From positions 62,001 to 126,000 of the forward strand of contig NZ_JAIUFY010000014.1 of NCBI RefSeq assembly GCF_020165855.1: DNA of 64,000 nt, given 5' to 3'. Shown piece after piece: positions 1 to 64,000 of the stretch; positions within the stretch are counted from its first letter, which is position 1; every line of letters starts with the position of its first letter. The notes under the pieces were generated by a model that ran no database searches, was not told the DNA's origin, and saw only the letters and a program-made list of their open reading frames with translations. The stretch is from Celeribacter litoreus. Lineage in GTDB: Bacteria > Pseudomonadota > Alphaproteobacteria > Rhodobacterales > Rhodobacteraceae. The position numbers and the translations under genes are program-made.

Positions 1-1097
1 TCCCTGTCTCCGCAACATATCAGATCGCGGGGCAGGAGATTTGGACGCATGCTCTCGGGCCTTATGTCCCGTCGCCCGCGCTTCATCTGACCAAGCCTCT
101 GCCTGTGCTCGATCTCGAGGCCGAAATGTTGATGGATCTTCGCCCTGTGATGGCCCTCGCGGGATTGCAGGGCGGGATGGCGGCGGCGCTCGCGCTCGTG
201 TTTGCGGCCTCGCTCTTTTTCGCGATGGAACGGCGTCGCACCCTCGCAGAAGCGAACACCCGCCTTGAAGCCCGTGTTGCGGCGCGGACCGAGGCCCTCG
301 AGATTGCGAACCGCGAACTGTTGCGAGAGGTGGCGGAACGTGAGGAGGCGGAAGCGCGGCTCAAACGCGCGCAGGCCGATCTCGTGCAGGCCGGTAAACT
401 TTCCGCGCTGGGCGAGATGTCGGCGGGGATCAGCCACGAATTGAACCAGCCCCTGATGGCGATCCGGTCTTTTGCGGAGAATGCTCAGGCCTTCCTCGAT
501 CGCGACAAGCCCGACCGCGCTGCCGATAACCTCGGGCGCATTTCCGAACTTGCCCGCCGGATGGGGCGGATCATCAAGAACCTGCGCGCCTTCGCTCGGC
601 AGGACACAGAGAGCCTCACCAATGTCGATCTCACTGCTGTGGTTGAGGCCGCGCTCGAGATGACACAGAGCAAAATTTCGCGTGGGGATGTGACGCTCGA
701 CTGGACGCCCAATGGTCCGGTTTGGGTGCGTGGCGGTGAAGTGCGGCTTCAGCAGGTCGTCATGAACCTCCTGTCCAACGCCGTCGATGCGACGCAGGGC
801 TGTGAGGAGAAAACGGTCTCTATCCGCATCGAGCCGGGCGATCCGGTGCGGATCACGGTGGCGGACACGGGGCCGGGGATTTCGGAGCCGGAAAAGATTT
901 TCGATCCGTTCTACACCACGAAGGAAGTCGGTGCTGCGCAAGGGATGGGCCTTGGGCTGTCCATTTCCTACGGGTTGGTGCAGAGCTTTGGCGGACGTAT
1001 CCGTGGAGCCAACCGACCCGAGGGCGGGGCAGAGTTTACAATCGAATTACAGCCCGCAGAGGCACGCATGGAGGTCCAAGACGATGGCACATATTGA
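1..1097 (+). CDS. dctB: C4-dicarboxylate sensor histidine kinase DctB, 3' part
   Basis: The reading frame is open to the first base of the window, so the N-terminal part is missing. What remains is the end of a periplasmic sensor region, a membrane segment (around bases 160-225), a short coiled-coil linker and a complete kinase core. The H box reads SHELNQP, with the phospho-acceptor His codon at 435-437. The N box (NLLSNAVDA), the G1 box (DTGPGI), the F box (DPFYTTK) and the G2 box (GMGLGLS) follow in the usual order. In this family the kinase sits in the inner membrane, senses external C4-dicarboxylates and phosphorylates DctD. The stop overlaps the start of dctD by 14 bases, which points to translational coupling. 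The dctPQM genes about 4 kb downstream support the substrate assignment. Confidence 0.9.
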   Translation, partial: PVSATYQIAGQEIWTHALGPYVPSPALHLTKPLPVLDLEAEMLMDLRPVMALAGLQGGMAAALALVFAASLFFAMERRRTLAEANTRLEARVAARTEALEIANRELLREVAEREEAEARLKRAQADLVQAGKLSALGEMSAGISHELNQPLMAIRSFAENAQAFLDRDKPDRAADNLGRISELARRMGRIIKNLRAFARQDTESLTNVDLTAVVEAALEMTQSKISRGDVTLDWTPNGPVWVRGGEVRLQQVVMNLLSNAVDATQGCEEKTVSIRIEPGDPVRITVADTGPGISEPEKIFDPFYTTKEVGAAQGMGLGLSISYGLVQSFGGRIRGANRPEGGAEFTIELQPAEARMEVQDDGTY

Positions 1098-2316
1098 GCG
1101 CGTTCTCCTCGTGGATGACGATGCCTCCGTGCGGGAGGCGCTCGGGCAGACGCTTGAACTGGCCGATCTCGCGCCGACGCTGGCGGGCAGCTATATCGAA
1201 GCGAAGGACCACATTTCGCGAACTTTTCCGGGGGTGGTCGTGACTGATATCCGGATGCCGGGCAAAGACGGGTTCGCCCTCTTGGAATTTGCCCAAAGCG
1301 TCGATCCGGAACTTCCTGTGATCCTGCTCACCGGAGAGGGCGACGTGCCCATGGCCGTGCGCGGGATTTCGTCGGGGGCGTTTGATTTCCTCGAAAAGCC
1401 CTGCGCGCCGAGTGATCTGATTGCCGTGGTCGAAAAGGCGCTCAAGACCCGTGCGCTTGTCTTGGAAAACCGTCGTCTCAAACGTCAGGTTGAACAGGGC
1501 GATGCCGCAGCACGTCTGCTCCGCGGCACCTCCGAGATTTCGCGCAAAATGCGAGAGGCTGCCCGCACGGTGGCGCGGTCCGGTTCCGATGTGTTGGTCA
1601 CGGGCGAACCGGGAGTTGGCACTGCGAAAATGGCGGAGGTCGTGCATCTTCTGTCGGCGGGTTCCATGGCGCCGTTCTTTAAATTTTCGGCTTCTGCCCT
1701 CACGCCCGAGAGTCTTGCACAGGCGTTCGAGCGCGCGCAGGGCGGGTCTGTTTTTATTGACGAGATCGCCCAGCTGTCCAGTCCTGCGCAATTCGCTCTG
1801 CTGGAGCTTTTGGAAGGCCATGACCGCCCGCGCCTGATTGCGGGCACTTATGCCGATCTCGGACAGGAGGCAGCAGAAGGACACTTCTCGCCGGACCTTT
1901 TCTACAGGCTCGAGGCCGCCGTGATCCGCATCCCGCCGCTGCGCGAACGGCGTGAGGATATTCCGGTTCTCTTTCGCCACTACGTCGATATTGCCTGCGA
2001 ACAAAGCGACCTGCCCGTGCCGGAAATCACGCCGGACGTCATCGCGCGATTGATTTCACAGGATTGGCCGGGAAACGCGCGCTCGCTCATGAATGCGGCG
2101 ATGCGCTTTGCCATGGGGCTTACGGAAGGGGAGTCGCAAGAGGAGCTTGGCCTCGCCGAGCAACTTGCGCAGGTCGAACGCAGTCTCCTGATCGCCGCGC
2201 TTCAGCGCCACAGCGGCAACGCCACCGAGGCCGCCAAGGGGCTCAAACTCCCGCGTAAGACGTTCTATGACAAGCTCACGCGACATGGCGTGAAGGCAGA
2301 GCTTTATCGCGCCTGA
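1084..2316 (+). CDS. dctD: DctD-type response regulator, NtrC family with degenerate AAA+ domain
   Basis: 410 residues from the ATG inside the dctB end. Residues 1-120 form a receiver domain with acidic pocket DDD at 11-13, phospho-acceptor Asp55 (VTDIRMPG) and Lys105. Residues about 145-345 resemble an NtrC AAA+ domain. Its Walker A is altered (GEPGVGTA at 174-181, with Thr where the catalytic Lys should be). The whole stretch carrying the sigma54-contacting GAFTGA loop is absent: PESLAQAFERAQGG runs straight into Walker B (FIDEIAQL). A Fis-type helix-turn-helix closes the protein (around 370-405). Family knowledge: DctD normally activates dicarboxylate uptake genes with sigma54. Inference: this one probably works with the sigma70 holoenzyme, as NtrC of Rhodobacter capsulatus does. 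The likely target is dctPQM. Confidence 0.88.
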   Translation: MAHIERVLLVDDDASVREALGQTLELADLAPTLAGSYIEAKDHISRTFPGVVVTDIRMPGKDGFALLEFAQSVDPELPVILLTGEGDVPMAVRGISSGAFDFLEKPCAPSDLIAVVEKALKTRALVLENRRLKRQVEQGDAAARLLRGTSEISRKMREAARTVARSGSDVLVTGEPGVGTAKMAEVVHLLSAGSMAPFFKFSASALTPESLAQAFERAQGGSVFIDEIAQLSSPAQFALLELLEGHDRPRLIAGTYADLGQEAAEGHFSPDLFYRLEAAVIRIPPLRERREDIPVLFRHYVDIACEQSDLPVPEITPDVIARLISQDWPGNARSLMNAAMRFAMGLTEGESQEELGLAEQLAQVERSLLIAALQRHSGNATEAAKGLKLPRKTFYDKLTRHGVKAELYRA

Positions 2317-2594
2317 AGCAGCTGTGCATCAATAGAAGAGTTCTGACCAAGACGCTTTTGCAGGCGGATTTTGGTGTGCGAAAATGCGTGCACTTATCCG
2401 GTTTCGTGTGATTATTTTTCCTCACATTATGTGAAATATTGACCCTGATCATCCATTTGTCTCCCCGATTGTGATATATATTCATAAAAGTAAATTTAAT
2501 GATAATTTGCGCGTGACGATGAGGTGCGTGCGCGAGACCTGAAAGGCGACGATGAGACATCGGGTCTTTGGGGGGGACAAAAATGGAGGAACTC
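2317..2594. promoter_or_regulatory. Intergenic region with AT-rich promoter zone
   Basis: The 278 bases between dctD and the outer-membrane protein gene are markedly AT-rich from about 2400 to 2515, unlike the coding DNA around them. A perfect inverted repeat TCACA-TTA-TGTGA lies at 2422-2434. I see no T-tract terminator after dctD. The ribosome site GGAGGA at 2585-2590 serves the next gene. The region probably holds a regulated promoter, but I cannot assign the factor. Confidence 0.4.
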
Positions 2595-4796
2595 ATGAAC
2601 GCCAAATTGCTCAAACTCACCACTGCGTCGGCCGCGCTTTTCGCGCTGGTCGGGACGCCGGTTCTCGCAGGCGCGTTTGATGCGTCGCCGGTGATTGATG
2701 TGACCGGCGACGGGTATGTGTTCGCTGATCCTGAGGAGGGCGTGCTCCCTCCGGGGATCAAATCCATCACCGAAGAGCCGGGCGCGGAATATCCGAATAC
2801 GGAAAACCCGCAGGGCGTGCTGAACTGCCTGATGGCCTCCAACCCTGATCTGCTCTGCAACGCCCCGAGCGGCTCCGGCAAGCGGATCAAAACGCGGCTG
2901 ACCGGCAAAGACGGGATGGACATCTCGCTGAGCACCGAAAGCACGGGGGATGTCACGGAATATTACTTCTTCGGCAAAACCTCCAACCTCTCTGGCGCAC
3001 GGATGACGGGATACCAGCTCGAGATTGGGACAGGGACGGGGGATGATTTTACTGCGTTCACAACCAATGACCCGACTTTTGCAGCTCTGTTTGATGTCGA
3101 GTTCACTGACGGGAGTTTTAACCTGCCCGACGGCCTGTTCGGCGACGGCGGACAGGAAAGCGATGCCGGTTTCTTTGATGATGCGTCTCAGGCAGAGATG
3201 AACACCGATACCCTCACTGCCGCGCTCATCGAACTCGGCGAGATTTCGAGCAATGCGGTTTACACGGCGCTCTTCGGGAACGGGTATCTCGACGACTCGC
3301 AAATTCCGGATGGCTACTTCTTCGATGTCACCGATTATGAGGTCGATGCCGATGAGCCGGCGCTCCTCGCGTGGTATAACGTGAGCGAGGGGGCTTGGGT
3401 CTATGGCAATGTAGACGACGAGGTTGTCACCTATGCTGAGGCCGAATTCGGGTTCGATATCGGCTATGTCGCGGGCGGCGAGGTTCCTGCGGATGTCGTC
3501 GCGGCACTCGAAGCCAACGGTCTCTTCGAGGTCGATGCGATTGAGGATCTTCGCAACCTCAACCTGAACTTCATGATCGAACTTGGCGATGTGGCGGGCA
3601 ATCAGGTCACATTGCGCCTGACGCCTGTCTTCTCGCAACTCGTGTCCGAGACCTACACCGAGTATCAGTTCAAGATCGCGGGCATGCTCGATGCGGCGGC
3701 GGAAATCCCGTATCTCGACACAGGAAACGCAGCGCTCTACGGCTCAGCAGTCACTGGGTTGCTCGCACTCGATGAAGCAGCGCAACTGGACGCCCTCGAG
3801 AGCGTCGGGTTCAGCTTCCTCGGAGGCTATGGCGCGCTTGGCTATGATCTCGGTCGCGGGTTTGTTTCCGCACTGCCGGATCGCGCAGTCGAGTTCTCGA
3901 ATGACGGGGCGACGCTCTCCACGCGCAACATGCTCGACAGTTGGTCCATCGGCGAAATGAGCTATGGCTTTGTCAGCGCACAGTCCAGCATGTCGAGCTA
4001 TGACGCGACCCTCAATGGCGTTGGCTATGATACCGACGCTGTGACCTTCACCGGCGGTATTGAGTGGCAGGTCGATCCGTCGCTCTCTTGGGGTGTGATG
4101 CTCGGTGGCGGCAATGGCTCTGTCGAAGCAGACGGGAACCGTGGCACCATTGATATGGATGGCGTTGGTATCGGTTTGTTCGCCCGCAAGGCCTTTGGGA
4201 CCGGTGGGACCATGACCGGTGTGATTGGCTATCAGGCGCTGACATTCGACAGCACCCGCGAAGTGCTGAGCGGCACGGCCTTGGCGACAACGGCCCTCGG
4301 CGAGACCGACGGCTCGCAAATATTTGCGGCGCTTTCGGCGGACTACACCTACCGGAACGGGGCCTTCACCTATGGTCCGCGTGCTTCGCTCGAATACTAC
4401 AAGCAAAGCGTCGATGCCTATGACGAAACGGGGGCAGGGGCCTGGAACCTCTCCGTTGGCAAGCAGAACAGCGAAACGCTCATTGCCTCCGCCGGCTTCT
4501 GGGGCGAATACGAGCTGCCGTTCTCGGCACAGGATACCCGTCTGACGGGTGGGCTGTCGCTCAATTCTTCGGCGGGCGACAACGATGCTGTGAGCGTTGG
4601 CTTGGTCGGTCTCTTTGATACGGCCCTTCCTGTGGACGGGTTCGACGATCAATGGATCGGTGTTGATTTCGGCGTCTCGACCACGCTTGCCTCTGGTGCA
4701 TCGGGGTCGAGCACTCTGAGTGCCGGATACCACGGGGCCTTCGGGGACGGGTATGAGAGCCACGGTCTCGAGGTCTCTTTCAACGTCGCGTTCTGA
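2595..4796 (+). CDS. Secreted protein with C-terminal autotransporter beta-barrel
   Basis: 733 residues. The ATG at 2595 is chosen over the in-frame ATG at 2583 because GGAGGA sits five bases before it and a clean signal peptide follows (MNAKLLKLTT, then a hydrophobic core ending near ALA/AGA at residue 24). Residues about 30-430 are an acidic, Gly/Asp-rich passenger that I do not recognise with certainty; the segment with TGYQLEIGTG recalls 'choice-of-anchor' secreted domains. From about residue 440 to the end, alternating short beta strands and a terminal aromatic residue (SFNVAF) fit an autotransporter barrel inserted in the outer membrane. It lies between dctBD and dctPQM, so co-regulation with dicarboxylate uptake is possible but unproven. 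A strong terminator follows. It could instead be a surface adhesin unrelated to transport. Confidence 0.75.
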   Translation: MNAKLLKLTTASAALFALVGTPVLAGAFDASPVIDVTGDGYVFADPEEGVLPPGIKSITEEPGAEYPNTENPQGVLNCLMASNPDLLCNAPSGSGKRIKTRLTGKDGMDISLSTESTGDVTEYYFFGKTSNLSGARMTGYQLEIGTGTGDDFTAFTTNDPTFAALFDVEFTDGSFNLPDGLFGDGGQESDAGFFDDASQAEMNTDTLTAALIELGEISSNAVYTALFGNGYLDDSQIPDGYFFDVTDYEVDADEPALLAWYNVSEGAWVYGNVDDEVVTYAEAEFGFDIGYVAGGEVPADVVAALEANGLFEVDAIEDLRNLNLNFMIELGDVAGNQVTLRLTPVFSQLVSETYTEYQFKIAGMLDAAAEIPYLDTGNAALYGSAVTGLLALDEAAQLDALESVGFSFLGGYGALGYDLGRGFVSALPDRAVEFSNDGATLSTRNMLDSWSIGEMSYGFVSAQSSMSSYDATLNGVGYDTDAVTFTGGIEWQVDPSLSWGVMLGGGNGSVEADGNRGTIDMDGVGIGLFARKAFGTGGTMTGVIGYQALTFDSTREVLSGTALATTALGETDGSQIFAALSADYTYRNGAFTYGPRASLEYYKQSVDAYDETGAGAWNLSVGKQNSETLIASAGFWGEYELPFSAQDTRLTGGLSLNSSAGDNDAVSVGLVGLFDTALPVDGFDDQWIGVDFGVSTTLASGASGSSTLSAGYHGAFGDGYESHGLEVSFNVAF

Positions 4797-4816
4797 AATC
4801 CCGAGTTGTGGGGAGA

Positions 4817-4846
4817 GGGCGGTGCAGCAATGCGCCGCCCTTTTTT
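4817..4846 (+). terminator. Intrinsic terminator after the autotransporter gene
   Basis: GGGCGGTGC pairs with GCGCCGCCC (one G-T wobble) around a six-base loop and is followed by six T residues. It lies about 20 bases after the stop codon and isolates this gene from dctPQM. Confidence 0.85.
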
Positions 4847-4880
4847 GCTGCCATCGGACTAAAATGATTTGAGTCGCAGT

Positions 4881-4931
4881 GTGTGGAAAGTCGCACACAC
4901 GCAAATTTGCCCCGTGCGGGAAATCGCACAC
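4881..4931 (+). promoter_or_regulatory. Tandem palindromic operator upstream of dctP, candidate DctD sites
   Basis: Two 18-base imperfect palindromes, GTGTGGAAAGTCGCACAC at 4881-4898 and GTGCGGGAAATCGCACAC at 4914-4931, match at 15 of 18 positions. Their starts are 33 bases apart, about three helical turns, so both face the same side of the DNA. They lie upstream of a sigma70-like promoter, as expected for an activator. The neighbouring dctD makes DctD the first candidate; this is inference. Confidence 0.65.
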
Positions 4932-4964
4932 CATGCAATTGCAGCATAGCTGATATGCGGCGCG

Positions 4965-4992
4965 TGCGCAGTTTACAATTTTGAAATATAAC
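4965..4992 (+). promoter_or_regulatory. Candidate dctP promoter, sigma70-like
   Basis: TATAAC at 4987-4992 is a good -10 element; TGCGCA at 4965-4970 is a weak -35 with a 16-base spacer. A weak -35 fits an activated promoter. The two operators would be centred roughly 75 and 110 bases upstream of the start point. I found no TGGCAC-N5-TTGC sigma54 element in this gap. Confidence 0.4.
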
Positions 4993-5135
4993 GGAAATTC
5001 AGAAATATTCAGTTTTTTCTAACCTCCCCTTGATGCGCAAAGCCTCCCTCTGTTTTCTCCAGTCCGAGGGCGACGGGAGGCGTTCATCCCCCTCCATCGC
5101 TAAACATTGTTGATTTCATGACAGGGAGGACACCC

Positions 5136-6137
5136 ATGAAATTTCTCGCAACCGCCGCTACGGCTCTTGCTCTTTCCGTGACTGCAACCGCTGGCTTCGC
5201 AGCCTGCGACGATGGCGAAATGGTCATCAAGTTCAGCCACGTTACCAACACCGACAAACACCCCAAAGGCATCGCCGCGAACCTGTTCATGGAACGCGTG
5301 AACGCCGAGATGGACGGCAAGGTCTGTGTCGAGGTCTACCCGAACTCCACGCTCTACAACGATGACCAGGTTCTCGAAGCCATGCTTCAGGGCGACGTGC
5401 AGATGGCTGCTCCGTCCCTGTCCAAGTTCGAAACCTTCTCCAAAGTCTACCGCATCTTCGACCTGCCCTTCATGTTCAAAAACATGGACGCCGTGGAGGA
5501 GTTCCAATCCTCTGAAGCCGGTCAGAACATGAAAGAAGCCATGGTGCGCCGCGGACTTCTCGGCCTTGGTTTCTGGCACAACGGTCTGAAGCAGTTCTCC
5601 GCGAACAAGCCGCTCATCGAGCCGACGGACGCAGCAGGCCTCAAGTTCCGCGTCCAGCCGTCTGACGTGCTCGTTGCCCAGATGAACGCCCTCGACGCCT
5701 CCCCGCAGCCGATGGCCTTCTCCGAGGTTTATGGCGCGCTGCAAACCGGCGTTGTGGACGGTCAGGAAAACACCTGGTCCAACATCTACGGTCAGAAGTT
5801 CTTCGAGGTTCAGGACGGCATCACCGAAACCAACCACGGTCTTCTGGACTACATGGTTGTGACCTCCGTTGACTGGTGGGAAGGGCTCGACGCCGACATC
5901 CGTGACCAGCTCGCAACCATCATGAATGAAGTCACCGCCGAGCGTAACGCAGCCATCGCAGAAGTGGACGCCGACAACCGTCAGGCCGTGCTCGACGCTG
6001 GTGGCGTGATCCGCGAACTGACCGCTGAGCAGCGTCAGGCATGGGTTGATGTGATGAAACCGGTTTGGGCCGAGTTTGAAGGTGACGTAGGCGCCGACAA
6101 CATCGCCGCCGCACAAGAAATCAACGCCAAGCACTAA
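5136..6137 (+). CDS. dctP: TRAP transporter solute-binding protein DctP
   Basis: 333 residues. The ATG at 5136 has GGGAGGA five bases upstream and starts a typical signal peptide (MKFLATAATA, cleavage near AGFAA). The upstream in-frame ATG at 5118 has no such site. The mature part is a DctP-family periplasmic binding protein: an early IKFSHV strand, an FRVQPSDV segment carrying the family's conserved Arg that binds the substrate carboxylate, and GVVDGQENTWSNI. It binds C4-dicarboxylates such as succinate, malate or fumarate and hands them to DctQM. The first gene of dctPQM, it is separated from dctQ by a set of stem-loops, which could keep the binding protein in excess. Confidence 0.93.
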   Translation: MKFLATAATALALSVTATAGFAACDDGEMVIKFSHVTNTDKHPKGIAANLFMERVNAEMDGKVCVEVYPNSTLYNDDQVLEAMLQGDVQMAAPSLSKFETFSKVYRIFDLPFMFKNMDAVEEFQSSEAGQNMKEAMVRRGLLGLGFWHNGLKQFSANKPLIEPTDAAGLKFRVQPSDVLVAQMNALDASPQPMAFSEVYGALQTGVVDGQENTWSNIYGQKFFEVQDGITETNHGLLDYMVVTSVDWWEGLDADIRDQLATIMNEVTAERNAAIAEVDADNRQAVLDAGGVIRELTAEQRQAWVDVMKPVWAEFEGDVGADNIAAAQEINAKH

Positions 6138-6155
6138 TTTGGTTTGAAACGACTG

Positions 6156-6232
6156 TGCGGCCCTGTCTCCTCGCGGGATGGGGCCGCATCTGCACCCGAC
6201 AACCGGGTGCTCCGGTTCGTGAGGGGCCGGAG
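6156..6232 (+). promoter_or_regulatory. Three stem-loops between dctP and dctQ
   Basis: Consecutive hairpins: TGCGGCCC/GGGCCGCA (6156-6163 with 6181-6188), GCACCCG/CGGGTGC (6192-6198 with 6204-6210) and CTCCGG/CCGGAG (6210-6215 with 6227-6232). None has a T tract, so they look like mRNA stabilising or processing elements rather than terminators. They fill most of the 120-base gap before dctQ. Confidence 0.55.
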
Positions 6233-6257
6233 AGAGGGGCAAAAGGGGTCACTCATC

Positions 6258-6947
6258 ATGACACAATATCAAGACAATCTGCCGAAATCCGCGATGGCGA
6301 AATTCTTCGATGGTCTCGAAGAAAACATCATCGCGCTCATCCTCGGTGTGATGACGCTCATCACCTTTACCAACGTGGTTCTGCGTTACGTGTTTAACCA
6401 TTCCCTGATCTGGGGCCTCGAAGTGGTATTGATCCTCTTCGCGTGGCTCGTGCTTTTGGGGATTTCCTACGGCTTCAAAAAGACATCGCACCTCGGCGTC
6501 GATGCCGTGATCAACGTGCTTCCGCATCGCGGTCAGCGCGTTTTGGCGCTCATCTCTGCTGCGGCCTGTCTAGTCTATGCCGCGCTCCTGATGAAAGGCG
6601 CGTGGGACTACTGGGCCCCGTTTGCGGCGCTTCAGCCGACCGAGGGCCGCTGGTTCCCGCTGGGCTTCACCGAGAACGTCCGCGACCGTGCATTCTACGT
6701 CACCGATCAGGTGCCGATGCTCGGGATTTTCCGCTGGCTCGAAGACGCGATCAACTACGGCGACAGCTATGACAAGCTCCCGCGCGTTGTCCCCTACGCC
6801 ATGATTCCGTTCTCCGCCGCGCTGATCCTTCTGCGCGTGGTTCAGGCCACGATCCGCATCATCGCCGGCAAACAAGCATCCCTGATCGTCTCGCATGAAG
6901 CCGAGGACGAGGTCGAGCGCGTCGCGCACGGCGAATACGAGGAATAA
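6258..6947 (+). CDS. dctQ: TRAP transporter small permease DctQ
   Basis: 229 residues from the ATG at 6258; GGGG lies nine bases before it, and the longer reading frame upstream runs through the dctP-dctQ hairpins. Four hydrophobic segments are visible: ENIIALILGVMTLITFTNVV, LEVVLILFAWLVLLGISYG, VLALISAAACLVYAALLMKG and a last one near residue 190. The loop between the third and fourth segments is long, as in the dicarboxylate DctQ subgroup, and the length matches Rhodobacter DctQ. It forms the inner-membrane complex with DctM. Only five bases separate it from dctM. Confidence 0.92.
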   Translation: MTQYQDNLPKSAMAKFFDGLEENIIALILGVMTLITFTNVVLRYVFNHSLIWGLEVVLILFAWLVLLGISYGFKKTSHLGVDAVINVLPHRGQRVLALISAAACLVYAALLMKGAWDYWAPFAALQPTEGRWFPLGFTENVRDRAFYVTDQVPMLGIFRWLEDAINYGDSYDKLPRVVPYAMIPFSAALILLRVVQATIRIIAGKQASLIVSHEAEDEVERVAHGEYEE

Positions 6948-6952
6948 CAACA

Positions 6953-8347
6953 ATGGATGTCGTCTTTCTTTTCGCCATGGTGATTGGCCTACTGTTGATC
7001 GGTGTGCCGATCGCGGTTTCGCTCGGCCTGTCTTCCATGATCTTCCTGCTGGCCTTCTCGGACACCTCTCTCGCGTCCGTGGCCCAGTCTCTTTATCAGG
7101 CCATGGCAGGGCACTACACGCTCCTCGCCATCCCGTTCTTCATCCTTGCATCAAGCTTCATGTCGACGGGCGGTGTGGCCAAACGCATCGTGCGCTTTGC
7201 GATCGCCTGTGTGGGCCACTTCCACGGCGGTCTCGCGATTGCAGGTGTGTTCGCCTGTATGATCTTCGCCGCGCTCTCCGGGTCGTCTCCCGCGACCGTG
7301 GTTGCCATCGGTTCCATCGTGATCGCCGCAATGCGTCAAATGGGCTACTCCAAGGACTTCGCCGCAGGCGTCATCGCCAACGCGGGCACCTTGGGCATCC
7401 TGATCCCGCCGTCCATCGTGATGGTGGTCTACGCCTCCGCAACTGACGTCTCTGTGGGCCGTATGTTCCTCGCCGGTGTGATCCCGGGCATCCTCGCAGG
7501 CACCATGCTCATGATCGCGATCTACGTGATTGCGCGGATCAAAAAGCTGCCGAAGGGTGAATGGGCCGGCTGGGGCGAGATTGGTTCCGCCTTCAAAGAC
7601 GCCTTCTGGGGCCTGATGCTCATCGTCATCATCATGGTCGGCATCTACGGTGTTCCGGGCATCACAGGGGCGATCTTCACCCCGACCGAAGCTGCCGCTG
7701 TGGCCTCCGTCTATGCGTTTCTTGTGGCCTCCTTTGTCTACCGTGACATGGGCCCGCTCGCAGACCGCGACGGCACCGGCCCCGTGCCGCTGATGTCGAA
7801 ACCGCATGCGCTCGTGACCGCGTTCTTCCACAAGGACACCCGTCACACCCTGTTCGATGCGGGCAAGCTCACGATCATGCTCATGTTCATCATCGCCAAC
7901 GCGCTGATCCTGAAACACGTGCTGACCGACGAACAAATCCCGCAGCAGATCGCAGAGGCCATGCTCTCCGCAGGCTTTGGCAAGATCATGTTCCTGATCA
8001 TGGTCAACGTGATCCTGCTCATCGGTGGCCAGTTCATGGAACCGTCGGGCCTCATCGTGATCGTCGCACCGCTGGTGTTCCCGATTGCCATCGAACTTGG
8101 CGTCGACCCGATCCACCTCGGCATCATTATGGTCGTGAACATGGAAATCGGCATGATCACCCCGCCAGTTGGCCTCAACCTTTTTGTGACCTCCGGTGTC
8201 GCCGGAATGCCGATGATGGCCGTGGTCCGCGCAGCCCTGCCGTTCCTCGCGATCCTCTTCGTCTTCCTGATCCTCGTCACCTATGTGCCGGCGATCTCGA
8301 CCTTCCTCCCCACCACACTGATGGGGCCGGAGATCATCACGAACTGA
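6953..8347 (+). CDS. dctM: TRAP transporter large permease DctM
   Basis: 464 residues, very hydrophobic throughout, with about twelve to thirteen membrane segments. Recognisable DctM features are LSGSSPATVVAIGSI near residue 105, the GTLGILIPPSIVMVVYA segment near 145, and the C-terminal NMEIGMITPPVGLNLFV. In the family DctM is the ion-coupled transport channel that works with DctQ and the DctP binding protein, driven by a sodium gradient. It is the last gene of the operon, followed by a tetraloop terminator. Confidence 0.95.
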   Translation: MDVVFLFAMVIGLLLIGVPIAVSLGLSSMIFLLAFSDTSLASVAQSLYQAMAGHYTLLAIPFFILASSFMSTGGVAKRIVRFAIACVGHFHGGLAIAGVFACMIFAALSGSSPATVVAIGSIVIAAMRQMGYSKDFAAGVIANAGTLGILIPPSIVMVVYASATDVSVGRMFLAGVIPGILAGTMLMIAIYVIARIKKLPKGEWAGWGEIGSAFKDAFWGLMLIVIIMVGIYGVPGITGAIFTPTEAAAVASVYAFLVASFVYRDMGPLADRDGTGPVPLMSKPHALVTAFFHKDTRHTLFDAGKLTIMLMFIIANALILKHVLTDEQIPQQIAEAMLSAGFGKIMFLIMVNVILLIGGQFMEPSGLIVIVAPLVFPIAIELGVDPIHLGIIMVVNMEIGMITPPVGLNLFVTSGVAGMPMMAVVRAALPFLAILFVFLILVTYVPAISTFLPTTLMGPEIITN

Positions 8348-8352
8348 TAGGG

Positions 8353-8376
8353 GCGGGCCTTCGGGCCCGTCTTTTT
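8353..8376 (+). terminator. Intrinsic terminator after dctM
   Basis: CGGGCC-TTCG-GGCCCG with a stable TTCG tetraloop, followed by CTTTTT. It ends dctPQM just before the convergent trpD. Confidence 0.85.
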
Positions 8377-8393
8377 CGTGATCCAAATACTCA
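8371..8393 (-). repeat. Copy 1 of a 23-base terminator-associated motif
   Basis: Read on the minus strand it begins TGAGTATTTG and ends with CACGAAAAAG. It directly follows the trpD terminator hairpin in the trpD direction. Two other copies are at 31445-31467 and 46293-46315. Its last bases coincide with the T tract of the opposing dctM terminator. Confidence 0.6.
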
Positions 8394-8430
8394 AAAAGAA
8401 ACGGCGCGGCCCTAGTGGACGCGCCGTTTC
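8391..8430 (-). terminator. Intrinsic terminator after trpD
   Basis: A perfect 11-base stem, GAAACGGCGCG at 8398-8408 with CGCGCCGTTTC at 8420-8430. On the minus strand it is followed by TTTTT. It terminates trpG-trpD. Confidence 0.85.
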
Positions 8431-8451
8431 TCTATTCAAAAATGCCTGCGA

Positions 8452-9468
8452 TTAGTGGCGCGACGTGAGTTCTGCCAAGGCCTGCAAACGCTTGACCGCC
8501 TCGCCGGAGGCAATGCTCTCTTTGGCGATCTCGACGCCTTCTTTGAGGTTTGCGGCCTTGTCCGCGACAACGAGGGCCGCCGCCGCGTTCATCAGAACCG
8601 CATCGCGATAGGCGCCCGTTTCCCCGTTCAGAAGGTTCAGCATCGCTTTGCCGTTCTCCTCCGGCGTGCCGCCAAGGATGTCTTTGAGCGGGTGCACCGG
8701 CAGACCGGCGTCTTCAGGGTGGATTTCGCGGGACTCGATCTGGTTGTTTTCCAGAGCGGCCACAGAGGTCGCGCCCGTGATCGAGACTTCGTCCATCCCG
8801 TCGTGGCCATAGACGAGCCACGCTTTCTCGGAGCCGAGCATCTGAAGCGTCTCGGCCATCGGCCAGATCAGGTCCGGTGCAAAGGCGCCGGTCAGTTGGC
8901 GCTTCACGCCCGCGGGGTTGGTGAGCGGGCCGAGGATGTTGAAGATCGTCTTGCAGCCGAGCTCGACGCGCACAGGCCCAACGTATTTCATCGCAGGGTG
9001 GTGCATCGGGGCCATCATGAAACCGATGCCGATCTCGTTGATCGCTTCTTCGACAATGTCCTTGCCGACCAGGACGTTGATGCCGTTGACCGACATCGCG
9101 TCTGCGGAGCCGGATTTGGACGACAGGTTGCGGTTGCCGTGTTTGGCGACGGTCACACCTGCGCCCGCGACGACAAAGGCCGTGGCGGTGGAGATGTTCA
9201 ACGTTCCAAGCCCGTCACCGCCCGTGCCGACAATGTCCATCGCGCCCTCGGGGGCCTTCACGGAAATGCAGTGCTCGCGCATCACTTTGGCGGCGGCGGC
9301 ATACTCGGACACGGCCTCGCCCCGCGCGCGGAGCGCCATCAGAAGACCGCCCATCTGTGCAGGCGTTGCTTCGCCCTTGAACAGAAGATCGAACGCTTGT
9401 TCCGCCTGACCTCGGCTCAGAGGGCCTTCGGACGCGGCGAATATCAGGGGTTTCATTGCGTCGCTCAT
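8452..9468 (-). CDS. trpD: Anthranilate phosphoribosyltransferase
   Basis: 338 residues, the usual length. It transfers phosphoribosyl from PRPP to anthranilate, the second step of tryptophan synthesis, in the cytosol. The PRPP motif [14 protein letters not shown] is near residue 80, followed by [15 protein letters not shown] and later [13 protein letters not shown]. The start overlaps the trpG stop by four bases (ATGA), so the two genes are translationally coupled. trpC, which usually follows in this family, is not here: the next gene is the convergent dctM. Confidence 0.96.
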
Positions 9469-10052
9469 GCCGCTTCTTCCTCTTTGAGTTGGTTCAGGAA
9501 GGTCCGGAACATGTCGTGTCCATGCTCGGACCGGATGCTTTCCGGATGGAATTGCACACCTTCGATTGGCAGCTCTTTGTGGCGCAGGCCCATGATGGTC
9601 CCGTCCTTCAACTCTGCCGTGACTTCGAGACAGTCGGGTAGGGTGTCGCGGTCCACCACGAGCGAGTGATAGCGCGTGCCCTGCAGCGGGGAGGGCAGAC
9701 CGGCGAAGACGCCTTTGCCCTCGTGATAAATCTCACCCATCTTGCCGTGCACGATTTCGTGGCACCGGACGACATTGCCGCCAAACGCCTCGCCGATGGA
9801 CTGATGGCCGAGGCAGACGCCAAAGAGCGGAATGCCCGCATCTGCCGCCGCATGCACGAGCGGCACGCAAATGCCCGCTTCCGCAGGGGTGCACGGTCCG
9901 GGCGACAGCACGATACCTGACGGGCGCAGGGCCATGGCTTCCTGCACATTGAGCGCATCATTGCGGACCACATTTGCTTGCCACCCCAACTCGCCGATGT
10001 AGTGGACGAGGTTGTAGGTGAAACTGTCGTAGTTATCGATCAGGAGCAGCAT
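9465..10052 (-). CDS. trpG: Anthranilate synthase component II (glutamine amidotransferase)
   Basis: 195 residues from [14 protein letters not shown], the standard start; the longer frame upstream runs through the leader hairpin and is not credible. The class I amidotransferase triad is visible: Cys80 in GVCLGHQ, and the His and Glu of GVQFHPES. It supplies ammonia from glutamine to TrpE for anthranilate synthesis and may also serve para-aminobenzoate synthesis. trpE is not in the window; upstream is a divergent, unrelated gene. A terminator-like hairpin lies in its 5' leader. Confidence 0.94.
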
Positions 10053-10096
10053 GGTCCGAACCCTTGTGGTCGCAGCAAGACGCGCGGTGTTAAACG

Positions 10097-10116
10097 AAAA
10101 AAGCTCCGAAGGAGCC
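10097..10116 (-). terminator. Terminator in the trpG-trpD leader, possible attenuator
   Basis: On the minus strand GGCTCC-TTC-GGAGCT followed by TTTTTT, ending about 45 bases before the trpG ATG. No minus-strand gene precedes it (the upstream gene is divergent), so only the trpGD transcript passes through it. I found no leader peptide with tandem Trp codons. Confidence 0.6.
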
Positions 10117-10305
10117 AACGGCATGATAAGGGGATGTTCCCGCCTTCAAGCCGCGTTATACATGTTCACATGGGTCGCAAAGGGTCAAGGGCAGGCCGCG
10201 ATCCGGCCACGAGATTCATCCGGTTGTCTTGCGCAACTGGGTGGAGACGACAAGACACAAACCGCGCGCCAGTGTTGGCCACAAGACGGTTGAGGAGAGA
10301 TGAGC

Positions 10306-11445
10306 ATGGACCTTGGAGTTCTCAGGGGCGTTCTGTTTGGTGCGGTCGCGGGTTTTGCGATTTTGGTTGGCGCAAACGAATTTCTTGTTCCCGTCAAGAT
10401 GACGCCAGTTGCGCCTGTGCAGGCCCCGAGCACGCCGGAGCCAACCACACCACCCGTCATGCCCGAGAGCGAGCCGACACCAGCCCCTGTGAAAGAGGCA
10501 GAAACCGAAGCGCCGATGCTCGAGCCGGAGGCCCCCGCGCCGTTGGAAGAGGCGCCCTTGGTCGAACTTGACGTGATCGAGCCCGAGGTCGAAGAACGTA
10601 TCATCGAGGGGACGCCCTCCGCGCCGACCGACGTGGAAACCGGAACGCTCGGGGAAAAGGTCGGATCGTTCACGGAGCGAGACGACAGCCGCGTGTCCAC
10701 GCGTCTTCCCTCTATTTCAAATGCCGCACCTGCAAACGCCCCCGAACATGTTGTCACCAGCAACAAAGTGTCGGCACTTTCGGCTCATTCCGTGCGCTTC
10801 ACCGATGCGCCGCGCGGGCCGGTGATGAGCCTCATTCTCGTCGACATTGCGGAGCTGAACCCGAGAGACAAAACCATCTCCAATCTTCCGTTTCCTGTCA
10901 CCTTTGCCGTGGATGCTCTGTCTGAAAAGGCGGAGGGGCGTGTGGGCGCCTATCGGCGTCAGGGGCTTGAGGTGTTGGCAATGATCGGTCTGCCCGAAGG
11001 GGCATCGCCGCAGGATGCTGCCGTAACCCTTGATCGCGTGGCCGAGATCGTGCCGAACACGATCGGGTTCCTCGATGTGCTGACCGCGTCGTTCCAGTCC
11101 TCGCGTCAAGTTGCGGCGCAGGTCATTGCGACCGCGCAGAGCACCGGGCGTGCCGTCGTCACCTTTCCGCACGGTCTGAACTCCCTCGAACAGGAAGCCA
11201 CCCGCGCAAACGCACCTGCCGCGCTCGTCCTGCGGGACATTGACGGAGAGGGGCAGGACGTTGCGACGATCAAACGGTTTATCGAGAATGCGGCGCTTCA
11301 GGCGGGATCCGGAAAAACCGTTGTGCTCTTAGGGCGGTCGAAACCGGAAACGATCCAGGCACTCGCGGAGTGGTCCTTGGGCAATCGGGCGGCGTCTGTG
11401 ACCATCGTCCCGCTGTCCTACCTCCTGACGCGCAACGCAAAATGA
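10306..11445 (+). CDS. Divergent polysaccharide deacetylase family protein (YibQ/DUF610-like)
   Basis: 379 residues from the ATG at 10306, which has GAGGAG eight bases upstream; an ATG at 10300 is also in frame but too close to it. Layout: an N-terminal membrane anchor (GVLFGAVAGFAILVGANEFL), a Pro/Glu-rich linker (about 30-110), then a C-terminal deacetylase-like barrel starting near MSLILVDIAEL and continuing through LPFPVTFAVD, NTIGFLDVLTAS and VVTFPHGL. The YibQ family is periplasmic and related to NodB-type deacetylases, with a degenerate active site; its role is not established. It is divergent from trpG and not clearly in an operon. Confidence 0.8.
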   Translation: MDLGVLRGVLFGAVAGFAILVGANEFLVPVKMTPVAPVQAPSTPEPTTPPVMPESEPTPAPVKEAETEAPMLEPEAPAPLEEAPLVELDVIEPEVEERIIEGTPSAPTDVETGTLGEKVGSFTERDDSRVSTRLPSISNAAPANAPEHVVTSNKVSALSAHSVRFTDAPRGPVMSLILVDIAELNPRDKTISNLPFPVTFAVDALSEKAEGRVGAYRRQGLEVLAMIGLPEGASPQDAAVTLDRVAEIVPNTIGFLDVLTASFQSSRQVAAQVIATAQSTGRAVVTFPHGLNSLEQEATRANAPAALVLRDIDGEGQDVATIKRFIENAALQAGSGKTVVLLGRSKPETIQALAEWSLGNRAASVTIVPLSYLLTRNAK

Positions 11446-11562
11446 TCGGGCAGGGGGCAGGGATCCAAGGCTCGTCGCCGTAACGATTTTCTTGACACCC
11501 TGCGACCTTTTGTCATCCAATTCTCCCGTAGACCGGTGAAAACCGGCAGGGAGGACATTTCT

Positions 11563-12333
11563 ATGACGGATACGACTGTGGTGGCGGCTGCGCCACTGCC
11601 GGAAGTGGCGCGTTTGACGCTATCTGATTTACGGGCGGCACTGGCCGCAGGGTGGAAAGATTTCCGCCGCGCCAAGAGCTTCGGCTTTTTCTTTTCGCTG
11701 ATCTACGCGCTCATCGGGCTAAGCTTCGTGCTGCTCGGCGCGGGCACGATGATGTGGACGCTCGCGATCTCTCTGGCATTTCCGCTCTTTGCTCCCTTCG
11801 CGGCTGTCGGCCTCTACGAGGTCTCCCGACGGCTGGAAGCAGGGGAGGCGATGGACTGGTATAAAATCCTCTCTGTTGTGGTGGCCGAAAAGGACCGCCA
11901 AATCCCGTGGATGGGCGCGATCATCGTCATCTATGTTTTGTTCTGGTCTTTCCTCGCCCACATGATCTTTGCGCTCTTTATGGGCCTGTCGGTTATGACC
12001 AATGTCTCGACGTCCTACGAGGTCTTTCTGACCCAGAACGGGCTGACCATGATTGCCGTGGAATTGGGTGTGGGGAGTATCCTTGCCTTTATCCTCTTTT
12101 CCCTGACGGTGACGAGCCTTCCGCACCTTTTGGACAAAGAAGTCGACTTCGTGACTGCGATGCTCATGTCGGTGCAAGTCGTGAAGCAGAACCCGGTCGT
12201 GATGCTCGTCTGGGCTGCGATGATTGCGGCTGCGTCTCTTTTGGCGATGGTGCCGCTGTTTCTTGGGCTGTTCATCGTTCTGCCGGTCTTCGGCCACGCG
12301 ACATGGCATCTCTACCGCCGTGCGCTTGTCTGA
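11563..12333 (+). CDS. DUF2189 family inner-membrane protein
   Basis: 256 residues from the ATG at 11563, preceded by GGGAGGA about ten bases upstream. About six membrane segments, for example FGFFFSLIYALIGLSFVLLG, ISLAFPLFAPFAAVGLYEVSRRLEAG, GAIIVIYVLFWSFLAHMIFAL and the C-terminal AAMIAAASLLAMVPLFLGLFIVLPVFGHATWHLYRR. The motif GLYEVSRRLE and the ending HATWHLYR are typical of DUF2189, a family of unknown function. The stop is 16 bases from the convergent EamA gene and no terminator lies between them. Confidence 0.8.
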   Translation: MTDTTVVAAAPLPEVARLTLSDLRAALAAGWKDFRRAKSFGFFFSLIYALIGLSFVLLGAGTMMWTLAISLAFPLFAPFAAVGLYEVSRRLEAGEAMDWYKILSVVVAEKDRQIPWMGAIIVIYVLFWSFLAHMIFALFMGLSVMTNVSTSYEVFLTQNGLTMIAVELGVGSILAFILFSLTVTSLPHLLDKEVDFVTAMLMSVQVVKQNPVVMLVWAAMIAAASLLAMVPLFLGLFIVLPVFGHATWHLYRRALV

Positions 12334-12349
12334 CGCTTATGGGTGACGC

Positions 12350-13240
12350 TTAACGGCGGCGGGCGGTGATCATCAGCAGGACGCCCGAGGCAACGATGAT
12401 CGCCCCGCCGAGCAGTTCGAGCGCATCTGGACGCTCCCCGAACACGAGGGCTGCGAGGATCATTGCGAACAGCAGGCGGATGTAGCGGAAGGGCGTTACG
12501 ACCGACAGCTCCCCCATCCGCATCGCCATGGTGAGGCTCGTATAGGCCATCACACCGATGACTGTCGCCAGCACCAACATGCCGGAGGCGGCGGCATCGG
12601 GCCAGACCCAGCCGCCATCTTTGACCGTGAGCACGAGCCCCGCCACGATCAGCGCAGCAAATCCCGTCACGCCGAGCTGCGCATAGGAGAGAACGGCGGG
12701 GGAGGCGCGCGTGGTCAGATCACGCCCCGCAAAGCCGAGCATTCCGAGCACCGCGAGGATCGACAACGGTGTGAACCCGTCGAGGCCGGGCCGGATGACG
12801 AAGAGCACGCCCACGAAGCCCAACGCAATGAGCGCCCACCGCCCACGGCTCACCTTTTCACCGAAGAAGATGACGCCCGCTGCGGCCACGACCAGCGGTG
12901 TCGCCTGTAGGATGGCAGAGGTTGCAGACAGCGTGGTGAGCGCGAGCGAGAGGGTGAAAAAGAGACGTCCCGTGATCTCGAACCCCGCGCGCAGGATCAT
13001 CACAGGGGCGCCCATCACGGGGTGGATGAGGCGTTCGCGGTGTTTGAGGGTCAGGACGCCAAAGACCAGAGCGCCCCCCAGTCCGAAGAGCGTGAGCACC
13101 TGACCCACGGGCAGATGCTGTGACGCCTGTTTGATGGCCATGTCTTCAAGCGCAAAACAGGCCATCGCCAGCACCATGAGCGCGGCACCTTTCAGGTTGC
13201 CGGCTTTCAGCGCCTCGTGTGAATGGAGTGCGTGGGGCAT
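12350..13240 (-). CDS. EamA/DMT family exporter
   Basis: 296 residues with ten hydrophobic segments arranged as two EamA repeats (about 15-145 and 160-290), the second ending LLGGAIIVASGVLLM. Such proteins export small metabolites across the inner membrane; the substrate cannot be told from sequence. The ribosome site is weak. The window holds two more members of the family, not close copies by eye. Confidence 0.85.
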   Translation of the reverse strand: MPHALHSHEALKAGNLKGAALMVLAMACFALEDMAIKQASQHLPVGQVLTLFGLGGALVFGVLTLKHRERLIHPVMGAPVMILRAGFEITGRLFFTLSLALTTLSATSAILQATPLVVAAAGVIFFGEKVSRGRWALIALGFVGVLFVIRPGLDGFTPLSILAVLGMLGFAGRDLTTRASPAVLSYAQLGVTGFAALIVAGLVLTVKDGGWVWPDAAASGMLVLATVIGVMAYTSLTMAMRMGELSVVTPFRYIRLLFAMILAALVFGERPDALELLGGAIIVASGVLLMITARRR

Positions 13241-13265
13241 GAAGAGGTGGCTACGACTAGAGGTC

Positions 13266-13748
13266 TTAGGACTTCAAATCGTCCGCGCTGAGCACCTGAC
13301 ATTCGACATCCGGCGGCAGGGGTGTCACGACTTCGAGCACATGGTTCAGCGCCACCACGCAATAGTGGTGCAGCGCGATGTTGTCTTCCATGGAGAGAAG
13401 GTCTTTCTGCACGTGGCGAAGAAACACGGCAGAGGGGTTCTCGCGAAAGAGGCTTGCGTAGGTTTCATTCTCGCCCGGACGGATTTGGCTCTCGTCGGTG
13501 ATCTTGAACGAGACGTATTCATCGAAGCGAAGTGTGAACCGACGCGACCCCGGGCGGACCTCGATAATTGAAACCGGCCCGAGCATGTCGTCGACCACTG
13601 AACTGCCCGTGCCCGCAGGACCGGGTTCGCCCGGAATGCCCTCGTCGAAAATCGCGGTCAGGCGGCGTTCATCCATGCGCCCCATACGGAAATCCGCGAG
13701 GTAGAGGTTTTTCACCTTTTCAAGCTGTTTGAGCGCGTCGAGGGGCAT
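13266..13748 (-). CDS. Conserved hypothetical protein, 160 residues
   Basis: I do not recognise this protein. It is soluble, mixed in charge, with no signal peptide or membrane segment. The region IEVRPGSRRFTLRFDEYVSFKI looks like beta strands and the C-terminal half (FLRHVQKDLLSMEDNIALHHYCVVALNHVLEVV) is probably helical. GGAG lies eight bases before the ATG. It follows bactofilin on the same strand, separated from it by a terminator, so it is probably its own unit. Confidence 0.65.
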   Translation of the reverse strand: MPLDALKQLEKVKNLYLADFRMGRMDERRLTAIFDEGIPGEPGPAGTGSSVVDDMLGPVSIIEVRPGSRRFTLRFDEYVSFKITDESQIRPGENETYASLFRENPSAVFLRHVQKDLLSMEDNIALHHYCVVALNHVLEVVTPLPPDVECQVLSADDLKS

Positions 13749-13764
13749 GAGGGAAACTCCATTG

Positions 13765-13792
13765 AAAAAGGCGGCCTCATGCGGCCGCCTTT
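13765..13792 (-). terminator. Intrinsic terminator after the bactofilin gene
   Basis: A perfect 10-base stem, AAAGGCGGCC at 13767-13776 with GGCCGCCTTT at 13783-13792. It is followed on the minus strand by TTTTT (shared with the end of the stem). Confidence 0.85.
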
Positions 13793-13814
13793 GAACTCGA
13801 GACTGCTGTCGCGA

Positions 13815-14318
13815 TTACTCGGACGCGGTCGGTGCGGATGCAGCGGCTTTGCTGCCGGTTGCAAGCGGATCGTCAGCGCGCTGCACAGACCCTTCAAAAT
13901 GCGCACCGGATTCGATGGCGATTGTTTTGTGGATGATGTCGCCTTCGACCTTTGCGGTCGAGGTGAGGCGCACTTTGAGACCACGCACGCGACCGATGAT
14001 GCGGCCGTTTACGACGACGTCGTCTGCGGTCACTTCGCCTTTGATCGTGGCGGTTTCGCCAACGGTCAGCAGGTGCGCACGAATGTCGCCCTCAACGGTG
14101 CCTTCGATCTGGATGTCACCGGTGGTGCGCAGGTTGCCCACAACGGTCAGGTCCTGAGACAGCACGGATGCCGGCGGCTTTGCCTTTGCAGCAGGGGCCG
14201 ATTTGAAATCGGGCGCAGGGCTTTTCGGCGTTGCAGGCTTGGCCGGAGCCGCCTCGGGTTTCTTTGCGTCCTCGCCCTGTTTCGGGCCCGGTTCGTTGAT
14301 TCTGCTTTTAGAAAACAT
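13815..14318 (-). CDS. Bactofilin (polymer-forming cytoskeletal protein)
   Basis: 167 residues. The central domain (about 55-150) has the short repeated beta turns of the bactofilin beta helix (SQDLTVVGNLRTTGDIQIEG, GEVTADDVVVNGRIIG), flanked by a Pro/Ala/Lys-rich N-terminal tail and a disordered C-terminal tail. Bactofilins self-assemble into membrane-associated filaments that position cell-wall enzymes. Its start overlaps the end of the M23 peptidase gene by 11 bases, so the two are co-expressed. In other alphaproteobacteria such pairs control cell shape together; the same is likely here. Confidence 0.93.
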   Translation of the reverse strand: MFSKSRINEPGPKQGEDAKKPEAAPAKPATPKSPAPDFKSAPAAKAKPPASVLSQDLTVVGNLRTTGDIQIEGTVEGDIRAHLLTVGETATIKGEVTADDVVVNGRIIGRVRGLKVRLTSTAKVEGDIIHKTIAIESGAHFEGSVQRADDPLATGSKAAASAPTASE

Positions 14319-15612
14319 CGTTGGCAGCCTTAATATAAGTCATCGGATTGACAGCCTTGCCGCCCACACGCACTTCGTAGTGAAGGTGCGTGCCGGTGGA
14401 CCGGCCAGAGTTCCCCATAGCACCGATTTGGTCTCCACGCGAGACCCTTTGACCCACTTTGACCAGAATCTGGGACTGGTGGGCGTAGCGGGTTTCGATG
14501 CCAAATTCGTGCTGGATCTTCACGAGACGACCATAACCGGATTGCCACCCAGCAAAAGTCACAACGCCGTCAGCCGTCGCGTAAATCGGTGTGCCGTATG
14601 CGGCCGCAAAGTCGGTGCCTTCATGCATCCGGCCCCAACGCGGGCCGAAGCCCGAGGTGTAGCGGAAGCTGCCCTTGATCGGCAGGGAGAAGGGCGCTTT
14701 CTGCGCCGCAATGCGGTAGAGGTTGAGCGCGTCCATACGTTCAATGATCGCGTTGGCGCGGGAACTGTCGGGGTCCGGTGTGCCATTGCGCGTCGAGAAG
14801 GTAATCGGCGTGAGCGGGCCGCCCTGACCGGAGTAGCCCCGCTTGACCGTCTCAATCAGATGGTCAGGGTCCATGCCGGCGGCTTTGAACATTTTGTCGA
14901 GCGGTGCAACGGAGACCGTCACGGCGTCTTCGAGTTGCGAGAAGATGCGGTCGTTCTTCTCTTCCATCAGACGCAGATCGGTCTCCAGCTCTTCCGCCTG
15001 CTGTAGCGCGCGGTTCGCGTTGATCACCATGTCGTCGCGTTCAACGGCTGTGGTGGAGAGCGCGACCGTGAGCGTGTCGAGCGTCGTCAGCATATCCTGA
15101 TCGGACATGCCACGCTGATCCGCGTTCTCTCCATTAATCTGGGCTACGAGTTGGGCAACTTCGGCTTCTGCGTCTTGGCGATCCTTGAGCGCGCGGCGCA
15201 GGTTGGCCTGCACGACGTCGACGCCTTTTTCCAATTCCCGCACACGCTCTTCGGAGGCGAGCAACTGGCTCTGCATCTCGGAGATCTGTTCGAGGGCGGT
15301 TGTGAAGCGCTGTTGGGCGGCGGCGGCCTCTTCGGCGCGCATGTCGCGCTCGGAGGCGAGCTCGGCCAGACGGGTTTCAAACAGGACAAGGTCGCGGTTC
15401 GCCTGCTCGCGCAGGTTACCGGAGCCGATGCTGTCCATGAGAATGATCGCGGTTGCGATAATCATCCACGCCGCAAAGACTGTCGAGCCGGTGAAGGCGA
15501 CCAATTGCGTTACCGGGGTGATCCGCAGATAGCGGGTGTCGTCATCCGATCGCACAAAGACCCGTCGTTCGGGGAATGTGCGCTCAAGCATGTGGTTGAG
15601 CTTTCTGATCAT
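14308..15612 (-). CDS. M23 family cell-wall endopeptidase with membrane anchor and coiled coil
   Basis: 434 residues: a basic cytoplasmic N-terminus, one membrane segment (about 38-60), a long coiled coil (about 70-230) and a LytM/M23 domain (about 315-425). The zinc motifs are complete: HEGTDFAA supplies the first His and Asp, HLHYEVRVGG the last His pair. The domain cuts peptide crosslinks in peptidoglycan, on the periplasmic side. It is coupled to the bactofilin gene downstream, which probably recruits it to a site through the membrane. It could alternatively act as an adaptor, but the intact active site argues for activity. Confidence 0.92.
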   Translation of the reverse strand: MIRKLNHMLERTFPERRVFVRSDDDTRYLRITPVTQLVAFTGSTVFAAWMIIATAIILMDSIGSGNLREQANRDLVLFETRLAELASERDMRAEEAAAAQQRFTTALEQISEMQSQLLASEERVRELEKGVDVVQANLRRALKDRQDAEAEVAQLVAQINGENADQRGMSDQDMLTTLDTLTVALSTTAVERDDMVINANRALQQAEELETDLRLMEEKNDRIFSQLEDAVTVSVAPLDKMFKAAGMDPDHLIETVKRGYSGQGGPLTPITFSTRNGTPDPDSSRANAIIERMDALNLYRIAAQKAPFSLPIKGSFRYTSGFGPRWGRMHEGTDFAAAYGTPIYATADGVVTFAGWQSGYGRLVKIQHEFGIETRYAHQSQILVKVGQRVSRGDQIGAMGNSGRSTGTHLHYEVRVGGKAVNPMTYIKAANDVF

Positions 15613-15902
15613 GGCTGAACTGAAACCGTCCTAAATCCCGTCCCTCTGATCCGCTCGAAGGTGTGTGCCAAAGGCGCAGGAGGAGCCGTCTACGCGACCT
15701 TTCCCTACCACTCCCAAGCGGTTGCAAGTCTGATAACGAAGCAGGGGGGAGGGGGCAACGATTTTGCCCCGTGATTTGCCGCATTCTTGTGCTATGCGCC
15801 GGAAACCACTCATTATTGGCGGTTTTTTGCCTATGTTTTCGCCAAACGATTAGGCGCTGCCGGGGCGAAGCAGCGAGTGAACGCCCCGACAACTCAATGT
15901 TT
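15613..15902. other. Intergenic region without gene
   Basis: 290 bases between the M23 gene and the DUF455 gene on the minus strand. CGGGGCG...CGCCCCG forms a hairpin around 15858-15890 but has no T tract. I see no credible coding frame. It should contain the promoter of the M23-bactofilin unit, which I could not place with confidence. Confidence 0.4.
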
Positions 15903-16730
15903 TCAGGCCCATGCCGGCGGCAGTTCATCCGCTAACGGCCAGTAGAAGTCCGGTGGCATACCGGCCTCGGCGCGCTTTTCCTCGTTGAAGGGCGGTTTCG
16001 TGCCTCCGGGGAAATAGCGGCGGACGAGGGCGTGGAATTCGTCTTTCGGGTCGATCCCCTGACGCCCGCAGAGGAAGTTGAACCATTTGGCGCCATAGGC
16101 CACGTGCCCGACTTCCTCAGCATAAATGACATCGAGCGCCGCGACGGTCTCTTTGTCTTTGGCTTGCGTGAAGATCTTGATCATACCCGGTGTCACATCA
16201 AGACCGCGGGCCTCAAGGACCATGGGCACCACAGCGAGACGGCCCATGATGTCGTCCACGGTATCCTCCGCTGCGCGCCACATGCCCGCGTGCGCAGGCA
16301 GGGCGCCGTAGAACGACCCAAGCGCCTCCAACCGGTCGCAGACGAGGTTGAAGTGTTTGCTCTCCTCATCCGCCGATTTCACCCAGTCGTCATAGAACCC
16401 GAGCGGCATGTCGATATCCGTGAACCGCGCCACGATGTCCCAATGCAGATCAACCGCGTTCAGTTCGATATGCGCGATGGCGTGCAGGATCGCGATGCGG
16501 CCTTCGGGGCTACCCGGCTTGCGCTTTGGCACATCGCGCGGGTTCAGGAGTTCCGGTTTTTCCGGACGTGACGGCTGAAGGGGCGGAGAGGCAGTGCCGA
16601 TCTCGATCGGGGTGCCCGCCGAACGGCTCTCGCGCCACATCTCCGCGTAGCGATGGCTGAGCGCGGTTTTCTCGCGCCCATCCGCAGTCCGCAAAACGGC
16701 CTCCGCCATTTGCGCGAGGGTCAGGCTCAT
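15903..16730 (-). CDS. DUF455 family ferritin-like protein
   Basis: 275 residues, all helical in character. The ferritin-like di-iron residues typical of this family are suggested by HAIAHIELNAVDLHWD and later DEESKHFN and YAEEVGHVAYG, which supply the Glu and His ligands. The biological role of DUF455 is not established. It overlaps bcp by four bases (ATGA), so it is the second gene of a peroxiredoxin operon. That context suggests an oxidative-stress or iron-related role, by inference only. Confidence 0.83.
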   Translation of the reverse strand: MSLTLAQMAEAVLRTADGREKTALSHRYAEMWRESRSAGTPIEIGTASPPLQPSRPEKPELLNPRDVPKRKPGSPEGRIAILHAIAHIELNAVDLHWDIVARFTDIDMPLGFYDDWVKSADEESKHFNLVCDRLEALGSFYGALPAHAGMWRAAEDTVDDIMGRLAVVPMVLEARGLDVTPGMIKIFTQAKDKETVAALDVIYAEEVGHVAYGAKWFNFLCGRQGIDPKDEFHALVRRYFPGGTKPPFNEEKRAEAGMPPDFYWPLADELPPAWA

Positions 16731-17185
16731 GCTTTGACGGCCTCAAGCACCTCTGCCGCATGGCCCGCGACTTTGACCTTCGGCCAGACCTGCGCGACCT
16801 TTCCGTCCTCATCAATCAGGAAGGTGGCGCGGACGATTCCCATAAAGGTTTTCCCGTACATGCTCTTTTCCTGCCAGACGCCGTAATCTTCGCAAACGGA
16901 GCCGTTTTCATCAGACAACAGCGGGATGCCAAGCGAATGTTTGGCGCAGAAGTTTTCGTGTTTCTTGACGCTGTCTTTGGAGACCCCGAACACGAGCGCC
17001 CCCGCAGCAGCGAATTCGTCCTTGAGCGCGGTGAAATCGAGCGCTTCGGTGGTGCAGCCCGGTGTGTTGTCCTTCGGGTAGAAATAGAGAACAACTTTCT
17101 GTCCGCGCAATGCGGAGAGGGTCACATCCTCACCTCCGTCGCGGGGCAGGGTAAAATCCGGTGCGGTCGAGCCAATCTCCAACAT
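16727..17185 (-). CDS. bcp: Thioredoxin-dependent peroxiredoxin, Bcp type
   Basis: 152 residues, the standard Bcp length. The peroxidatic Cys44 sits in TPGCTTEALDF, with conserved Thr41 and Pro42. A further Cys (NFCAKHSLGIP) may serve in recycling. It reduces hydrogen peroxide and organic hydroperoxides in the cytosol with thioredoxin. First gene of the pair with DUF455. Confidence 0.94.
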   Translation of the reverse strand: MLEIGSTAPDFTLPRDGGEDVTLSALRGQKVVLYFYPKDNTPGCTTEALDFTALKDEFAAAGALVFGVSKDSVKKHENFCAKHSLGIPLLSDENGSVCEDYGVWQEKSMYGKTFMGIVRATFLIDEDGKVAQVWPKVKVAGHAAEVLEAVKA

Positions 17186-17304
17186 GTCCGTCGTCCTTCT
17201 CGTCTAAATCGTGAGTTGCAAGCAGATCAGCTTTCGTTTTAGGGCGCTTTGAGAGAAGATAAAACACGGTCGCGCATTTTCTGCAGTGACCGCCCGAAAA
17301 CCGC

Positions 17305-20300
17305 GTGCGAGACCAACCGTTGTCCCAAGACCCCGCCACACCAGAGCTGGAGAAAACTCCGCCTGAGACCGCCGAGACCAAAGCGGATGTGACGGCTGTG
17401 GAAACGCCCGAGGCTGCGCGAGAGGCGAGGCGAAAAGCGCGCCGAGAGGCACGACGAAAGCGCAAGATTCATCACCGGATCGTCATCTGGACTCTGATCC
17501 TGTTGTTCGTTCTCACGGTTGCTTCGGGTGTGGCGTTTTTGGCCTTCACGGGGCGGCAAATTATTCTGCCGGATACGATCACCCAACAGATCGAACAACA
17601 GATCAATCGCGACCTGAACGGTCCGGAAGTGTCGATCGGTCAGGTTGTTACACTTGTCGAGCGCAATTTCGTCCCGCGCGTCACGGCGCGCAATGTCGGG
17701 TTTATTGATGCGAGCGGCGCAGAGATCGCGCGCTTCAACGAATTGCGGGCCGTTCTGTCGCGGGATGCTCTCAAAGAGTGGCAGCTGCGCCCCGATACGC
17801 TTCGGCTCCGTGGTGCGCAGATCACCGTGCGGAGGCGCGAAGATGGGGCGTTCTCGCTTGATTTCGGAGGCGCAGGTGGCCTCGCAGGATCCGGTGCGGA
17901 TGTGCTCGAAGGCTTGGATAAGGTGTTCTCCGACGAGCCGCTCAACACCATTCGCACGGTTGAGGCACGCGACATCACTGTCACGCTCGAGGATGCACGC
18001 TCTGACCGGATTTGGCAGGCGACCGATGCTGTCGTCACGCTGTCGAATACGGAGACAGCGGTTGAAATCGGCCTGAACTTCGAACTGTTCAACGGGACAG
18101 AGGACCTCTCGGAAATCGAGCTGAGGTTCACTTCACATAAGGGCTCTCTGGCGACCTCGGTTTCGCTCAACATGACCGATGCCCCCACGCAGGACTTTGC
18201 CCTTCAAAGCCCCGCGTTGTCCTTCCTGTCTGTTGTCGAGGCGCCGGTGTCAGCCTCCATGCGTGCGGAGATCGACGGCGAGGGCTTGCTCAGTTCCTAC
18301 TCCGGCACCCTGTCGATCGATGCAGGCCGGATCAACGCGGGGCAGGGCGCAGACCCGATCGCCTTCGAGGGCGCGCATGGCTATTTCGACTATGACCCAG
18401 AGCGTGAACGGATCACCTTTCCCGAGATCAAGCTTTCGACCGACGCTCTGGAGATGACGGGACGGGGGCATGTCCTGCTGTCCGAATTCGAGGGCAACTG
18501 GCCACAAGCATTCACCGGCCAGTGGCAATTCTCGGAGCTTAAGGTTGATCCGGAGGGCATGTTCGATGCGCCTCTGGTGTTCGATACCTTTTCCACTTCG
18601 GCGAAACTCCGACTGTCTCCCTTCACGCTCGACGTGGGGGAGTTCGCGCTCGAACGCGACGGCGTTTGGCTGCGTGGGCGGGGGCGGGCGGCGGCAACGC
18701 CGGAGGGCTGGGTTGCGGGGCTCGACCTGAACGCTGAGGAATTGGAGCAGTCCGATCTCCTCGCGCTTTGGCCTCCAGCGGCTGTTTCAAAGACGCGCCT
18801 GTGGCTGGCGGACAATATCAAATCGGCGACCTATCGCGACCTAGATCTCGCGTTCCGGTTCGCACCGGGGCAGACGAAGCCGACACTCGCACTCGATTGG
18901 GATTTCGACAATCTCGACCTGCGATTCATCAAGACCCTTCCGAATGTCAAAGGGGGGCATGGCTACGGCGCGATTTTTGATAATCGCCTGACGATTGCGG
19001 TCGATGGTGGCGAGGTCATGGCGCCCCAAGGCGGCATGGTCGATATGGCCGGCACCGTGCTCACCATCCCCGATATTTCGGTCAAGCCAGCGCGCATGGA
19101 CATCGCGCTCCGGACGGCGTCGCCCATTGAGGCTGGCCTGTCGCTCATGGCGGAGCCGCCGTTCAGCATTCTGAGAGAGGCCGTGTTCGGGCCGGACGTT
19201 GCGACGGGATTTGCGGAGCTGCGCGGGCAGATTTCCTTCCCGCTGATCCAGAAGGTGATGACGGAAGATGTCAACTTTTTGCTGACGGGCAACCTGAATG
19301 ACGTGGCTTCCGACCAACTGATGCCCGGTCAGGTTCTGAGCGCGGATCAACTCCGTCTCGTCGTCGATCCCTCCGGTGTCGCCATCTCCGGCGCGGCGAA
19401 GATTGGCACCGCGCAGATGAGCGGCCAGTGGCGCAAGAATTTCGGGCCGGAGCACAGGGGGCGCTCTGACATGACGGGCATCGCCCGCCTTGATCAGAAC
19501 CTCCTCGACACGTTCAACATCCTTTTGCCGGAGGGCATGGTTTCCGGGGTGTCGGATGCGGCGCTGACAGTCGCACTCCGCAAAGGGGAACCGCCAGCGT
19601 TCAGCTTAATCTCCGATCTTATCGGGACGCGTTTGAGCATACCGGCGCTCGGGTGGGCAAAGGCTTCCGGCACCCAGGGCGAGTTCGAACTCGCCGGAAT
19701 GGCGGGTCCTGCGCCCGAAGTCACTCGACTGGAAATTGCTGGCGCGGGCCTCTCTGCTGAGGGTGGGGCGGTGACGCTCGACAATGGCATCTTTCGGGAT
19801 GTGAGTTTCGCGCGTCTGGCCCTCTTTGACTGGTTGGATGTGCCTGTCCTCATCGAGAGTCAGGGGCCCGATCGCCCTGTTCGCATCTCTGTGAACGGTG
19901 GCAGCATTGATCTCACACGCAATACCTTCGGGGCTGGCGGCGGCAGCGCGTCAGTGCCAATCGTGGCCACTCTCGATCGCTTGACGTTTGCGAAAACCCA
20001 GTATCTGACAGGCGTTTTGGCGCAGCTCACCGCGGGGCCGCTCGGGGTGAACGGGGACTTCCGTGGCTATCTCAATGGCACAGGGGCTCTGACCGGAACG
20101 CTCAGTCCCGGGGCCTACGGTCCGACAATTCAGGTGCGGTCCGAGGATGCAGGGTCTGTCGTGACGGCATCCGGCGTGCTTGGCAAAGCAGCGGGCGGGT
20201 CGTTGGCCGCGACGCTCACGGCCTTACCTGAAGATGGCGGATATCAGGGCCGTGCGGAAATCAAAAACATCCGTGTGCGCTCTGCTTCGACGTTGGCGGA

Positions 20301-20694
20301 ATTGCTCTCGGCTGTTTCGGTCGTGGGGCTGCTGGATCAGATGGCGTCTGGTGGCGGCATCCTCTTTAGCACCGTACAGGCCGATCTGACGATCCGGCCT
20401 GGCACGATCACAGTCCGTGACGGCACGGCAGAGGGGCCGTCGCTTGGCATTTCCATGGAAGGCCTCTATGACGGCGCGGCAAACCGGTTGGACATGCAGG
20501 GCGTGATCTCTCCGGTCTATTTCATCAACGCGCTCGGTCAGGTCGTGTCGCGGAGAGGCGAGGGCTTGTTTGGCTTCACCTACACATTGACGGGACCGGC
20601 GAGGTCCCCGTCGATCATGGTCAACCCGCTCTCGATTCTGACACCCGGCCTGTTCCGCGAAATCTTCCGCTCGAAACCGGCGGGCGAGCCTTAG
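17305..20694 (+). CDS. Large AsmA/YhdP-like (DUF3971) envelope protein
   Basis: 1129 residues from a GTG. The start is uncertain because no clear ribosome site is visible, and a TTG at 17320 is an alternative. After a charged N-terminal tail rich in Arg/Lys comes one membrane segment (about 56-78, [20 protein letters not shown]). A very long periplasmic part of repeating beta strands follows, with a DUF3971 region and an AsmA-like C-terminal region ending [48 protein letters not shown]. Proteins of this group form hydrophobic grooves thought to carry phospholipids between the inner and outer membranes. It is 17 bases ahead of queA, so the two may be co-transcribed. Confidence 0.85.
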
Positions 20695-20711
20695 GGCCCA
20701 GAAAGACTGTC

Positions 20712-21764
20712 ATGAAACTCTCTGATTTCGATTTTGATCTGCCAGAAGACCTGATTGCCACGCGCCCGGCGAAGCCGCGCTCGTCTGCCCGACTGCTGGT
20801 TGCGACGCCGGATGCGATGCACGACGGCCATGTAACGGATTTGGTGGACTGGCTTAATCCCAGCGACCGTCTGGTGCTCAATGACACAAAGGTGCTGCCC
20901 GCGCGTCTCACGGGCAAACGCGGGCGCGATACGGCGCAGGGGTGGCAAGAGGCCAAGATCGAAGTCACGCTTCTGGAGCCTCAGGCAGAGGGCGGCGTGT
21001 GGCGTGCGCTGATCAAACCGCTCAAGAAGGTGAAGGAAGGCGAGGAAATCCGCTTTTCCGACGATCTGTCCGCAACGCTTACCGCGAAAGAGGAGGGCGC
21101 GGCCTATGTGGCGTTCAACCTCACCGGCGAGGATTTTGATCGCGCGCTGGCGGAGGCAGGCTCCATGCCGCTCCCGCCATATATCGAAGCCAAGCGCAAA
21201 GCCGACGCGCAGGACAAGGAAGACTACCAGACCGTCTGGGCCCGTAATCTCGGCGCTGTCGCAGCCCCGACCGCATCCCTCCATTTTGACGAACCGCTGC
21301 TCAAACGTCTGATCGAGAAGGGCGTCGAATTCACTCATGTGACGTTGCACGTCGGGGCAGGGACCTTTCTGCCTGTGAAGGTCGACAATGTGGACGAGCA
21401 CAAGATGCACTCGGAATGGGGCGAGGTCTCCGAGGGTGCGGCCATCGAGATCAACACCACCAAACAGCGCGGCGGGCGGGTGATCCCTGTCGGAACCACC
21501 GCTCTGCGCCTCATTGAATCCGCGGCACCTCAGCCCGGCGTGATCGCGCCGTTTCTCGGTGACACGGATATCTTTATCAAACCGGGATACGAGTTCCGGA
21601 TCGCTGATGCGCTCATGACAAATTTCCATCTGCCGAAGTCGACGCTTCTCATGCTCGTCTCTGCTTTGATGGGCACGGAACGGATGCGTGAGGTCTATGC
21701 CCACGCGGTCGAGGACCGGTATCGGTTCTTCTCTTATGGCGATGCTTCGCTTCTCATACCCTGA
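20712..21764 (+). CDS. queA: S-adenosylmethionine:tRNA ribosyltransferase-isomerase
   Basis: 350 residues, full length. Typical QueA signatures: [18 protein letters not shown] at the start, [44 protein letters not shown] and the C-terminal [19 protein letters not shown]. It transfers and isomerises the ribosyl part of SAM to make epoxyqueuosine in the tRNA anticodon. No other queuosine gene lies in the window. It is closely followed by an MFS gene. Confidence 0.96.
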
Positions 21765-21805
21765 TCCCCCTTTTACCAAAGGGTCGAATCTGTCAGGCAG
21801 GACCA

Positions 21806-23083
21806 ATGACACACGTATTGCGCACAACCTCTCCGCTCCTTCTCGGGATCATGCTTTTGATGATCGGCAACGGTCTACAAGGCACCCTTTTGGGTGTCCG
21901 CGGCACCGCCGAAGGGTTCTCTACCTTCGAGATCTCTATTGTCATGTCCGGCTATTTCGCGGGGTTTCTCGGGGGATCTCAGGCCGCGCCGCGCCTGATC
22001 CGGCGCGTCGGGCACGTGCGCGTGTTTGCGGCGCTGGCCTCGTTTATTTCGGCCGCGCTCATTCTCTTTCCCGTGGCGACGAACCCGTGGGTCTGGACCG
22101 CGCTGCGTATCGCGCTCGGGTTCTGTTTCTCGGGGGTGTATGTGACGGCGGAAAGCTGGCTGAATAACTCCACGTCGAATGACCAGCGCGGCAAGGTGCT
22201 CTCCGCCTATATGCTGGTGCAGACGCTCGGCATCATCGTCGCTCAGGTGATCCTCGCCCAAGGCGACCCGTCCGGCTACGTGCTCTTCATCATTCCATCT
22301 GTGCTCGTGTCGATCTCGTTCGCGCCGATCCTTCTGGCGGTGACACCAACGCCGGCATTCGATACGACAAAGCCGATGACGCTGCGCGAGTTGCTGCGCG
22401 CTTCACCGCTCGGCTGTGTCGGGATGTTCCTGATGGGCGGTGTCTTTGCCTCACAGATGGCCATGGCCGCAGTCTACGGCGGGCAGGCCAACTTTAACCT
22501 CGCGCAGATTTCCGGCTTTGTGGCCGCAATCTACCTCGGCGCGCTCGTGCTTCAGCTTCCGATCGGCTGGCTGTCGGACCACTCCGACCGTCGTAAAGTG
22601 ATCCTCGGGGCAGCCGGTGTCGGGGCCTTGGCCTGTCTCTTCGGGACGCTTTTCTCTAGCACCTACATTTTTATCCTCGCCGCGGGCTTTGTCGCAGGCG
22701 GGATGGCAAGTCCGCTCTATTCCCTGCTCATCGCGCATACCAATGACTATCTCGAACCGGAAGATATGGCGGCTTCGTCTGGCGGTCTGATCTTTATCAA
22801 CGGGGTTGGCGCCGTGGGTGGTCCGCTCATCGCAGGTTGGCTGATGGGAGCCGTGGGCCCGCGCGGGTACTGGCTCTTCCAATTCGTGCTCATGGGGGGG
22901 CTCGCCCTCTATGCGATGTGGCGTATGACCCGACGCGCATCGGTCTCTGTCGAGGACAGCAGCGCCTATGTCGCCGTCTCGCCGTCGTCCACGCCTGTGG
23001 TTGCGGAAGTCGCGCAAGAAGTTGCCATTGAGATGGCAGAAGAGGCACAAGCGCTCGAAGAAAATGCAGAGGAACGCTCGTAA
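21806..23083 (+). CDS. MFS transporter (YcaD-like)
   Basis: 425 residues with twelve hydrophobic segments in two halves. The first intracellular loop carries GSQAAPRLIRRVGHVRVFAA, and the sixth-to-seventh loop is short and hydrophilic. The pattern (GLQGTLLGVRGTAEGFS at the start and the Glu-rich hydrophilic tail) fits the YcaD-like MFS group in Rhodobacteraceae. Substrate unknown. It starts 42 bases after queA. Confidence 0.83.
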   Translation: MTHVLRTTSPLLLGIMLLMIGNGLQGTLLGVRGTAEGFSTFEISIVMSGYFAGFLGGSQAAPRLIRRVGHVRVFAALASFISAALILFPVATNPWVWTALRIALGFCFSGVYVTAESWLNNSTSNDQRGKVLSAYMLVQTLGIIVAQVILAQGDPSGYVLFIIPSVLVSISFAPILLAVTPTPAFDTTKPMTLRELLRASPLGCVGMFLMGGVFASQMAMAAVYGGQANFNLAQISGFVAAIYLGALVLQLPIGWLSDHSDRRKVILGAAGVGALACLFGTLFSSTYIFILAAGFVAGGMASPLYSLLIAHTNDYLEPEDMAASSGGLIFINGVGAVGGPLIAGWLMGAVGPRGYWLFQFVLMGGLALYAMWRMTRRASVSVEDSSAYVAVSPSSTPVVAEVAQEVAIEMAEEAQALEENAEERS

Positions 23084-23200
23084 AGGTGTTTTTACGCAAC
23101 ATCTGATAACGTGACCCAATGTCGCGCATAATTAACTTGCCGGTCTTCATTCCTTTTGTAACGCTTGTGTAAAGACATGCCGTCAAAAGGAGTGAGGAAG

Positions 23201-23803
23201 ATGGCAAACGCACAGGCACAAGAGAAAACCCCGGAAGATATTCTGGCCTTCTGGCTGGATGGGCTGACGCCGGCTGACTGGTATAAGGCTGACGCCGATC
23301 TCGACCAGCGCATCCGTGACGAGTTCCTTCCAACATGGGAAAAGGCTCAGGAGGGTGCGTATTCTCTTTGGCTCACGTATCCTTCCGGAGCGCTTGCCTA
23401 CATCATCCTGACGGACCAAATGCCGCGCAATATGTTCCGCGGCGACGCGTGTGCATTTGCGATGGATAACGCCGCCCGCGCGGCGGCGAAGGCTGCGATC
23501 GACAAAGGGTGGGATCTGCGCATTGACTCGCCCGCGCGTCAGTTCTTCTACTTGCCGCTCATGCACTCAGAGAGTCTCATGGATCAGGAGCGTTGTGTGC
23601 GCCTGATGTGTGAGCGCCTCGAAGGCGGTGAGAGCAACCTTCTGCACGCCAAAGCGCACCGCGAGGTGATCCGCCTGTTCGGTCGCTTCCCGTATCGCAA
23701 TGAGGCCCTGTCCCGCTCGACCACGGCACCGGAAGCCGCGTTCCTGTCTGGTGGCGGCTATGCGGCCGTCTACAACGGATTGAACGAGGTCCGCGCGGCA
23801 TAA
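23201..23803 (+). CDS. DUF924 family protein
   Basis: 200 residues from the ATG at 23201, preceded by AAAGGAGTGAGG. Family hallmarks are DILAFWLDGL near the start, GALAYIILTDQMPRNMFRGDACAFAMD, FYLPLMHSESL and HREVIRLFGRFPYRNEALSR. DUF924 proteins are helical, related in fold to TPR proteins, and their function is not established. A strong terminator follows. Confidence 0.9.
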   Translation: MANAQAQEKTPEDILAFWLDGLTPADWYKADADLDQRIRDEFLPTWEKAQEGAYSLWLTYPSGALAYIILTDQMPRNMFRGDACAFAMDNAARAAAKAAIDKGWDLRIDSPARQFFYLPLMHSESLMDQERCVRLMCERLEGGESNLLHAKAHREVIRLFGRFPYRNEALSRSTTAPEAAFLSGGGYAAVYNGLNEVRAA

Positions 23804-23830
23804 CTCGCGCTAGCTGGCCTCAAGGTATTG

Positions 23831-23861
23831 GACCCGTCGCTTGACCAGCGGCGGGTCTTTT
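23831..23861 (+). terminator. Intrinsic terminator after the DUF924 gene
   Basis: GACCCGTCGC pairs with GCGGCGGGTC (one G-T pair) around a seven-base loop and is followed by TTTT. Confidence 0.85.
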
Positions 23862-23974
23862 CGTTTCCTAATCGGAAGACGCGCCATCTATGCGTTTCCA
23901 GGAGCAGCTATGCGCATAGCGGGATGCAGCCTTTCATGCGGGCCGCGTCTAAAAAGTTGCTCCGTTTTTGGGGA

Positions 23975-23992
23975 TAGTTTAATATCAAACTA
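23975..23992. promoter_or_regulatory. Inverted repeat upstream of lpdA
   Basis: TAGTTT-AATATC-AAACTA, a perfect six-base dyad in an AT-rich patch 84 bases before the lpdA start. It may be an operator; the factor is unknown. Confidence 0.35.
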
Positions 23993-24075
23993 ATATTCGA
24001 CGCGCCGTTGAGGTGCAGACGATTCACGCGATAGACTTTGTTATTCGCTCTACTCGAAGATCCTGGGAGGACTTT

Positions 24076-25470
24076 ATGGCTGAAACGAACTTCGACCTCG
24101 TTGTAATCGGGGCTGGCCCTGGTGGGTATGTTGCTGCGATCCGTGCGGCACAGCTTGGCCTGAAAGTCGCCTGTGTAGAGCGTGAGAACCTCGGCGGCAT
24201 TTGTCTGAACTGGGGCTGTATCCCGACGAAGGCGCTGCTGCGTTCGGCTGAAGTCTTCCACAACATGCACCGCGCCAAAGAGTTCGGCCTGTCGGTGGAG
24301 AATGTGGGCTTCGACCTCGATGCCATCGTCAAACGCTCCCGCGGCGTGTCCGCGCAGATGAACGCGGGGATCAAGGGCCTGTTCAAGAAGAACAAAGTCA
24401 CCTCGATCATGGGTGAGGCGAAACTCGCCGGTAAAGGCAAGGTCTCCGTCAAAACCGACAAGGGCGAAGAGACCCTGACCGCAAAGAACATCATTGTGGC
24501 AACCGGCGCGCGTGCCCGCGAACTTCCGGGACTTGAGGCCGACGGCGATCTCGTATGGACCTACCGCCATGCGCTCGTCCCCAAACGGATGCCGAAGAAA
24601 CTCCTCGTGATCGGCTCCGGCGCCATCGGCATTGAATTCGCGTCCTTCTACAACACGCTCGGCGCAGAGACGACGGTCGTCGAGGTTATGGACCGCGTGC
24701 TTCCGGTCGAGGACAAAGACATCTCCGCGTTTGCGAAGAAGCAGTTTGAAAAGCAGGGCATGAAAATCCTGCAGAAAACCACGGTCAAGAAACTCGACCG
24801 CGGCAATGGCAAGGTCGTTGCTCACTTTGAAGCGGGCGGCAAAACCTCGACCGAAGAGTTTGACACGGTCATCTCCGCAGTCGGCATCGTTGGCAACGTG
24901 GAGGGGCTCGGCCTCGAAGAAGCGGGCGTGAAAATCGACCGCACCCACGTCGTGACCGACGAATACTGTCGCACCGGTGTGGATGGTCTGTTCGCGATCG
25001 GCGACATCGCAGGCGCGCCGTGGCTCGCCCACAAAGCCTCGCACGAGGGTGTGATGGTCGCAGAACTGATCGCAGGCGAGAAAGCCCACCCGATCAAGCC
25101 GAACACCATTGCTGGCTGCACCTACTGTCACCCGCAGGTTGCCTCCGTCGGTCTGACCGAGGAAAAGGCGAAAGAAGCGGGCTATAAAGTCAAAGTCGGC
25201 AAATTTCCCTTCATCGGCAACGGCAAGGCCGTTGCAATGGGAGAGGCCGAAGGTCTCGTGAAAACGGTGTTCGACGAAAAGACCGGCGAACTTCTCGGTG
25301 CGCACATGGTTGGCGCGGAAGTGACCGAGATGATCCAGGGCTACGTCATCGGCCGTCAGTTGGAGACCACCGAAGAAGACCTCATGCAAACCGTCTTCCC
25401 GCACCCGACCATGTCCGAAATGATGCACGAATCCGTGCTCGCAGCCTACGGTCGCGCGCTCCACATTTGA
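24076..25470 (+). CDS. lpdA: Dihydrolipoyl dehydrogenase (E3)
   Basis: 464 residues from the ATG at 24076, with GGGAGGA six bases before it. FAD-binding motif GAGPGG at 12-17, redox-active Cys43/Cys48 in GGICLNWGCIPTK, NAD-binding GSGAIGIEFASF, the second FAD motif GLFAIGDIAGAPWLAHKA, and the C-terminal catalytic HPTMSEMMHE. It reoxidises lipoamide in the pyruvate, 2-oxoglutarate or branched-chain dehydrogenase complexes or the glycine cleavage system. None of the partner genes is adjacent, so the complex it serves cannot be assigned. It appears to be transcribed alone between two terminators. Confidence 0.95.
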   Translation: MAETNFDLVVIGAGPGGYVAAIRAAQLGLKVACVERENLGGICLNWGCIPTKALLRSAEVFHNMHRAKEFGLSVENVGFDLDAIVKRSRGVSAQMNAGIKGLFKKNKVTSIMGEAKLAGKGKVSVKTDKGEETLTAKNIIVATGARARELPGLEADGDLVWTYRHALVPKRMPKKLLVIGSGAIGIEFASFYNTLGAETTVVEVMDRVLPVEDKDISAFAKKQFEKQGMKILQKTTVKKLDRGNGKVVAHFEAGGKTSTEEFDTVISAVGIVGNVEGLGLEEAGVKIDRTHVVTDEYCRTGVDGLFAIGDIAGAPWLAHKASHEGVMVAELIAGEKAHPIKPNTIAGCTYCHPQVASVGLTEEKAKEAGYKVKVGKFPFIGNGKAVAMGEAEGLVKTVFDEKTGELLGAHMVGAEVTEMIQGYVIGRQLETTEEDLMQTVFPHPTMSEMMHESVLAAYGRALHI

Positions 25471-25500
25471 TCGGAGTGCGGAAACGCATTTAAGGATTTT

Positions 25501-25532
25501 GAAAGGCGTCTGAAGAGAAGTGGACGCCTTTC
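25501..25532 (+). terminator. Terminator-like hairpin after lpdA
   Basis: A perfect 10-base stem, GAAAGGCGTC with GACGCCTTTC, ending in TTTC; the T tract is short, with TTTTT only later (25538-25542). Confidence 0.6.
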
Positions 25533-25551
25533 ATACGTTTTTGGGTGGATT

Positions 25552-25598
25552 TGCATAAATTCATGCACCCCTCGCGCGCATTCATCACGATCTGTGAT
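25552..25598. promoter_or_regulatory. Two inverted repeats upstream of the LysR gene
   Basis: TGCAT-N6-ATGCA at 25552-25567 and ATCAC-N5-GTGAT at 25584-25598. The second contains the T-N11-A spacing of LysR-type binding sites, so autoregulation by the adjacent LysR protein is plausible. Confidence 0.45.
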
Positions 25599-25656
25599 GC
25601 TCTTAATAATTCGCGCCCCTCTTGTGCATAAATGCGGGTCATGTAATCTGACCTAC

Positions 25657-26622
25657 ATGACTGATTGGGATTCTCTTCGTTACATTCTCGCGGTTGCGCG
25701 TGAGGGCGGCCTGTCCGGCGCCGCTCGCGTGCTTGGTGTCAACCACGCCACCGTGTCCCGCCAACTTGCAAAGGCCGAAGATGCCGCCGGTGTGCGCTTC
25801 TTCACCCGTCTTGCCTCCGGCCTTCAGGCCACGGAGGCTGGTCAGGTCGCAATTGCCCACGCCGAAGAAGTCGAAGCGCGCATGGTCGCCCTCGACATGG
25901 CTCTGGCTGCGCGCGACGAGACCGAACAGGGTGAACTGAAGATCACGACGCCGCCGCTCTTGTCCGGTGATCATTTTGCGGATGACATTCGCGAATTCAA
26001 ACGCCTACACCCCGGGATCGATGTGCATCTTCTCGGCGCGACAGAGGTTCTGAACCTCCACCGCCGTGAAGCCGATGTTGCGATCCGTGTGACGCAATCG
26101 CCGGAAGAAAGCCTTTGGGGCCGAATGGTCACGCGCCAGCGCGCCGGTTGGTTCGCGTCGCCCGAGTTCATCGAGAAATATCAGGATGTGCTCGACCGCA
26201 AGGACACGGACACCGTGCTGCCCTACATCGCATTCTCCGCATGGTTTGCGACTTCGCCTGCCGGGTTGTTCTCCGACCTGCCGCCGTGTCGGCCTGCGAT
26301 CAAAACCGATGACATGTTGTCCGCCATGGCGCTTGCCCGCAAAGGTGTCGGCATGGTGCGCACGTCGAACTTCCTCGGCGAGTCCGATCAGGGGCTCGTG
26401 CGTGTGCCGGGCATTCCTTTGTCGGATCACACTCCGGTTTGGGTTCTCACGCACCCCGACTTGCGCCACGTGCCCCGTGTGACAGAGTTCATGCGCTTTA
26501 TCGCCGGTCGATTTACAGCGCGGCGTTCACTCTACATGGGACCGGATGACGAAGCTTCAGACACTGCGACGCGCTCTGACGGTGCCAAGCTTGAAGGCAC
26601 AGTGTCCGAGGCCGCCCAGTAA
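25657..26622 (+). CDS. LysR family transcriptional regulator
   Basis: 321 residues from the ATG of MTDWDSLRYILAVAREGG, the usual LysR beginning; the longer frame adds an unlikely N-terminus. Residues 1-60 are the winged helix-turn-helix (LSGAARVLGVNHATVSRQLAKAE) and about 90-295 the effector-binding domain. The C-terminal 30 residues are a hydrophilic extension. Targets are unknown: the downstream gene is convergent and lpdA upstream runs in the same direction, so it has no obvious divergent partner. Confidence 0.88.
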   Translation: MTDWDSLRYILAVAREGGLSGAARVLGVNHATVSRQLAKAEDAAGVRFFTRLASGLQATEAGQVAIAHAEEVEARMVALDMALAARDETEQGELKITTPPLLSGDHFADDIREFKRLHPGIDVHLLGATEVLNLHRREADVAIRVTQSPEESLWGRMVTRQRAGWFASPEFIEKYQDVLDRKDTDTVLPYIAFSAWFATSPAGLFSDLPPCRPAIKTDDMLSAMALARKGVGMVRTSNFLGESDQGLVRVPGIPLSDHTPVWVLTHPDLRHVPRVTEFMRFIAGRFTARRSLYMGPDDEASDTATRSDGAKLEGTVSEAAQ

Positions 26623-26680
26623 AGGCCCGAAGCTTTGTGAAGGCGGCTTAGCGGTTCGGATCTTCGATCACAGAAAATGA

Positions 26681-26714
26681 AACGCGCCACGTCGGGAGGA
26701 TGATGTGGCGCGTT
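26681..26714. terminator. Bidirectional terminator between the LysR and rhodanese genes
   Basis: AACGCGCCAC at 26681-26690 pairs with GTGGCGCGTT at 26705-26714. The plus strand continues ATCTTTT and the minus strand TCATTTTC, so the hairpin can serve both converging genes. Confidence 0.7.
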
Positions 26715-26737
26715 ATCTTTTGTGGGGCCTATGCCCC

Positions 26738-27097
26738 TCAGACGTTGTGCAGCTCACCGCCGCCGGAGACCCAGTTGTGCAGGCCGCCGAGGTTTTCAAC
26801 GTCCTCATGACCGAGACGTTTCAGGAGGCTCACTCCGCTCGAAGAGCGGGCGCCGGAGGCGCAGTAGAGAACCTTCTTCGTCTTGGTGTCTTTCATTTCC
26901 GGCAGGCAGGTCGGTGAGTTGGGATCACAGAGACGCTGCAGGTCGGGGAGCGGGGCGTGGATCGCGCCCTTCGCGGTTCCGGACATGTGCAGCTCCATTT
27001 TGTCGCGCACATCCACGAGCACGGTCGTGCCAGCATCCAGACCGGCCTTCACATCTTCGACGGAGATTTTCGGCCCGCCGCCAAACAATCCGAACAT
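26738..27097 (-). CDS. Single-domain rhodanese-like protein
   Basis: 119 residues, no signal peptide, one rhodanese domain. The catalytic Cys79 lies in LYCASGARSS, preceded by the conserved VLVDVRDKMELHMSG. Such proteins carry persulfide sulfur in the cytosol; the acceptor is unknown. The start has AAAGGA nine bases upstream. It is divergent from uvrA. Confidence 0.88.
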   Translation of the reverse strand: MFGLFGGGPKISVEDVKAGLDAGTTVLVDVRDKMELHMSGTAKGAIHAPLPDLQRLCDPNSPTCLPEMKDTKTKKVLYCASGARSSSGVSLLKRLGHEDVENLGGLHNWVSGGGELHNV

Positions 27098-27226
27098 AGT
27101 GCATTTCCTTTGCAGTCATGTCTTTTCAGTTGCCTTCGTTTTACGGCTGCACGGGGGCTCTGTCTGTGATGAAGTCACCTAGAGCCGCACGCAGGTCCGT
27201 CTCCTCCGCAAAACGGATGAAATTTC

Positions 27227-27258
27227 TTGCGAGACGATCAAAAGTTCTTGTTATGTTC
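27227..27258 (+). promoter_or_regulatory. LexA box over a candidate uvrA promoter
   Basis: GTTCTTGTTATGTTC at 27244-27258 is an exact GTTC-N7-GTTC, the LexA site known in Rhodobacter and other alphaproteobacteria. It covers the candidate -10 element TTATGT (27251-27256), which has TTGCGA (27227-27232) 18 bases upstream. It lies 70 bases before the uvrA start, so SOS control of uvrA is well supported. Confidence 0.85.
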
Positions 27259-27327
27259 TCAGTTTCTGGTTGGATAGATGCGCGTCCTCTCCTAGATAGG
27301 ACATGTTCAGAAAGAGCGGATGGGGCC

Positions 27328-30219
27328 ATGGCCGAATTAAAGTCTATCGAAGTGCGCGGCGCGCGTGAGCACAATCTCAAGAGCGTGGATGTCGATATCC
27401 CGCGCGATGAGCTCGTGGTGATCACGGGGCTGTCCGGATCCGGCAAGTCCTCTCTCGCTTTTGATACGATATACGCAGAGGGCCAGCGCCGCTATGTGGA
27501 GAGCCTCTCCGCCTATGCGCGTCAGTTCCTCGACATGATGGGCAAGCCGGATGTGGACCACATCTCCGGTCTGTCTCCCGCGATCTCGATCGAGCAAAAG
27601 ACCACATCGAAAAACCCGCGGTCGACTGTCGGCACAGTGACGGAGATTTACGACTACCTGCGTCTGCTCTTTGCCCGCGCAGGAACGCCCTACAGCCCCG
27701 CCACAGGAGAGCCGATCGAGGCCCAGCAGGTGCAGGACATGGTGGACATCACCATGCGGCTCGAAGAGGGGACGCGCGGCTATCTCCTTGCCCCCATCGT
27801 CCGTGACCGCAAAGGGGAATACCGCAAAGAGTTTCTCGAACTGCGCAAGCAGGGCTTCCAGCGTGTGAAGGTCGATGGCGAGTTCTATGACCTCGATGAA
27901 CCGCCGACCCTCGACAAAAAGTTCCGCCACAACATCGACGTGGTCGTGGATCGGATCGTCGTGCGTGAAGGTTTGGAGACACGACTGGCAGACAGCATGC
28001 GCACAGCGCTTGATCTCGCAGACGGGATCGCGATCCTAGAGACCGCGCCGCGCGACGACAGCGAACCGGAGCGCATTACCTTTTCCGAAAACTTCGCCTG
28101 CCCGGTGTCGGGGTTCACGATTCCGGAAATCGAACCGCGCCTGTTTTCGTTCAACGCGCCCTTCGGTGCGTGCCCTCACTGCGATGGTTTGGGCGTTGAA
28201 CTATTCTTTGACGAACGTCTCGTCGTGCCGGATGCGGCGCTCAAAGTGGCCGATGGTGCGATTGCGCCATGGCGCAAAGGCAAGACGCCCTATTTCCTCC
28301 AGACCATCGAAGCACTGGCCAAACACTATGGGTTCAAACCCTCGACCCCTTGGAAGAGCCTGCCTGCCAAGGTTCAGAAAATGTTCCTCTACGGTTCCGG
28401 CGAGGAGGAAATCCAGTTCCGCTATGACGATGGAGGCCGCGTCTATCAGGTGGAGCGCACTTTCGAGGGCGTGATCCCCAACATGGAACGCCGCTACCGC
28501 GAGACGGACTCGAGCTGGGTGCGCGAGGAATTCGAACGCTATCAGAACAACCGCCCTTGCGGGCATTGCGGCGGCTATCGTCTCCGCGAAGAGGCGCTGG
28601 CGGTGAAGATCGACCAGCATCACGTCGGGCAGGTGGTCGAAAAGTCGATCCGAGAGGCCTACGCGTGGATCGACGGCGTGATGGAGACCCTCAGCCCGCA
28701 GAAGCAGGAGATTGCCCGCGCCATCGTGAAGGAAATCCGCGAACGCCTCGGGTTTCTCAACAACGTGGGTCTCGAATACCTCACCATGTCGCGCAATGCG
28801 GGGACGCTGTCGGGCGGGGAAAGCCAACGTATCCGCCTCGCGTCGCAGATCGGCTCCGGCCTTCAGGGCGTGCTCTATGTGCTCGACGAGCCGTCCATCG
28901 GTCTGCACCAGCGTGACAACGACCGTCTGATCGGCACGCTCAAGAACCTCCGCGATCAGGGCAACACCGTGATCGTCGTCGAGCATGACGAGGACATGAT
29001 CCGCGAAGCCGACTACGTCTTCGACATGGGGCCGGGCGCGGGTGTCCACGGCGGTCAGGTCGTGTCCAAGGGCACGCCGAAAGCGATCGAAGGCGATGCC
29101 GCCTCTCTCACCGGTCAATACCTGTCCGGCACGCGCGAGATCGCGGTGCCCGCAGAACGGCGCAGGGGCAATGGCAAGAAAATCACCGTCGTAAAAGCGA
29201 CCGGCAACAACCTCAAAGAGGTGACGGCGGACTTCCCGCTCGGCCAGTTCCTCGTGGTCTCTGGTGTGTCGGGTGGCGGGAAATCGACGCTCACCATCGA
29301 GACACTGTTCAAAACCGCCTCCATGAAGCTCAATGGCGCGCGCCAGACGCCTGCGCCCTGCGAGACGATCAAGGGTTTGGAACATCTCGATAAAGTCATC
29401 GACATTGACCAGCGTCCCATCGGTCGCACACCGCGCTCCAACCCAGCCACCTACACAGGGGCTTTCACCCCGATCCGCGACTGGTTCGCCGGTCTGCCGG
29501 AGGCGAAGGCGCGGGGTTACAAACCGGGGCGCTTCTCCTTCAACGTCAAAGGCGGGCGGTGTGAGGCCTGTCAGGGCGACGGGGTGATCAAGATCGAGAT
29601 GCACTTCCTCCCCGACGTCTATGTCGAATGCGAAACTTGTAAGGGCAAACGCTACAACCGCGAGACGCTCGAAATCCAGTTCAAGGGCAAGAGCATTGCG
29701 GACGTGCTCGACATGACAGTCGAGGACGCGCAGGAGTTCTTCAAAGCCGTGCCGAGCATCCGTGAAAAGATGGATGCGCTCATGCGTGTGGGCCTCGGCT
29801 ATATCAAAGTCGGCCAACAGGCGACCACGCTTTCGGGCGGGGAGGCGCAGCGCGTTAAGCTGTCTAAGGAGTTGGCGAAACGCTCCACGGGCCGGACGCT
29901 CTATATCCTCGATGAGCCCACGACTGGTCTGCATTTCGAAGACGTGAAGAAGCTACTCGAAGTGCTGCACGAGTTGGTGGATCAGGGCAACTCGATGATC
30001 GTCATCGAACACAACCTTGACGTCATCAAGACCGCCGACCACATCATCGATATCGGTCCCGAGGGCGGCGATGGCGGCGGGCGCATTGTGGCGACCGGCA
30101 CTCCGGAAGAAGTCGCGGCGGTTGAGGCGTCTCATACGGGGCGGTATCTCAAGCCGATGTTGGAGAAGATCGCGACTCGCGGAAAGTCTAAGAAAACCAA
30201 ACAGAAAGCCGCAGAGTGA
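27328..30219 (+). CDS. uvrA: Excinuclease ABC subunit A
   Basis: 963 residues from the ATG of [20 protein letters not shown]; the upstream frame extension crosses the LexA-controlled promoter and is not real. Two ABC ATPase modules: the first Walker [10 protein letters not shown] at 34-42, the second GVSGGGKST. Two signature motifs ([14 protein letters not shown] and [15 protein letters not shown]) follow. Zinc-finger cysteines appear as [15 protein letters not shown] and CEACQGDG...CETCKGK. It recognises bulky DNA lesions with UvrB in nucleotide excision repair. The stop overlaps the next start by four bases. Confidence 0.97.
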
Positions 30220-30659
30220 GCCACACTGTGAGCCAGTTGCCGAAACTTGGCGCGCTTGCGGTCTGTGTGCGGGACGGGCGGTTTTTGCTCGTCCAGCGCA
30301 GCAAGGAACCAGACCTCGGCAAATGGGGCTTTCCGGGCGGTCATGTCGAGCTTGGCGAGAGCATCACAGAGGCGGCGGAGCGCGAGCTATTCGAGGAGAC
30401 GGGGATCACCGCGCGGGGTGTGACCTCACTCGGAGAGCGCAGCCTGATCACGCCGGATCATAACTTTCTCCTTATCGCGATCCTCTGTGCGGATGCAGTG
30501 GGAGAGGCTGTTGCCGCGGATGATGCCGCCGCTGTGTGTTGGAGCAGCTTAGATGATATGAAGAGCGGCGCTCTGCCGCTCTCCGACGGTGTTGTCGCGC
30601 TGGCCGAGCGGGCGCTCACACATGATGCGGTTGCATCTCATGGCGGCGCAGACCTCTGA
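30216..30659 (+). CDS. NUDIX hydrolase
   Basis: 147 residues from a GTG overlapping the uvrA stop. A complete NUDIX box spans 42-64 (G, five residues, E, seven residues, RELFEETGI). The wider sequence ([40 protein letters not shown]) resembles ADP-ribose or nucleotide-sugar pyrophosphatases. Coupling to uvrA suggests nucleotide sanitation alongside repair, by inference. Its last 44 bases overlap the convergent TspO-like gene. Confidence 0.88.
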
Positions 30660-31344
30660 GCGCGTAGGCAAGCAGCCAGAGCGCCCCGAGACCGGCAAAG
30701 ATCGCCACACCCCATTCAGATCCCCAGTTCTTTACGACGATCCCAATCAGTGCCCACGCAACGCCGAGCGGATAGAGCGGCGCATCCGGACGGGTGCGTG
30801 CGACGAGCATGGTGGTCAGGAGCGCACCGGCGAGGCAGATATAGGCCCATGTGACGTCCCCGAAGAAGATGCCATAGCCCGCGCCGACATAACCAAGGGA
30901 GGCAAAGGAGGCGGCTGTGAGCCAACCCGCAAAGAGCGCGACGGGGGCGCGGGCCAGCCACGGATCAAGGACGGGCGCCTTCTGCATCGCGATAATGGCG
31001 CCGAGGAGCATCAGGTAGATCAGCACGGTCGCTGCAATCGGGGACATGGTCGCGATGGTGAGCCACGGTGTGCCGATGACGAGGGCCGCAATCAGTGGCG
31101 CGCGCATGGGTTCCCAGTCAGTCGCAGTTGCGCGGCGGAAGAGGCCGAAGCCGGTGGAGATGATCAGCCAGAGGTAAATCACGCCCCAGATGGAAAACGC
31201 ATAGCCCGCGGGTCCGATTGGCGCATTCGTTTGCGGGATCGGGAAGTCGGCGGGGTCATAGCCTTTGAAATCCGGCGCGATGAGAGGGCCGACGATGGCG
31301 AAGGCGAGGGCGGAGATGAAAGCGAGCAGGGGTGTCAGGCGCAT
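30616..31344 (-). CDS. TspO/MBR-like (tryptophan-rich sensory) membrane protein
   Basis: 242 residues from the ATG at 31344, which has GAGG nine bases upstream; a longer frame starts at 31413 but lacks a ribosome site. Seven hydrophobic segments are visible, with GYAFSIWGVIYLWLIISTGFGLFR typical of the long TspO-related group. Classic TspO proteins bind porphyrins and sterol-like ligands; whether this longer relative does is unknown. Its 3' end overlaps the NUDIX gene tail to tail by 44 bases. Confidence 0.75.
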   Translation of the reverse strand: MRLTPLLAFISALAFAIVGPLIAPDFKGYDPADFPIPQTNAPIGPAGYAFSIWGVIYLWLIISTGFGLFRRATATDWEPMRAPLIAALVIGTPWLTIATMSPIAATVLIYLMLLGAIIAMQKAPVLDPWLARAPVALFAGWLTAASFASLGYVGAGYGIFFGDVTWAYICLAGALLTTMLVARTRPDAPLYPLGVAWALIGIVVKNWGSEWGVAIFAGLGALWLLAYALRGLRRHEMQPHHV

Positions 31345-31417
31345 GGGATTTTCCTCTTTGGGAAGAAAACGCGCGAGGCCCGTGTTTGGTTCATTTCTGT
31401 TTGAAAACAGCATGAAA

Positions 31418-31441
31418 AAAGGCGCCCGATGGGGCGCCTTT
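31418..31441 (-). terminator. Intrinsic terminator after serS
   Basis: AAAGGCGCCC-GATG-GGGCGCCTTT, a 10-base stem. On the minus strand it runs into TTTTTT. It lies between the serS stop and the TspO-like gene. Confidence 0.8.
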
Positions 31442-31444
31442 GAA

Positions 31445-31467
31445 TGAGTATTTGTGCCAAGAAGAAG
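31445..31467 (+). repeat. Copy 2 of the 23-base terminator-associated motif
   Basis: Begins TGAGTATTTG and ends GCCAAGAAGAAG, differing from the copy at 46293-46315 at one base. It begins four bases after the serS terminator hairpin but on the plus strand, and ends two bases before the serS stop codon. No plus-strand gene ends here, so its orientation is unexplained. Confidence 0.6.
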
Positions 31468-31468
31468 A

Positions 31469-32761
31469 TCAGGCGAGGGTGCCCTCGGCGGTCAGCGTCA
31501 GCTTGCCGCGCAGGTAGGGCGACAGAGCCTCTGGCAGGGTGACAGAGCCGTCTTCGTTCTGGCCGTTCTCTAGCACCGCGATGAGCGTACGACCGACCGC
31601 GAGGCCGGAGCCGTTGAGCGTGTGTACGAATTCCGGCTTGCCGCCGTCTTTCGGTTTGAAACGGGCGTTCATGCGGCGGGCTTGGTAGTCGCCTGCGGTG
31701 GAGACGGAGGAGATTTCGCGATATTTGTTCTGACCGGGCAGCCAGACTTCGAGGTCGTGGGTGCGTTTCATGCCGAAGCCCTGATCGCCGGAGCAGAGTT
31801 TCACGGTGCGGTAGGGCAGGTTCAGCGCCTCAAGGATGTTTTGCGCCTGTTCGGTCATGCGGGCATGTTCGGCCTCGGATTCGTCCGGGTGGACGATGGA
31901 GACCATTTCGACCTTTTCGAACTGGTGCTGGCGAAGCATACCGGCGGTGTCGCGTCCGGCGGAGCCTGCCTCGGAGCGGAAGCACTGGGTGTGCGCGGCG
32001 TAGCGCATGGGCAGTTTGGCCTCGTCCACAACTTCGCCGTTCACGAGGTTGGTCAGCGTCACTTCCGCCGTCGGGATCAGCCACCAGCCGTTGGTGGTTT
32101 TGTAGCTGTCCTCGCCGAATTTCGGGAGCTGGCCGGTGCCGTACATCATCTCTTCGCGCACCATGACGGGCGTGATGGCTTCGGTCAGGCCATGCGCGTC
32201 GACGTGGGTGTCGAGCATGAATTGCGCCAGCGCGCGGTGGATGCGGGCCACAGCGCCGGACAGCACGACAAAGCGCGCACCGGCGAGTTTCGCACCGGAT
32301 TCGAAATCCATACCGTCCACAACACCGGCGAGTTCGTAGTGCTCTTTCGGCGTGAAATCGAAGCTGCGCGGCGTGCCCCAGCGGTGAATCTCGACGTTGT
32401 CGTTCTCATCCGCCCCGTCCGGCACGTCGTCATACATGATGTTCGGAAGGCCCATGAGCATCTCGGTGAGACGGGCGTCTTCTTCTTTGGCTTCCTCGTT
32501 CAGGCGGGCGATTTCGGCCTTTTTCTCGGCCACAAGCACGCGGAGGCGTTCAAACTCGGCCTCGTCGCCTTTGGCCTTGGCCGCGCCCACGAGTTTCGAT
32601 GCTTTGTTCTGCTCTGCCTTGGCTTCCTCGGCGGCGGCGATTTTCGCGCGGCGGTCAGCATCGAGCCCCAGGACCTCGGAGGACACCCCGGACAGTCCAC
32701 GGCGCGCCATAGCGGCGTCGAACGCTTCGGGGTTTTCACGAATGGCCTTGATGTCATGCAT
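31469..32761 (-). CDS. serS: Seryl-tRNA synthetase
   Basis: 430 residues, full length. N-terminal coiled-coil arm (about 30-100), then class II motifs: motif 2 region with [27 protein letters not shown] and motif 3 with [28 protein letters not shown] contains the serine-binding Thr and Glu. It charges tRNA-Ser in the cytosol. Monocistronic, with a terminator after it. Confidence 0.97.
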
Positions 32762-33014
32762 CGGTCTGGTCCCTTGGGTGGTTGAATGTCACGGAGGCTT
32801 ATGCCTCAGGGCGCGAGGGGGATCAACGGGGAGTTAGGGTTAGGGAGTGCGGAGTTGTGGGGGACGTAGGCGGAGGGATACTCTTTTATGACCAAATTCA
32901 GCTCATCAGTTAGCGTAACTTTAAAATCAGTCATGCAAAGGCTCTGTAAAATCAGGTGATCGCCCCTATATCACCACCAAACATCTGATCTGAGAACCCC
33001 AAAGGACTTGCCCT
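32762..33014. other. Intergenic region between serS and the VOC gene
   Basis: 253 bases, divergent promoter region. The part from 32880 to 32990 is AT-rich. A dyad GGTGAT-N9-ATCACC lies at 32955-32975. No credible coding frame beyond a 23-codon stretch without a ribosome site. Confidence 0.4.
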
Positions 33015-33413
33015 ATGACTGCGAAAGCCATTCACTCCTGTATCCGTGTGCTCGATGAGGAGCGGTCGGTGCGGTTTTATCAGGAAGCGTTCGGGTTGAT
33101 GGTGGCGGACAAGCTGGATTTCCCTGACTTTGCCCTGATTTACATGTCGAACCCCGAGAGTGCGTTCGAGCTGGAGTTGACGGTGAACAAGGGCACCGTG
33201 GAGCCCTATGACCTCGGCAACGGCTACGGGCATTTTGCGGTGTCGGTGGCGGACCTTGAGGCCGAACATGCGCGGTTGACGGAAGCGGGGTTGGCGCCGG
33301 GCAAGATTGTCGATTTTGCGCCTGCTGGGACCCGTGTGGCGAAGTTCTTTTTCATCACGGACCCTGACGGCTACAAGATCGAAGTGATCCAGCGCGGCGG
33401 GCGTTTCCTCTGA
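33015..33413 (+). CDS. VOC family glyoxalase I-like protein
   Basis: 132 residues, two beta-alpha-beta-beta-beta repeats. Glyoxalase signatures: AIHSCIRVLDEERSVRFYQEAFG, NGYGHFAVSV and FFFITDPDGYKIEVIQ, with the metal ligands expected at the first His, the middle Glu, the second His and the last Glu. Lactoylglutathione lyase (detoxification of methylglyoxal) is the likeliest role; other VOC activities cannot be excluded. AAAGGA precedes the ATG. Confidence 0.85.
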   Translation: MTAKAIHSCIRVLDEERSVRFYQEAFGLMVADKLDFPDFALIYMSNPESAFELELTVNKGTVEPYDLGNGYGHFAVSVADLEAEHARLTEAGLAPGKIVDFAPAGTRVAKFFFITDPDGYKIEVIQRGGRFL

Positions 33414-33538
33414 GCCGGATCAAAGCCCTGTCATCGCGGCGGGCTCTTGCTGGACAAGGGTCAAACACGCGGATAGGGTGCGCGCCAAATTCACGGGTGG
33501 CGAGGGGCCATCCGCCTTACCAATAAAGGGACCAAACC

Positions 33539-33868
33539 ATGTTCGTGACCCCCGCTTATGCCCAGGCCGCAGGTGCCGGTGCGCCCAACGCAGCTTTCCA
33601 ATTCCTGCCGCTGATCGCGATTTTCGCCATCATGTATTTCCTGATGATCCGTCCTCAGCAGAAAAAGATGAAAGAGCACCGCGCAATGATTGATGCCGTG
33701 CGTCGCGGCGATGAGGTTGTGACCGCTGGCGGCATCCTCGGCAAAGTGGTCAAGGTGCGCGAAGACGCCACCGTCGAAGTCGAGATTGCCGACGGCGTGA
33801 AGGTGAAGGTCCAGAAAGCGACCCTCGCCGCTGTGGTCTCCAAGACCGAGCCTGCGGCAGAGGCCTGA
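33539..33868 (+). CDS. yajC: Preprotein translocase subunit YajC
   Basis: 109 residues: one membrane segment (about 20-40, FQFLPLIAIFAIMYFLMIRPQQKK), then a cytoplasmic domain with RRGDEVVTAGGILGKVVKV, the YajC signature. It associates with SecDF at the SecYEG translocon. A terminator-like hairpin separates it from secDF, which could reduce secDF transcription relative to yajC. Confidence 0.95.
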   Translation: MFVTPAYAQAAGAGAPNAAFQFLPLIAIFAIMYFLMIRPQQKKMKEHRAMIDAVRRGDEVVTAGGILGKVVKVREDATVEVEIADGVKVKVQKATLAAVVSKTEPAAEA

Positions 33869-33885
33869 TCTACGCAAACCTTTTG

Positions 33886-33911
33886 AGGCCCGCCGCTTGA
33901 GCGGGCCTTTT
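33886..33911 (+). terminator. Terminator-like hairpin between yajC and secDF
   Basis: AGGCCCGC pairs with GCGGGCCT, followed by TTTT. The same arms recur in the hairpin after secDF at 36598. Confidence 0.7.
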
Positions 33912-33944
33912 CCATTTCTGATACGACGTCTTTAGGACACCTCC

Positions 33945-36572
33945 ATGCTGCAAATGCCTCTTTGGAAACGGATCATGATCTGGGGCTTCGTTGCCCTCGG
34001 CCTGATCACGGCGCTTCCCAACATCTTCTACCCGCGCGTTGAGTCGCATAACGATGCTCTCGTGGCGATCGAGACCTCGGGGGAGACTGCCGAGCGGGCC
34101 GCAGCGCGGGATGCATGGCCGTCGTTTTTGCCATCGGCGCTTGTGAACCTCGGTCTCGATTTGCGGGGCGGGGCGCATTTGCTCGGTGAGGTGAATGTCG
34201 AAGAGGTCTATGCAGCGCGTATGGATGCGCTCTGGCCGGATGTGCGCGATGCGCTGCGGGATGAACGCGCCACTGTTGGCACGATCCGCCGTTTGGATGC
34301 GCCCGAGGGCCAGCTCCGCGTGCGGATCACGGAACCGTCGGGCATGGAGACCGCTCTGCGGGCCGTGCGCGAACTTGGCTCTCCGGTCGTGTCGCTGTCG
34401 TCTGTCGGTGAGGATGACATCGACGTCTCTGCCGTGGATGACGTGATCACTGTGCAACTGTCCGAGGCGGAAAAAGCCGCGACCGACACACGCACGATGG
34501 AGCAATCGCTCGAAATCATCCGCCGCCGTGTGGATGAGGTCGGTACGCGTGAACCGACGATCCAGCGTCAGGGCGACAACCGTATTCTCATTCAGGTGCC
34601 GGGCATTGGCTCTGCGGCTGAATTGAAGTCGCTGATCGGGACCACGGCAAAGCTGACGTTCCATCCGGTCGTGGGCCGCACCACCGATCCGGATCAAGCC
34701 CCGGGCGCGCGCAACATGATTGCACCGGCTCTGAACGAGAGCGGCGTGTACTACATTCTCGAACAGACCGCAGTTGTCTCCGGCGATGAACTGACGGACA
34801 GCCAGCCGGCGTTTGACCAGAACGGGCGTCCGTCTGTGACCTTCCGCTTTAACCCGACGGGTGCGCGCAAGTTCGGCGATTACACGGCTGAAAACGTCGG
34901 TGCGCTGTTTGCCATCGTGCTCGACAACGAGGTGATCTCCGCGCCGCGTATTCAGGACGCGATCCGTGGTGGCTCCGGTCAGATCACCGGCTCCTTCACC
35001 GTCGAAGAGGCAACGGAACTGGCCGTGCTGCTCCGTGCCGGTGCGCTTCCGGCGAAGATCAACTTCCTCGAAGAACGGACCATCGGGCCGGAGCTTGGTG
35101 CAGACAGTATTGACGCGGGCAAGGTTGCGACGATGGTCGCCTTTGCCGCCGTGCTGCTGTTCATGGGGCTGGCCTATGGCCTGTTCGGAATCTTTGCCAA
35201 CATCGCCCTCGTGATCAACGTGGGGCTGCTCTTTGGCCTTCTGTCTGCCATCGGCGCGACGCTCACGCTGCCTGGTATCGCGGGGATCGTCCTCACGGTC
35301 GGTATGGCCGTGGACGCCAACGTGCTGATTTTCGAACGTATCCGCGAGGAGTTGAAAAACTCCAAATCCACGGGCCGCGCCATCGAGCTTGGCTATGAAA
35401 AGGCGCTGTCGGCCATTGTGGACGCGAACATCACGACCTTCATCACCGCTGCGATCCTGTTCGTCATGGGTTCCGGTCCGGTGAAGGGCTTTGCTGTCAC
35501 CCTCGCGCTCGGTCTGATCACCTCGGTGTTCTCCGCGATCTATGTGACCCGCGCGATGGTTGTCATCTGGTATGGCCGCAAGAACCGTAAGGGCTGGAAG
35601 CTCAACGGCGTGCACCTCGTGCCCGCAGAGACCGCGATTGACTTCTTCAAACGCGCCAAAGTTTCGTTCGGCTTCTCCGGCCTTCTGGTCGCAGGCGCTC
35701 TGGCCGCATTCCTCGCAATTGGCCTGAACTTCGGTATCGACTTCAAGGGCGGCACGACCATCCGGACGCAGTCTGAAACGGCTGTGGACGTGGGTGAATA
35801 TCGTGACGCGCTCGCAGATCTCGGTCTCGGCGACATCACCATCACCGAAGTGTTCGATCCGAACTTTGATGAGAACCAGCACGTCGCCATGGTCCGCATT
35901 CAGGCCCAGGACGAAGTGGAGGCGATCACGCCGGAAACCGTCGCTGCCGTCGAAGCCGCGCTGCAAACGGTTGATCCGTCGATCACCTTCCCGAGTGTGG
36001 AATCCGTGGGGCCGAAAGTGTCCGGTGAATTGATCTGGACTGCGGTCGAGGCCGTCTGTGCCGCGATTGCTGCCGTGCTCTTCTACATCTGGCTCCGGTT
36101 CGAATGGCAATTCGCGCTAGGTGCTGTGGCCGCGCTCGTCCACGACGTTGTCATCACCATTGGTGTGTTCGCGCTCTTCGGCATCCAGTTCGACCTGACG
36201 ATCATCGCCGCTCTTCTGACCATCGTGGGTTACTCGCTCAACGATACGGTGGTTGTGTTCGACCGCGTGCGGGAGAACCTGCGGAAGTATAAAAAGCTCG
36301 AACTCGCCGGCGTTCTGAACATGTCGATCAACGAGACGCTTGCGCGGACGATCATGACCTCCGGCACCACCCTGATTGCGCTCATCGCTCTGCTGGTGCT
36401 CGGTGGCGACGTGATCCGTGGGTTCGTGTTCGCCATGACGCTCGGCGTGGTGGTCGGGACGTGGTCGTCGGTCTTCGTCGCCTCCAACATCCTGCTCTGG
36501 CTCGGTGTGAAGCGTGACTGGGACAAGAAAGAGCCGACCAAAGGCATCCAGACCGACGGCAGCGCCGTTTGA
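33945..36572 (+). CDS. secDF: Fused protein translocase subunits SecD and SecF
   Basis: 875 residues in one frame. Residues 1 to about 545 are SecD: the first membrane helix (IMIWGFVALGLITALPNIF), the large P1 periplasmic domain with LGLDLRGGAHLL, and the five-helix block with GMAVDANVLIFERIREE. A linker near KNRKGWKLNGVHLVPAETAIDFF leads into SecF (about 560-875) with NFGIDFKGGTTIRTQSETAVDVGEYR and GYSLNDTVVVFDRVREN. It uses the proton or sodium gradient to pull secreted proteins across the membrane. The genes are separate in many relatives; here the stop and start between them have been lost. The conserved neighbours yajC, Mth938 and ccmABCDG fit the family arrangement. Confidence 0.96.
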   Translation: MLQMPLWKRIMIWGFVALGLITALPNIFYPRVESHNDALVAIETSGETAERAAARDAWPSFLPSALVNLGLDLRGGAHLLGEVNVEEVYAARMDALWPDVRDALRDERATVGTIRRLDAPEGQLRVRITEPSGMETALRAVRELGSPVVSLSSVGEDDIDVSAVDDVITVQLSEAEKAATDTRTMEQSLEIIRRRVDEVGTREPTIQRQGDNRILIQVPGIGSAAELKSLIGTTAKLTFHPVVGRTTDPDQAPGARNMIAPALNESGVYYILEQTAVVSGDELTDSQPAFDQNGRPSVTFRFNPTGARKFGDYTAENVGALFAIVLDNEVISAPRIQDAIRGGSGQITGSFTVEEATELAVLLRAGALPAKINFLEERTIGPELGADSIDAGKVATMVAFAAVLLFMGLAYGLFGIFANIALVINVGLLFGLLSAIGATLTLPGIAGIVLTVGMAVDANVLIFERIREELKNSKSTGRAIELGYEKALSAIVDANITTFITAAILFVMGSGPVKGFAVTLALGLITSVFSAIYVTRAMVVIWYGRKNRKGWKLNGVHLVPAETAIDFFKRAKVSFGFSGLLVAGALAAFLAIGLNFGIDFKGGTTIRTQSETAVDVGEYRDALADLGLGDITITEVFDPNFDENQHVAMVRIQAQDEVEAITPETVAAVEAALQTVDPSITFPSVESVGPKVSGELIWTAVEAVCAAIAAVLFYIWLRFEWQFALGAVAALVHDVVITIGVFALFGIQFDLTIIAALLTIVGYSLNDTVVVFDRVRENLRKYKKLELAGVLNMSINETLARTIMTSGTTLIALIALLVLGGDVIRGFVFAMTLGVVVGTWSSVFVASNILLWLGVKRDWDKKEPTKGIQTDGSAV

Positions 36573-36597
36573 TCTGACCAGACAACCAAGACACAGA

Positions 36598-36619
36598 GGC
36601 CCGCGATTGCGGGCCTTTG
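36598..36619 (+). terminator. Terminator-like hairpin after secDF
   Basis: AGGCCCGC-GATT-GCGGGCCT followed by TT (shared with the stem end). The T tract is short, so some read-through to the next gene is likely. Confidence 0.6.
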
Positions 36620-36638
36620 CTGACATTAGGAGGACGCC

Positions 36639-36992
36639 ATGCAATTCAACGAGATGCCATTTGAAGGCGCAGTGCCGGTCGACGGCTACGGCCCGAACAT
36701 GTTTCGCGTCGCGGGCAAGGCCTATGAAGGCGCGATCCTCGTGTTCGGGGAACAAGTCATTCCTTGGGGCGGCTATACCGACACGGAGGCGCTCTTGGAA
36801 ATCCGTGAGCGCGTTGATTTCGTGATCGTCGGCACGGGGCCCGAAATGACGCACCTGCCGAAAGCGTTCCGTGAACCGATGGACGAAGCCGGTCTCGGGA
36901 TAGAGCATATGGCGACCCCCACAGCCGCCCGCACCTACAATGTGCTCGCGTCTGAGGGGCGCCGCGTTGCGGTCGCGCTTTTGCCGGTTTGA
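36639..36992 (+). CDS. Mth938/NDUFAF3-like domain protein
   Basis: 117 residues, one compact domain of the Mth938 (DUF498) family. Motifs: GNxFRVAGKAYEGAILVFGEQVIPW, VDFVIVGTGPEMTHLP and the C-terminal TAARTYNVLASEGRRVAVALLPV. Relatives include the human complex I assembly factor NDUFAF3, which also clusters with sec genes in alphaproteobacteria. AGGAGG precedes the ATG. The exact bacterial role is not settled. Confidence 0.9.
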   Translation: MQFNEMPFEGAVPVDGYGPNMFRVAGKAYEGAILVFGEQVIPWGGYTDTEALLEIRERVDFVIVGTGPEMTHLPKAFREPMDEAGLGIEHMATPTAARTYNVLASEGRRVAVALLPV

Positions 36993-37038
36993 TCCTAATC
37001 AGTTTGCCTGAGCCGAAACGCTCTATAGAGTGGCCCTC

Positions 37039-37692
37039 ATGAGTTTTATTTCTGTCACTGATCTGGCCGTCTCGCGCGGCGGGCTTCCGGTTCTCGAGGG
37101 GCTGACGTTCGCGGTTAAGGCCGGTGAAATTCTCGTGCTCCGTGGTCCGAACGGCGCGGGCAAAACGACGCTCTTGCGCACGCTCGCGGGATTACAGCCG
37201 CCGTTTGCGGGCGCTGTCACGTCCGATCCCGACGCGGTGGCCTACGCCGCGCACGCCGACGGGTTGAAGGCGACGTTGACGGTGACGGAGAACCTGAGCT
37301 TTTGGTCTGGCGTCTATGGCGGCGGCGACATCGCCCCCGCACTCAAGCATTTCAACCTCGAAGCGCTCCGAGATCGTCCGGCGGGGAACCTGTCAGCGGG
37401 GCAGAAACGTCGCCTTGGCCTCGCGCGCCTCATGGTGACACAGCGCCCGATTTGGGTGCTCGACGAGCCGACTGTCTCGCTCGACAAAGCGTCCGTCGCG
37501 ATTTTCGCGGAAGCCGTCAAAGAGCACGTGGCGAAAGGCGGAGCCGCAATCATCGCGACCCATATTGATCTCGGCTTTGAAGAAACGGTTTTCGACGTCA
37601 CCCCGTTCAAAGCCCGCCACGACGTGGTGCGGAACGATTTCGATACAAGCTTTGACGATTTCGAAGATGACAAAGACGGGGCGTTCCTATGA
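37039..37692 (+). CDS. ccmA: Haem exporter ABC ATPase CcmA
   Basis: 217 residues from the ATG at 37039; a GTG at 37030 is also in frame. Walker [10 protein letters not shown], signature [14 protein letters not shown] and Walker B IWVLDEP are present. The sequence fits the ccmA subgroup that drives release of haem from CcmE in c-type cytochrome maturation. It overlaps ccmB by four bases and starts the ccmABCDG cluster. Confidence 0.94.
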
Positions 37693-38345
37693 TCCGGCTG
37701 TTTTGGCGTGACATCACGCTCGCCTTCCGCTCCGGCGGCGGGTTTGGGCTTGGCCTTGGGTTCTTCCTGATCCTCGTGACCCTCGTGCCCTTTGGGGTCG
37801 GACCCGATAGCGCCCAGTTGCAGATCATTGCGCCGGGTATCTTGTGGGTGGGCGCGCTGCTCGCCTGTCTTCTGTCGCTCGACCGGATGTTTGCGCTTGA
37901 TTATGAGGACGGCTCTCTCGATCTGCTCCTGACCGCGCCGATCCCGCTCGAAGGCGTGGTTGCTGTGAAGGCGCTCGCGCATTGGATCACCACGGGCCTT
38001 CCGCTCGTGATCGCGGCCCCTGCGCTCGGGTTTTTGCTGCATCTCGATATGGCGGCCTACAAATGGCTGATCATCACGCTGCTGGTCGGCACGCCCGCGC
38101 TTTCCTTCATCGGCGCGTTCGGCGCGGCACTCACGGTGAGCCTCAAACGCGGTGGCCTCCTGATGAGCCTTCTCGTCCTGCCGCTCTACATCCCGACCCT
38201 CATTTTCGGCGCTGAAGTGGTGCGTAGAGGTGCAGAGGGGTTTCTCGTCGGCACGCCGCTCGCGCTTCAAGCGGGGATCACGGCGGGGGCCATCGCGCTC
38301 CTCCCGTTCGCTGCGGCGGCTGCGCTAAGAGTCGCAGCCCGTTAA
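37689..38345 (+). CDS. ccmB: Haem exporter membrane protein CcmB
   Basis: 218 residues with six membrane segments. Family features: [25 protein letters not shown] near the start, [21 protein letters not shown] and [14 protein letters not shown]. It forms the CcmAB transporter complex with CcmC. ATGA overlap with ccmA. Confidence 0.95.
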
Positions 38346-38421
38346 GTTCGCGGCATGGTGAGTTGTGAAGCCGGAATCATATCCCTAAAGTGAGCCCGAA
38401 ATCGGGGAGAGAGACGTTCGT

Positions 38422-39171
38422 ATGTCGTTCAATATGAATTCTATTTGGGAATGGGCCAATCCGCGCAAGTTCATGCGCTGGACCGACAAAGCCCTGCCGG
38501 TCGTCGCGGTGCTCGCGGCGGTGGTCTTTGTGGCGGGTCTTGTCTGGGGCTTCTTCTTTACGCCCGACGACTATCGTCAGGGCGCGACTGTGAAAATTTT
38601 CTACATCCACGTCCCTGCCGCGATGATGGCGATCAACATCTGGGCCATGATGCTGGTCACCTCGCTCATCTGGATCGTTCGGCGCCACCATGTGTCCGTT
38701 CTGGCCGCAAAATCGGCAGCCTCTATCGGGATGACTATGACGCTCATCGCGCTCATCACCGGCGCTGTGTGGGGGAAACCGATGTGGGGGACCTATTGGG
38801 AATGGGACCCGCGTCTCACGTCCTTTCTGATCCTGTTCCTCTTCTACGTCGGCTACATGGCCCTTTGGGAAGCCGTCGAGAACCCCGACACCGCCGCCGA
38901 CCTGACCTCTGTGCTCTGCCTCGTGGGGTCGGTCTTTGCGATCCTGTCGCGCTATGCGGTCCTCTTCTGGAACCAGGGCCTGCACCAAGGGGCGTCCCTG
39001 TCCATGGATGCCGAGGAAAACGTCGCGGATGTCTATTGGTATCCGGCGCTCGTGTGTATTGCGGGGTTTGTCCTGCTGTTCATCGCGCTCGTGCTCCTGC
39101 GCACCCGCACGGAAATCCGCGCCCGTCGTCTCCATGCCATCGAACTGCGTGAAAGGGCCGAAAATGCCTGA
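38422..39171 (+). CDS. ccmC: Haem exporter protein CcmC
   Basis: 249 residues with six membrane segments. The tryptophan-rich haem-handling motif WGTYWEWDPRLTS lies around 122-134, flanked by conserved His63 (YIHVPAAMM) and the His of NQGLHQGAS. It presents haem to the chaperone CcmE on the periplasmic side. The end overlaps ccmD by eight bases. A 76-base gap after ccmB has no terminator. Confidence 0.96.
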   Translation: MSFNMNSIWEWANPRKFMRWTDKALPVVAVLAAVVFVAGLVWGFFFTPDDYRQGATVKIFYIHVPAAMMAINIWAMMLVTSLIWIVRRHHVSVLAAKSAASIGMTMTLIALITGAVWGKPMWGTYWEWDPRLTSFLILFLFYVGYMALWEAVENPDTAADLTSVLCLVGSVFAILSRYAVLFWNQGLHQGASLSMDAEENVADVYWYPALVCIAGFVLLFIALVLLRTRTEIRARRLHAIELRERAENA

Positions 39172-39313
39172 TCTAGGAAAATATGCCGGCGATGTGCTCA
39201 TGGCCTACGGCGCAACCTTTGTGTTGTTGGCGGCGCTGATCTGGCGCTCACTCGCACGGTCCACAAAAATCAAACGTCAATTGAAAGAAGCTGAGGCGCG
39301 TCGCAATGGCTAA
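39164..39313 (+). CDS. ccmD: Haem exporter subunit CcmD
   Basis: 49 residues: MPDLGKYAGDVLMAYGATFV, one membrane helix (about 12-30), then a basic tail. This is the typical size and layout of CcmD, which releases holo-CcmE from CcmABC. It overlaps ccmC and ccmG by eight bases on each side. Confidence 0.92.
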   Translation: MPDLGKYAGDVLMAYGATFVLLAALIWRSLARSTKIKRQLKEAEARRNG

Positions 39314-39845
39314 AATCAACCCTCTCATGGCGCTCCCGCCGGTTCTGTTCCTCGGGCTTGCGGGCCTGTTCATGTTCGGCATGGGCCGCGAGGATGCAGA
39401 GCAACTGCCGTCGGCGCAGATCGGCCGCGTGGCTCCGTCAATTGAGGCTGTGACGCCACTCGCGGATTTGACACCGCTGACAGATGACATGCTGCGCGAT
39501 GGGGGCGTGAAGCTCGTGAACTATTGGGCGTCGTGGTGCGCGCCGTGCCGTGCGGAGCATCCGCAGCTTGAGGCGCTCGCCGATCAAGGCGTCACGATCT
39601 ACGGCATCAACTACAAGGACGAGGCGACGAACGCGGTCAAATTCCTCGGCGAGCTTGGCGATCCGTTCGATGCGGTTGCACAGGACGAACCGGGGCGCAC
39701 GGCGCTCGAATGGGGTCTGTATGGCGTGCCAGAGACTTATGTCGTGGACGCAGAGGGGCGCATCCGGTTCCGCTTTGCCGGTCCAATCACCGTGTCGGTC
39801 ATGGAAAACCAGATCCTGCCGGAAATCGCCAAAGCGTCCGAGTGA
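39306..39845 (+). CDS. ccmG: Thiol:disulfide interchange protein CcmG/DsbE
   Basis: 179 residues: an N-terminal membrane anchor (about 8-26) and a periplasmic thioredoxin fold with Cys78-Ala-Pro-Cys81 (WASWCAPCRAEHP). The Glu-rich insert and GVPETYVVDAEGRIRFRFAGPI are typical of CcmG. It helps keep apocytochrome c haem-binding cysteines reduced. ccmE, ccmF and ccmH are not in the window. Three bases separate its stop from the convergent DUF4130 gene. Confidence 0.94.
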   Translation: MAKINPLMALPPVLFLGLAGLFMFGMGREDAEQLPSAQIGRVAPSIEAVTPLADLTPLTDDMLRDGGVKLVNYWASWCAPCRAEHPQLEALADQGVTIYGINYKDEATNAVKFLGELGDPFDAVAQDEPGRTALEWGLYGVPETYVVDAEGRIRFRFAGPITVSVMENQILPEIAKASE

Positions 39846-39848
39846 TCG

Positions 39849-40682
39849 TTAGTCGTCACGCGTTTTCCCGCGTGCTTTAATGACTTCCGCGCGTTTCGGG
39901 GCGACGGTCGGCGCGGCGTCGGCCATGGCCCTCACGCGGGCCTCCGCAGTTGCGATAAGGTCCGGAATCTCGGATGCCTCCGGCATATTGGCCCAATATT
40001 TCTTCGGCATTTCCGAGGTCATCGCGGTGAGCTTCACCCGCGCGGGGTTGAAGATGTTTCGGAAATAGACGCGCCAGAGGTCTTCTGTCGCATCTATCGG
40101 GAAGTCCGGTTTGTCGACGCCCTCCGCCAACTGCACCTTACCATCCACGAAATGCGCGCTCAGGTCGGGGGTGAAGATGGACCAATCCATATCCCCGAAC
40201 CGGTCCGTAAAGAACGGCAACGCGGGTTCGAGCGTGTAATGGCTCGGCTCAAACCACGCGGCAAAGCGGCGGCGCGGGGCATCGGGGTCGCCGATCTCGC
40301 GAAAGCGGAGGAAGGCGTGCATCTTGTGCCGGTCTCGCCCGACCTCTTTGGCCATGCGGTTCAGTCGACTGATCCGAATGTCACCGCGATCCTCGATCAA
40401 CGTCCGATCCGAGCGCAAGGCCCAAAGCAGGGCGTAAAGCTGATGAAACCGCGTGTGATCGCAGTGCCAGATCGAAAGACGCGCGAGCGAGACGAAAGAC
40501 TTCGGTACAGGGATCGTGCTCTTGGGGAGCGGGGGCAGGGGACGGGCGAACAGGTCTTTTTCGCCTGCGCCACGGGACCAGAGCACTTCCTCCGGCGGGA
40601 TGTTCGCACTGATGAGCCGCCGCGCGACGTCGCGCCACGCGGTGAAGGTGTCCATCTCAGGCAGGGTGATGCGGTAGCTCAT
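39849..40682 (-). CDS. DUF4130 (TIGR03915-type) DNA metabolism protein, without UDG domain
   Basis: 277 residues from the ATG of MSYRITLPEMDTFTAWRDVARRLISANIPPEEVLW, typical of the family. Recognisable blocks: ARLSIWHCDHTRFHQLYALLWAL, DIRISRLNRMAKEVGRDRHKMHAFLRFRE, RRFAAWFEPSHYTLEPALPFFTDRFG and WRVYFRNIFNPARVKLTAMTSEMPKKYW. In many bacteria this domain is fused at its C-terminus to, or lies beside, a uracil-DNA-glycosylase-like (UdgX) domain. Here the protein stops after a Lys/Arg-rich tail and ccmG begins three bases away, so that domain is absent. It starts two bases after the stop of the radical SAM gene (one base between), so the pair is one operon. The function is unknown; a DNA repair or modification role is inferred from partners. 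Confidence 0.85.
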   Translation of the reverse strand: MSYRITLPEMDTFTAWRDVARRLISANIPPEEVLWSRGAGEKDLFARPLPPLPKSTIPVPKSFVSLARLSIWHCDHTRFHQLYALLWALRSDRTLIEDRGDIRISRLNRMAKEVGRDRHKMHAFLRFREIGDPDAPRRRFAAWFEPSHYTLEPALPFFTDRFGDMDWSIFTPDLSAHFVDGKVQLAEGVDKPDFPIDATEDLWRVYFRNIFNPARVKLTAMTSEMPKKYWANMPEASEIPDLIATAEARVRAMADAAPTVAPKRAEVIKARGKTRDD

Positions 40683-40683
40683 G

Positions 40684-41922
40684 TTACAAAAGCTGAAGCT
40701 GCTGAGGCTGCGGCGCAAAGCGGGCGCGCAGGTGTTCCGTGTCCGTGAGCCCGCGCGGATGCCAGTCCAAGAGCGATATAAACGGCCGCGCCTGTTTGAG
40801 GTTGGCCCCCATGCGCCGCAGATCGTCATAGCGCAGCGTGCGGTGCCGACGGGTGGAAAGAATGCGCCCGACGCTCCGCTGACCAATGCCTGGGATGCGC
40901 AAAAGCATCTCCCGATCCGCGCGGTTCACATCCACCGGAAATACATGCCGGTTCTTGAGCGCCCAGGCGAGTTTCGGATCAATGTCGAGATCGAGATTGC
41001 CATCCGCCGTCCCGCTATCCGTGATCTCCTCCACATCGAACCCGTAGAACCGGAGGAGCCAGTCGGCCTGGTAGAGACGATGCTCCCGCACCAGAGGCGG
41101 CTTGATGAGGGGCAGGGCGCTTGAGCTATCCGGAATGGGGGAGAAGGCAGAATAGTAGACGCGTTTTAGGCGGTAGCCTGTGTAGAGACGGCTTGAGGTG
41201 CGTAGGATCGTTGTGTCATTGGCCCCGTCCGCGCCCACGATCATCTGGGTCGACTGACCGGCAGGGGCAAATTTCGGCGGGCGCTTTCCGGTGTGGCTGC
41301 GGTCCTTGCGGGCGTCTTTTTGTTCTTTCACCTCCCGCATGGCACGGCGGATCTGCACGGGGTCTTTTTCGGGGGCAAATGTTTTGACGCCATTGTCGGT
41401 GGGCAGTTCCACATTGATCGACAGGCGGTCCGCGTAAAGCCCCGCCTCCTCAATGAGATGCGGTGCGGCGTCTGGAATAGTTTTGAGGTGGATGTAGCCG
41501 CGAAACCCGTGCTCCGTGCGCAGGAGTTTGGCGATCCGCACCATGTCGGCCATGGTGTCATCGGGGCTCTTGATGATGCCCGACGACAGGAACAGCCCCT
41601 CGATATAATTCCGGCGATAGAATTCGAGGGTGAGCGTGACGACTTCCTCCGGCGCAAACCGCGCGCGTTGCACGTTCGAACTCACCCGATTGACGCAATA
41701 GACGCAGTCATAGATGCAGAAATTGGTCATCAGGATTTTGAGCAGGCTGATGCACCGCCCGTCCGGCGTGTAGGCATGACAAATGCCGGACCCTGTCACC
41801 GATCCGATGCCCTTGCCGTCTCTCGAGTTGCGTTTCTGCCCCCCGCTCGACGCGCAGGAGGCATCATATTTCGCCGCGTCCGAGAGGATGGCGAGTTTTT
41901 GTTCTAACGATAACCTGCTCAT
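40684..41922 (-). CDS. Putative DNA modification/repair radical SAM protein (TIGR03916-type)
   Basis: 412 residues. The radical SAM cluster motif CxxxCxxC is Cys69, Cys73 and Cys76 (CIYDCVYC). Upstream are family-typical Cys residues in DASCASSGGQKRNS and SGICHAYTPDGRCISLLK. Around 340-370 a helix-hairpin-helix DNA-binding motif follows (INRADREMLLRIPGIG-like: VNRADREMLLRIPGIGQRSVGRIL). Known members are linked genomically to UDG and DUF4130 proteins, hence the suggested DNA substrate; no reaction is established to my knowledge. A LexA box lies three bases upstream of the ATG, so the gene is probably SOS-controlled and perhaps leaderless. Confidence 0.9.
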   Translation of the reverse strand: MSRLSLEQKLAILSDAAKYDASCASSGGQKRNSRDGKGIGSVTGSGICHAYTPDGRCISLLKILMTNFCIYDCVYCVNRVSSNVQRARFAPEEVVTLTLEFYRRNYIEGLFLSSGIIKSPDDTMADMVRIAKLLRTEHGFRGYIHLKTIPDAAPHLIEEAGLYADRLSINVELPTDNGVKTFAPEKDPVQIRRAMREVKEQKDARKDRSHTGKRPPKFAPAGQSTQMIVGADGANDTTILRTSSRLYTGYRLKRVYYSAFSPIPDSSSALPLIKPPLVREHRLYQADWLLRFYGFDVEEITDSGTADGNLDLDIDPKLAWALKNRHVFPVDVNRADREMLLRIPGIGQRSVGRILSTRRHRTLRYDDLRRMGANLKQARPFISLLDWHPRGLTDTEHLRARFAPQPQQLQLL

Positions 41923-41924
41923 GT

Positions 41925-41939
41925 GTTCATGGTATGTTC
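41925..41939 (-). promoter_or_regulatory. LexA box at the start of the radical SAM/DUF4130 operon
   Basis: GTTCATGGTATGTTC on the plus strand, an exact GTTC-N7-GTTC (GAAC-N7-GAAC in the gene's direction), three bases before the ATG at 41922. A possible -35 TTGCCA and -10 ATACCA with 17 bases between them would place the -10 element within this box. That would make the mRNA leaderless or nearly so. Confidence 0.8.
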
Positions 41940-41990
41940 ACCATAAGTGATTTGGCAAGATATCCGATGTTCATATTTTGTGCGCGCACG

Positions 41991-42021
41991 AAAAAGCCCG
42001 CCATGTGTCCATGACGGGCTT
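41991..42021 (-). terminator. Intrinsic terminator after metY
   Basis: A 12-base stem around TGTC: AAGCCCGCCATG at 41994-42005 with CATGACGGGCTT at 42010-42021 (one wobble on the minus strand), followed by TTTTT in the metY direction. Confidence 0.85.
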
Positions 42022-42043
42022 CTTAGAAATTCAGTAGGATCGC

Positions 42044-43321
42044 TTAGCTCAGCGCCTGATCCAGATCGGCGATCAGGTCTTTTGCGTCCTCAATGCCGAT
42101 GGAAAGGCGCAGGATGTTCGGACCTGCCCCTGCCTTGATCTGCTCTTCCGGCGCAAGCTGACGGTGCGTCGTCGATGCCGGATGGATCACAAGGGAGCGC
42201 GCATCTCCGAGGTTCGCGACGTGCGAGAAGAGCTTGAGCTTGCCCACGGTCTCGACACAGGCATCATAACCGCCTTTGAGCGCGACGGTGAACAGAGCAC
42301 CTGCACCGCGCGGACAAATGCGTGTCATGCGGTCGTAGTAGGGCGAAGAGGGCAGGCCGGAGTAGGTCACTGCCTCGATGCGGTCATCACCTTCGAGCCA
42401 GTTCGCAATCTCGCGTGCGTTTTGGACGTGCTTCTGCATCCGCAGGCTCAGGGTTTCGATCCCCATGAGCGTGTAATGCGCGCCCTGCGGGTTCATCGTC
42501 ATGCCCAGATCGCGCAGCCCGATGGCGATGGAGTGGAAGGTGAAGGCCATGGGCCCGAGCGCCTCGGCAAAGCACAACCCGTGATAGGCCGGTTCCGGCT
42601 TAGACAGCGAGGGGAATTTGTCCGAGGCCATCCAGTCGAAATTGCCGCTATCTACGATGGCGCCGCCCGTGACGGTGCCGTTGCCGGTCAGGTATTTCGT
42701 GGTCGAATGAACGACGAGCGTGGCCCCGTGCTTGATCGGGTTGCAGAGATAGGGTGTCGCGGCCGTGTTATCGACGATGAACGGAATGCCGGCGTTCTTG
42801 GCAATCTCGCCGAGCGCGTCGAGATCCATGATCGCGCCCGCCGGGTTCGATAGGCTCTCACAGAAGAGCGCCTGCGTGTTCTCATCAATCGCATCGCGCA
42901 CCGCGTCGAAATCGTCAAAATCCACGAGTTTCGCGGACCAGCCGAAGCGTTTGAAGGTCTGGGTGAACTGCGTGAGCGTGCCGCCGTAGAGACGGGTTGA
43001 GGCCACGACATTCTTGCCCGGTGCCATGAGCGGGAAAAGCGCCATAATCTGCGCCGCGTGACCGGACGAACAGCACACAGCCCCGGCACCGCCCTCAAGA
43101 GCGGCAATGCGGTTTTGCAGCGCGGCCACCGTCGGGTTGGTCAGGCGCGAATAGATGTAGCCGACTTCTTCGAGGTTGAAGAGCCGTGCGGCATGTTCTG
43201 CATCTTTGAAAACATAGGCCGTCGTTTGATAAATCGGCACCTGACGGGCACCGGTTGCCGGATCAGGCTCCGTTCCTGCGTGAATTTGAGTCGTGTCGAA
43301 TCCGAAATTGTTGTCGGACAT
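42044..43321 (-). CDS. metY: O-acetylhomoserine sulfhydrylase (PLP-dependent)
   Basis: 425 residues from the ATG of MSDNNFGFDTTQIHAG, preceded by GGGGGAGGA. Cys/Met metabolism PLP enzyme: the cofactor Lys209 is in HSTTKYLTGNGTVTGG, the substrate-side YSRLTNPT motif is near 57-65, and SSGHAAQIMAL binds phosphate. The length and the GYDACVETVGKLKLFSHVANLGDARSLVIHPASTTH block fit MetY rather than cystathionine gamma-synthase. It makes homocysteine from O-acetylhomoserine and sulfide. Monocistronic. Confidence 0.92.
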   Translation of the reverse strand: MSDNNFGFDTTQIHAGTEPDPATGARQVPIYQTTAYVFKDAEHAARLFNLEEVGYIYSRLTNPTVAALQNRIAALEGGAGAVCCSSGHAAQIMALFPLMAPGKNVVASTRLYGGTLTQFTQTFKRFGWSAKLVDFDDFDAVRDAIDENTQALFCESLSNPAGAIMDLDALGEIAKNAGIPFIVDNTAATPYLCNPIKHGATLVVHSTTKYLTGNGTVTGGAIVDSGNFDWMASDKFPSLSKPEPAYHGLCFAEALGPMAFTFHSIAIGLRDLGMTMNPQGAHYTLMGIETLSLRMQKHVQNAREIANWLEGDDRIEAVTYSGLPSSPYYDRMTRICPRGAGALFTVALKGGYDACVETVGKLKLFSHVANLGDARSLVIHPASTTHRQLAPEEQIKAGAGPNILRLSIGIEDAKDLIADLDQALS

Positions 43322-43362
43322 CTGTGTCCTCCCCCCTAAAATTAGATCGCAATCTGCGCACA

Positions 43363-43391
43363 AGCTTACGCGGGCGCGGGGTCGCGTTCAA
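43363..43391 (-). promoter_or_regulatory. Candidate metY promoter
   Basis: On the minus strand TTGAAC, a 17-base spacer and TAAGCT, about 40 bases before the ATG. I looked for a SAM riboswitch in the leader and did not recognise one. Confidence 0.45.
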
Positions 43392-43452
43392 CAGGAGTGA
43401 TGACTGGTGAAGTCCTTGAAAATCCGACGCATTCAGGCAGTGATATGTATTC

Positions 43453-43542
43453 TCACCCTGCGAGAGCCATCATTGCGAAGAAAGCCAGCAAAAGCATCAG
43501 TTCGGTGACCGGCAGCGGTATGTGCGGTAGATTGTGTTTCAT
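43453..43542 (-). CDS. Small hydrophobic protein of 29 residues
   Basis: A short frame with a strong ribosome site: GGGGGAG, six A residues, then ATG. The product starts MKHNLPHIPLPVTELM, continues with a hydrophobic stretch LLLAFFAMMALAG and stops. It could be a single-pass membrane miniprotein. Four of its 29 residues are Met, and it lies 110 to 200 bases upstream of metY in the same direction, so a regulatory leader peptide is an alternative. The AT-rich DNA upstream has a -10-like TATATT and a dyad. I do not recognise a family. Confidence 0.55.
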   Translation of the reverse strand: MKHNLPHIPLPVTELMLLLAFFAMMALAG

Positions 43543-43565
43543 TTTTTTCTCCCCCACACAAATAT

Positions 43566-43590
43566 ATCAAAAAAGGGCGCATATTTTGAT
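43566..43590. promoter_or_regulatory. Inverted repeat between arsC and the 29-residue gene
   Basis: ATCAAAA and TTTTGAT (perfect seven-base arms, 11-base spacer) lie in the AT-rich divergent promoter region. An operator for either neighbour is possible. Confidence 0.4.
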
Positions 43591-43648
43591 CTTTTGTTTG
43601 ATTTTCAGTGGAAATAGACTGTTTCCAACAATGATTTGAGAGGCTGAG

Positions 43649-43990
43649 ATGGCGAAAATTTATCACAATCCGAGATGTTCCAAATCGCGTGAGACATTGA
43701 AATTGGTGGAGGATGCAGGCGTTGCGCCAGAGGTCATCCTCTATCTGGACACTCCGGTTTCGCGGGAGAAGCTCGCAGAGTTTGTGGACCGCTCCGGTCT
43801 TCCGGCGAGTGCGTTCCTGCGCGCTAAAGAAGCGGAGGCAAAAGAACTCGGGATCACAGCGAAATCCGACCCTGACGCCATTCTCGACGCCATTGCCGCG
43901 CACCCACGCCTGATGGAGCGGCCTGTGGTCGAAACGGAGAAGGGCGTGGCGCTTGGTCGTCCGCCGGAGGCGGTGCTCTCGGTCCTCTGA
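43649..43990 (+). CDS. arsC: Arsenate reductase, glutaredoxin-dependent type
   Basis: 113 residues of the ArsC/Spx fold. The catalytic Cys10 lies in HNPRCSKSRETL; RPVVETEKGVALGRPPE supplies the conserved Arg and Pro of the active site. It reduces arsenate to arsenite with glutathione and glutaredoxin. No arsenite pump or ArsR is adjacent, so a general oxidoreductase role in this family (YffB-like) cannot be excluded. Confidence 0.88.
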   Translation: MAKIYHNPRCSKSRETLKLVEDAGVAPEVILYLDTPVSREKLAEFVDRSGLPASAFLRAKEAEAKELGITAKSDPDAILDAIAAHPRLMERPVVETEKGVALGRPPEAVLSVL

Positions 43991-44062
43991 GGCAGCCATC
44001 CTACATTGTCATTCGGGTCAAAGCCTGTTTCTTTACGCGCGACTGAGAAGGAACAGGCACAG

Positions 44063-44680
44063 ATGCAATTCGACTTTGAAACCCTCCCGACGCGGGACCG
44101 TTACCGGCTGTTGACCAATTTCGTTGGCCCGCGTCCGATTGCGCTTGTGACCACGGTCAATCCGGACGGATCGCACAATGCGGCGCCGATGAGCTTTTTC
44201 AACGTGATGTCGTCAGAGCCGCCGCTCTTGGTGCTCGGGATCGCGTCCAAGCCGGAGCAGGAAAAGGACACGGCCGCAAACATCAGGCACACAGGGGAAT
44301 TCGCGATCCATATGGTTGATATGGATCTTTCCGAGGCGATGCTCGTCGCCGGTTTGACTGTGCCGTCGGGAGTCGATGAGCTCGCACTTGCTGGTGTCGA
44401 AACGGAACCCTGCGCCAAAATCGCCGCCCCGCGTATCAAGGGCGCGTCATGTGTCTTTGAATGCCGCACGGAACGCCTGCTCGACTGGCCGTCGCGCGTC
44501 CTCGTCATCGGTGAGGTCGTCCACATGCATGTGCGCCGCGACTGTCTCGACGCCGAGGGGCGCTACGTCAATCCGGAGGTCTATCAGCCGATAGCGCGTC
44601 TGCACGGCGACAATTACGTGGGGTCGGACAACCAATTCGTCCTCACGGCCCCGCCGCTGGAAGATGTTTACAAGGGCTAA
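44063..44680 (+). CDS. Flavin reductase family protein (FMN-binding)
   Basis: 205 residues from the ATG of MQFDFETLPTRDRYRLLTNF. The FMN-binding split-barrel pattern is clear: GPRPIALVTTVNPDGSHNAAPMSFFNVMSSEPPLL, then NIRHTGEFAIHMVD. Such proteins reduce flavin or act as oxidoreductases; the substrate is unknown. It is 69 bases from the N-demethylase-like gene downstream, in the same direction, and might supply it with electrons (inference). Confidence 0.85.
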   Translation: MQFDFETLPTRDRYRLLTNFVGPRPIALVTTVNPDGSHNAAPMSFFNVMSSEPPLLVLGIASKPEQEKDTAANIRHTGEFAIHMVDMDLSEAMLVAGLTVPSGVDELALAGVETEPCAKIAAPRIKGASCVFECRTERLLDWPSRVLVIGEVVHMHVRRDCLDAEGRYVNPEVYQPIARLHGDNYVGSDNQFVLTAPPLEDVYKG

Positions 44681-44748
44681 ACTTCTGGCCTCAAGGATTG
44701 GGGTCTCTGGACCTTTCCGGCGGACCAAAACGGGCGCAGCATCCGGAT

Positions 44749-45546
44749 ATGACACCGATCCTCCAAACCGAGCTGAGCTTTGCTCCCTGGGCCGACCCGC
44801 GCACGAACCGTCTGCCTGGGGTGATCCCTGTCGGCTTGGATGACTGGCTGGAGGTGGACACCGCCTATGCTGCGCAGATGGCGCTCCGCGATCACCTGAT
44901 CGCAACGCAGCCCGATGAGGTCATGGGCCTGCATGAGAGTGCGCGCCCTGCCGCAGAGGAACTGCTTGATGTCGTGTTGCCGCTTTTACCTCCACTGGGA
45001 TTTACGGTTTCGCCCGAGAGTGTGACCCGCCCCGATGGAGTGACAGTCCCCCTCGACCGATCCGCGCCACTGGAAACCCTCGGACGGCTCCTGCAATGCG
45101 ATCTCTGTCTGATGCAGCCCGACCCGACCGGCACAACGGACGAAAGCGTCCTCACCGGCGGCATCCTCTGCTTTCCCTCGGGGTGGCGCCTCTCGGAAAA
45201 ATTCATGCGCCCGATGATGCGTATTCACAAACCGATTGAGGTCTACACACCGGAACTTGGCAAACGTGTGCAGCGCCTTCTCGACGGGGTCCAGCCGGGA
45301 AGGGGCCTCATGCGCGGCACAGCCTCACGCTCTGATGCACATCTGGCTGATCCGCGGTCCGAGGGGGAGTATCGCCACGGACAGGCAACGTCGAAATTCA
45401 TCCGCGTCGAACGCCAGTGCCTCATCCGCCTGCCGGAAACCCGCGCCGTCGTGTTCACCATCCACACCCAAGTCGTCGAACCCTCCGCCCTGAGCGCGGA
45501 GCAAGCCGCAGCCTTGGACGCAAGCCCGATCCGCTTGGCGGACTAG
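44749..45546 (+). CDS. Haem-dependent oxidative N-demethylase family protein (DUF3445)
   Basis: 265 residues from the ATG of MTPILQTELSFAPWADPRTNRLPGV; the family start is LPF..W.....R..GL-like. Later blocks LLQCDLCLMQPDP, LTGGILCFPSGWRLSEKFMRPMMRIHKPIEVY and FIRVERQCLIRLPETRAVVFTIHTQV are characteristic of DUF3445. Characterised members demethylate dimethylamine using haem and electrons from a reductase subunit. The actual substrate here is unknown. The stop overlaps the convergent TPR gene by four bases. Confidence 0.82.
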   Translation: MTPILQTELSFAPWADPRTNRLPGVIPVGLDDWLEVDTAYAAQMALRDHLIATQPDEVMGLHESARPAAEELLDVVLPLLPPLGFTVSPESVTRPDGVTVPLDRSAPLETLGRLLQCDLCLMQPDPTGTTDESVLTGGILCFPSGWRLSEKFMRPMMRIHKPIEVYTPELGKRVQRLLDGVQPGRGLMRGTASRSDAHLADPRSEGEYRHGQATSKFIRVERQCLIRLPETRAVVFTIHTQVVEPSALSAEQAAALDASPIRLAD

Positions 45547-46259
45547 AAGCCTTCTGTCAGAGCAAGAAACTGGATGAGGCTCTCATCGTCCGGAAAGGCC
45601 TCATGCGCTGCAGCGGCCTTCGCGATGGCCTCATCAACCCGCCCCATCCCATAGAGCGCCAAAGCATTCTCCACATGCAAACGCGCACTCGTCTCCCCGA
45701 ACAGTTCCAGCCCCCAGTTGGAGACCCCCAACGCATCCTCGAAAAGGCCGGTAAGGTTCAGGGAGCGGGCATAGAAATAGATGACATCCTCGCTCTCGCT
45801 GTCGAGCTCCATCGCCTCTGCACAATCCGTCGAGGCCTCTTCAATCTTCCCGAGATCGAGCCGCACCACACAGCGCGACAGATAGCCCTGCATGTTCGGG
45901 TCTTCCTTTAGAACCCGCGTGTAGAGCCATTCCGCCGTCTTGTCATAACCGAGCTCATGCCACGTCCACGCGAGCATCCGCTGCGTATTCGGGGTCGCGT
46001 CTAGGCCCTTCGCACGCCGCAAATCGCGCAACGACTTCCCGTTCTCGCCGAGCTGCCGCCATGCGACCCCACGAGACGCGAGTGCTTCAGCACGCTCGAA
46101 ATCCAAGAGAGGCGCCTCAAGCGCCGTTGAGCACGCCGCGATGGTCGCCTCGGGCTGCGTGTTCGCGTTCAGCGCGACGCAAGTGTCATAGTCCGATTGT
46201 GCCGCTGCCGCGCCAGACCAAAGGGCAAATCCCACCGTCCATAAAAAACCTGTCCGCAT
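45543..46259 (-). CDS. Periplasmic TPR-repeat protein
   Basis: 238 residues from the ATG at 46259, with AAGGAG six bases upstream. A signal peptide (MRTGFLWTVGFALWSGAAAAQS) is followed by helical repeats: LDFERAEALASRGVAWRQLGENGKSLRDLRRA, MLAWTWHELGYDKTAEWLYTRVL, EDVIYFYARSLNLTGLFEDAL and RLHVENALALYGMGRVDEAIAKA. It is probably a periplasmic scaffold; partners are unknown. Confidence 0.8.
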   Translation of the reverse strand: MRTGFLWTVGFALWSGAAAAQSDYDTCVALNANTQPEATIAACSTALEAPLLDFERAEALASRGVAWRQLGENGKSLRDLRRAKGLDATPNTQRMLAWTWHELGYDKTAEWLYTRVLKEDPNMQGYLSRCVVRLDLGKIEEASTDCAEAMELDSESEDVIYFYARSLNLTGLFEDALGVSNWGLELFGETSARLHVENALALYGMGRVDEAIAKAAAAHEAFPDDESLIQFLALTEGF

Positions 46260-46292
46260 CACGCTCTCCTTTTCGGAGACACCATACGTGCG

Positions 46293-46315
46293 CTTCTTCT
46301 TGGCTCAAATACTCA
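46293..46315 (-). repeat. Copy 3 of the 23-base terminator-associated motif
   Basis: On the minus strand it begins TGAGTATTTG and ends GCCAAGAAGAAG. It follows the acnA terminator by a few bases and lies 34 bases before the TPR gene start. It differs from the copy at 31445 at one base. Confidence 0.6.
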
Positions 46316-46316
46316 A

Positions 46317-46348
46317 AAGAAAAAGCCCCGCAAAAAATGCAGGGCTTT
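46317..46348 (-). terminator. Intrinsic terminator after acnA
   Basis: AAAGCCCCGCA at 46322-46332 pairs with TGCAGGGCTTT at 46338-46348 (one wobble on the minus strand), followed by TTTTTCTTTT in the acnA direction. Confidence 0.85.
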
Positions 46349-46369
46349 CCAATGTGTTGCAGTGTTCCC

Positions 46370-49117
46370 TCAGGATTTGGCGAGGTTGCGCAAAACGTAG
46401 TGCAGCACGCCGCCGTTCTCGATGTATTCGATCTCGGGGGCGGTATCGATGCGGCACTTGACCTTGATGGTCTTGGTGCTGCCGTCCCCATAGGTGATCT
46501 GGCAGTCGAGCACTTCGAGCGGTTTCACACTGTCGAGGCCCAAGATTGTGACGCTCTCTTCTCCTGTGAGCCCGAGCGTCTTGCGCGTGTCGCCACCGGT
46601 GAACTCGAACGGCACAACGCCCATCCCCACGAGGTTAGAACGGTGGATGCGTTCAAAGCTCTCCGCGATCACGGCTTTCACGCCCAATAGCGCGGTGCCT
46701 TTCGCGGCCCAGTCACGGGACGAGCCCGCGCCATACTGTTCACCACCAAAGACCACGAGCGGGGTGCCTGCCTCTTGGTAGGCCATAGACGCTTCAAAGA
46801 CGGAGGTTTGTTCCCCATCCGGCCCTTTGGTGTAGCCGCCTTCTACCCCGTCGAGCATCTCGTTCTTGATCCGGATGTTGGCAAAGGTGCCGCGCATCAT
46901 GATCTCGTGGTTGCCGCGGCGCGAGCCGTAGGAGTTGAACTCCCGCACCGGCACGCCGTGCTCGGTGAGGTATTTGCCTGCGGGCGTGCTTTCCTTGAAC
47001 GAGCCCGCGGGAGAGATGTGGTCGGTCGTGACCATATCCCCGAGGATGAGCATAACCTTCGCGCCTTCGATGTTCTCGATGGCCCCTTTATCCGCGCCCA
47101 TGCCCTGGAAGTAGGGCGGATTCTGGATGTAGGTCGACTCCGGCGGCCAGTCGTAGGTTTCACCGCCCGACACCTCAACACCCTGCCATTTCTCGTCGCC
47201 TTTGAACACGTCGGCGTATTTCGACTTGAACGCTTCGCGGGTCACGGTTTTCTCCACGAGTTCCGCAATTTCCGCGTTGGTTGGCCAGATATCCCGCAGG
47301 TAGACGTCATTGCCGTCGATGTCCTGTCCGAGCGGTTCGGAAGTCAGGTCGATGTTCATGTCACCGGCGAGCGCATAGGCCACCACGAGCGGCGGCGAGG
47401 CGAGGTAGTTCGCGCGCACGTCCGGCGAGATGCGGCCTTCGAAGTTGCGGTTGCCGGAGAGGACAGAGGTCGCGATCAGGTCGCCCTCTGCAATGGCCTC
47501 GGACAGTTCCGGCGCAATCGGGCCGGAGTTGCCGATACAAGTTGTGCAGCCATAGCCCACGAGGTTGAACCCGATGGCGTCGAGGTCCTCTTGCAGACCC
47601 GCCGCTTCGAGATACTCGGTCACAACCTGAGAGCCGGGCGCGAGTGAGGTTTTCACCCAAGGTTTGCGGTTGAGGCCCAGAGCCCGCGCTTTGCGCGCCA
47701 CGAGACCCGCGCCGATCATCACATAGGGGTTCGAGGTGTTTGTGCAGGAGGTGATGGAGGCAATGACGACGGAGCCGTCATGCAACTCGTAATCCTGCCC
47801 TTTAACGGCTTGGGATTTGTGGCTGTTGATCGGTTTGGTTGCCGCCGGGCCTTCTTCGAGCATGTCTTTGGCGGCGTCCGAGACGTCGACGCCACGATAC
47901 TCCGCGACGACCTTCTCAAACGACGACGCCGCGCTCGTGAGGGCAACGTAGTCTTGCGGGCGTTTCGGGCCGGAGATAGCGGGGACGATGGTGCCCATGT
48001 CCAGTTCGAGCGTGGAGGAATAGATCGGATCGTAATCCGGCCCGCGCCAGAACCCGTTCTCTTTGGCGTAGGCTTCCACGAGGGCGATGCGATCCTTGTC
48101 GCGGCCGGTTTGATCGAGATAGCGGAGCGTTTCCGCGTCGATCGGGAAGAAGCCACATGTTGCGCCATATTCCGGCGCCATGTTGGCAATCGTGGCTCGT
48201 TGTGCCAGCGGCAGTTGGTCCAGCCCGTCGCCGTAGAATTCGACGAATTTGCCTACAACGCCGTGCTCGCGGAGCATTTCCACGACTTTGAGTACGAGGT
48301 CGGTGCCGGTGGTGCCTTCGACCATTTCGCCGGTGAGTTTGAAACCCACGACTTCGGGGATTAGCATGGAGATCGGCTGGCCGAGCATGGCGGCCTCCGC
48401 CTCAATCCCGCCGACGCCCCAGCCGAGCACGGCAAGTCCGTTTACCATGGTGGTGTGGCTGTCCGTGCCTACGAGCGTGTCGGGGTAGGCGACCTCTTTC
48501 CCGTTCTGGTCAGTGTCGGACCACACGGTTTGAGCGAGGTATTCGACGTTCACCTGGTGGCAGATACCGGTGCCCGGCGGCACAACGCGGAAGTTTTCAA
48601 AGGCGGTCTGGCCCCATTTGAGGAACTGGTAGCGTTCCATGTTGCGCTCGTATTCGCGGTCCACGTTCATCTGGAACGCGCGCGGGTTGCCGAATTCGTC
48701 GATCATCACCGAGTGGTCGATCACCAGATCGACGGGGACGAGTGGGTTGATCTTTTTCGCGTCGCCACCCAATGCCTTGATCCCGTCGCGCATCGCGGCG
48801 AGGTCCACAACGGCGGGCACGCCTGTGAAGTCCTGCATCAGCACGCGGGCAGGGCGGTAGGCGATCTCGCGCGGGTTCTGCCCGCCTTTTTCGGCCCACT
48901 CTGCGAAGGCTTTGATGTCATCGGTGGAGACGGAAAACCCGCCGTCTTCGAACCTTAGAATGTTTTCGAGAACCACTTTGAGCGACGCAGGGAGCTTGGA
49001 AAAATCGCCGAAGCCTGCCTCCTGCGCGGCGGGGATGGAAAAATAATCGATGCTTTTGCCGCCAACTGTGAGAGTTTTGCGGGTTTTTGCGGTGTCGAGG
49101 CCGACAGTAATCGTCAT
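46370..49117 (-). CDS. acnA: Aconitate hydratase A
   Basis: 915 residues, standard length. Iron-sulfur ligands appear in ITSCTNTSNP and GYGCTTCIGNSGP; active-site segments include LVGTDSHTTMVNGL, GAGSSRDWAAKGT and SFERIHRSNLVGMGVVPFEF. It interconverts citrate and isocitrate in the TCA cycle. It is monocistronic, with a terminator, and divergent from acnB across 351 bases. Confidence 0.97.
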   Translation of the reverse strand: MTITVGLDTAKTRKTLTVGGKSIDYFSIPAAQEAGFGDFSKLPASLKVVLENILRFEDGGFSVSTDDIKAFAEWAEKGGQNPREIAYRPARVLMQDFTGVPAVVDLAAMRDGIKALGGDAKKINPLVPVDLVIDHSVMIDEFGNPRAFQMNVDREYERNMERYQFLKWGQTAFENFRVVPPGTGICHQVNVEYLAQTVWSDTDQNGKEVAYPDTLVGTDSHTTMVNGLAVLGWGVGGIEAEAAMLGQPISMLIPEVVGFKLTGEMVEGTTGTDLVLKVVEMLREHGVVGKFVEFYGDGLDQLPLAQRATIANMAPEYGATCGFFPIDAETLRYLDQTGRDKDRIALVEAYAKENGFWRGPDYDPIYSSTLELDMGTIVPAISGPKRPQDYVALTSAASSFEKVVAEYRGVDVSDAAKDMLEEGPAATKPINSHKSQAVKGQDYELHDGSVVIASITSCTNTSNPYVMIGAGLVARKARALGLNRKPWVKTSLAPGSQVVTEYLEAAGLQEDLDAIGFNLVGYGCTTCIGNSGPIAPELSEAIAEGDLIATSVLSGNRNFEGRISPDVRANYLASPPLVVAYALAGDMNIDLTSEPLGQDIDGNDVYLRDIWPTNAEIAELVEKTVTREAFKSKYADVFKGDEKWQGVEVSGGETYDWPPESTYIQNPPYFQGMGADKGAIENIEGAKVMLILGDMVTTDHISPAGSFKESTPAGKYLTEHGVPVREFNSYGSRRGNHEIMMRGTFANIRIKNEMLDGVEGGYTKGPDGEQTSVFEASMAYQEAGTPLVVFGGEQYGAGSSRDWAAKGTALLGVKAVIAESFERIHRSNLVGMGVVPFEFTGGDTRKTLGLTGEESVTILGLDSVKPLEVLDCQITYGDGSTKTIKVKCRIDTAPEIEYIENGGVLHYVLRNLAKS

Positions 49118-49468
49118 GGGAGTGCCCTCTCGCTATAAGTGAACTGCGAGGCGACGCACGGGCGTTGCCTGCGTGGTATGGGTTAAGTCTTAGTGCTTTC
49201 GGGCCACTTGTCCATTGCGCAGATCGACCCTGTGCTGTGCTTCAATTCGATGGAATGCGTGCTCGCGGTGCAGGCCAGATGGTCGTGATAGCGGTGGACA
49301 CGGGGCGGCGCTCCCCATTAGAAGAGTTTTCACCAAGCAGCGTTGAATATCTTGCAAGCTGAAATCGATTGGTATACTTTCGCATACAAATAATCTGAGA
49401 GTCGGATCGCCCGCTGTTACAGCGACCCGGATTTCAGGTGTTTGTGTCACTCAATCGCAGGGATCGTC
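49118..49468. promoter_or_regulatory. Divergent acnA-acnB control region with operator-like dyad
   Basis: 351 bases without a credible gene. On the acnB side TTGGTA (49369-49374), a 16-base spacer and TAATCT (49391-49396) form a candidate promoter. It overlaps an imperfect palindrome spanning 49369-49390 (half sites GTAT at 49372-49375 and ATAC at 49384-49387), a pattern like the sites of GntR-family regulators. I could not place the acnA promoter. Confidence 0.5.
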
Positions 49469-52258
49469 ATGAGCTTGTATACCGACTACCTAACCGAAAT
49501 CGAAACGCGCAAAGGTGAGGGTCTCCACCCGAAACCGATTGACGATGGTGCCCTGGTTGCAGAGCTGATCACGCTCATCGAGGACACTGGCAGCGAGCAC
49601 CGCAAAGACGCGCTCCAGTTCTTCATCTACAACACCCTGCCGGGCACCACGAGCGCCGCTGGTGTGAAGGCTGCCTTCCTCAAAAAGATCATCCTCGGTG
49701 AGGTCACTGTCGAAGAGATCACCCCTGATTTCGCATTCGAACTGCTGTCCCACATGAAGGGTGGCCCGTCCGTTGAGGTTCTGCTCGACATCGCGCTTGG
49801 TGATGACGCAGCTCTCGCAGCAAAAGCTGCCGACGTTCTCAAAACGCAGGTCTTCCTCTACGAGGCCGACACCGAGCGCCTCAAAGTCGCTTACGAGGCT
49901 GGCAACGCCGTCGCCAAAGAGATTCTCGAAAGCTACGCGAAAGCCGAATTCTTCACCAACCTTCCGGAAGTCGAAGAAGAAATCAAAGTCGTGACCTACA
50001 TCGCGGCTGAAGGTGACATCTCCACTGACCTTCTGTCCCCGGGCAATCAGGCTCACTCCCGCTCCGACCGCGAACTGCACGGCAAGTGCATGATCACGCC
50101 GGAAGCACAGGCCGAAATTCAGGAACTGCAGAAAGCACACCCGGACGCCCGCGTGATGCTCATCGCTGAAAAAGGCACCATGGGCGTTGGCTCCTCCCGT
50201 ATGTCCGGTGTGAACAACGTCGCACTCTGGACCGGTAAGCAAGCGTCTCCGTATGTGCCCTTCGTCAACATCGCTCCGGTTGTTGCAGGCACCAACGGTA
50301 TTTCCCCGATCTTCCTCACCACCGTGGGCGTTACCGGTGGTATCGGCCTCGACCTCAAAAACTGGGTCAAGAAACTCGACGCAGACGGCAAGCCGGTTCT
50401 CGACGAGAACGGCGATCCGATCCTTGAACAGGCTTACTCCGTTGAGACCGGCAAGGTTCTGACGATCAACACCAAAGAAAAGAAACTCTATGACGCCGAC
50501 GGCACCGAGCTCGTCGATGTGTCCTCTGCCTTCACCCCGCAGAAAGTCGAGTTCATGAAAGCCGGCGGCTCCTACGCGGTCGTCTTCGGTAAGAAACTCC
50601 AGACCATCGCCGCCGAAACCCTCGGCGTCGAAGCGCCGCTGGTCTTTGCACCATCCAAAGAGATCACCAAAGAGGGCCAAGGCCTCACCGCTGTTGAGAA
50701 GATCTTCAACCGCAACGCAGTGGGTGTGCTCGCGAAAGACCCGCTCCTCGCCGGTTCCGACGTCCGCGTCAAAGTGAACATCGTTGGTTCGCAGGACACC
50801 ACGGGTCTCATGACCTCGCAGGAACTCGAAGCGATGGCTGCGACCGTGATTTCCCCGTCCGTGGACGGCGCGTATCAGTCCGGCTGTCACACCGCATCTG
50901 TTTGGGACAAAAAGGCTCAGGCCAACATCCCCAAACTGATGGCCTTCATGAACAAATTCGGCCTCATCACCGCGCGTGACCCGAAAGACCACTATCACGC
51001 CATGACCGACGTGATCCACAAAGTGCTCAACGACATCACCGTGGATGACTGGGACATCATCGTGGGCGGCGACTCCCACACCCGTATGTCCAAAGGCGTG
51101 GCTTTCGGCGCCGACTCCGGCACCGTGGCGCTCGCACTGGCAACCGGTGAAGCCACCATGCCGATCCCCGAGTCCGTGAAAGTGACCTTCAAAGGCGAAA
51201 TGAAAGACTACATGGACTTCCGTGATGTCGTTCACGCCACGCAGGCACAGATGCTCAAGCAGTGCGGCGACAACGTCTTCCAAGGCCGCGTCATCGAAGT
51301 GCACATCGGCACGCTGCTCGCTGACCAAGCGTTCACCTTCACCGACTGGACCGCAGAAATGAAGGCGAAAGCCTCCATCTGTATCTCCAACGACGACACG
51401 CTGATCGGCTCGCTCGAACTCGCGAAATCCCGTATCAAAGTGATGATCGAGAAGGGCATGGAGAACGAGGCCGGCACGCTGCAGGGTCTCATCGACAAAG
51501 CCGACAAGCGTATCGCAGAGATCAAATCCGGTGAGAAACCGGCTCTGACCCCGGACGAAGGCGCGAAATACTTCGCTGAGGTTGTTGTTGACCTCGACCT
51601 GATCGACGAACCGATGATCGCCGACCCGGACGTCAACAACGCCGATGTGTCCAAGCGCTACACCCACGACACCATCCGCCCTGTGTCCTACTACGGTGCT
51701 GAGAAGAAGGTCGATCTTGGCTTCGTTGGCTCCTGCATGGTGCACAAAGGCGACATGAAAATCGTCGCGCAGATGCTTAAGAACCTCGAGAAAGAGACCG
51801 GAAAGGTCGAATTCAAAGCTCCGCTGGTTGTGGCCGCTCCGACCTACAACATCATCGACGAGCTGAAAGAAGAGGGCGACTGGGAAGTGCTTCAGAAGTA
51901 CTCCGGTTTCGAGTTCGACGATCTCTTCCCGAAAGCACAGGCACGTACCGAGTATGAGAACACTCTCTACCTCGAACGTCCGGGTTGTAACCTCTGCATG
52001 GGTAACCAGGAGAAAGCAGAGAAGGGTGACACCGTGCTCGCAACCTCGACCCGCCTGTTCCAGGGCCGCGTCGTGGAAGACAGCGCCGACAAGAAAGGCG
52101 AGAGCCTTCTGGCCTCCACGCCGGTCGTCGTGCTCTCCGCAATTCTGGGCCGCACCCCGACCCTCGAAGAGTACAAACATGCAGTGGAAGGCATCGACCT
52201 GACCAAGTTCGCACCGCCGCTGCAGGTTCCGTCGACTGCAAAATCCGCTCACTTCTAA
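49469..52258 (+). CDS. acnB: Aconitate hydratase B
   Basis: 929 residues from the ATG of MSLYTDYLTEIETRKGEGLHPKPI, with CAGGGA upstream. The AcnB layout is clear: an N-terminal HEAT-like domain (1 to about 160), the swivel domain (RSDRELHGKCM, KGTMGVGSSRMSGVNN) and the catalytic domains. Cluster cysteines are in GFVGSCMVHKGD and CNLCMGNQEKA. It can act on citrate and isocitrate and, in some bacteria, on 2-methylisocitrate. Possessing both aconitases side by side is unusual for this family. It lies between acnA and DUF1223. Confidence 0.96.
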   Translation: MSLYTDYLTEIETRKGEGLHPKPIDDGALVAELITLIEDTGSEHRKDALQFFIYNTLPGTTSAAGVKAAFLKKIILGEVTVEEITPDFAFELLSHMKGGPSVEVLLDIALGDDAALAAKAADVLKTQVFLYEADTERLKVAYEAGNAVAKEILESYAKAEFFTNLPEVEEEIKVVTYIAAEGDISTDLLSPGNQAHSRSDRELHGKCMITPEAQAEIQELQKAHPDARVMLIAEKGTMGVGSSRMSGVNNVALWTGKQASPYVPFVNIAPVVAGTNGISPIFLTTVGVTGGIGLDLKNWVKKLDADGKPVLDENGDPILEQAYSVETGKVLTINTKEKKLYDADGTELVDVSSAFTPQKVEFMKAGGSYAVVFGKKLQTIAAETLGVEAPLVFAPSKEITKEGQGLTAVEKIFNRNAVGVLAKDPLLAGSDVRVKVNIVGSQDTTGLMTSQELEAMAATVISPSVDGAYQSGCHTASVWDKKAQANIPKLMAFMNKFGLITARDPKDHYHAMTDVIHKVLNDITVDDWDIIVGGDSHTRMSKGVAFGADSGTVALALATGEATMPIPESVKVTFKGEMKDYMDFRDVVHATQAQMLKQCGDNVFQGRVIEVHIGTLLADQAFTFTDWTAEMKAKASICISNDDTLIGSLELAKSRIKVMIEKGMENEAGTLQGLIDKADKRIAEIKSGEKPALTPDEGAKYFAEVVVDLDLIDEPMIADPDVNNADVSKRYTHDTIRPVSYYGAEKKVDLGFVGSCMVHKGDMKIVAQMLKNLEKETGKVEFKAPLVVAAPTYNIIDELKEEGDWEVLQKYSGFEFDDLFPKAQARTEYENTLYLERPGCNLCMGNQEKAEKGDTVLATSTRLFQGRVVEDSADKKGESLLASTPVVVLSAILGRTPTLEEYKHAVEGIDLTKFAPPLQVPSTAKSAHF

Positions 52259-52285
52259 GATCGAGCGCGATTTGAAATTCGGATC

Positions 52286-52311
52286 GGGCGGCCCCTCGGG
52301 GTCGCCCTTTT
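52286..52311 (+). terminator. Intrinsic terminator after acnB
   Basis: GGGCGGCCC-CTCG-GGGTCGCCC (one wobble) followed by TTTT. Confidence 0.85.
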
Positions 52312-52437
52312 CAGTTCAGGCGCACATATTCTCGGCAGGGAAGACGCCTGACGCGCCTGTAACAGCATCTCGCAATTCGTTGATTGGCTTTGAACGGCGC
52401 CATTGCGTAGAAAAGTGGGGCAACTGACGGAGCCCTC

Positions 52438-53205
52438 ATGCGACAGACTCGTGCCGCTTACAAACCGAACCGTAACCGCGTGCTCGCGCGGATCACCGCC
52501 GCCTTTATCGCGGCGGTCTCTCTGTTCGGAGCGACGGACGCCCGCGCCGAAAGTGCGGATGACACGCTCGTCGTTGTGGAGTTGTTCACCTCGCAAGGGT
52601 GCTCCTCCTGTCCGCCCGCCGATGCGATGATTGCGGAGCTTGCAACGCGCGAAGGTATTCTGCCACTCTCCTTGCATGTCGACTACTGGGATTACATCGG
52701 CTGGAGGGATCATTTCGCACAGCCGCAGTTCACCGAACGTCAGAAAGCCTATGCGCACGCTGCGGGCAAACGTAGCATCTATACGCCGCAGATGATTGTG
52801 CAGGGTGCAGAGCATGTTGTCGGCGTCAAACCTATGCGCCTCGGCGAAGCCGTAATGCGGTTTAGCGCCTTGCCGGAGCTTCCGGTTATGCTTGGCGCAA
52901 CGCGGGACGGGGACAAACTCATGGTGTCTGCTGTGGCGTCCGGACCTTTGCCGCCCGCCATGCGCGTGCAACTCGTCCGGTTCAATCCGCATGAACGGGT
53001 TATGATAGAACGCGGCGAGAATGCGGGGAAAACGGTGGACTACACGAATATCGTGACCCAATGGACGCCGATTGCCGATTGGACAGGCGCGGCCCCTCTC
53101 GCGATGACTGTGAACGTCAAAGGCGAGGATCACACGGCGATCATCTTGCAGGCTGTCACGCCACAAGGGCCGGGACCGATCCTCGCGGCTGTGCGGGCTG
53201 AGTAA
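52438..53205 (+). CDS. DUF1223 thioredoxin-like secreted protein
   Basis: 255 residues. A Tat-less Sec-type signal (basic start, then FIAAVSLFGATDARAES) precedes a thioredoxin-like domain with VVVELFTSQGCSSCPPAD, a Cys-Ser-Ser-Cys pair. The block HVDYWDYIGWRDHFA and RQKAYA...IYTPQMIV is diagnostic of DUF1223. Probably a periplasmic redox protein; the substrate is unknown. Six bases separate its stop from the convergent acyltransferase gene. Confidence 0.88.
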   Translation: MRQTRAAYKPNRNRVLARITAAFIAAVSLFGATDARAESADDTLVVVELFTSQGCSSCPPADAMIAELATREGILPLSLHVDYWDYIGWRDHFAQPQFTERQKAYAHAAGKRSIYTPQMIVQGAEHVVGVKPMRLGEAVMRFSALPELPVMLGATRDGDKLMVSAVASGPLPPAMRVQLVRFNPHERVMIERGENAGKTVDYTNIVTQWTPIADWTGAAPLAMTVNVKGEDHTAIILQAVTPQGPGPILAAVRAE

Positions 53206-53211
53206 GCGCGA

Positions 53212-54135
53212 TTACTCGGAGGCGAAGGCCTCTTCTTCCTCTTTCGTGAGCCGGTCCGGCTTCCACCGGCGGTGAATCCAGAACCACTGTTCCATATGCT
53301 CACGGGTGATGGCCTCTAGACTATCGTTCAGTGCTTGGGCCATCTCTTCGGCTGTGCTGTGGGGGATCGGGGCCTCGATCTGGACGCGGAAATTGAGGCC
53401 GTCGTCCTGACGCACACCATAGATCGGCACCAGCAGCGCGTCGTATTTGAGAGCCAGTTCCGCAGCGGAGAGCGCCGTGCGGGCGGGCTTGCCAAAGTAG
53501 GACAAAAGCGCCCCGTTGCGTTTGTAGACGTCGCTGAGAAAACCAATCATCCCGCCGGATTTCAAATGCTTGAGCATCTGTGCGTAACCGCGACGACCAC
53601 GCGGAAAGAGCGGCTCTCCGATGGTTCCGATGGCTTTCACATAGTGTTCGTTGAAGAACCGGTTGCGCATCGGATTGTAGAGAGAGCCGACGTCATAGCC
53701 ATGCGCAATCAGCGCGGCGCGGGGCACGTCGTAATTGCCAAAATGTCCGGTGTGCAGGATCACAGGGCGTCGGGTGTCTCGGGCATCCTTGAGGATCTCC
53801 GCGCCTGGGCCTTCGAAGGCAATGTCCTTCATTCGCGCAATAAATTCTTTGCCGGAATAGATCTCGATGAGTGTGCGGCCTGCATTGTCCGCGACGTCTC
53901 GCTGGAGGCGTTTGACTTCTGACGCGGGCAGGTCCGGCATGACGTAATCGAGGTTCTCGCGCACGCGGCGCGAATATCCTGCGAGCGGCGCGATGATGTG
54001 CGCCATGGTCCACCCCATAGACCGGACGCGCGTCTCATAGGGGAGCGTTAGGGCAAGTTTCAGCAGCCCGCGCATCAGCAGGTTCTGCACATAGTGCCCA
54101 GGTTTTCCCTCAATGCCGCCGCGGGTGATCTTCAT
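53212..54135 (-). CDS. Lysophospholipid/lipid A acyltransferase (LpxL/HtrB family)
   Basis: 307 residues. The catalytic HX4D motif is in HTGHFGNYD near residue 128. Further conserved blocks are RRGYAQMLKHLKSGGMIGFLSDVYKRNGALLSYFGKPARTALSAAELALKYDALLVPIYGVR and the end EHMEQWFWIHRRWKPD. Members add secondary fatty acids to lipid A at the inner membrane. The start overlaps the EamA gene by four bases (ATGA). Confidence 0.9.
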   Translation of the reverse strand: MKITRGGIEGKPGHYVQNLLMRGLLKLALTLPYETRVRSMGWTMAHIIAPLAGYSRRVRENLDYVMPDLPASEVKRLQRDVADNAGRTLIEIYSGKEFIARMKDIAFEGPGAEILKDARDTRRPVILHTGHFGNYDVPRAALIAHGYDVGSLYNPMRNRFFNEHYVKAIGTIGEPLFPRGRRGYAQMLKHLKSGGMIGFLSDVYKRNGALLSYFGKPARTALSAAELALKYDALLVPIYGVRQDDGLNFRVQIEAPIPHSTAEEMAQALNDSLEAITREHMEQWFWIHRRWKPDRLTKEEEEAFASE

Positions 54136-55040
54136 GGTTGTCCCATTTCTTCGGGGGGCACGCTCGGCGTTGCGCCGCGCTGCCGTTCGCGTTGCCAGAC
54201 ATAAAGTCCCGCCGCGACGATCACAAGGGCGCCGGAAATTGTTGGCCCGTCAGGGACGTCACCAAAGGCCAGATAGCCCCAGCCGGATGCCGCGAGCAGG
54301 CCCGCGTAGCTAAAGGGCGCGACGGCGGAGGCCTCCGCAACCGCGTAGGCGCGGATCATCATCAATTGCCCGACCGTTCCCAGTAGCCCGATGATAGACA
54401 TCAACGCGATGGCATGGGCGTCCGGCGTGACCCAGCGGAACGGGACGATGAGGGTCATGACACCGGTGCAGATCAGGCCGGAGTAGAGAAGGCCCGTGAG
54501 CGGGCTTTCTTTGAGGCCGATGTATCGCGTTGAAATCGCATAGCCTGCGAGGCTCACAGCTGTTCCGAGGGGCAGGAGCGAGGCGAGAGAGAACACGTCT
54601 GCGCCAGGTCGGATGATGATCATGGCTCCGATCAGTGCCGCAACGATCCCCGCAATACGGCGCGGTCCGACCGCTTCGCCCAAAAGGAGCGCGGCTCCGA
54701 GTGTGATCAGAACCGGTGCGAGGTTGGCGACCGCTGTCGCTTCGCCCAACCCTTGCGTTTGCAGAGCCGTGAAGAAACAGGCTGCGGCGCTTAGTTGCAT
54801 CAGGCCGCGCAACACTTGGAGCACCGGATGCTCGGTCCGCAGCGCCGTGCGCAGGCGCGGGGCGAAGATGATGATTAAGACGATGAGTTGCCCGCCATAG
54901 CGCGACCAGAGCACTTGGGCGACGTCGACACGCTGCCCAAGCATCTTTGCGACCATGTCTTGCGAAGAGAAGACAGTGACCGAGATCAACATGAAGATGA
55001 TGCCGCGGGATTGTGCGGGCAGGCGTGCGAACCAATTCAT
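54132..55040 (-). CDS. EamA/DMT family exporter
   Basis: 302 residues, ten membrane segments in two EamA repeats, with LGEATAVANLAPVLITLGAALLLGE in the first and APFSYAGLLAASGWGYLAFGDVPDGPTISGALVIVAAGLYVW in the second. Substrate unknown. It is coupled to the acyltransferase gene downstream by an ATGA overlap. Confidence 0.87.
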   Translation of the reverse strand: MNWFARLPAQSRGIIFMLISVTVFSSQDMVAKMLGQRVDVAQVLWSRYGGQLIVLIIIFAPRLRTALRTEHPVLQVLRGLMQLSAAACFFTALQTQGLGEATAVANLAPVLITLGAALLLGEAVGPRRIAGIVAALIGAMIIIRPGADVFSLASLLPLGTAVSLAGYAISTRYIGLKESPLTGLLYSGLICTGVMTLIVPFRWVTPDAHAIALMSIIGLLGTVGQLMMIRAYAVAEASAVAPFSYAGLLAASGWGYLAFGDVPDGPTISGALVIVAAGLYVWQRERQRGATPSVPPEEMGQP

Positions 55041-55103
55041 GCGCGGACGCTAGGCGCAGCCTGCTCCTTTGTCCATACGCACGCACAGTGCCACCCCTGT
55101 GCG

Positions 55104-56210
55104 TCAATCGTCCCCAGTGAGCAGGAAAATCTCACCCGCGCTCTCTAGCTCCCGAATGCTAGCGACCACTGCGTTCATGGCGGCTTCGGCGTCCGAGGCC
55201 TTCAGCGTCCCAAGGTTCTCCATCTCCTCGCGCAGTCCGTCTGCCATCCGTTTCGACATATTCGACAGGATGAACTCCGTCGATTCTGCGGCCTCTCCAG
55301 TCGCGGCGGCGAGGGCGGCGATGAGTTGATCCTGCTCGACCGAACGGACGAGTTTGGCCACATCCCGCGGGTCGAGGCGCGTGGCGATATTGGCGAAGGT
55401 AAAGATGTTTTTGCGGACTTTCTCCGCAAACACCTGATCTGTTTCATCGAGCCCCTCGAGAACCCCGTCGCGGGTGCGGGAGGACGAGAAGTTGAGGATC
55501 GCGCCCACACGTTCCGGCGGTTCGTCGCGGAAGGCGGCGGTCGGCTGGGCGTCGATTTGGGAGGCAAGCGATATGCCGATCCGGTGCACGACCTCCGGTG
55601 ACACACCGGAGGTGAGGGAGATGGCATAGGCGACGCGCCGCGCCCGTTCGCCGGGGAGTTGCGACATGAGGTTCGCGGCTTTCGAGACCTTGAGTTTCGA
55701 CAGCAGGATCGCCCCGACCTCTACGCTTTCCTCCTCCAGAATGGTGAGAAGACGCGGCATGTCGACCTCTGCAATCCGCTCCCACGGATCACCACTCAGA
55801 GAGAAACCGGCGTTCGAGCGGAGTTTGGACGCCGTCGCAGGCGAAATGGCCCCGTCGAGCACAGAGAGCGCGCCTTCTAGTCCGCCGGGGAAGGACAGGC
55901 CGATGGCTTCCAGTTCTTGAATGAAGTCCTCAACGACCTGCGCGAGTGTATCTTTGTCGATATAGCGCAACTCGGTCAGTTGATGCGCGAGTTCGACCTG
56001 CTGCTCTTCTGAAAAGCCATGAAGGGGCAGTTTGACCTCTTGGGCCGCGAGCAGTTTGACGATGATGGCCGCCTTCGTCTTTTTCGACAGGCGTGTGGGC
56101 ATCCGCGTGACAGGCGTCGTACCCATTGGGGTGTCGAAGGACGTCGGCCCGCCGAGCCCGAGATCGGGCAGGGCGGCGAGGTCTTCGGATATTTGGGGCA
56201 CTCCGTCCAC
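55104..56210 (-). CDS. fliG: Flagellar motor switch protein FliG
   Basis: 368 residues from a GTG; the exact start is uncertain because the first 40 residues are an extension without a strong ribosome site. The three FliG domains are visible: the N-terminal (about 42-135, KKTKAAIIVKLLAAQEVKLPLHGF), the middle (150-240) and the C-terminal motor domain with IFTFANIATRLDPRDVAKLVRSVEQDQLIAALAAAT, SNMSKRMADGLREEMENLG and ESAGEIFL. It couples stator force to rotor rotation and switching. No other flagellar gene is nearby, so it lies outside the main flagellar cluster. Confidence 0.9.
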   Translation of the reverse strand: MDGVPQISEDLAALPDLGLGGPTSFDTPMGTTPVTRMPTRLSKKTKAAIIVKLLAAQEVKLPLHGFSEEQQVELAHQLTELRYIDKDTLAQVVEDFIQELEAIGLSFPGGLEGALSVLDGAISPATASKLRSNAGFSLSGDPWERIAEVDMPRLLTILEEESVEVGAILLSKLKVSKAANLMSQLPGERARRVAYAISLTSGVSPEVVHRIGISLASQIDAQPTAAFRDEPPERVGAILNFSSSRTRDGVLEGLDETDQVFAEKVRKNIFTFANIATRLDPRDVAKLVRSVEQDQLIAALAAATGEAAESTEFILSNMSKRMADGLREEMENLGTLKASDAEAAMNAVVASIRELESAGEIFLLTGDD

Positions 56211-56322
56211 ACAGGCCTCTCGGTCGATCAGGCATCCCGATCGTTTGAATCATCGTTGCGTATCGCAAGATGGACCGATGGCGGTTAACGGACCATGACT
56301 AAGTGGCCGCTTTTCTGGTGTC

Positions 56323-56484
56323 TCAGCCCACGACCTGTTTGACGCAGGTGCGTGCATCTTTGTCCCACATGTAGCCGTCCGCGCAGGAGGCCGTTTTCTG
56401 TTCTCCGCTGCATTCCGCAAAGGCGGCGATTGGGGCGCTCAAGGGCGCTACAAGGGCGAGGGCGAGAAGTGTGCGTTTCAACAT
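56323..56484 (-). CDS. Small secreted cysteine-containing protein, 53 residues
   Basis: A short frame with ATG at 56484. A clear signal peptide (MLKRTLLALA, hydrophobic core, cleavage near AAFA) is followed by about 30 residues with three Cys (AECSGEQKTASCADGYMW and TCVKQVVG). Its ribosome site GGGAGA lies in the 3' arm of the purB terminator hairpin, eight bases before the ATG. It is therefore expressed by read-through from purB or from a promoter I cannot see. No function can be assigned; the fold may be a small Cys-stabilised module. Confidence 0.7.
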   Translation of the reverse strand: MLKRTLLALALVAPLSAPIAAFAECSGEQKTASCADGYMWDKDARTCVKQVVG

Positions 56485-56519
56485 AAAAAATCTCCCGACA
56501 GCGTTTCGCTATCGGGAGA
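56485..56519 (-). terminator. purB terminator overlapping the ribosome site of the next gene
   Basis: TCTCCCGACAGCG at 56491-56503 pairs with CGCTATCGGGAGA at 56507-56519 (one wobble on the minus strand), around a three-base loop. TTTTTT follows and then directly the ATG of the 53-residue gene. Confidence 0.8.
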
Positions 56520-56553
56520 CCATATCACAAATCGTGCTTTTTTCTAAGACGGC

Positions 56554-57858
56554 TTACTCGCCGAAAACGCGCTTGAAGATCGTGTCGACGTGCTTGGTGT
56601 GGTAGTCCATGTCGAATTTCTCGTTGATCCCGTCAACGCCAAGCGCCTTGACCACATCTTCGTCTGCGAGCAGCTGCTCGCGGAAGTCAACGCGATCTTC
56701 CCAGACTTTCAACGCGTTGCGCTGCACCATCGTGTAGGCGTCTTCGCGGGACACACCAGCTTGGGTCAGGGCGAGGAGCACGCGCTGTGACATCACCAGA
56801 CCCGGGAACTTGTTCATGTTGTCGAGCATGTTGTCCGGGAAGATGAGCATTTTTTCAACGACACCTGCCAAACGATTAAGCGCAAAATCGAGCGTGACGG
56901 TCGCATCCGGACCGATTCCACGCTCCACAGAGCTGTGGGAGATGTCGCGTTCGTGCCAGAGCGCGACGTTTTCCATGGCGGGAATCACGGTCATGCGCAC
57001 GAGGCGAGCGAGACCGGTGAGGTTTTCGGTCAGAACCGGGTTCTTCTTGTGCGGCATCGCCGAAGAGCCTTTCTGGCCCATGGAGAAGAATTCCGCGCCT
57101 TCGAGAACTTCGGTGCGCTGCATGTGGCGGATTTCGATCGCGATGTTTTCGATCGAGGAGGCGATCACGCCGAGCACGGCAAAGAACATCGCGTGACGGT
57201 CGCGCGGGATGACCTGCGTGGAGATCGGCTCCGGCTTGAGACCCATCTGTGCGCAGACGTGCTCTTCGACGGCAGGGTTGATGTTCGCAAAGGTGCCAAC
57301 AGCGCCGGAGATCGCGCCAGTGGCGACTTCTTCACGGGCAGCCTGCAGACGGGCTTTGTTGCGGTCCATTTCGGCGTAGAAACGGGCAAAGGTCAGGCCC
57401 ATCGTGGTCGGCTCGGCGTGGATGCCGTGCGAACGACCGACGCGAACGGTCATTTTGTGCTCCATCGCGCGGGTTTTCAGCGCGGCGAGCACTTTGTCGA
57501 GGTCTGCGAGCAGGATGTCAGCGGCACGCACGAGTTGGACGTTGAGGCAGGTGTCGAGCACGTCGGAGGAGGTCATGCCCTGGTGAACGAAACGGGCCTC
57601 TTCGGAGCCAACGTGTTCTGCAAGGTGCGTCAGGAACGCGATCACGTCGTGCTTGGTGACGGCTTCGATCTCGTCGATACGGGCCACGTCGAACTCGACG
57701 TCTTTGGCTTTCCACACGGCTTCGGCGTTCTCGCGCGGGATCACACCCAGATCGGCCTGTGCGTCACATGCGTGGGCTTCGATCTCATACCAAATCTTGA
57801 ACTTGGTAGCGGGTTCCCAGATGTCGACCATCTCTTTGCGGGCATAGCGGGGGATCAT
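56554..57858 (-). CDS. purB: Adenylosuccinate lyase
   Basis: 434 residues from the ATG of MIPRYARKEMVDIWEPATKF; the longer frame upstream has no homology-like content. The fumarase-superfamily signature GSSAMPHKKNP is present, with TSSDVLDTCLNVQL and GRSHGIHAEPTTMGLTFARF. It acts twice in purine synthesis: cleaving SAICAR to AICAR and adenylosuccinate to AMP. Divergent from the DUF6314 gene. Confidence 0.96.
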   Translation of the reverse strand: MIPRYARKEMVDIWEPATKFKIWYEIEAHACDAQADLGVIPRENAEAVWKAKDVEFDVARIDEIEAVTKHDVIAFLTHLAEHVGSEEARFVHQGMTSSDVLDTCLNVQLVRAADILLADLDKVLAALKTRAMEHKMTVRVGRSHGIHAEPTTMGLTFARFYAEMDRNKARLQAAREEVATGAISGAVGTFANINPAVEEHVCAQMGLKPEPISTQVIPRDRHAMFFAVLGVIASSIENIAIEIRHMQRTEVLEGAEFFSMGQKGSSAMPHKKNPVLTENLTGLARLVRMTVIPAMENVALWHERDISHSSVERGIGPDATVTLDFALNRLAGVVEKMLIFPDNMLDNMNKFPGLVMSQRVLLALTQAGVSREDAYTMVQRNALKVWEDRVDFREQLLADEDVVKALGVDGINEKFDMDYHTKHVDTIFKRVFGE

Positions 57859-58035
57859 CGGCGGACCTTTCGTGATACGGGAAACTGTCGCGGGTCTCTT
57901 ACGCATAAGGGGGGCAAAGGGCAAGCCTTGGTGCACTTTGGCGGCATTTGCTGGGTGAAATGTCGGCGGCAAACGCTTTGTCCGGAGGGCAGCCGCATGA
58001 TAGGGTCCGCGCCGGATGGGGAGGAGCGTGGCGCG

Positions 58036-58467
58036 ATGGACCTGAGACTAACAGATTTCGAGGGCGAATGGACCCTCGAGCGGACAATCGACGATGCGCT
58101 TGCGGGACAGAGCGCGCGGATGACCGGCAAAGCCACCTTCACACCAGAGGACGACGGTCTCCGCATGACAGAACGCGGGCGGCTGGAGATGGAGGCCACG
58201 AGTCAATCCTTTGATGCAGAGCGCGAATATGTCTGGCGGTCCGCGCCGAATGGTATTGCGGTCTATTTCGACGACGGGCGGCTCTTTCACCTCTTCGAGA
58301 CCGCATCGGCGTGCCCGACCGCGGATCATGATTGCCCGCCGGATGATTACTCTGTGGCCTATGATTTCTCTGAGTGGCCGGTCTGGACCGCGCGGTGGCG
58401 TGTGAAAGGACCGCGCAAGGATTACGTCAGCACGACGGTCTTTGCACCGATCAGCGCGGAAACATGA
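58036..58467 (+). CDS. DUF6314 family protein
   Basis: 143 residues from the ATG of MDLRLTDFEGEWTLERTIDD; GAGGAG lies about a dozen bases upstream and an ATG at 57997 is an alternative. The family pattern is clear: REYVWRSAPNGIAVYFDDGRLFHLFE, then HDCPPDDYSVAYDFSEWPVWTARWRVKGPRKDY. It is probably a small lipocalin-like beta barrel of unknown function. The last 17 bases overlap the convergent DUF1284 gene. Confidence 0.85.
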   Translation: MDLRLTDFEGEWTLERTIDDALAGQSARMTGKATFTPEDDGLRMTERGRLEMEATSQSFDAEREYVWRSAPNGIAVYFDDGRLFHLFETASACPTADHDCPPDDYSVAYDFSEWPVWTARWRVKGPRKDYVSTTVFAPISAET

Positions 58468-59035
58468 GATTCATGAGCGCATGGCGCAGATCGTCCTGCG
58501 TGATCAGGAGGATAAGCAGAAACGCCACGCCCCCCATCCGGAACCAAAGCGTCGCGCCATAGAGGCCGTCGATCAACCCGGCGAAGCCGGATTTGGCGGC
58601 TTTCGGGAGTGTATGTGGTGCGAGCACGCGGCAGTTGGTATATCCGTTATCCGCAACTTCCGTGCAGAGATCATGCCATTGGCACCCTTTGCAGGCGGCG
58701 CGGATTTTCCCCGTCGCAAACGCGGCGCGAAGCATGCTGATCCGTTCCGGCGTCAGTTTGAGCGTGGTGCCATTCCGAACGTCCACTCCAAGGAGCTTGC
58801 CCACATCCCGCGCGGTCAGATCGTCGCGGGTGATGACCCGATGCCCGTGGCAGTGCTCTGTGAGATCGCCCGCAATCGGCGCGCAAATGTCGTCGGGCTT
58901 GTCGGTGATCCTGATCTTCTCGCCTGCATTCAGCCGCGCGGCAATCCGGTCGTAGTTGTTCACGAAGGCAGGGGAGTAGCCTTTCCCCACATAGGTGAGC
59001 AGGCACAGGAGGTGGTGCGGGCGTAACTGGATCAT
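58451..59035 (-). CDS. DUF1284 family protein with C-terminal membrane segment
   Basis: 194 residues from the ATG of MIQLRPHHLLCLLTYVGKGYSPAFVNNY, the DUF1284 signature. A further Cys-rich segment, CKGCQWHDLCTEV, suggests metal or redox function. Unlike a minimal DUF1284 protein it carries a hydrophobic stretch near the C-terminus (LWFRMGGVAFLLILLI), which could anchor it in the membrane. Function unknown. Confidence 0.8.
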   Translation of the reverse strand: MIQLRPHHLLCLLTYVGKGYSPAFVNNYDRIAARLNAGEKIRITDKPDDICAPIAGDLTEHCHGHRVITRDDLTARDVGKLLGVDVRNGTTLKLTPERISMLRAAFATGKIRAACKGCQWHDLCTEVADNGYTNCRVLAPHTLPKAAKSGFAGLIDGLYGATLWFRMGGVAFLLILLITQDDLRHALMNLMFPR

Positions 59036-59083
59036 GGTCTCTCGGTTGAACGTCTCGGGCGGTTGACCCATCATTCGTGACGA

Positions 59084-59920
59084 TCAACTCAATCTCAAGG
59101 CAATTGCGCCAATTGCGATGCAAACGGCCGCGATGATCCGGCGCTTGCCGACCTGTTCGCGCAGGATGAAGAGCGAGATGAGGGTGCCGAACAGGATCGA
59201 AGTCTCGCGCAGGGCGGCAATGACGGCGACGGGCGCGAGTGTCATCGCCCAGAGCGCAAGCCCGTAGGATGTGACTGTTCCGAAACCTCCGATAAGGCCG
59301 ACGTGCCACTGCGCGCGGGCATAGGCCACAAACCAGTCTTTTCGAACAACGAGCCCCCAAAGGATCATCGGCACGCCCGTCAGCAGGAAAATCCAGAGCG
59401 TGTAGGCCGCAGGCGCATCAGAGCGGCGCACGCCGGCCCCGTCCACGAGCGTATAGCTCGCAATCACGGTGGCGTTCAGCAGTGCGAGAAGGAGGCCCGT
59501 TCTCTGATCCGACGGATGACGCCCAAGCGCCATGCTCAGAACGCCCGTGCAGATGATCAGAACTCCGATCCACGCCATCGGGGCGAGGTGTTCGGTGCCC
59601 AGAAGAATACTCACCGCAGCCACGATCAGAGGTGCCGTCCCGCGCATGAGCGGGTAGGTGAGGCTCATGTCTGCCAAACGATAGGTTTGCGCGACGAGCA
59701 CGTAATAGACGATCTGCATCACCGATGAGGCCGCAATAAACGGCCAGCTTTCCGGCGCGGGGGCAGGGAGGAACGGCAGGAAGAGCGCAGAGAGCAGGGC
59801 ACCCGCGCCAGTAACCAGAGCCGTTGTCATCAACTTGTCCGACCCGCCTTTGACGATCGCATTCCACGTCGCGTGAAGCGCGGCAGCGAACATCATGATG
59901 AGGAAGGTCGTGAGGCTCAT
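59084..59920 (-). CDS. EamA/DMT family exporter
   Basis: 278 residues, ten hydrophobic segments. The start FLIMMFAAALHATWNAIVKGGSDKLMT and the block MSLTYPLMRGTAPLIVAAVSILLGTEHLAPMAWIG fit EamA proteins. The substrate is unknown. The last gene before the glnA terminator region, on the same strand as glnA but downstream of its terminator. Confidence 0.85.
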   Translation of the reverse strand: MSLTTFLIMMFAAALHATWNAIVKGGSDKLMTTALVTGAGALLSALFLPFLPAPAPESWPFIAASSVMQIVYYVLVAQTYRLADMSLTYPLMRGTAPLIVAAVSILLGTEHLAPMAWIGVLIICTGVLSMALGRHPSDQRTGLLLALLNATVIASYTLVDGAGVRRSDAPAAYTLWIFLLTGVPMILWGLVVRKDWFVAYARAQWHVGLIGGFGTVTSYGLALWAMTLAPVAVIAALRETSILFGTLISLFILREQVGKRRIIAAVCIAIGAIALRLS

Positions 59921-59959
59921 GAGTGGCGGCGTCCCGAAGTTACAAACAAGGTGCTCTCA

Positions 59960-59989
59960 AAAGAAAAGGGCCCCGCGAAGGAGCCCTTT
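59960..59989 (-). terminator. Intrinsic terminator after glnA
   Basis: AAAGGGCCCC at 59965-59974 pairs with GGAGCCCTTT at 59980-59989 (one wobble on the minus strand), followed by TTTTCTTTT. Confidence 0.85.
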
Positions 59990-60014
59990 CCCGAATTCTG
60001 AAAACCGCTGCCGA

Positions 60015-61421
60015 TTAGCAGGAGTAGTACATTTCGTACTCGACCGGGTGCGGAGTGTGCTCGTAGGCGTACACTTCTTCCCATTTGAGGTCGAGGTAAC
60101 CTTCGATCTGGCTCTTGGTGAACACGTCGCCTGCGGTGAGGAAGTCCATGTCTTTTTCGAGCTCTTCGAGCGCTTCGCGGAGCGAGCCGCAAACGGTCGG
60201 GATCTCGGCCAGTTCTTCCGGTGGCAGATCGTAAAGGTCTTTGTCGGAAGCTGCGCCCGGATCGATCTTGTTGGTGATACCGTCAAGGCCGGCCATCAGC
60301 AGAGCTGCGAAGCAGAGGTACGGGTTGGAGGACGGATCAGGGAAACGTGCTTCAACGCGTTTTGCTTTCGGGGATTCAGCCCACGGAATACGCACACAAC
60401 CGGAACGGTTACGAGCGGAGTACGCACGCAGAACCGGAGCTTCAAAGCCCGGGATCAGACGCTTGTAGGAGTTGGTGGACGGGTTGGTGAAGGCGTTCAG
60501 CGCTTTCGCGTGCTTCAGGATGCCGCCGATGAACCACAGTGCCTCGTCGGAGAGATCAGCGTATTTGTCGCCAGCGAAGAGCGGCTTGCCGTCTTTCCAG
60601 ATGGACATGTTCACGTGCATACCGGAGCCGTTGTCGCCTTTGATCGGCTTCGGCATGAAGGTTGCGGAACGGCCATATGCGAGAGCCACGTTGTGGATCA
60701 CGTATTTGTATTTCTGCAGGTTGTCAGCTTGCTCGGTGAGCTTGCCGAAGATCATGCCGAGCTCGTGCTGGGAGGTCGCCACTTCGTGGTGGTGTTTGTC
60801 GACCTTCATGCCCATGTTCGCCATGGTGGTGAGCATTTCGCCGCGGATGTCCTGGCCGTCGTCGGACGGGTTCACCGGGAAGTAGCCGCCTTTGTAACCC
60901 GGACGGTGGCCGAGGTTGCCCATTTCGAACTCAGCGTCGGTGTTCCATGCCGCGCCGTCAGCGTCGATCTGGTAGCCAACTTTGTTCGGGGTGACGGAGT
61001 AACGCACGTCGTCGAACAGGAAGAATTCAGCTTCCGGACCACAGTAGAATGCGTCACCGATGCCGGAGGATTTCAGGTAAGCTTCTGCACGCTGTGCACA
61101 GCCACGCGGGTCACGGTCGTAGGATTCGCCGGTGTCAGGCTCAACCACGGTGCAGTGCACGCAGAGGGTTTTTTCAGCGTAGAACGGATCGATGTAGGCC
61201 GAGTCCGGATCCGGGATGAGTTTCATGTCGGATTCTTCGATGGATTTCCAGCCAGCGATGGAGGAGCCGTCGAACATGAAGCCTTCTTCGAAGAAATCTT
61301 CGTCCACTTCCGTGTGGCGCAGCGTCACGTGCTGCAGCTTGCCGCGCGGATCAGTGAAACGCACGTCAACGTATTGGACGTCTTCGTCCTTCATGGTCTT
61401 GAGAACGTCTTGGATGCTCAT
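60015..61421 (-). CDS. glnA: Glutamine synthetase type I
   Basis: 468 residues, standard dodecameric type I length. Key blocks: FDGSSIAGWKSIEESDMKLIPD, the ATP-binding KPIKGDNGSGMHVNMSIWKDG, and the adenylylation site region DKDLYDLPPEELAEIP, whose Tyr is the target of GlnE. It makes glutamine from glutamate and ammonia. It forms an operon with glnB, whose PII product controls adenylylation. A hairpin (TCGCGTG/CACGCGA, 61471-61501) lies in the 93-base gap. Confidence 0.97.
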   Translation of the reverse strand: MSIQDVLKTMKDEDVQYVDVRFTDPRGKLQHVTLRHTEVDEDFFEEGFMFDGSSIAGWKSIEESDMKLIPDPDSAYIDPFYAEKTLCVHCTVVEPDTGESYDRDPRGCAQRAEAYLKSSGIGDAFYCGPEAEFFLFDDVRYSVTPNKVGYQIDADGAAWNTDAEFEMGNLGHRPGYKGGYFPVNPSDDGQDIRGEMLTTMANMGMKVDKHHHEVATSQHELGMIFGKLTEQADNLQKYKYVIHNVALAYGRSATFMPKPIKGDNGSGMHVNMSIWKDGKPLFAGDKYADLSDEALWFIGGILKHAKALNAFTNPSTNSYKRLIPGFEAPVLRAYSARNRSGCVRIPWAESPKAKRVEARFPDPSSNPYLCFAALLMAGLDGITNKIDPGAASDKDLYDLPPEELAEIPTVCGSLREALEELEKDMDFLTAGDVFTKSQIEGYLDLKWEEVYAYEHTPHPVEYEMYYSC

Positions 61422-61514
61422 TTTACGACCTTATCCCTTCTTTTAAGAGTAGATGGTGGTTCTGACGAAATCGCGTGAACTCTGTCCCTGTTTCCACGCG
61501 AATTGCGTCCTCCC

Positions 61515-61874
<360 letters not shown>

Positions 61875-61931
61875 TCATTCGCCCACCCTCAGAACATTTC
61901 TCAAATGCTCTCACAATCGACTAACCTGAGG

Positions 61932-61981
61932 GCAACCAAAGTGCCCACAGGATTCGCAGTCAATTGCACGATATTTGTGCG
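61932..61981 (-). promoter_or_regulatory. NtrC-like site and sigma54-like promoter element upstream of glnB
   Basis: TGCAC-N7-GTGCG at 61965-61981 matches the 17-base NtrC palindrome at nine of ten arm positions. Closer to glnB, on the minus strand, GGGCAC-TTTGG-TTGC (61946 to 61932) matches the sigma54 pattern TGGCAC-N5-TTGC except for one base. Both lie 80 to 130 bases before the glnB start. Confidence 0.5.
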
Positions 61982-62025
61982 TTGCGACTTATTAAAGGGC
62001 AAATTGAAAACATTTGAGGCAAAAC

Positions 62026-62796
62026 ATGGCAGAATTGCTGACCAGTGCACAAATGCGCGCCATTGAGAAGGCGGCAATCGACAGCGGAGAGGTCACAGGA
62101 CTGGATCTTATGGAGCGCGCAGGCGCGGGCGTCGTGAATGCCGTTTTCGAAGAATGGCCTGACCTCGCACAGTCCTCCTATAAAGCCGTCGTCCTCTGCG
62201 GCCCCGGCAACAACGGCGGAGACGGCTTCGTCATCACGCGGCTGTTGAAACAACGCGGCTGGGAGGTGGAGGTGTTCCTCTATGGCGATCCCGAAAAGCT
62301 GCCACCGGATGCGAAGGTGAATTATGAGCGGTGGGCGGAGATGGGGGAGGTTGCTCCTTACGTTGATGAAGAGTTCCAACTTGATCCGGCAGAGTATCGA
62401 GAGACGAGCGTCATGTTTGATGCCCTCTTTGGGACGGGGCTGACCCGAGCCGTCGAAGGGTTTAATGAATTCGCATGGCACACGCAGATTTCTGAATTTC
62501 GCATGGCGCCTAAATTTCGAAAGGGTGCATTTGTCGGAAGTAGGGTCGTCGCGGTCGATGCGCCAAGCGGTCTTTGTGCCGACTCCGGACGATATCTCGC
62601 TACCAATGATCCTTATCACGAATCCATACGAGCTGATCTAACGGTCAGCTTTCACCGCATGAAGCTCGGGCATGTCTTGGCGGATGGCCCGCATGCCTGT
62701 GGGAAAACGGTCGTTGTCGATATCGGTTTGACCGAAAGGCATAAAGAAGCTGTGCAGCTTACAGACCCGACTATTTGGGAACTCAAAAAGACATGA
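62026..62796 (+). CDS. nnrE: NAD(P)H-hydrate epimerase (YjeF N-terminal domain)
   Basis: 256 residues from the ATG of MAELLTSAQMRAIEKAAIDSG. YjeF N-terminal domain: GLDLMERAGAGVV, VVLCGPGNNGGDGFVITRLL, DALFGTGLTR and VVAVDAPSGLCADSG. It epimerises damaged NAD(P)H hydrates so that the dehydratase can repair them. In most bacteria this is the N-terminal half of one bifunctional protein; here it ends in a TGA overlapping the start of the dehydratase gene by four bases. Confidence 0.92.
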   Translation: MAELLTSAQMRAIEKAAIDSGEVTGLDLMERAGAGVVNAVFEEWPDLAQSSYKAVVLCGPGNNGGDGFVITRLLKQRGWEVEVFLYGDPEKLPPDAKVNYERWAEMGEVAPYVDEEFQLDPAEYRETSVMFDALFGTGLTRAVEGFNEFAWHTQISEFRMAPKFRKGAFVGSRVVAVDAPSGLCADSGRYLATNDPYHESIRADLTVSFHRMKLGHVLADGPHACGKTVVVDIGLTERHKEAVQLTDPTIWELKKT

Positions 62797-63608
62797 GCAG
62801 CGCCCACAAATACACCCACGGCCACGCCCTGATCCTCACCGGCCTCTCCGGCAAAACTGGAGCCGCCCGTCTCGCCGCCCGCGCCGCTCTCCGTGTCGGC
62901 GCTGGCCTTGTCTCGCTTGGCACCCCGCATGAGGTCGTGACCGAGGTCGCCGCCCAGATCACTGCCCTCATGCTGACGGAGATCGACACGCCGGAACTCC
63001 TCACCCGCGTGCTCGCCGACGACCGCCTCAACGCGCTCTGTATCGGGCCGGGGTTTGGGGTGGAGCGGGCAGGGGCGTTCCTGCCCTCCGTTTTGGCCGC
63101 CAAGCGTGCCACCGTGCTCGATGCCGATGCGCTGACGGCGCTGGCGCAGAGCGAGACGCAGTTTGAGGCGCTCCATGACAAATGCGTCCTCACGCCCCAC
63201 GCGGGCGAGTTCAAGCGCCTCTTTCCCGACATCGCCGAGAAACTCGACGCCCCCGCAACTAAAGGCCCCGCCTACAGCAAAGTGGACGCCACCCGCGAAG
63301 CCGCCAAGCGGGCTGGCTGTGTCGTGTTGTTCAAAGGCCCTGATACGGTGATTGCCTCGCCCGCCGGACGATGCTCCATCAACGCAGCCGTCTACGACCG
63401 CGCCGCGCCTTGGCTCGCGACCGCTGGGTCAGGCGATGTGCTGGCGGGGTTGATCACAGGCCTCATGGCGCGCGGGGTCGCGCCTCACGACGCCGCAGAA
63501 ACCGGCGCATGGCTCCATGTCGAAGCCGCCCGCAGTTTTGGCCCCGGCCTGATCGCAGAGGACCTTCCCGAAGAACTCCCGAAAGTGTTCCGAAACCTCG
63601 GGCTCTAA
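62793..63608 (+). CDS. nnrD: ADP-dependent NAD(P)H-hydrate dehydratase (YjeF C-terminal domain)
   Basis: 271 residues from the ATG of MSSAHKYTHGHALILTGLSGKTGAARLAA. Ribokinase-like fold with GAGLVSLGTP, CVLTPHAGEFKRLF, VVLFKGPDTVIASP and the catalytic WLATAGSGDVLAGLITGLMA. It converts NAD(P)H hydrate back to NAD(P)H using ADP. ATGA-coupled to nnrE in the minus-one frame. The final four bases overlap the convergent small membrane gene. Confidence 0.93.
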   Translation: MSSAHKYTHGHALILTGLSGKTGAARLAARAALRVGAGLVSLGTPHEVVTEVAAQITALMLTEIDTPELLTRVLADDRLNALCIGPGFGVERAGAFLPSVLAAKRATVLDADALTALAQSETQFEALHDKCVLTPHAGEFKRLFPDIAEKLDAPATKGPAYSKVDATREAAKRAGCVVLFKGPDTVIASPAGRCSINAAVYDRAAPWLATAGSGDVLAGLITGLMARGVAPHDAAETGAWLHVEAARSFGPGLIAEDLPEELPKVFRNLGL

Positions 63609-63838
63609 GGCTCTTCGTCGCGCTCAGTGGTCTCGGACGACTTCCCGTTCAGCGATACGATCCCCGCAACGCAAAGCACCGCGACCCCGCCAAAGGCGAG
63701 GATCGGCGCGCCAGTGAGCCCAAGCCCGCCTGTGCCGAGACCGGAAAGCGTCTGAAAGAACAACACAAGCGCGATGCCGCCGGTGATCACCGCGACAATG
63801 CCGAGCAGGATGGTGAAGACAATTCTGCTTTCTCCCAT
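63605..63838 (-). CDS. Small two-pass membrane protein
   Basis: 77 residues from the ATG of MGESRIVFTILLGIVAVITGG, with GGGGAGG five bases upstream. Two membrane segments (IVFTILLGIVAVITGGIALVLFF and ILAFGGVAVLCVAGIVSL) flank a Gly-rich turn; the C-terminus is acidic. I do not recognise a family. Confidence 0.65.
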   Translation of the reverse strand: MGESRIVFTILLGIVAVITGGIALVLFFQTLSGLGTGGLGLTGAPILAFGGVAVLCVAGIVSLNGKSSETTERDEEP

Positions 63839-63854
63839 AGCAACCTCCCCTTTG

Positions 63855-63880
63855 CTCGGGGCATGGTCGCAAGCCCCGAG
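63855..63880. other. Hairpin near the window end
   Basis: CTCGGGGC and GCCCCGAG form a perfect eight-base stem without a T tract, about 17 bases before the small membrane gene in its direction. The remaining 120 bases to the window end show no gene I can support. Confidence 0.4.
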
Positions 63881-64000
63881 ATACTTCGCCATGATCTCGG
63901 GCAAGACGCCCCGTAGAAAGATTTGCGGCTCTCGATGTGGGACCCGCTTGACCATTCCAGAAGGCCCGACTAGAAGGCCCGAAGACTGCGGGTGTGGCGA

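Follow-up and report, generated by a model that had tools for sequence, protein, structure and literature searches.

A trimmed radical SAM/DUF4130 gene pair behind a conserved LexA box in Celeribacter litoreus

Introduction

Which part of the radical SAM/DUF4130/UdgX module is its core? The 64,000-nucleotide stretch of Celeribacter litoreus DNA analysed here (the window) raises this question, since a radical SAM gene and a DUF4130 gene lie there behind a LexA box and UdgX is missing.

We take COG4277 to be the helix-hairpin-helix/radical SAM protein of the TIGR03916 type. A LexA-controlled operon of two genes, COG1573 and COG4277, has already been published for Bacteroidetes; the same paper (PMC8565304) states that it was also reported for Verrucomicrobia and Alphaproteobacteria. 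According to PMC10359453, the physiological role of UdgX is largely unknown. Among radical SAM proteins, SplB has been listed as the product of a predicted LexA-controlled gene (PMC3323433, in the portion available), and an excerpt of PMC3765255 terms the partners of DUF4130 SplB-like. The open-access literature that we searched gave no prior report of repeated UdgX loss or trimming.

Results

Two members of the trio are present and the third is absent from the genome

Both window proteins score above the curated NCBIfam cut-offs (Table 1), which upholds the initial annotation of a TIGR03916-type radical SAM gene and a TIGR03915-type DUF4130 gene separated by 1 base. The DUF4130 protein is also a PF13566 member in the Pfam scan (119.8 against a gathering score of 27). 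The third model of this trio, TIGR03914 (UdgX), was not matched above its cut-off by any protein of the genome (profile search; 99.63% complete, 16 contigs), as expected from the proposed lack of a UdgX partner. A UdgX hidden elsewhere in the genome is ruled out, as the only two matches are sub-threshold: one is a family-4 UDG (L009; TIGR00758, 164 bits) and the other (L010) has no NCBIfam match at E 1e-10. In contrast, the fusion protein of a relative (L012) passes both the TIGR03915 and the TIGR03914 cut-offs.

The DUF4130 gene had been described as ending cleanly, with ccmG three bases away. The distance holds; however, ccmG is convergent, so that stop faces stop, an orientation absent from the earlier description, and the protein retains a C-terminal linker before its stop. 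This linker, identified on the sequences of the window protein and its relatives, shows a weak match (E 0.041) to the UdgX model at positions 2-35.

Table 1. Features of the radical SAM/DUF4130 locus (window coordinates)
Feature	Position	Strand	Remarks
Predicted -35, TTGCCA	41953-41958	-	18-base spacer in the window
LexA box of the alphaproteobacterial GTTC-N7-GTTC type, GAACATACCATGAAC on the gene strand	41925-41939	-	exact; conserved
Predicted -10, TACCAT	41929-41934	-	within the LexA box spacer
Radical SAM gene, TIGR03916	40684-41922	-	412 aa; 592.9 bits, curated cut-off 343.5
TIGR03915/DUF4130 gene	39849-40682	-	277 aa; 180.2 bits, cut-off 112.25; without UdgX domain
C-terminal linker of the DUF4130 protein, residues 239-272	39867-39968	-	in relatives joins DUF4130 to UdgX
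Junction of DUF4130 stop and convergent ccmG stop	39846-39848	.	3 bases; boundary where UdgX is missing
ccmG	39306-39845	+	DsbE/TIGR00385; convergent to the DUF4130 gene

A LexA box is conserved at the radical SAM start

The box sequence GTTCATGGTATGTTC is an exact match to GTTC-N7-GTTC, as annotated, and lies two bases (41923-41924) rather than three before the ATG at 41922. Exact matches number 7 in the window against 2.8 expected, and 129 genome-wide against 65 for the backward pattern. By these chance counts a single box is weak evidence, whereas conservation across loci makes it strong. Merging of identical alphaproteobacterial loci left 131 distinct ones, and 128 of these carry the box at -60 to +15 of the radical SAM start, compared with 85 of 6550 random windows (1.3%) and 1 of 131 loci for the backward pattern over the same interval. 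Close relatives agree, as the box is kept in 7/7 mates of the window's supported clade. Other Pseudomonadota have an E. coli-type CTGT-N8-ACAG box (at most one mismatch) instead, at 23 of 28 non-alphaproteobacterial loci against a background of 8.2%; five of the 28 have a box of neither type. Among loci without UdgX, 25/27 carry a box (10/10 in Alphaproteobacteria, 15/17 outside). In the genome of the window, a box also precedes uvrA (27244-27258) and two overlapping boxes lie upstream of lexA. The conserved promoter box makes the pair a probable member of the LexA regulon, and the SOS control initially suggested is supported as far as sequence can tell.

Moreover, the box region resembles a promoter. 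Among 122 aligned loci, TTG is enriched at -18 to -16 of the box start (T in 81, T in 66, G in 62), and the predicted -35 of the window sits one base farther from the box than this TTG. The box spacer matches TATAAT at four or more of six positions in 77/122 loci, and the first start codon comes 2 bases past the box in 55/122. With this arrangement, the predicted transcription start coincides with the ATG or adjoins it, and the mRNA would be leaderless.

UdgX has changed state repeatedly, and the window form is trimmed

UdgX is fused behind DUF4130 at 128 of 155 scorable loci, in keeping with the family association noted at the outset, and is absent at 27. Three loci that end inside or just past DUF4130 (L053, L074, L127) were scored NA; L087 has no adjacent DUF4130 and L180 no radical SAM gene. 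The DNA-bonding His is retained at 124 of the 128 UdgX-bearing loci. On the radical SAM tree, from which L016 and L171 were omitted (broken radical SAM frame), the UdgX state changes at least 12 times, and losses of UdgX have thus recurred. All seven clade mates of the window locus encode the DUF4130-UdgX fusion. Because the nearest relatives are all fused and the linker is retained in the window protein, the system is trimmed rather than primitive, and its earlier description as "minimal" should be replaced.

The two-protein form without UdgX is not rare. The partner counts cover 80 of 88 DUF4130-positive genomes (the others being G000, G312, G094, G042, G224 and G269, which were in earlier samples, G387, a fragment with a stop, and G657). 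Among these 80 TIGR03915-positive Pseudomonadota genomes, TIGR03916 occurs in 77 and UdgX above cut-off in 60; outside Alphaproteobacteria, UdgX reaches the cut-off in 10 of 28. The control genome Bacteroides ihuae has TIGR03915 and TIGR03916 listed but not TIGR03914; for the Caulobacter control genome, all three families are listed. No UdgX above cut-off was found elsewhere in any of eight sampled genomes bearing a UdgX-less DUF4130 locus, in G494, or in 17 UdgX-less non-alphaproteobacterial genomes.

A family-4 UDG such as L009 might replace the lost UdgX in trans, the pair still working with a uracil-DNA glycosylase, and a sub-cut-off UdgX match does occur in 8/8 of the sampled genomes; yet such a match is also held by UdgX-bearing genomes (G006, G107) and is thus not a specific replacement, and 9 of the 80 DUF4130-positive genomes have no TIGR03914 match at E<=0.001 (a count that does not cover family-1 Ung), so we give this proposal little credence.

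The flanks of the 27 UdgX-less loci (1.5-2.5 kb; only 45 bases for L239) contain no co-directional replacement partner recurring across clades. The only co-directional recurrence, an acetyltransferase gene by eye, is confined to one sub-group (L240/L241/L242). Convergent downstream genes recur within sub-groups (L229/L230/L233/L234/L235; L232/L238; L025/L036/L163). A convergent gene near L021, L025, L028, L036, L163 and L244, by eye the GTPase YchF, also lies beside 16 UdgX-bearing loci; it therefore marks a shared location and is ruled out as a UdgX replacement. Apparent in-frame radical SAM-DUF4130 fusions, suggested by long open frames, were by their coordinates open alternative frames.

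Purifying selection on UdgX-less pairs

Judged by substitution rates, the UdgX-less two-protein versions in other lineages are under purifying selection, mostly with a LexA box. Divergent UdgX-less Rhodobacteraceae loci show dN/dS of 0.07-0.10 in both genes, and UdgX-less pairs stay below 0.5, with dS near saturation in many of the compared pairs. In the non-alphaproteobacterial UdgX-less group, dN/dS reaches 0.43 and DUF4130 dN is 1.8-5.9 times that of the radical SAM gene; this ratio is 6.8 in a UdgX-bearing non-alphaproteobacterial pair (L231-L254). Pairs that include the window give 0.21-0.32 for DUF4130 and 0.11-0.15 for radical SAM, against 0.15-0.35 and 0.15-0.26 among UdgX-bearing clade mates, and the DUF4130/radical SAM dN ratio of the window is slightly above that of its clade mates (means 2.1 vs 1.7). 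Because no clade mate shares the truncation, the dN/dS of the window cannot isolate selection after the loss.

These data bear on whether the copy in the window is decaying and close to being lost; it would then be a transferred radical SAM/DUF4130-UdgX module whose 3' end broke on landing or rearranging beside ccmG. The distribution of the module fits such a history: DUF4130 occurs in only 2/20 genomes of the genus, the other copy (G006) lies at a different site and in another part of the tree, and ccmG and a sulfhydrylase gene (42044-43363) are directly adjacent in 16/19 genus relatives, so that the module occupies a junction that is otherwise empty. The truncated end lies against the ccmG stop and has no counterpart in the clade, and L180 (genome G136), a divergent DUF4130 standing without radical SAM and UdgX, provides a precedent for module decay, as the core can decay too. 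However, both reading frames are intact, the two proteins conform to the consensus at all 44 (DUF4130) and all 173 (radical SAM) highly conserved columns, the LexA box and promoter-like elements are preserved, dN/dS of the window pairs lies within or below the clade-mate ranges, and other lineages retain the trimmed form under selection. We therefore regard decay of the window copy as unlikely.

The radical SAM protein and the predicted fold of DUF4130

The CX3CX2C motif of the radical SAM protein (C69/C73/C76) is invariant in 30 aligned rows, as are C23, C48 and C57. The initial annotation had argued for DNA as substrate from a helix-hairpin-helix. Such a role is plausible, although the HHH_5, HHH_3 and HHH matches near residues 330-359 are weak and under the Pfam gathering scores; profile matches of this element to RuvA and ComEA-like chains are likewise weak (E 0.016-0.061). 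The spore photoproduct lyase family is included in both the NCBIfam and the PDB profile collections. Up to E 0.1, no SplB or spore photoproduct lyase model appeared among the NCBIfam matches and no such chain among the PDB profile matches. The best among the matches listed for the predicted structure were lipoyl synthase and HydE; SplB was not among the 50 listed in either of two fold comparisons, an outcome that speaks neither for nor against an SplB fold.

The DUF4130 structure was predicted with a pLDDT of 93. Residues 1-195 of this model align best with RecJ/Cdc45/DHH-type chains (174 residues, Z 8.4, rmsd 3.8). Judging by their labels, nearly all of the 50 matches listed (Z 3.9-8.4) are presumably DHH/DHHA-type or AlaRS C-terminal chains. 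In a structural realignment against 998 chains, Z is at least 8 for 2 of them and at least 5 for 37; a best Z of 7-8 is usual for models that lack a clear match. A Foldseek search of the model gave no match at E<=0.001, profile comparison with RecJ (hhalign) gave none either (probability 0.04%), and a sequence search against solved structures found nothing useful. Pfam scans of 79 DUF4130 members detected no DHH family, and no DHH motif occurs among the invariant or near-invariant columns. DUF4130 is thus predicted, from modelled structure, to resemble RecJ/Cdc45-type DHH proteins in shape, but it differs from these phosphoesterases in lacking the DHH motif and any sequence link.

This resemblance also raises the idea that DUF4130 has catalytic activity of its own, such as that of a DHH-kind nuclease or phosphoesterase, and that the radical SAM protein only modifies DUF4130 or its substrate. 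The predicted fold is like those of RecJ, PAP phosphatase and NrnA, residues H119, R126, R161 and E235 are invariant and D101, E145 and H148 nearly so, and PMC3765255 describes DUF4130 as a predicted mutagenesis-related enzyme. The missing DHH motif and the lack of a sequence link to DHH families argue against it, and we consider an enzymatic DUF4130 rather improbable.

Discussion

Taken together, we think it reasonably probable that the window holds a LexA-repressed two-gene DNA-repair operon in which UdgX is an accessory, unneeded for the core reaction. The core is probably the radical SAM protein plus DUF4130, because UdgX-less pairs mostly keep their LexA boxes and have low dN/dS. The function of this operon is likely radical repair of a DNA lesion, a putative chemistry.

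In this operon, DNA damage would remove LexA and free the promoter, with its predicted -10 in the spacer of the box, and a leaderless mRNA would follow. The radical SAM protein may be guided to DNA by its helix-hairpin-helix and by DUF4130, which, given its predicted shape and the absence of a catalytic motif, could serve as a DNA-holding or lesion-recognising subunit. The radical SAM protein would then make a 5'-deoxyadenosyl radical and act directly on the damaged nucleotide. Where present, UdgX may be an accessory for covalent capture of uracil or abasic sites. More tentatively, and with appreciable doubt, DUF4130 might be a catalytically dead, compact RecJ/Cdc45-like protein that holds DNA, either single-stranded or lesion-bearing, for its dedicated radical SAM partner, the whole forming a radical-based, SOS-induced direct-repair or base-modifying machine of several bacterial classes, with the DNA-crosslinking UdgX an optional add-on that was repeatedly removed.

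The COG1573-COG4277 operon, as far as the available text of PMC8565304 describes it, likewise consists of two genes under a LexA-type box; it includes a UDG (COG1573), whereas here UdgX is gone and DUF4130 and its linker remain. UdgX, for which see PMC10359453 and PMC10776899, is fused behind DUF4130 in most of the loci compared here and absent in the window. The spore photoproduct lyase SplB, in the partial texts cited above, shares the radical SAM class, predicted DNA repair and a LexA box, but no sequence match to the window protein was found up to E 0.1.

Natural UdgX-less operons with a LexA box and purifying selection can reveal which part is the core. In UdgX-less strains, the radical SAM/DUF4130 reaction would be accessible to study free of covalent uracil trapping. 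If confirmed, the pairing of a radical SAM enzyme with a RecJ/Cdc45-like protein would be new to DNA repair.

A probable LexA-controlled rSAM/DUF4130 locus

The radical SAM (rSAM, 412 aa) and DUF4130 (277 aa) genes of the window both exceed their NCBIfam cut-offs and, as the initial annotation had described, lie 1 base apart. Its 3-base spacing between the DUF4130 end and ccmG also holds, measured stop to stop, ccmG being convergent. An exact GTTC-N7-GTTC box stands where it had been placed, but its gap to the ATG is 2 bases, not 3.

Features of the rSAM/DUF4130 locus and of a second LexA box in the window
Feature	Position	Strand	Remarks
ccmG/dsbE gene	39306-39845	+	downstream, convergent with the DUF4130 gene
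DUF4130 gene	39849-40682	-	TIGR03915, 180.2 bits (cut-off 112.25)
rSAM gene	40684-41922	-	TIGR03916, 592.9 bits (cut-off 343.5)
LexA-type box GTTCATGGTATGTTC	41925-41939		2 bases ahead of the rSAM ATG
O-acetylhomoserine (OAH) sulfhydrylase gene	42044-43363	-	upstream of the rSAM/DUF4130 pair
LexA box GTTCTTGTTATGTTC	27244-27258		78 bases ahead of uvrA

Taken alone, the box in the window is weak evidence: exact matches number 7 in the window versus 2.8 expected, and 129 in the whole genome versus 65 for the backward pattern. We compared the best 80 of 589 rSAM relatives, 59 DUF4130 loci from the window's family and genus, and one locus from the phylum sample (L244). The conservation that the initial annotation had proposed to examine proved extensive, with an exact box at -60 to +15 of the rSAM start in 128 of 131 distinct alphaproteobacterial rSAM loci; the backward pattern occurred in 1 of the 131, and among 6550 random windows of equal length 85 contained the box. 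The other three loci are L171, with a broken rSAM, and L123 and L177, both with a visible near-box. Elsewhere in the same genome, two overlapping boxes lie some 230 bases ahead of the stretch that matched lexA, and the uvrA box matches letter for letter those given in PMC12700426 for two SOS genes of Caulobacter.

When 122 loci were aligned on the box, TTG stood out at positions -18 to -16 relative to the start of the box (T in 81, T in 66, G in 62), and box positions 6-11 resembled TATAAT (at least 4 of 6 matches in 77). A -35 element with at least 4 matches was found in 64 of the 122, versus 21 after shuffling of the upstream bases, most commonly with a 17-base spacer (37/64). The first start codon lies 2 bases past the box in 55 loci. 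These signals suggest that the LexA operator overlaps the -10 element and that the mRNA would be leaderless in many of these species. TTGCCA-N18-TACCAT in the window agrees with this predicted layout.

Outside class Alphaproteobacteria, 23 of 28 Pseudomonadota genomes carry the E. coli-type box CTGT-N8-ACAG (at most 1 mismatch; exact in 18) within 200 bases upstream, against a background of 8.2% of 230-base control windows. It precedes 15 of 17 UdgX-less and 8 of 11 UdgX-bearing loci, the latter including L231, whose degenerate UdgX falls under the NCBIfam cut-off. SOS control of the pair thus appears to persist across the change of LexA motif, independently of UdgX. Three UdgX-bearing loci of one genus (L245, L246 and L247, in genomes G409, G608 and G695) have neither box type near the rSAM start; they share an inverted repeat of the type TCTCATCCAATGAGA just upstream of it, possibly another operator.

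Repeated loss of UdgX

The expected glycosylase partner, UdgX (TIGR03914), had been noted as missing, and a profile search of the genome agreed: no protein exceeded the UdgX cut-off. The genome encodes one family-4 UDG and one other weak match to the UdgX model. A UdgX domain follows DUF4130 as a fusion in 128 of the 155 loci that could be scored; the remaining 27 lack it. For example, one protein of the fused locus L012 exceeds both the TIGR03915 and UdgX cut-offs, and that of the trimmed locus L028 exceeds only TIGR03915. The histidine that forms the covalent bond with DNA, numbered as in PMC10359453, is kept in 124 of the 128 fused domains. The four without it (L048, L065, L073 and L231) represent an apparent catalytic loss without deletion.

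UdgX presence changes at least 12 times on the rSAM tree, which was built quickly, leaves 52 forks open and has long branches that meet at L123/L161 and L226; its change counts by themselves do not separate gain from loss. The window is the sole UdgX-less row in an eight-row group (96% SH-aLRT support), and alphaproteobacterial UdgX-less rows occupy about six places: the window; L244; L164; L021/L028/L025/L036/L163; L067; and L161. The linker that joins UdgX in fusions is kept and followed by a stop in 8 of 10 alphaproteobacterial UdgX-less proteins (exceptions, L067 and L161). Because these eight retain the pre-UdgX linker, at least most of the UdgX-less alphaproteobacterial forms appear to have arisen by loss. 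In the window, DUF4130 residues 239-272 match UdgX model positions 2-35 (E 0.041). The earlier observation is confirmed and its interpretation partly supported: two genes do stand without UdgX, but the linker remnant and the seven UdgX-bearing clade mates on the rSAM tree point to a form derived by UdgX loss rather than a minimal two-protein system.

Eight searched genomes with a UdgX-less DUF4130 locus (G173, G241, G312, G136 and those of L021, L025, L036 and L067) yielded no UdgX above the cut-off; in one of them, G136, DUF4130 is divergent and lacks an adjacent rSAM. The same negative result holds for G494 and the 17 UdgX-less non-alphaproteobacterial genomes. In four genomes (G360, G560, G572 and G626), an additional UdgX above the cut-off is encoded outside the DUF4130 locus, so this protein is not confined to the pair.

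Retention of the rSAM/DUF4130 pair

Among 80 DUF4130-positive Pseudomonadota genomes, TIGR03916 occurs in 77 and UdgX over the cut-off in 60 (50/52 in Alphaproteobacteria, 10/28 outside). The three without any TIGR03916 match (G511, G527 and G593) belong to one genus, and two of them retain UdgX over the cut-off.

In divergent UdgX-less Rhodobacteraceae (L021 and L028, mutually and versus L025/L036/L163), dN/dS is 0.07-0.10 for rSAM and 0.08-0.09 for DUF4130 with dS >1, although part of this divergence predates the loss if UdgX was lost there more than once. The close pairs among L025/L036/L163 give 0.04-0.11 (rSAM) and 0.07-0.15 (DUF4130). In a non-alphaproteobacterial UdgX-less group (7 rows, 21 pairs), DUF4130 dN/dS is 0.04-0.43 across all pairs but one, for which it could not be computed, and DUF4130 dN is 1.8-5.9 times that of rSAM, which argues for weaker DUF4130 constraint there; this ratio is likewise high (6.8) in the UdgX-bearing pair L231-L254.

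The window pair shows no sign of decay apart from the missing UdgX domain. Against the seven clade mates, dN/dS is 0.11-0.15 (rSAM) and 0.21-0.32 (DUF4130), and among the clade mates 0.15-0.26 and 0.15-0.35; the mean DUF4130/rSAM dN ratio is 2.1 for window pairs versus 1.7. None of 44 (DUF4130) and 173 (rSAM) conserved columns deviates. Elsewhere, the rSAM frame of L016 is broken near codon 27 and that of L171 is in pieces, through assembly error or decay. L087 (Fulvimarina endophytica) has rSAM and a LexA box with no DUF4130 within the 4 kb flank; its genome (G317) has a UdgX match in a 500-residue open frame.

Protein features

Residues C69, C73 and C76 of rSAM form a CX3CX2C motif. C23, C48 and C57 are likewise invariant (30 rows), partly in a poorly modelled N-terminal stretch (residues 24-46 under pLDDT 50, against a mean of 80.2 for the whole model), and could ligate a second iron-sulphur cluster. 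The best structural matches listed for the core are lipoyl synthase and HydE (first 14 rows: Z 15.5-16.0, 214-229 residues, rmsd 2.5-3.5). No match to spore photoproduct lyase was found by sequence (NCBIfam models, PDB profile matches).

The DUF4130 model (pLDDT 93.1, pTM 0.83) gave no Foldseek match at E<=0.001. After realignment of the top 1000 chains, the best 50 listed were nearly all DHH/DHHA-type or AlaRS C-terminal. DUF4130 aligned with PAP phosphatase 8a8k over 174 residues (Z 8.4, rmsd 3.8), with bacterial RecJ at Z 6.9-7.7 and with Cdc45 chains at Z 4.8-6.2, although by the comparison tool's own guidance best Z values of 7-8 are common for models without a clear match; family II pyrophosphatases align on residues 113-195. 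Of these, Cdc45, PAP phosphatase, family II pyrophosphatase and the AlaRS domain all belong to the DHH/DHHA kind. No DHH motif occurs among the conserved DUF4130 columns, and neither Pfam scans of members nor profile comparison with RecJ linked the families. Since unrelated folds are almost absent among the 50 listed rows, we take a possible DHH/RecJ/Cdc45-type fold as a lead.

History of the locus

DUF4130 occurs in 2 of 20 genomes of the window's genus. Among 19 relatives in the genus, 16 have ccmG right next to the sulfhydrylase gene in convergent orientation; of the others, one has a different neighbour and two (L266 and L270) hold other DNA at the junction, a possible insertion hot spot. 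In G006, the other module-bearing member, the junction is empty, the module lies elsewhere and its rSAM comes from a different part of the tree. Within flanks of up to about 4 kb, ccmG adjoins the module only in L022/L132 (one organism), and the sulfhydrylase gene in none of the relatives. The module thus sits in a different place in the window than in its relatives, probably through transfer or rearrangement. The truncated DUF4130 gene runs up to the ccmG boundary.

A gene identified by eye as the GTPase YchF lies, in convergent orientation, beside 16 UdgX-bearing and 6 UdgX-less loci, and also beside L180 (in G136). With neither rSAM nor UdgX, and a divergent DUF4130 that scores 53 bits and so misses the cut-off, L180 looks like a decaying module; elsewhere this YchF-side location holds complete modules.

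Discussion

Earlier papers predict that DUF4130 is a mutagenesis-related enzyme and associate it with SplB-like rSAM photolyases and with UDGs (PMC3765255), infer that LexA controls a COG1573-COG4277 operon in Bacteroidetes, cite such control as reported for Verrucomicrobia and Alphaproteobacteria (both PMC8565304), and predict it for splB in alpha- and betaproteobacteria (PMC3323433). The Streptomyces LexA regulon includes an unspecified radical SAM protein (PMC9380542) and a Sphingomonas DNA-repair gene list one related entry (PMC9611098). We found no paper treating both UdgX and radical SAM in the open-access literature searched.

Since UdgX can vanish while the pair stays, it becomes less likely that rSAM acts chiefly on UdgX-DNA complexes or relies on uracil excision by UdgX. 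Taken together, the window holds a UdgX-less version of a known SOS-regulated module, a natural variant that has arisen repeatedly. In the best-supported model, for which we infer the roles of both proteins, LexA would control the synthesis of an rSAM enzyme together with DUF4130 as its DNA-holding partner; the two may jointly act on damaged DNA by radical chemistry, with UdgX as an optional component.
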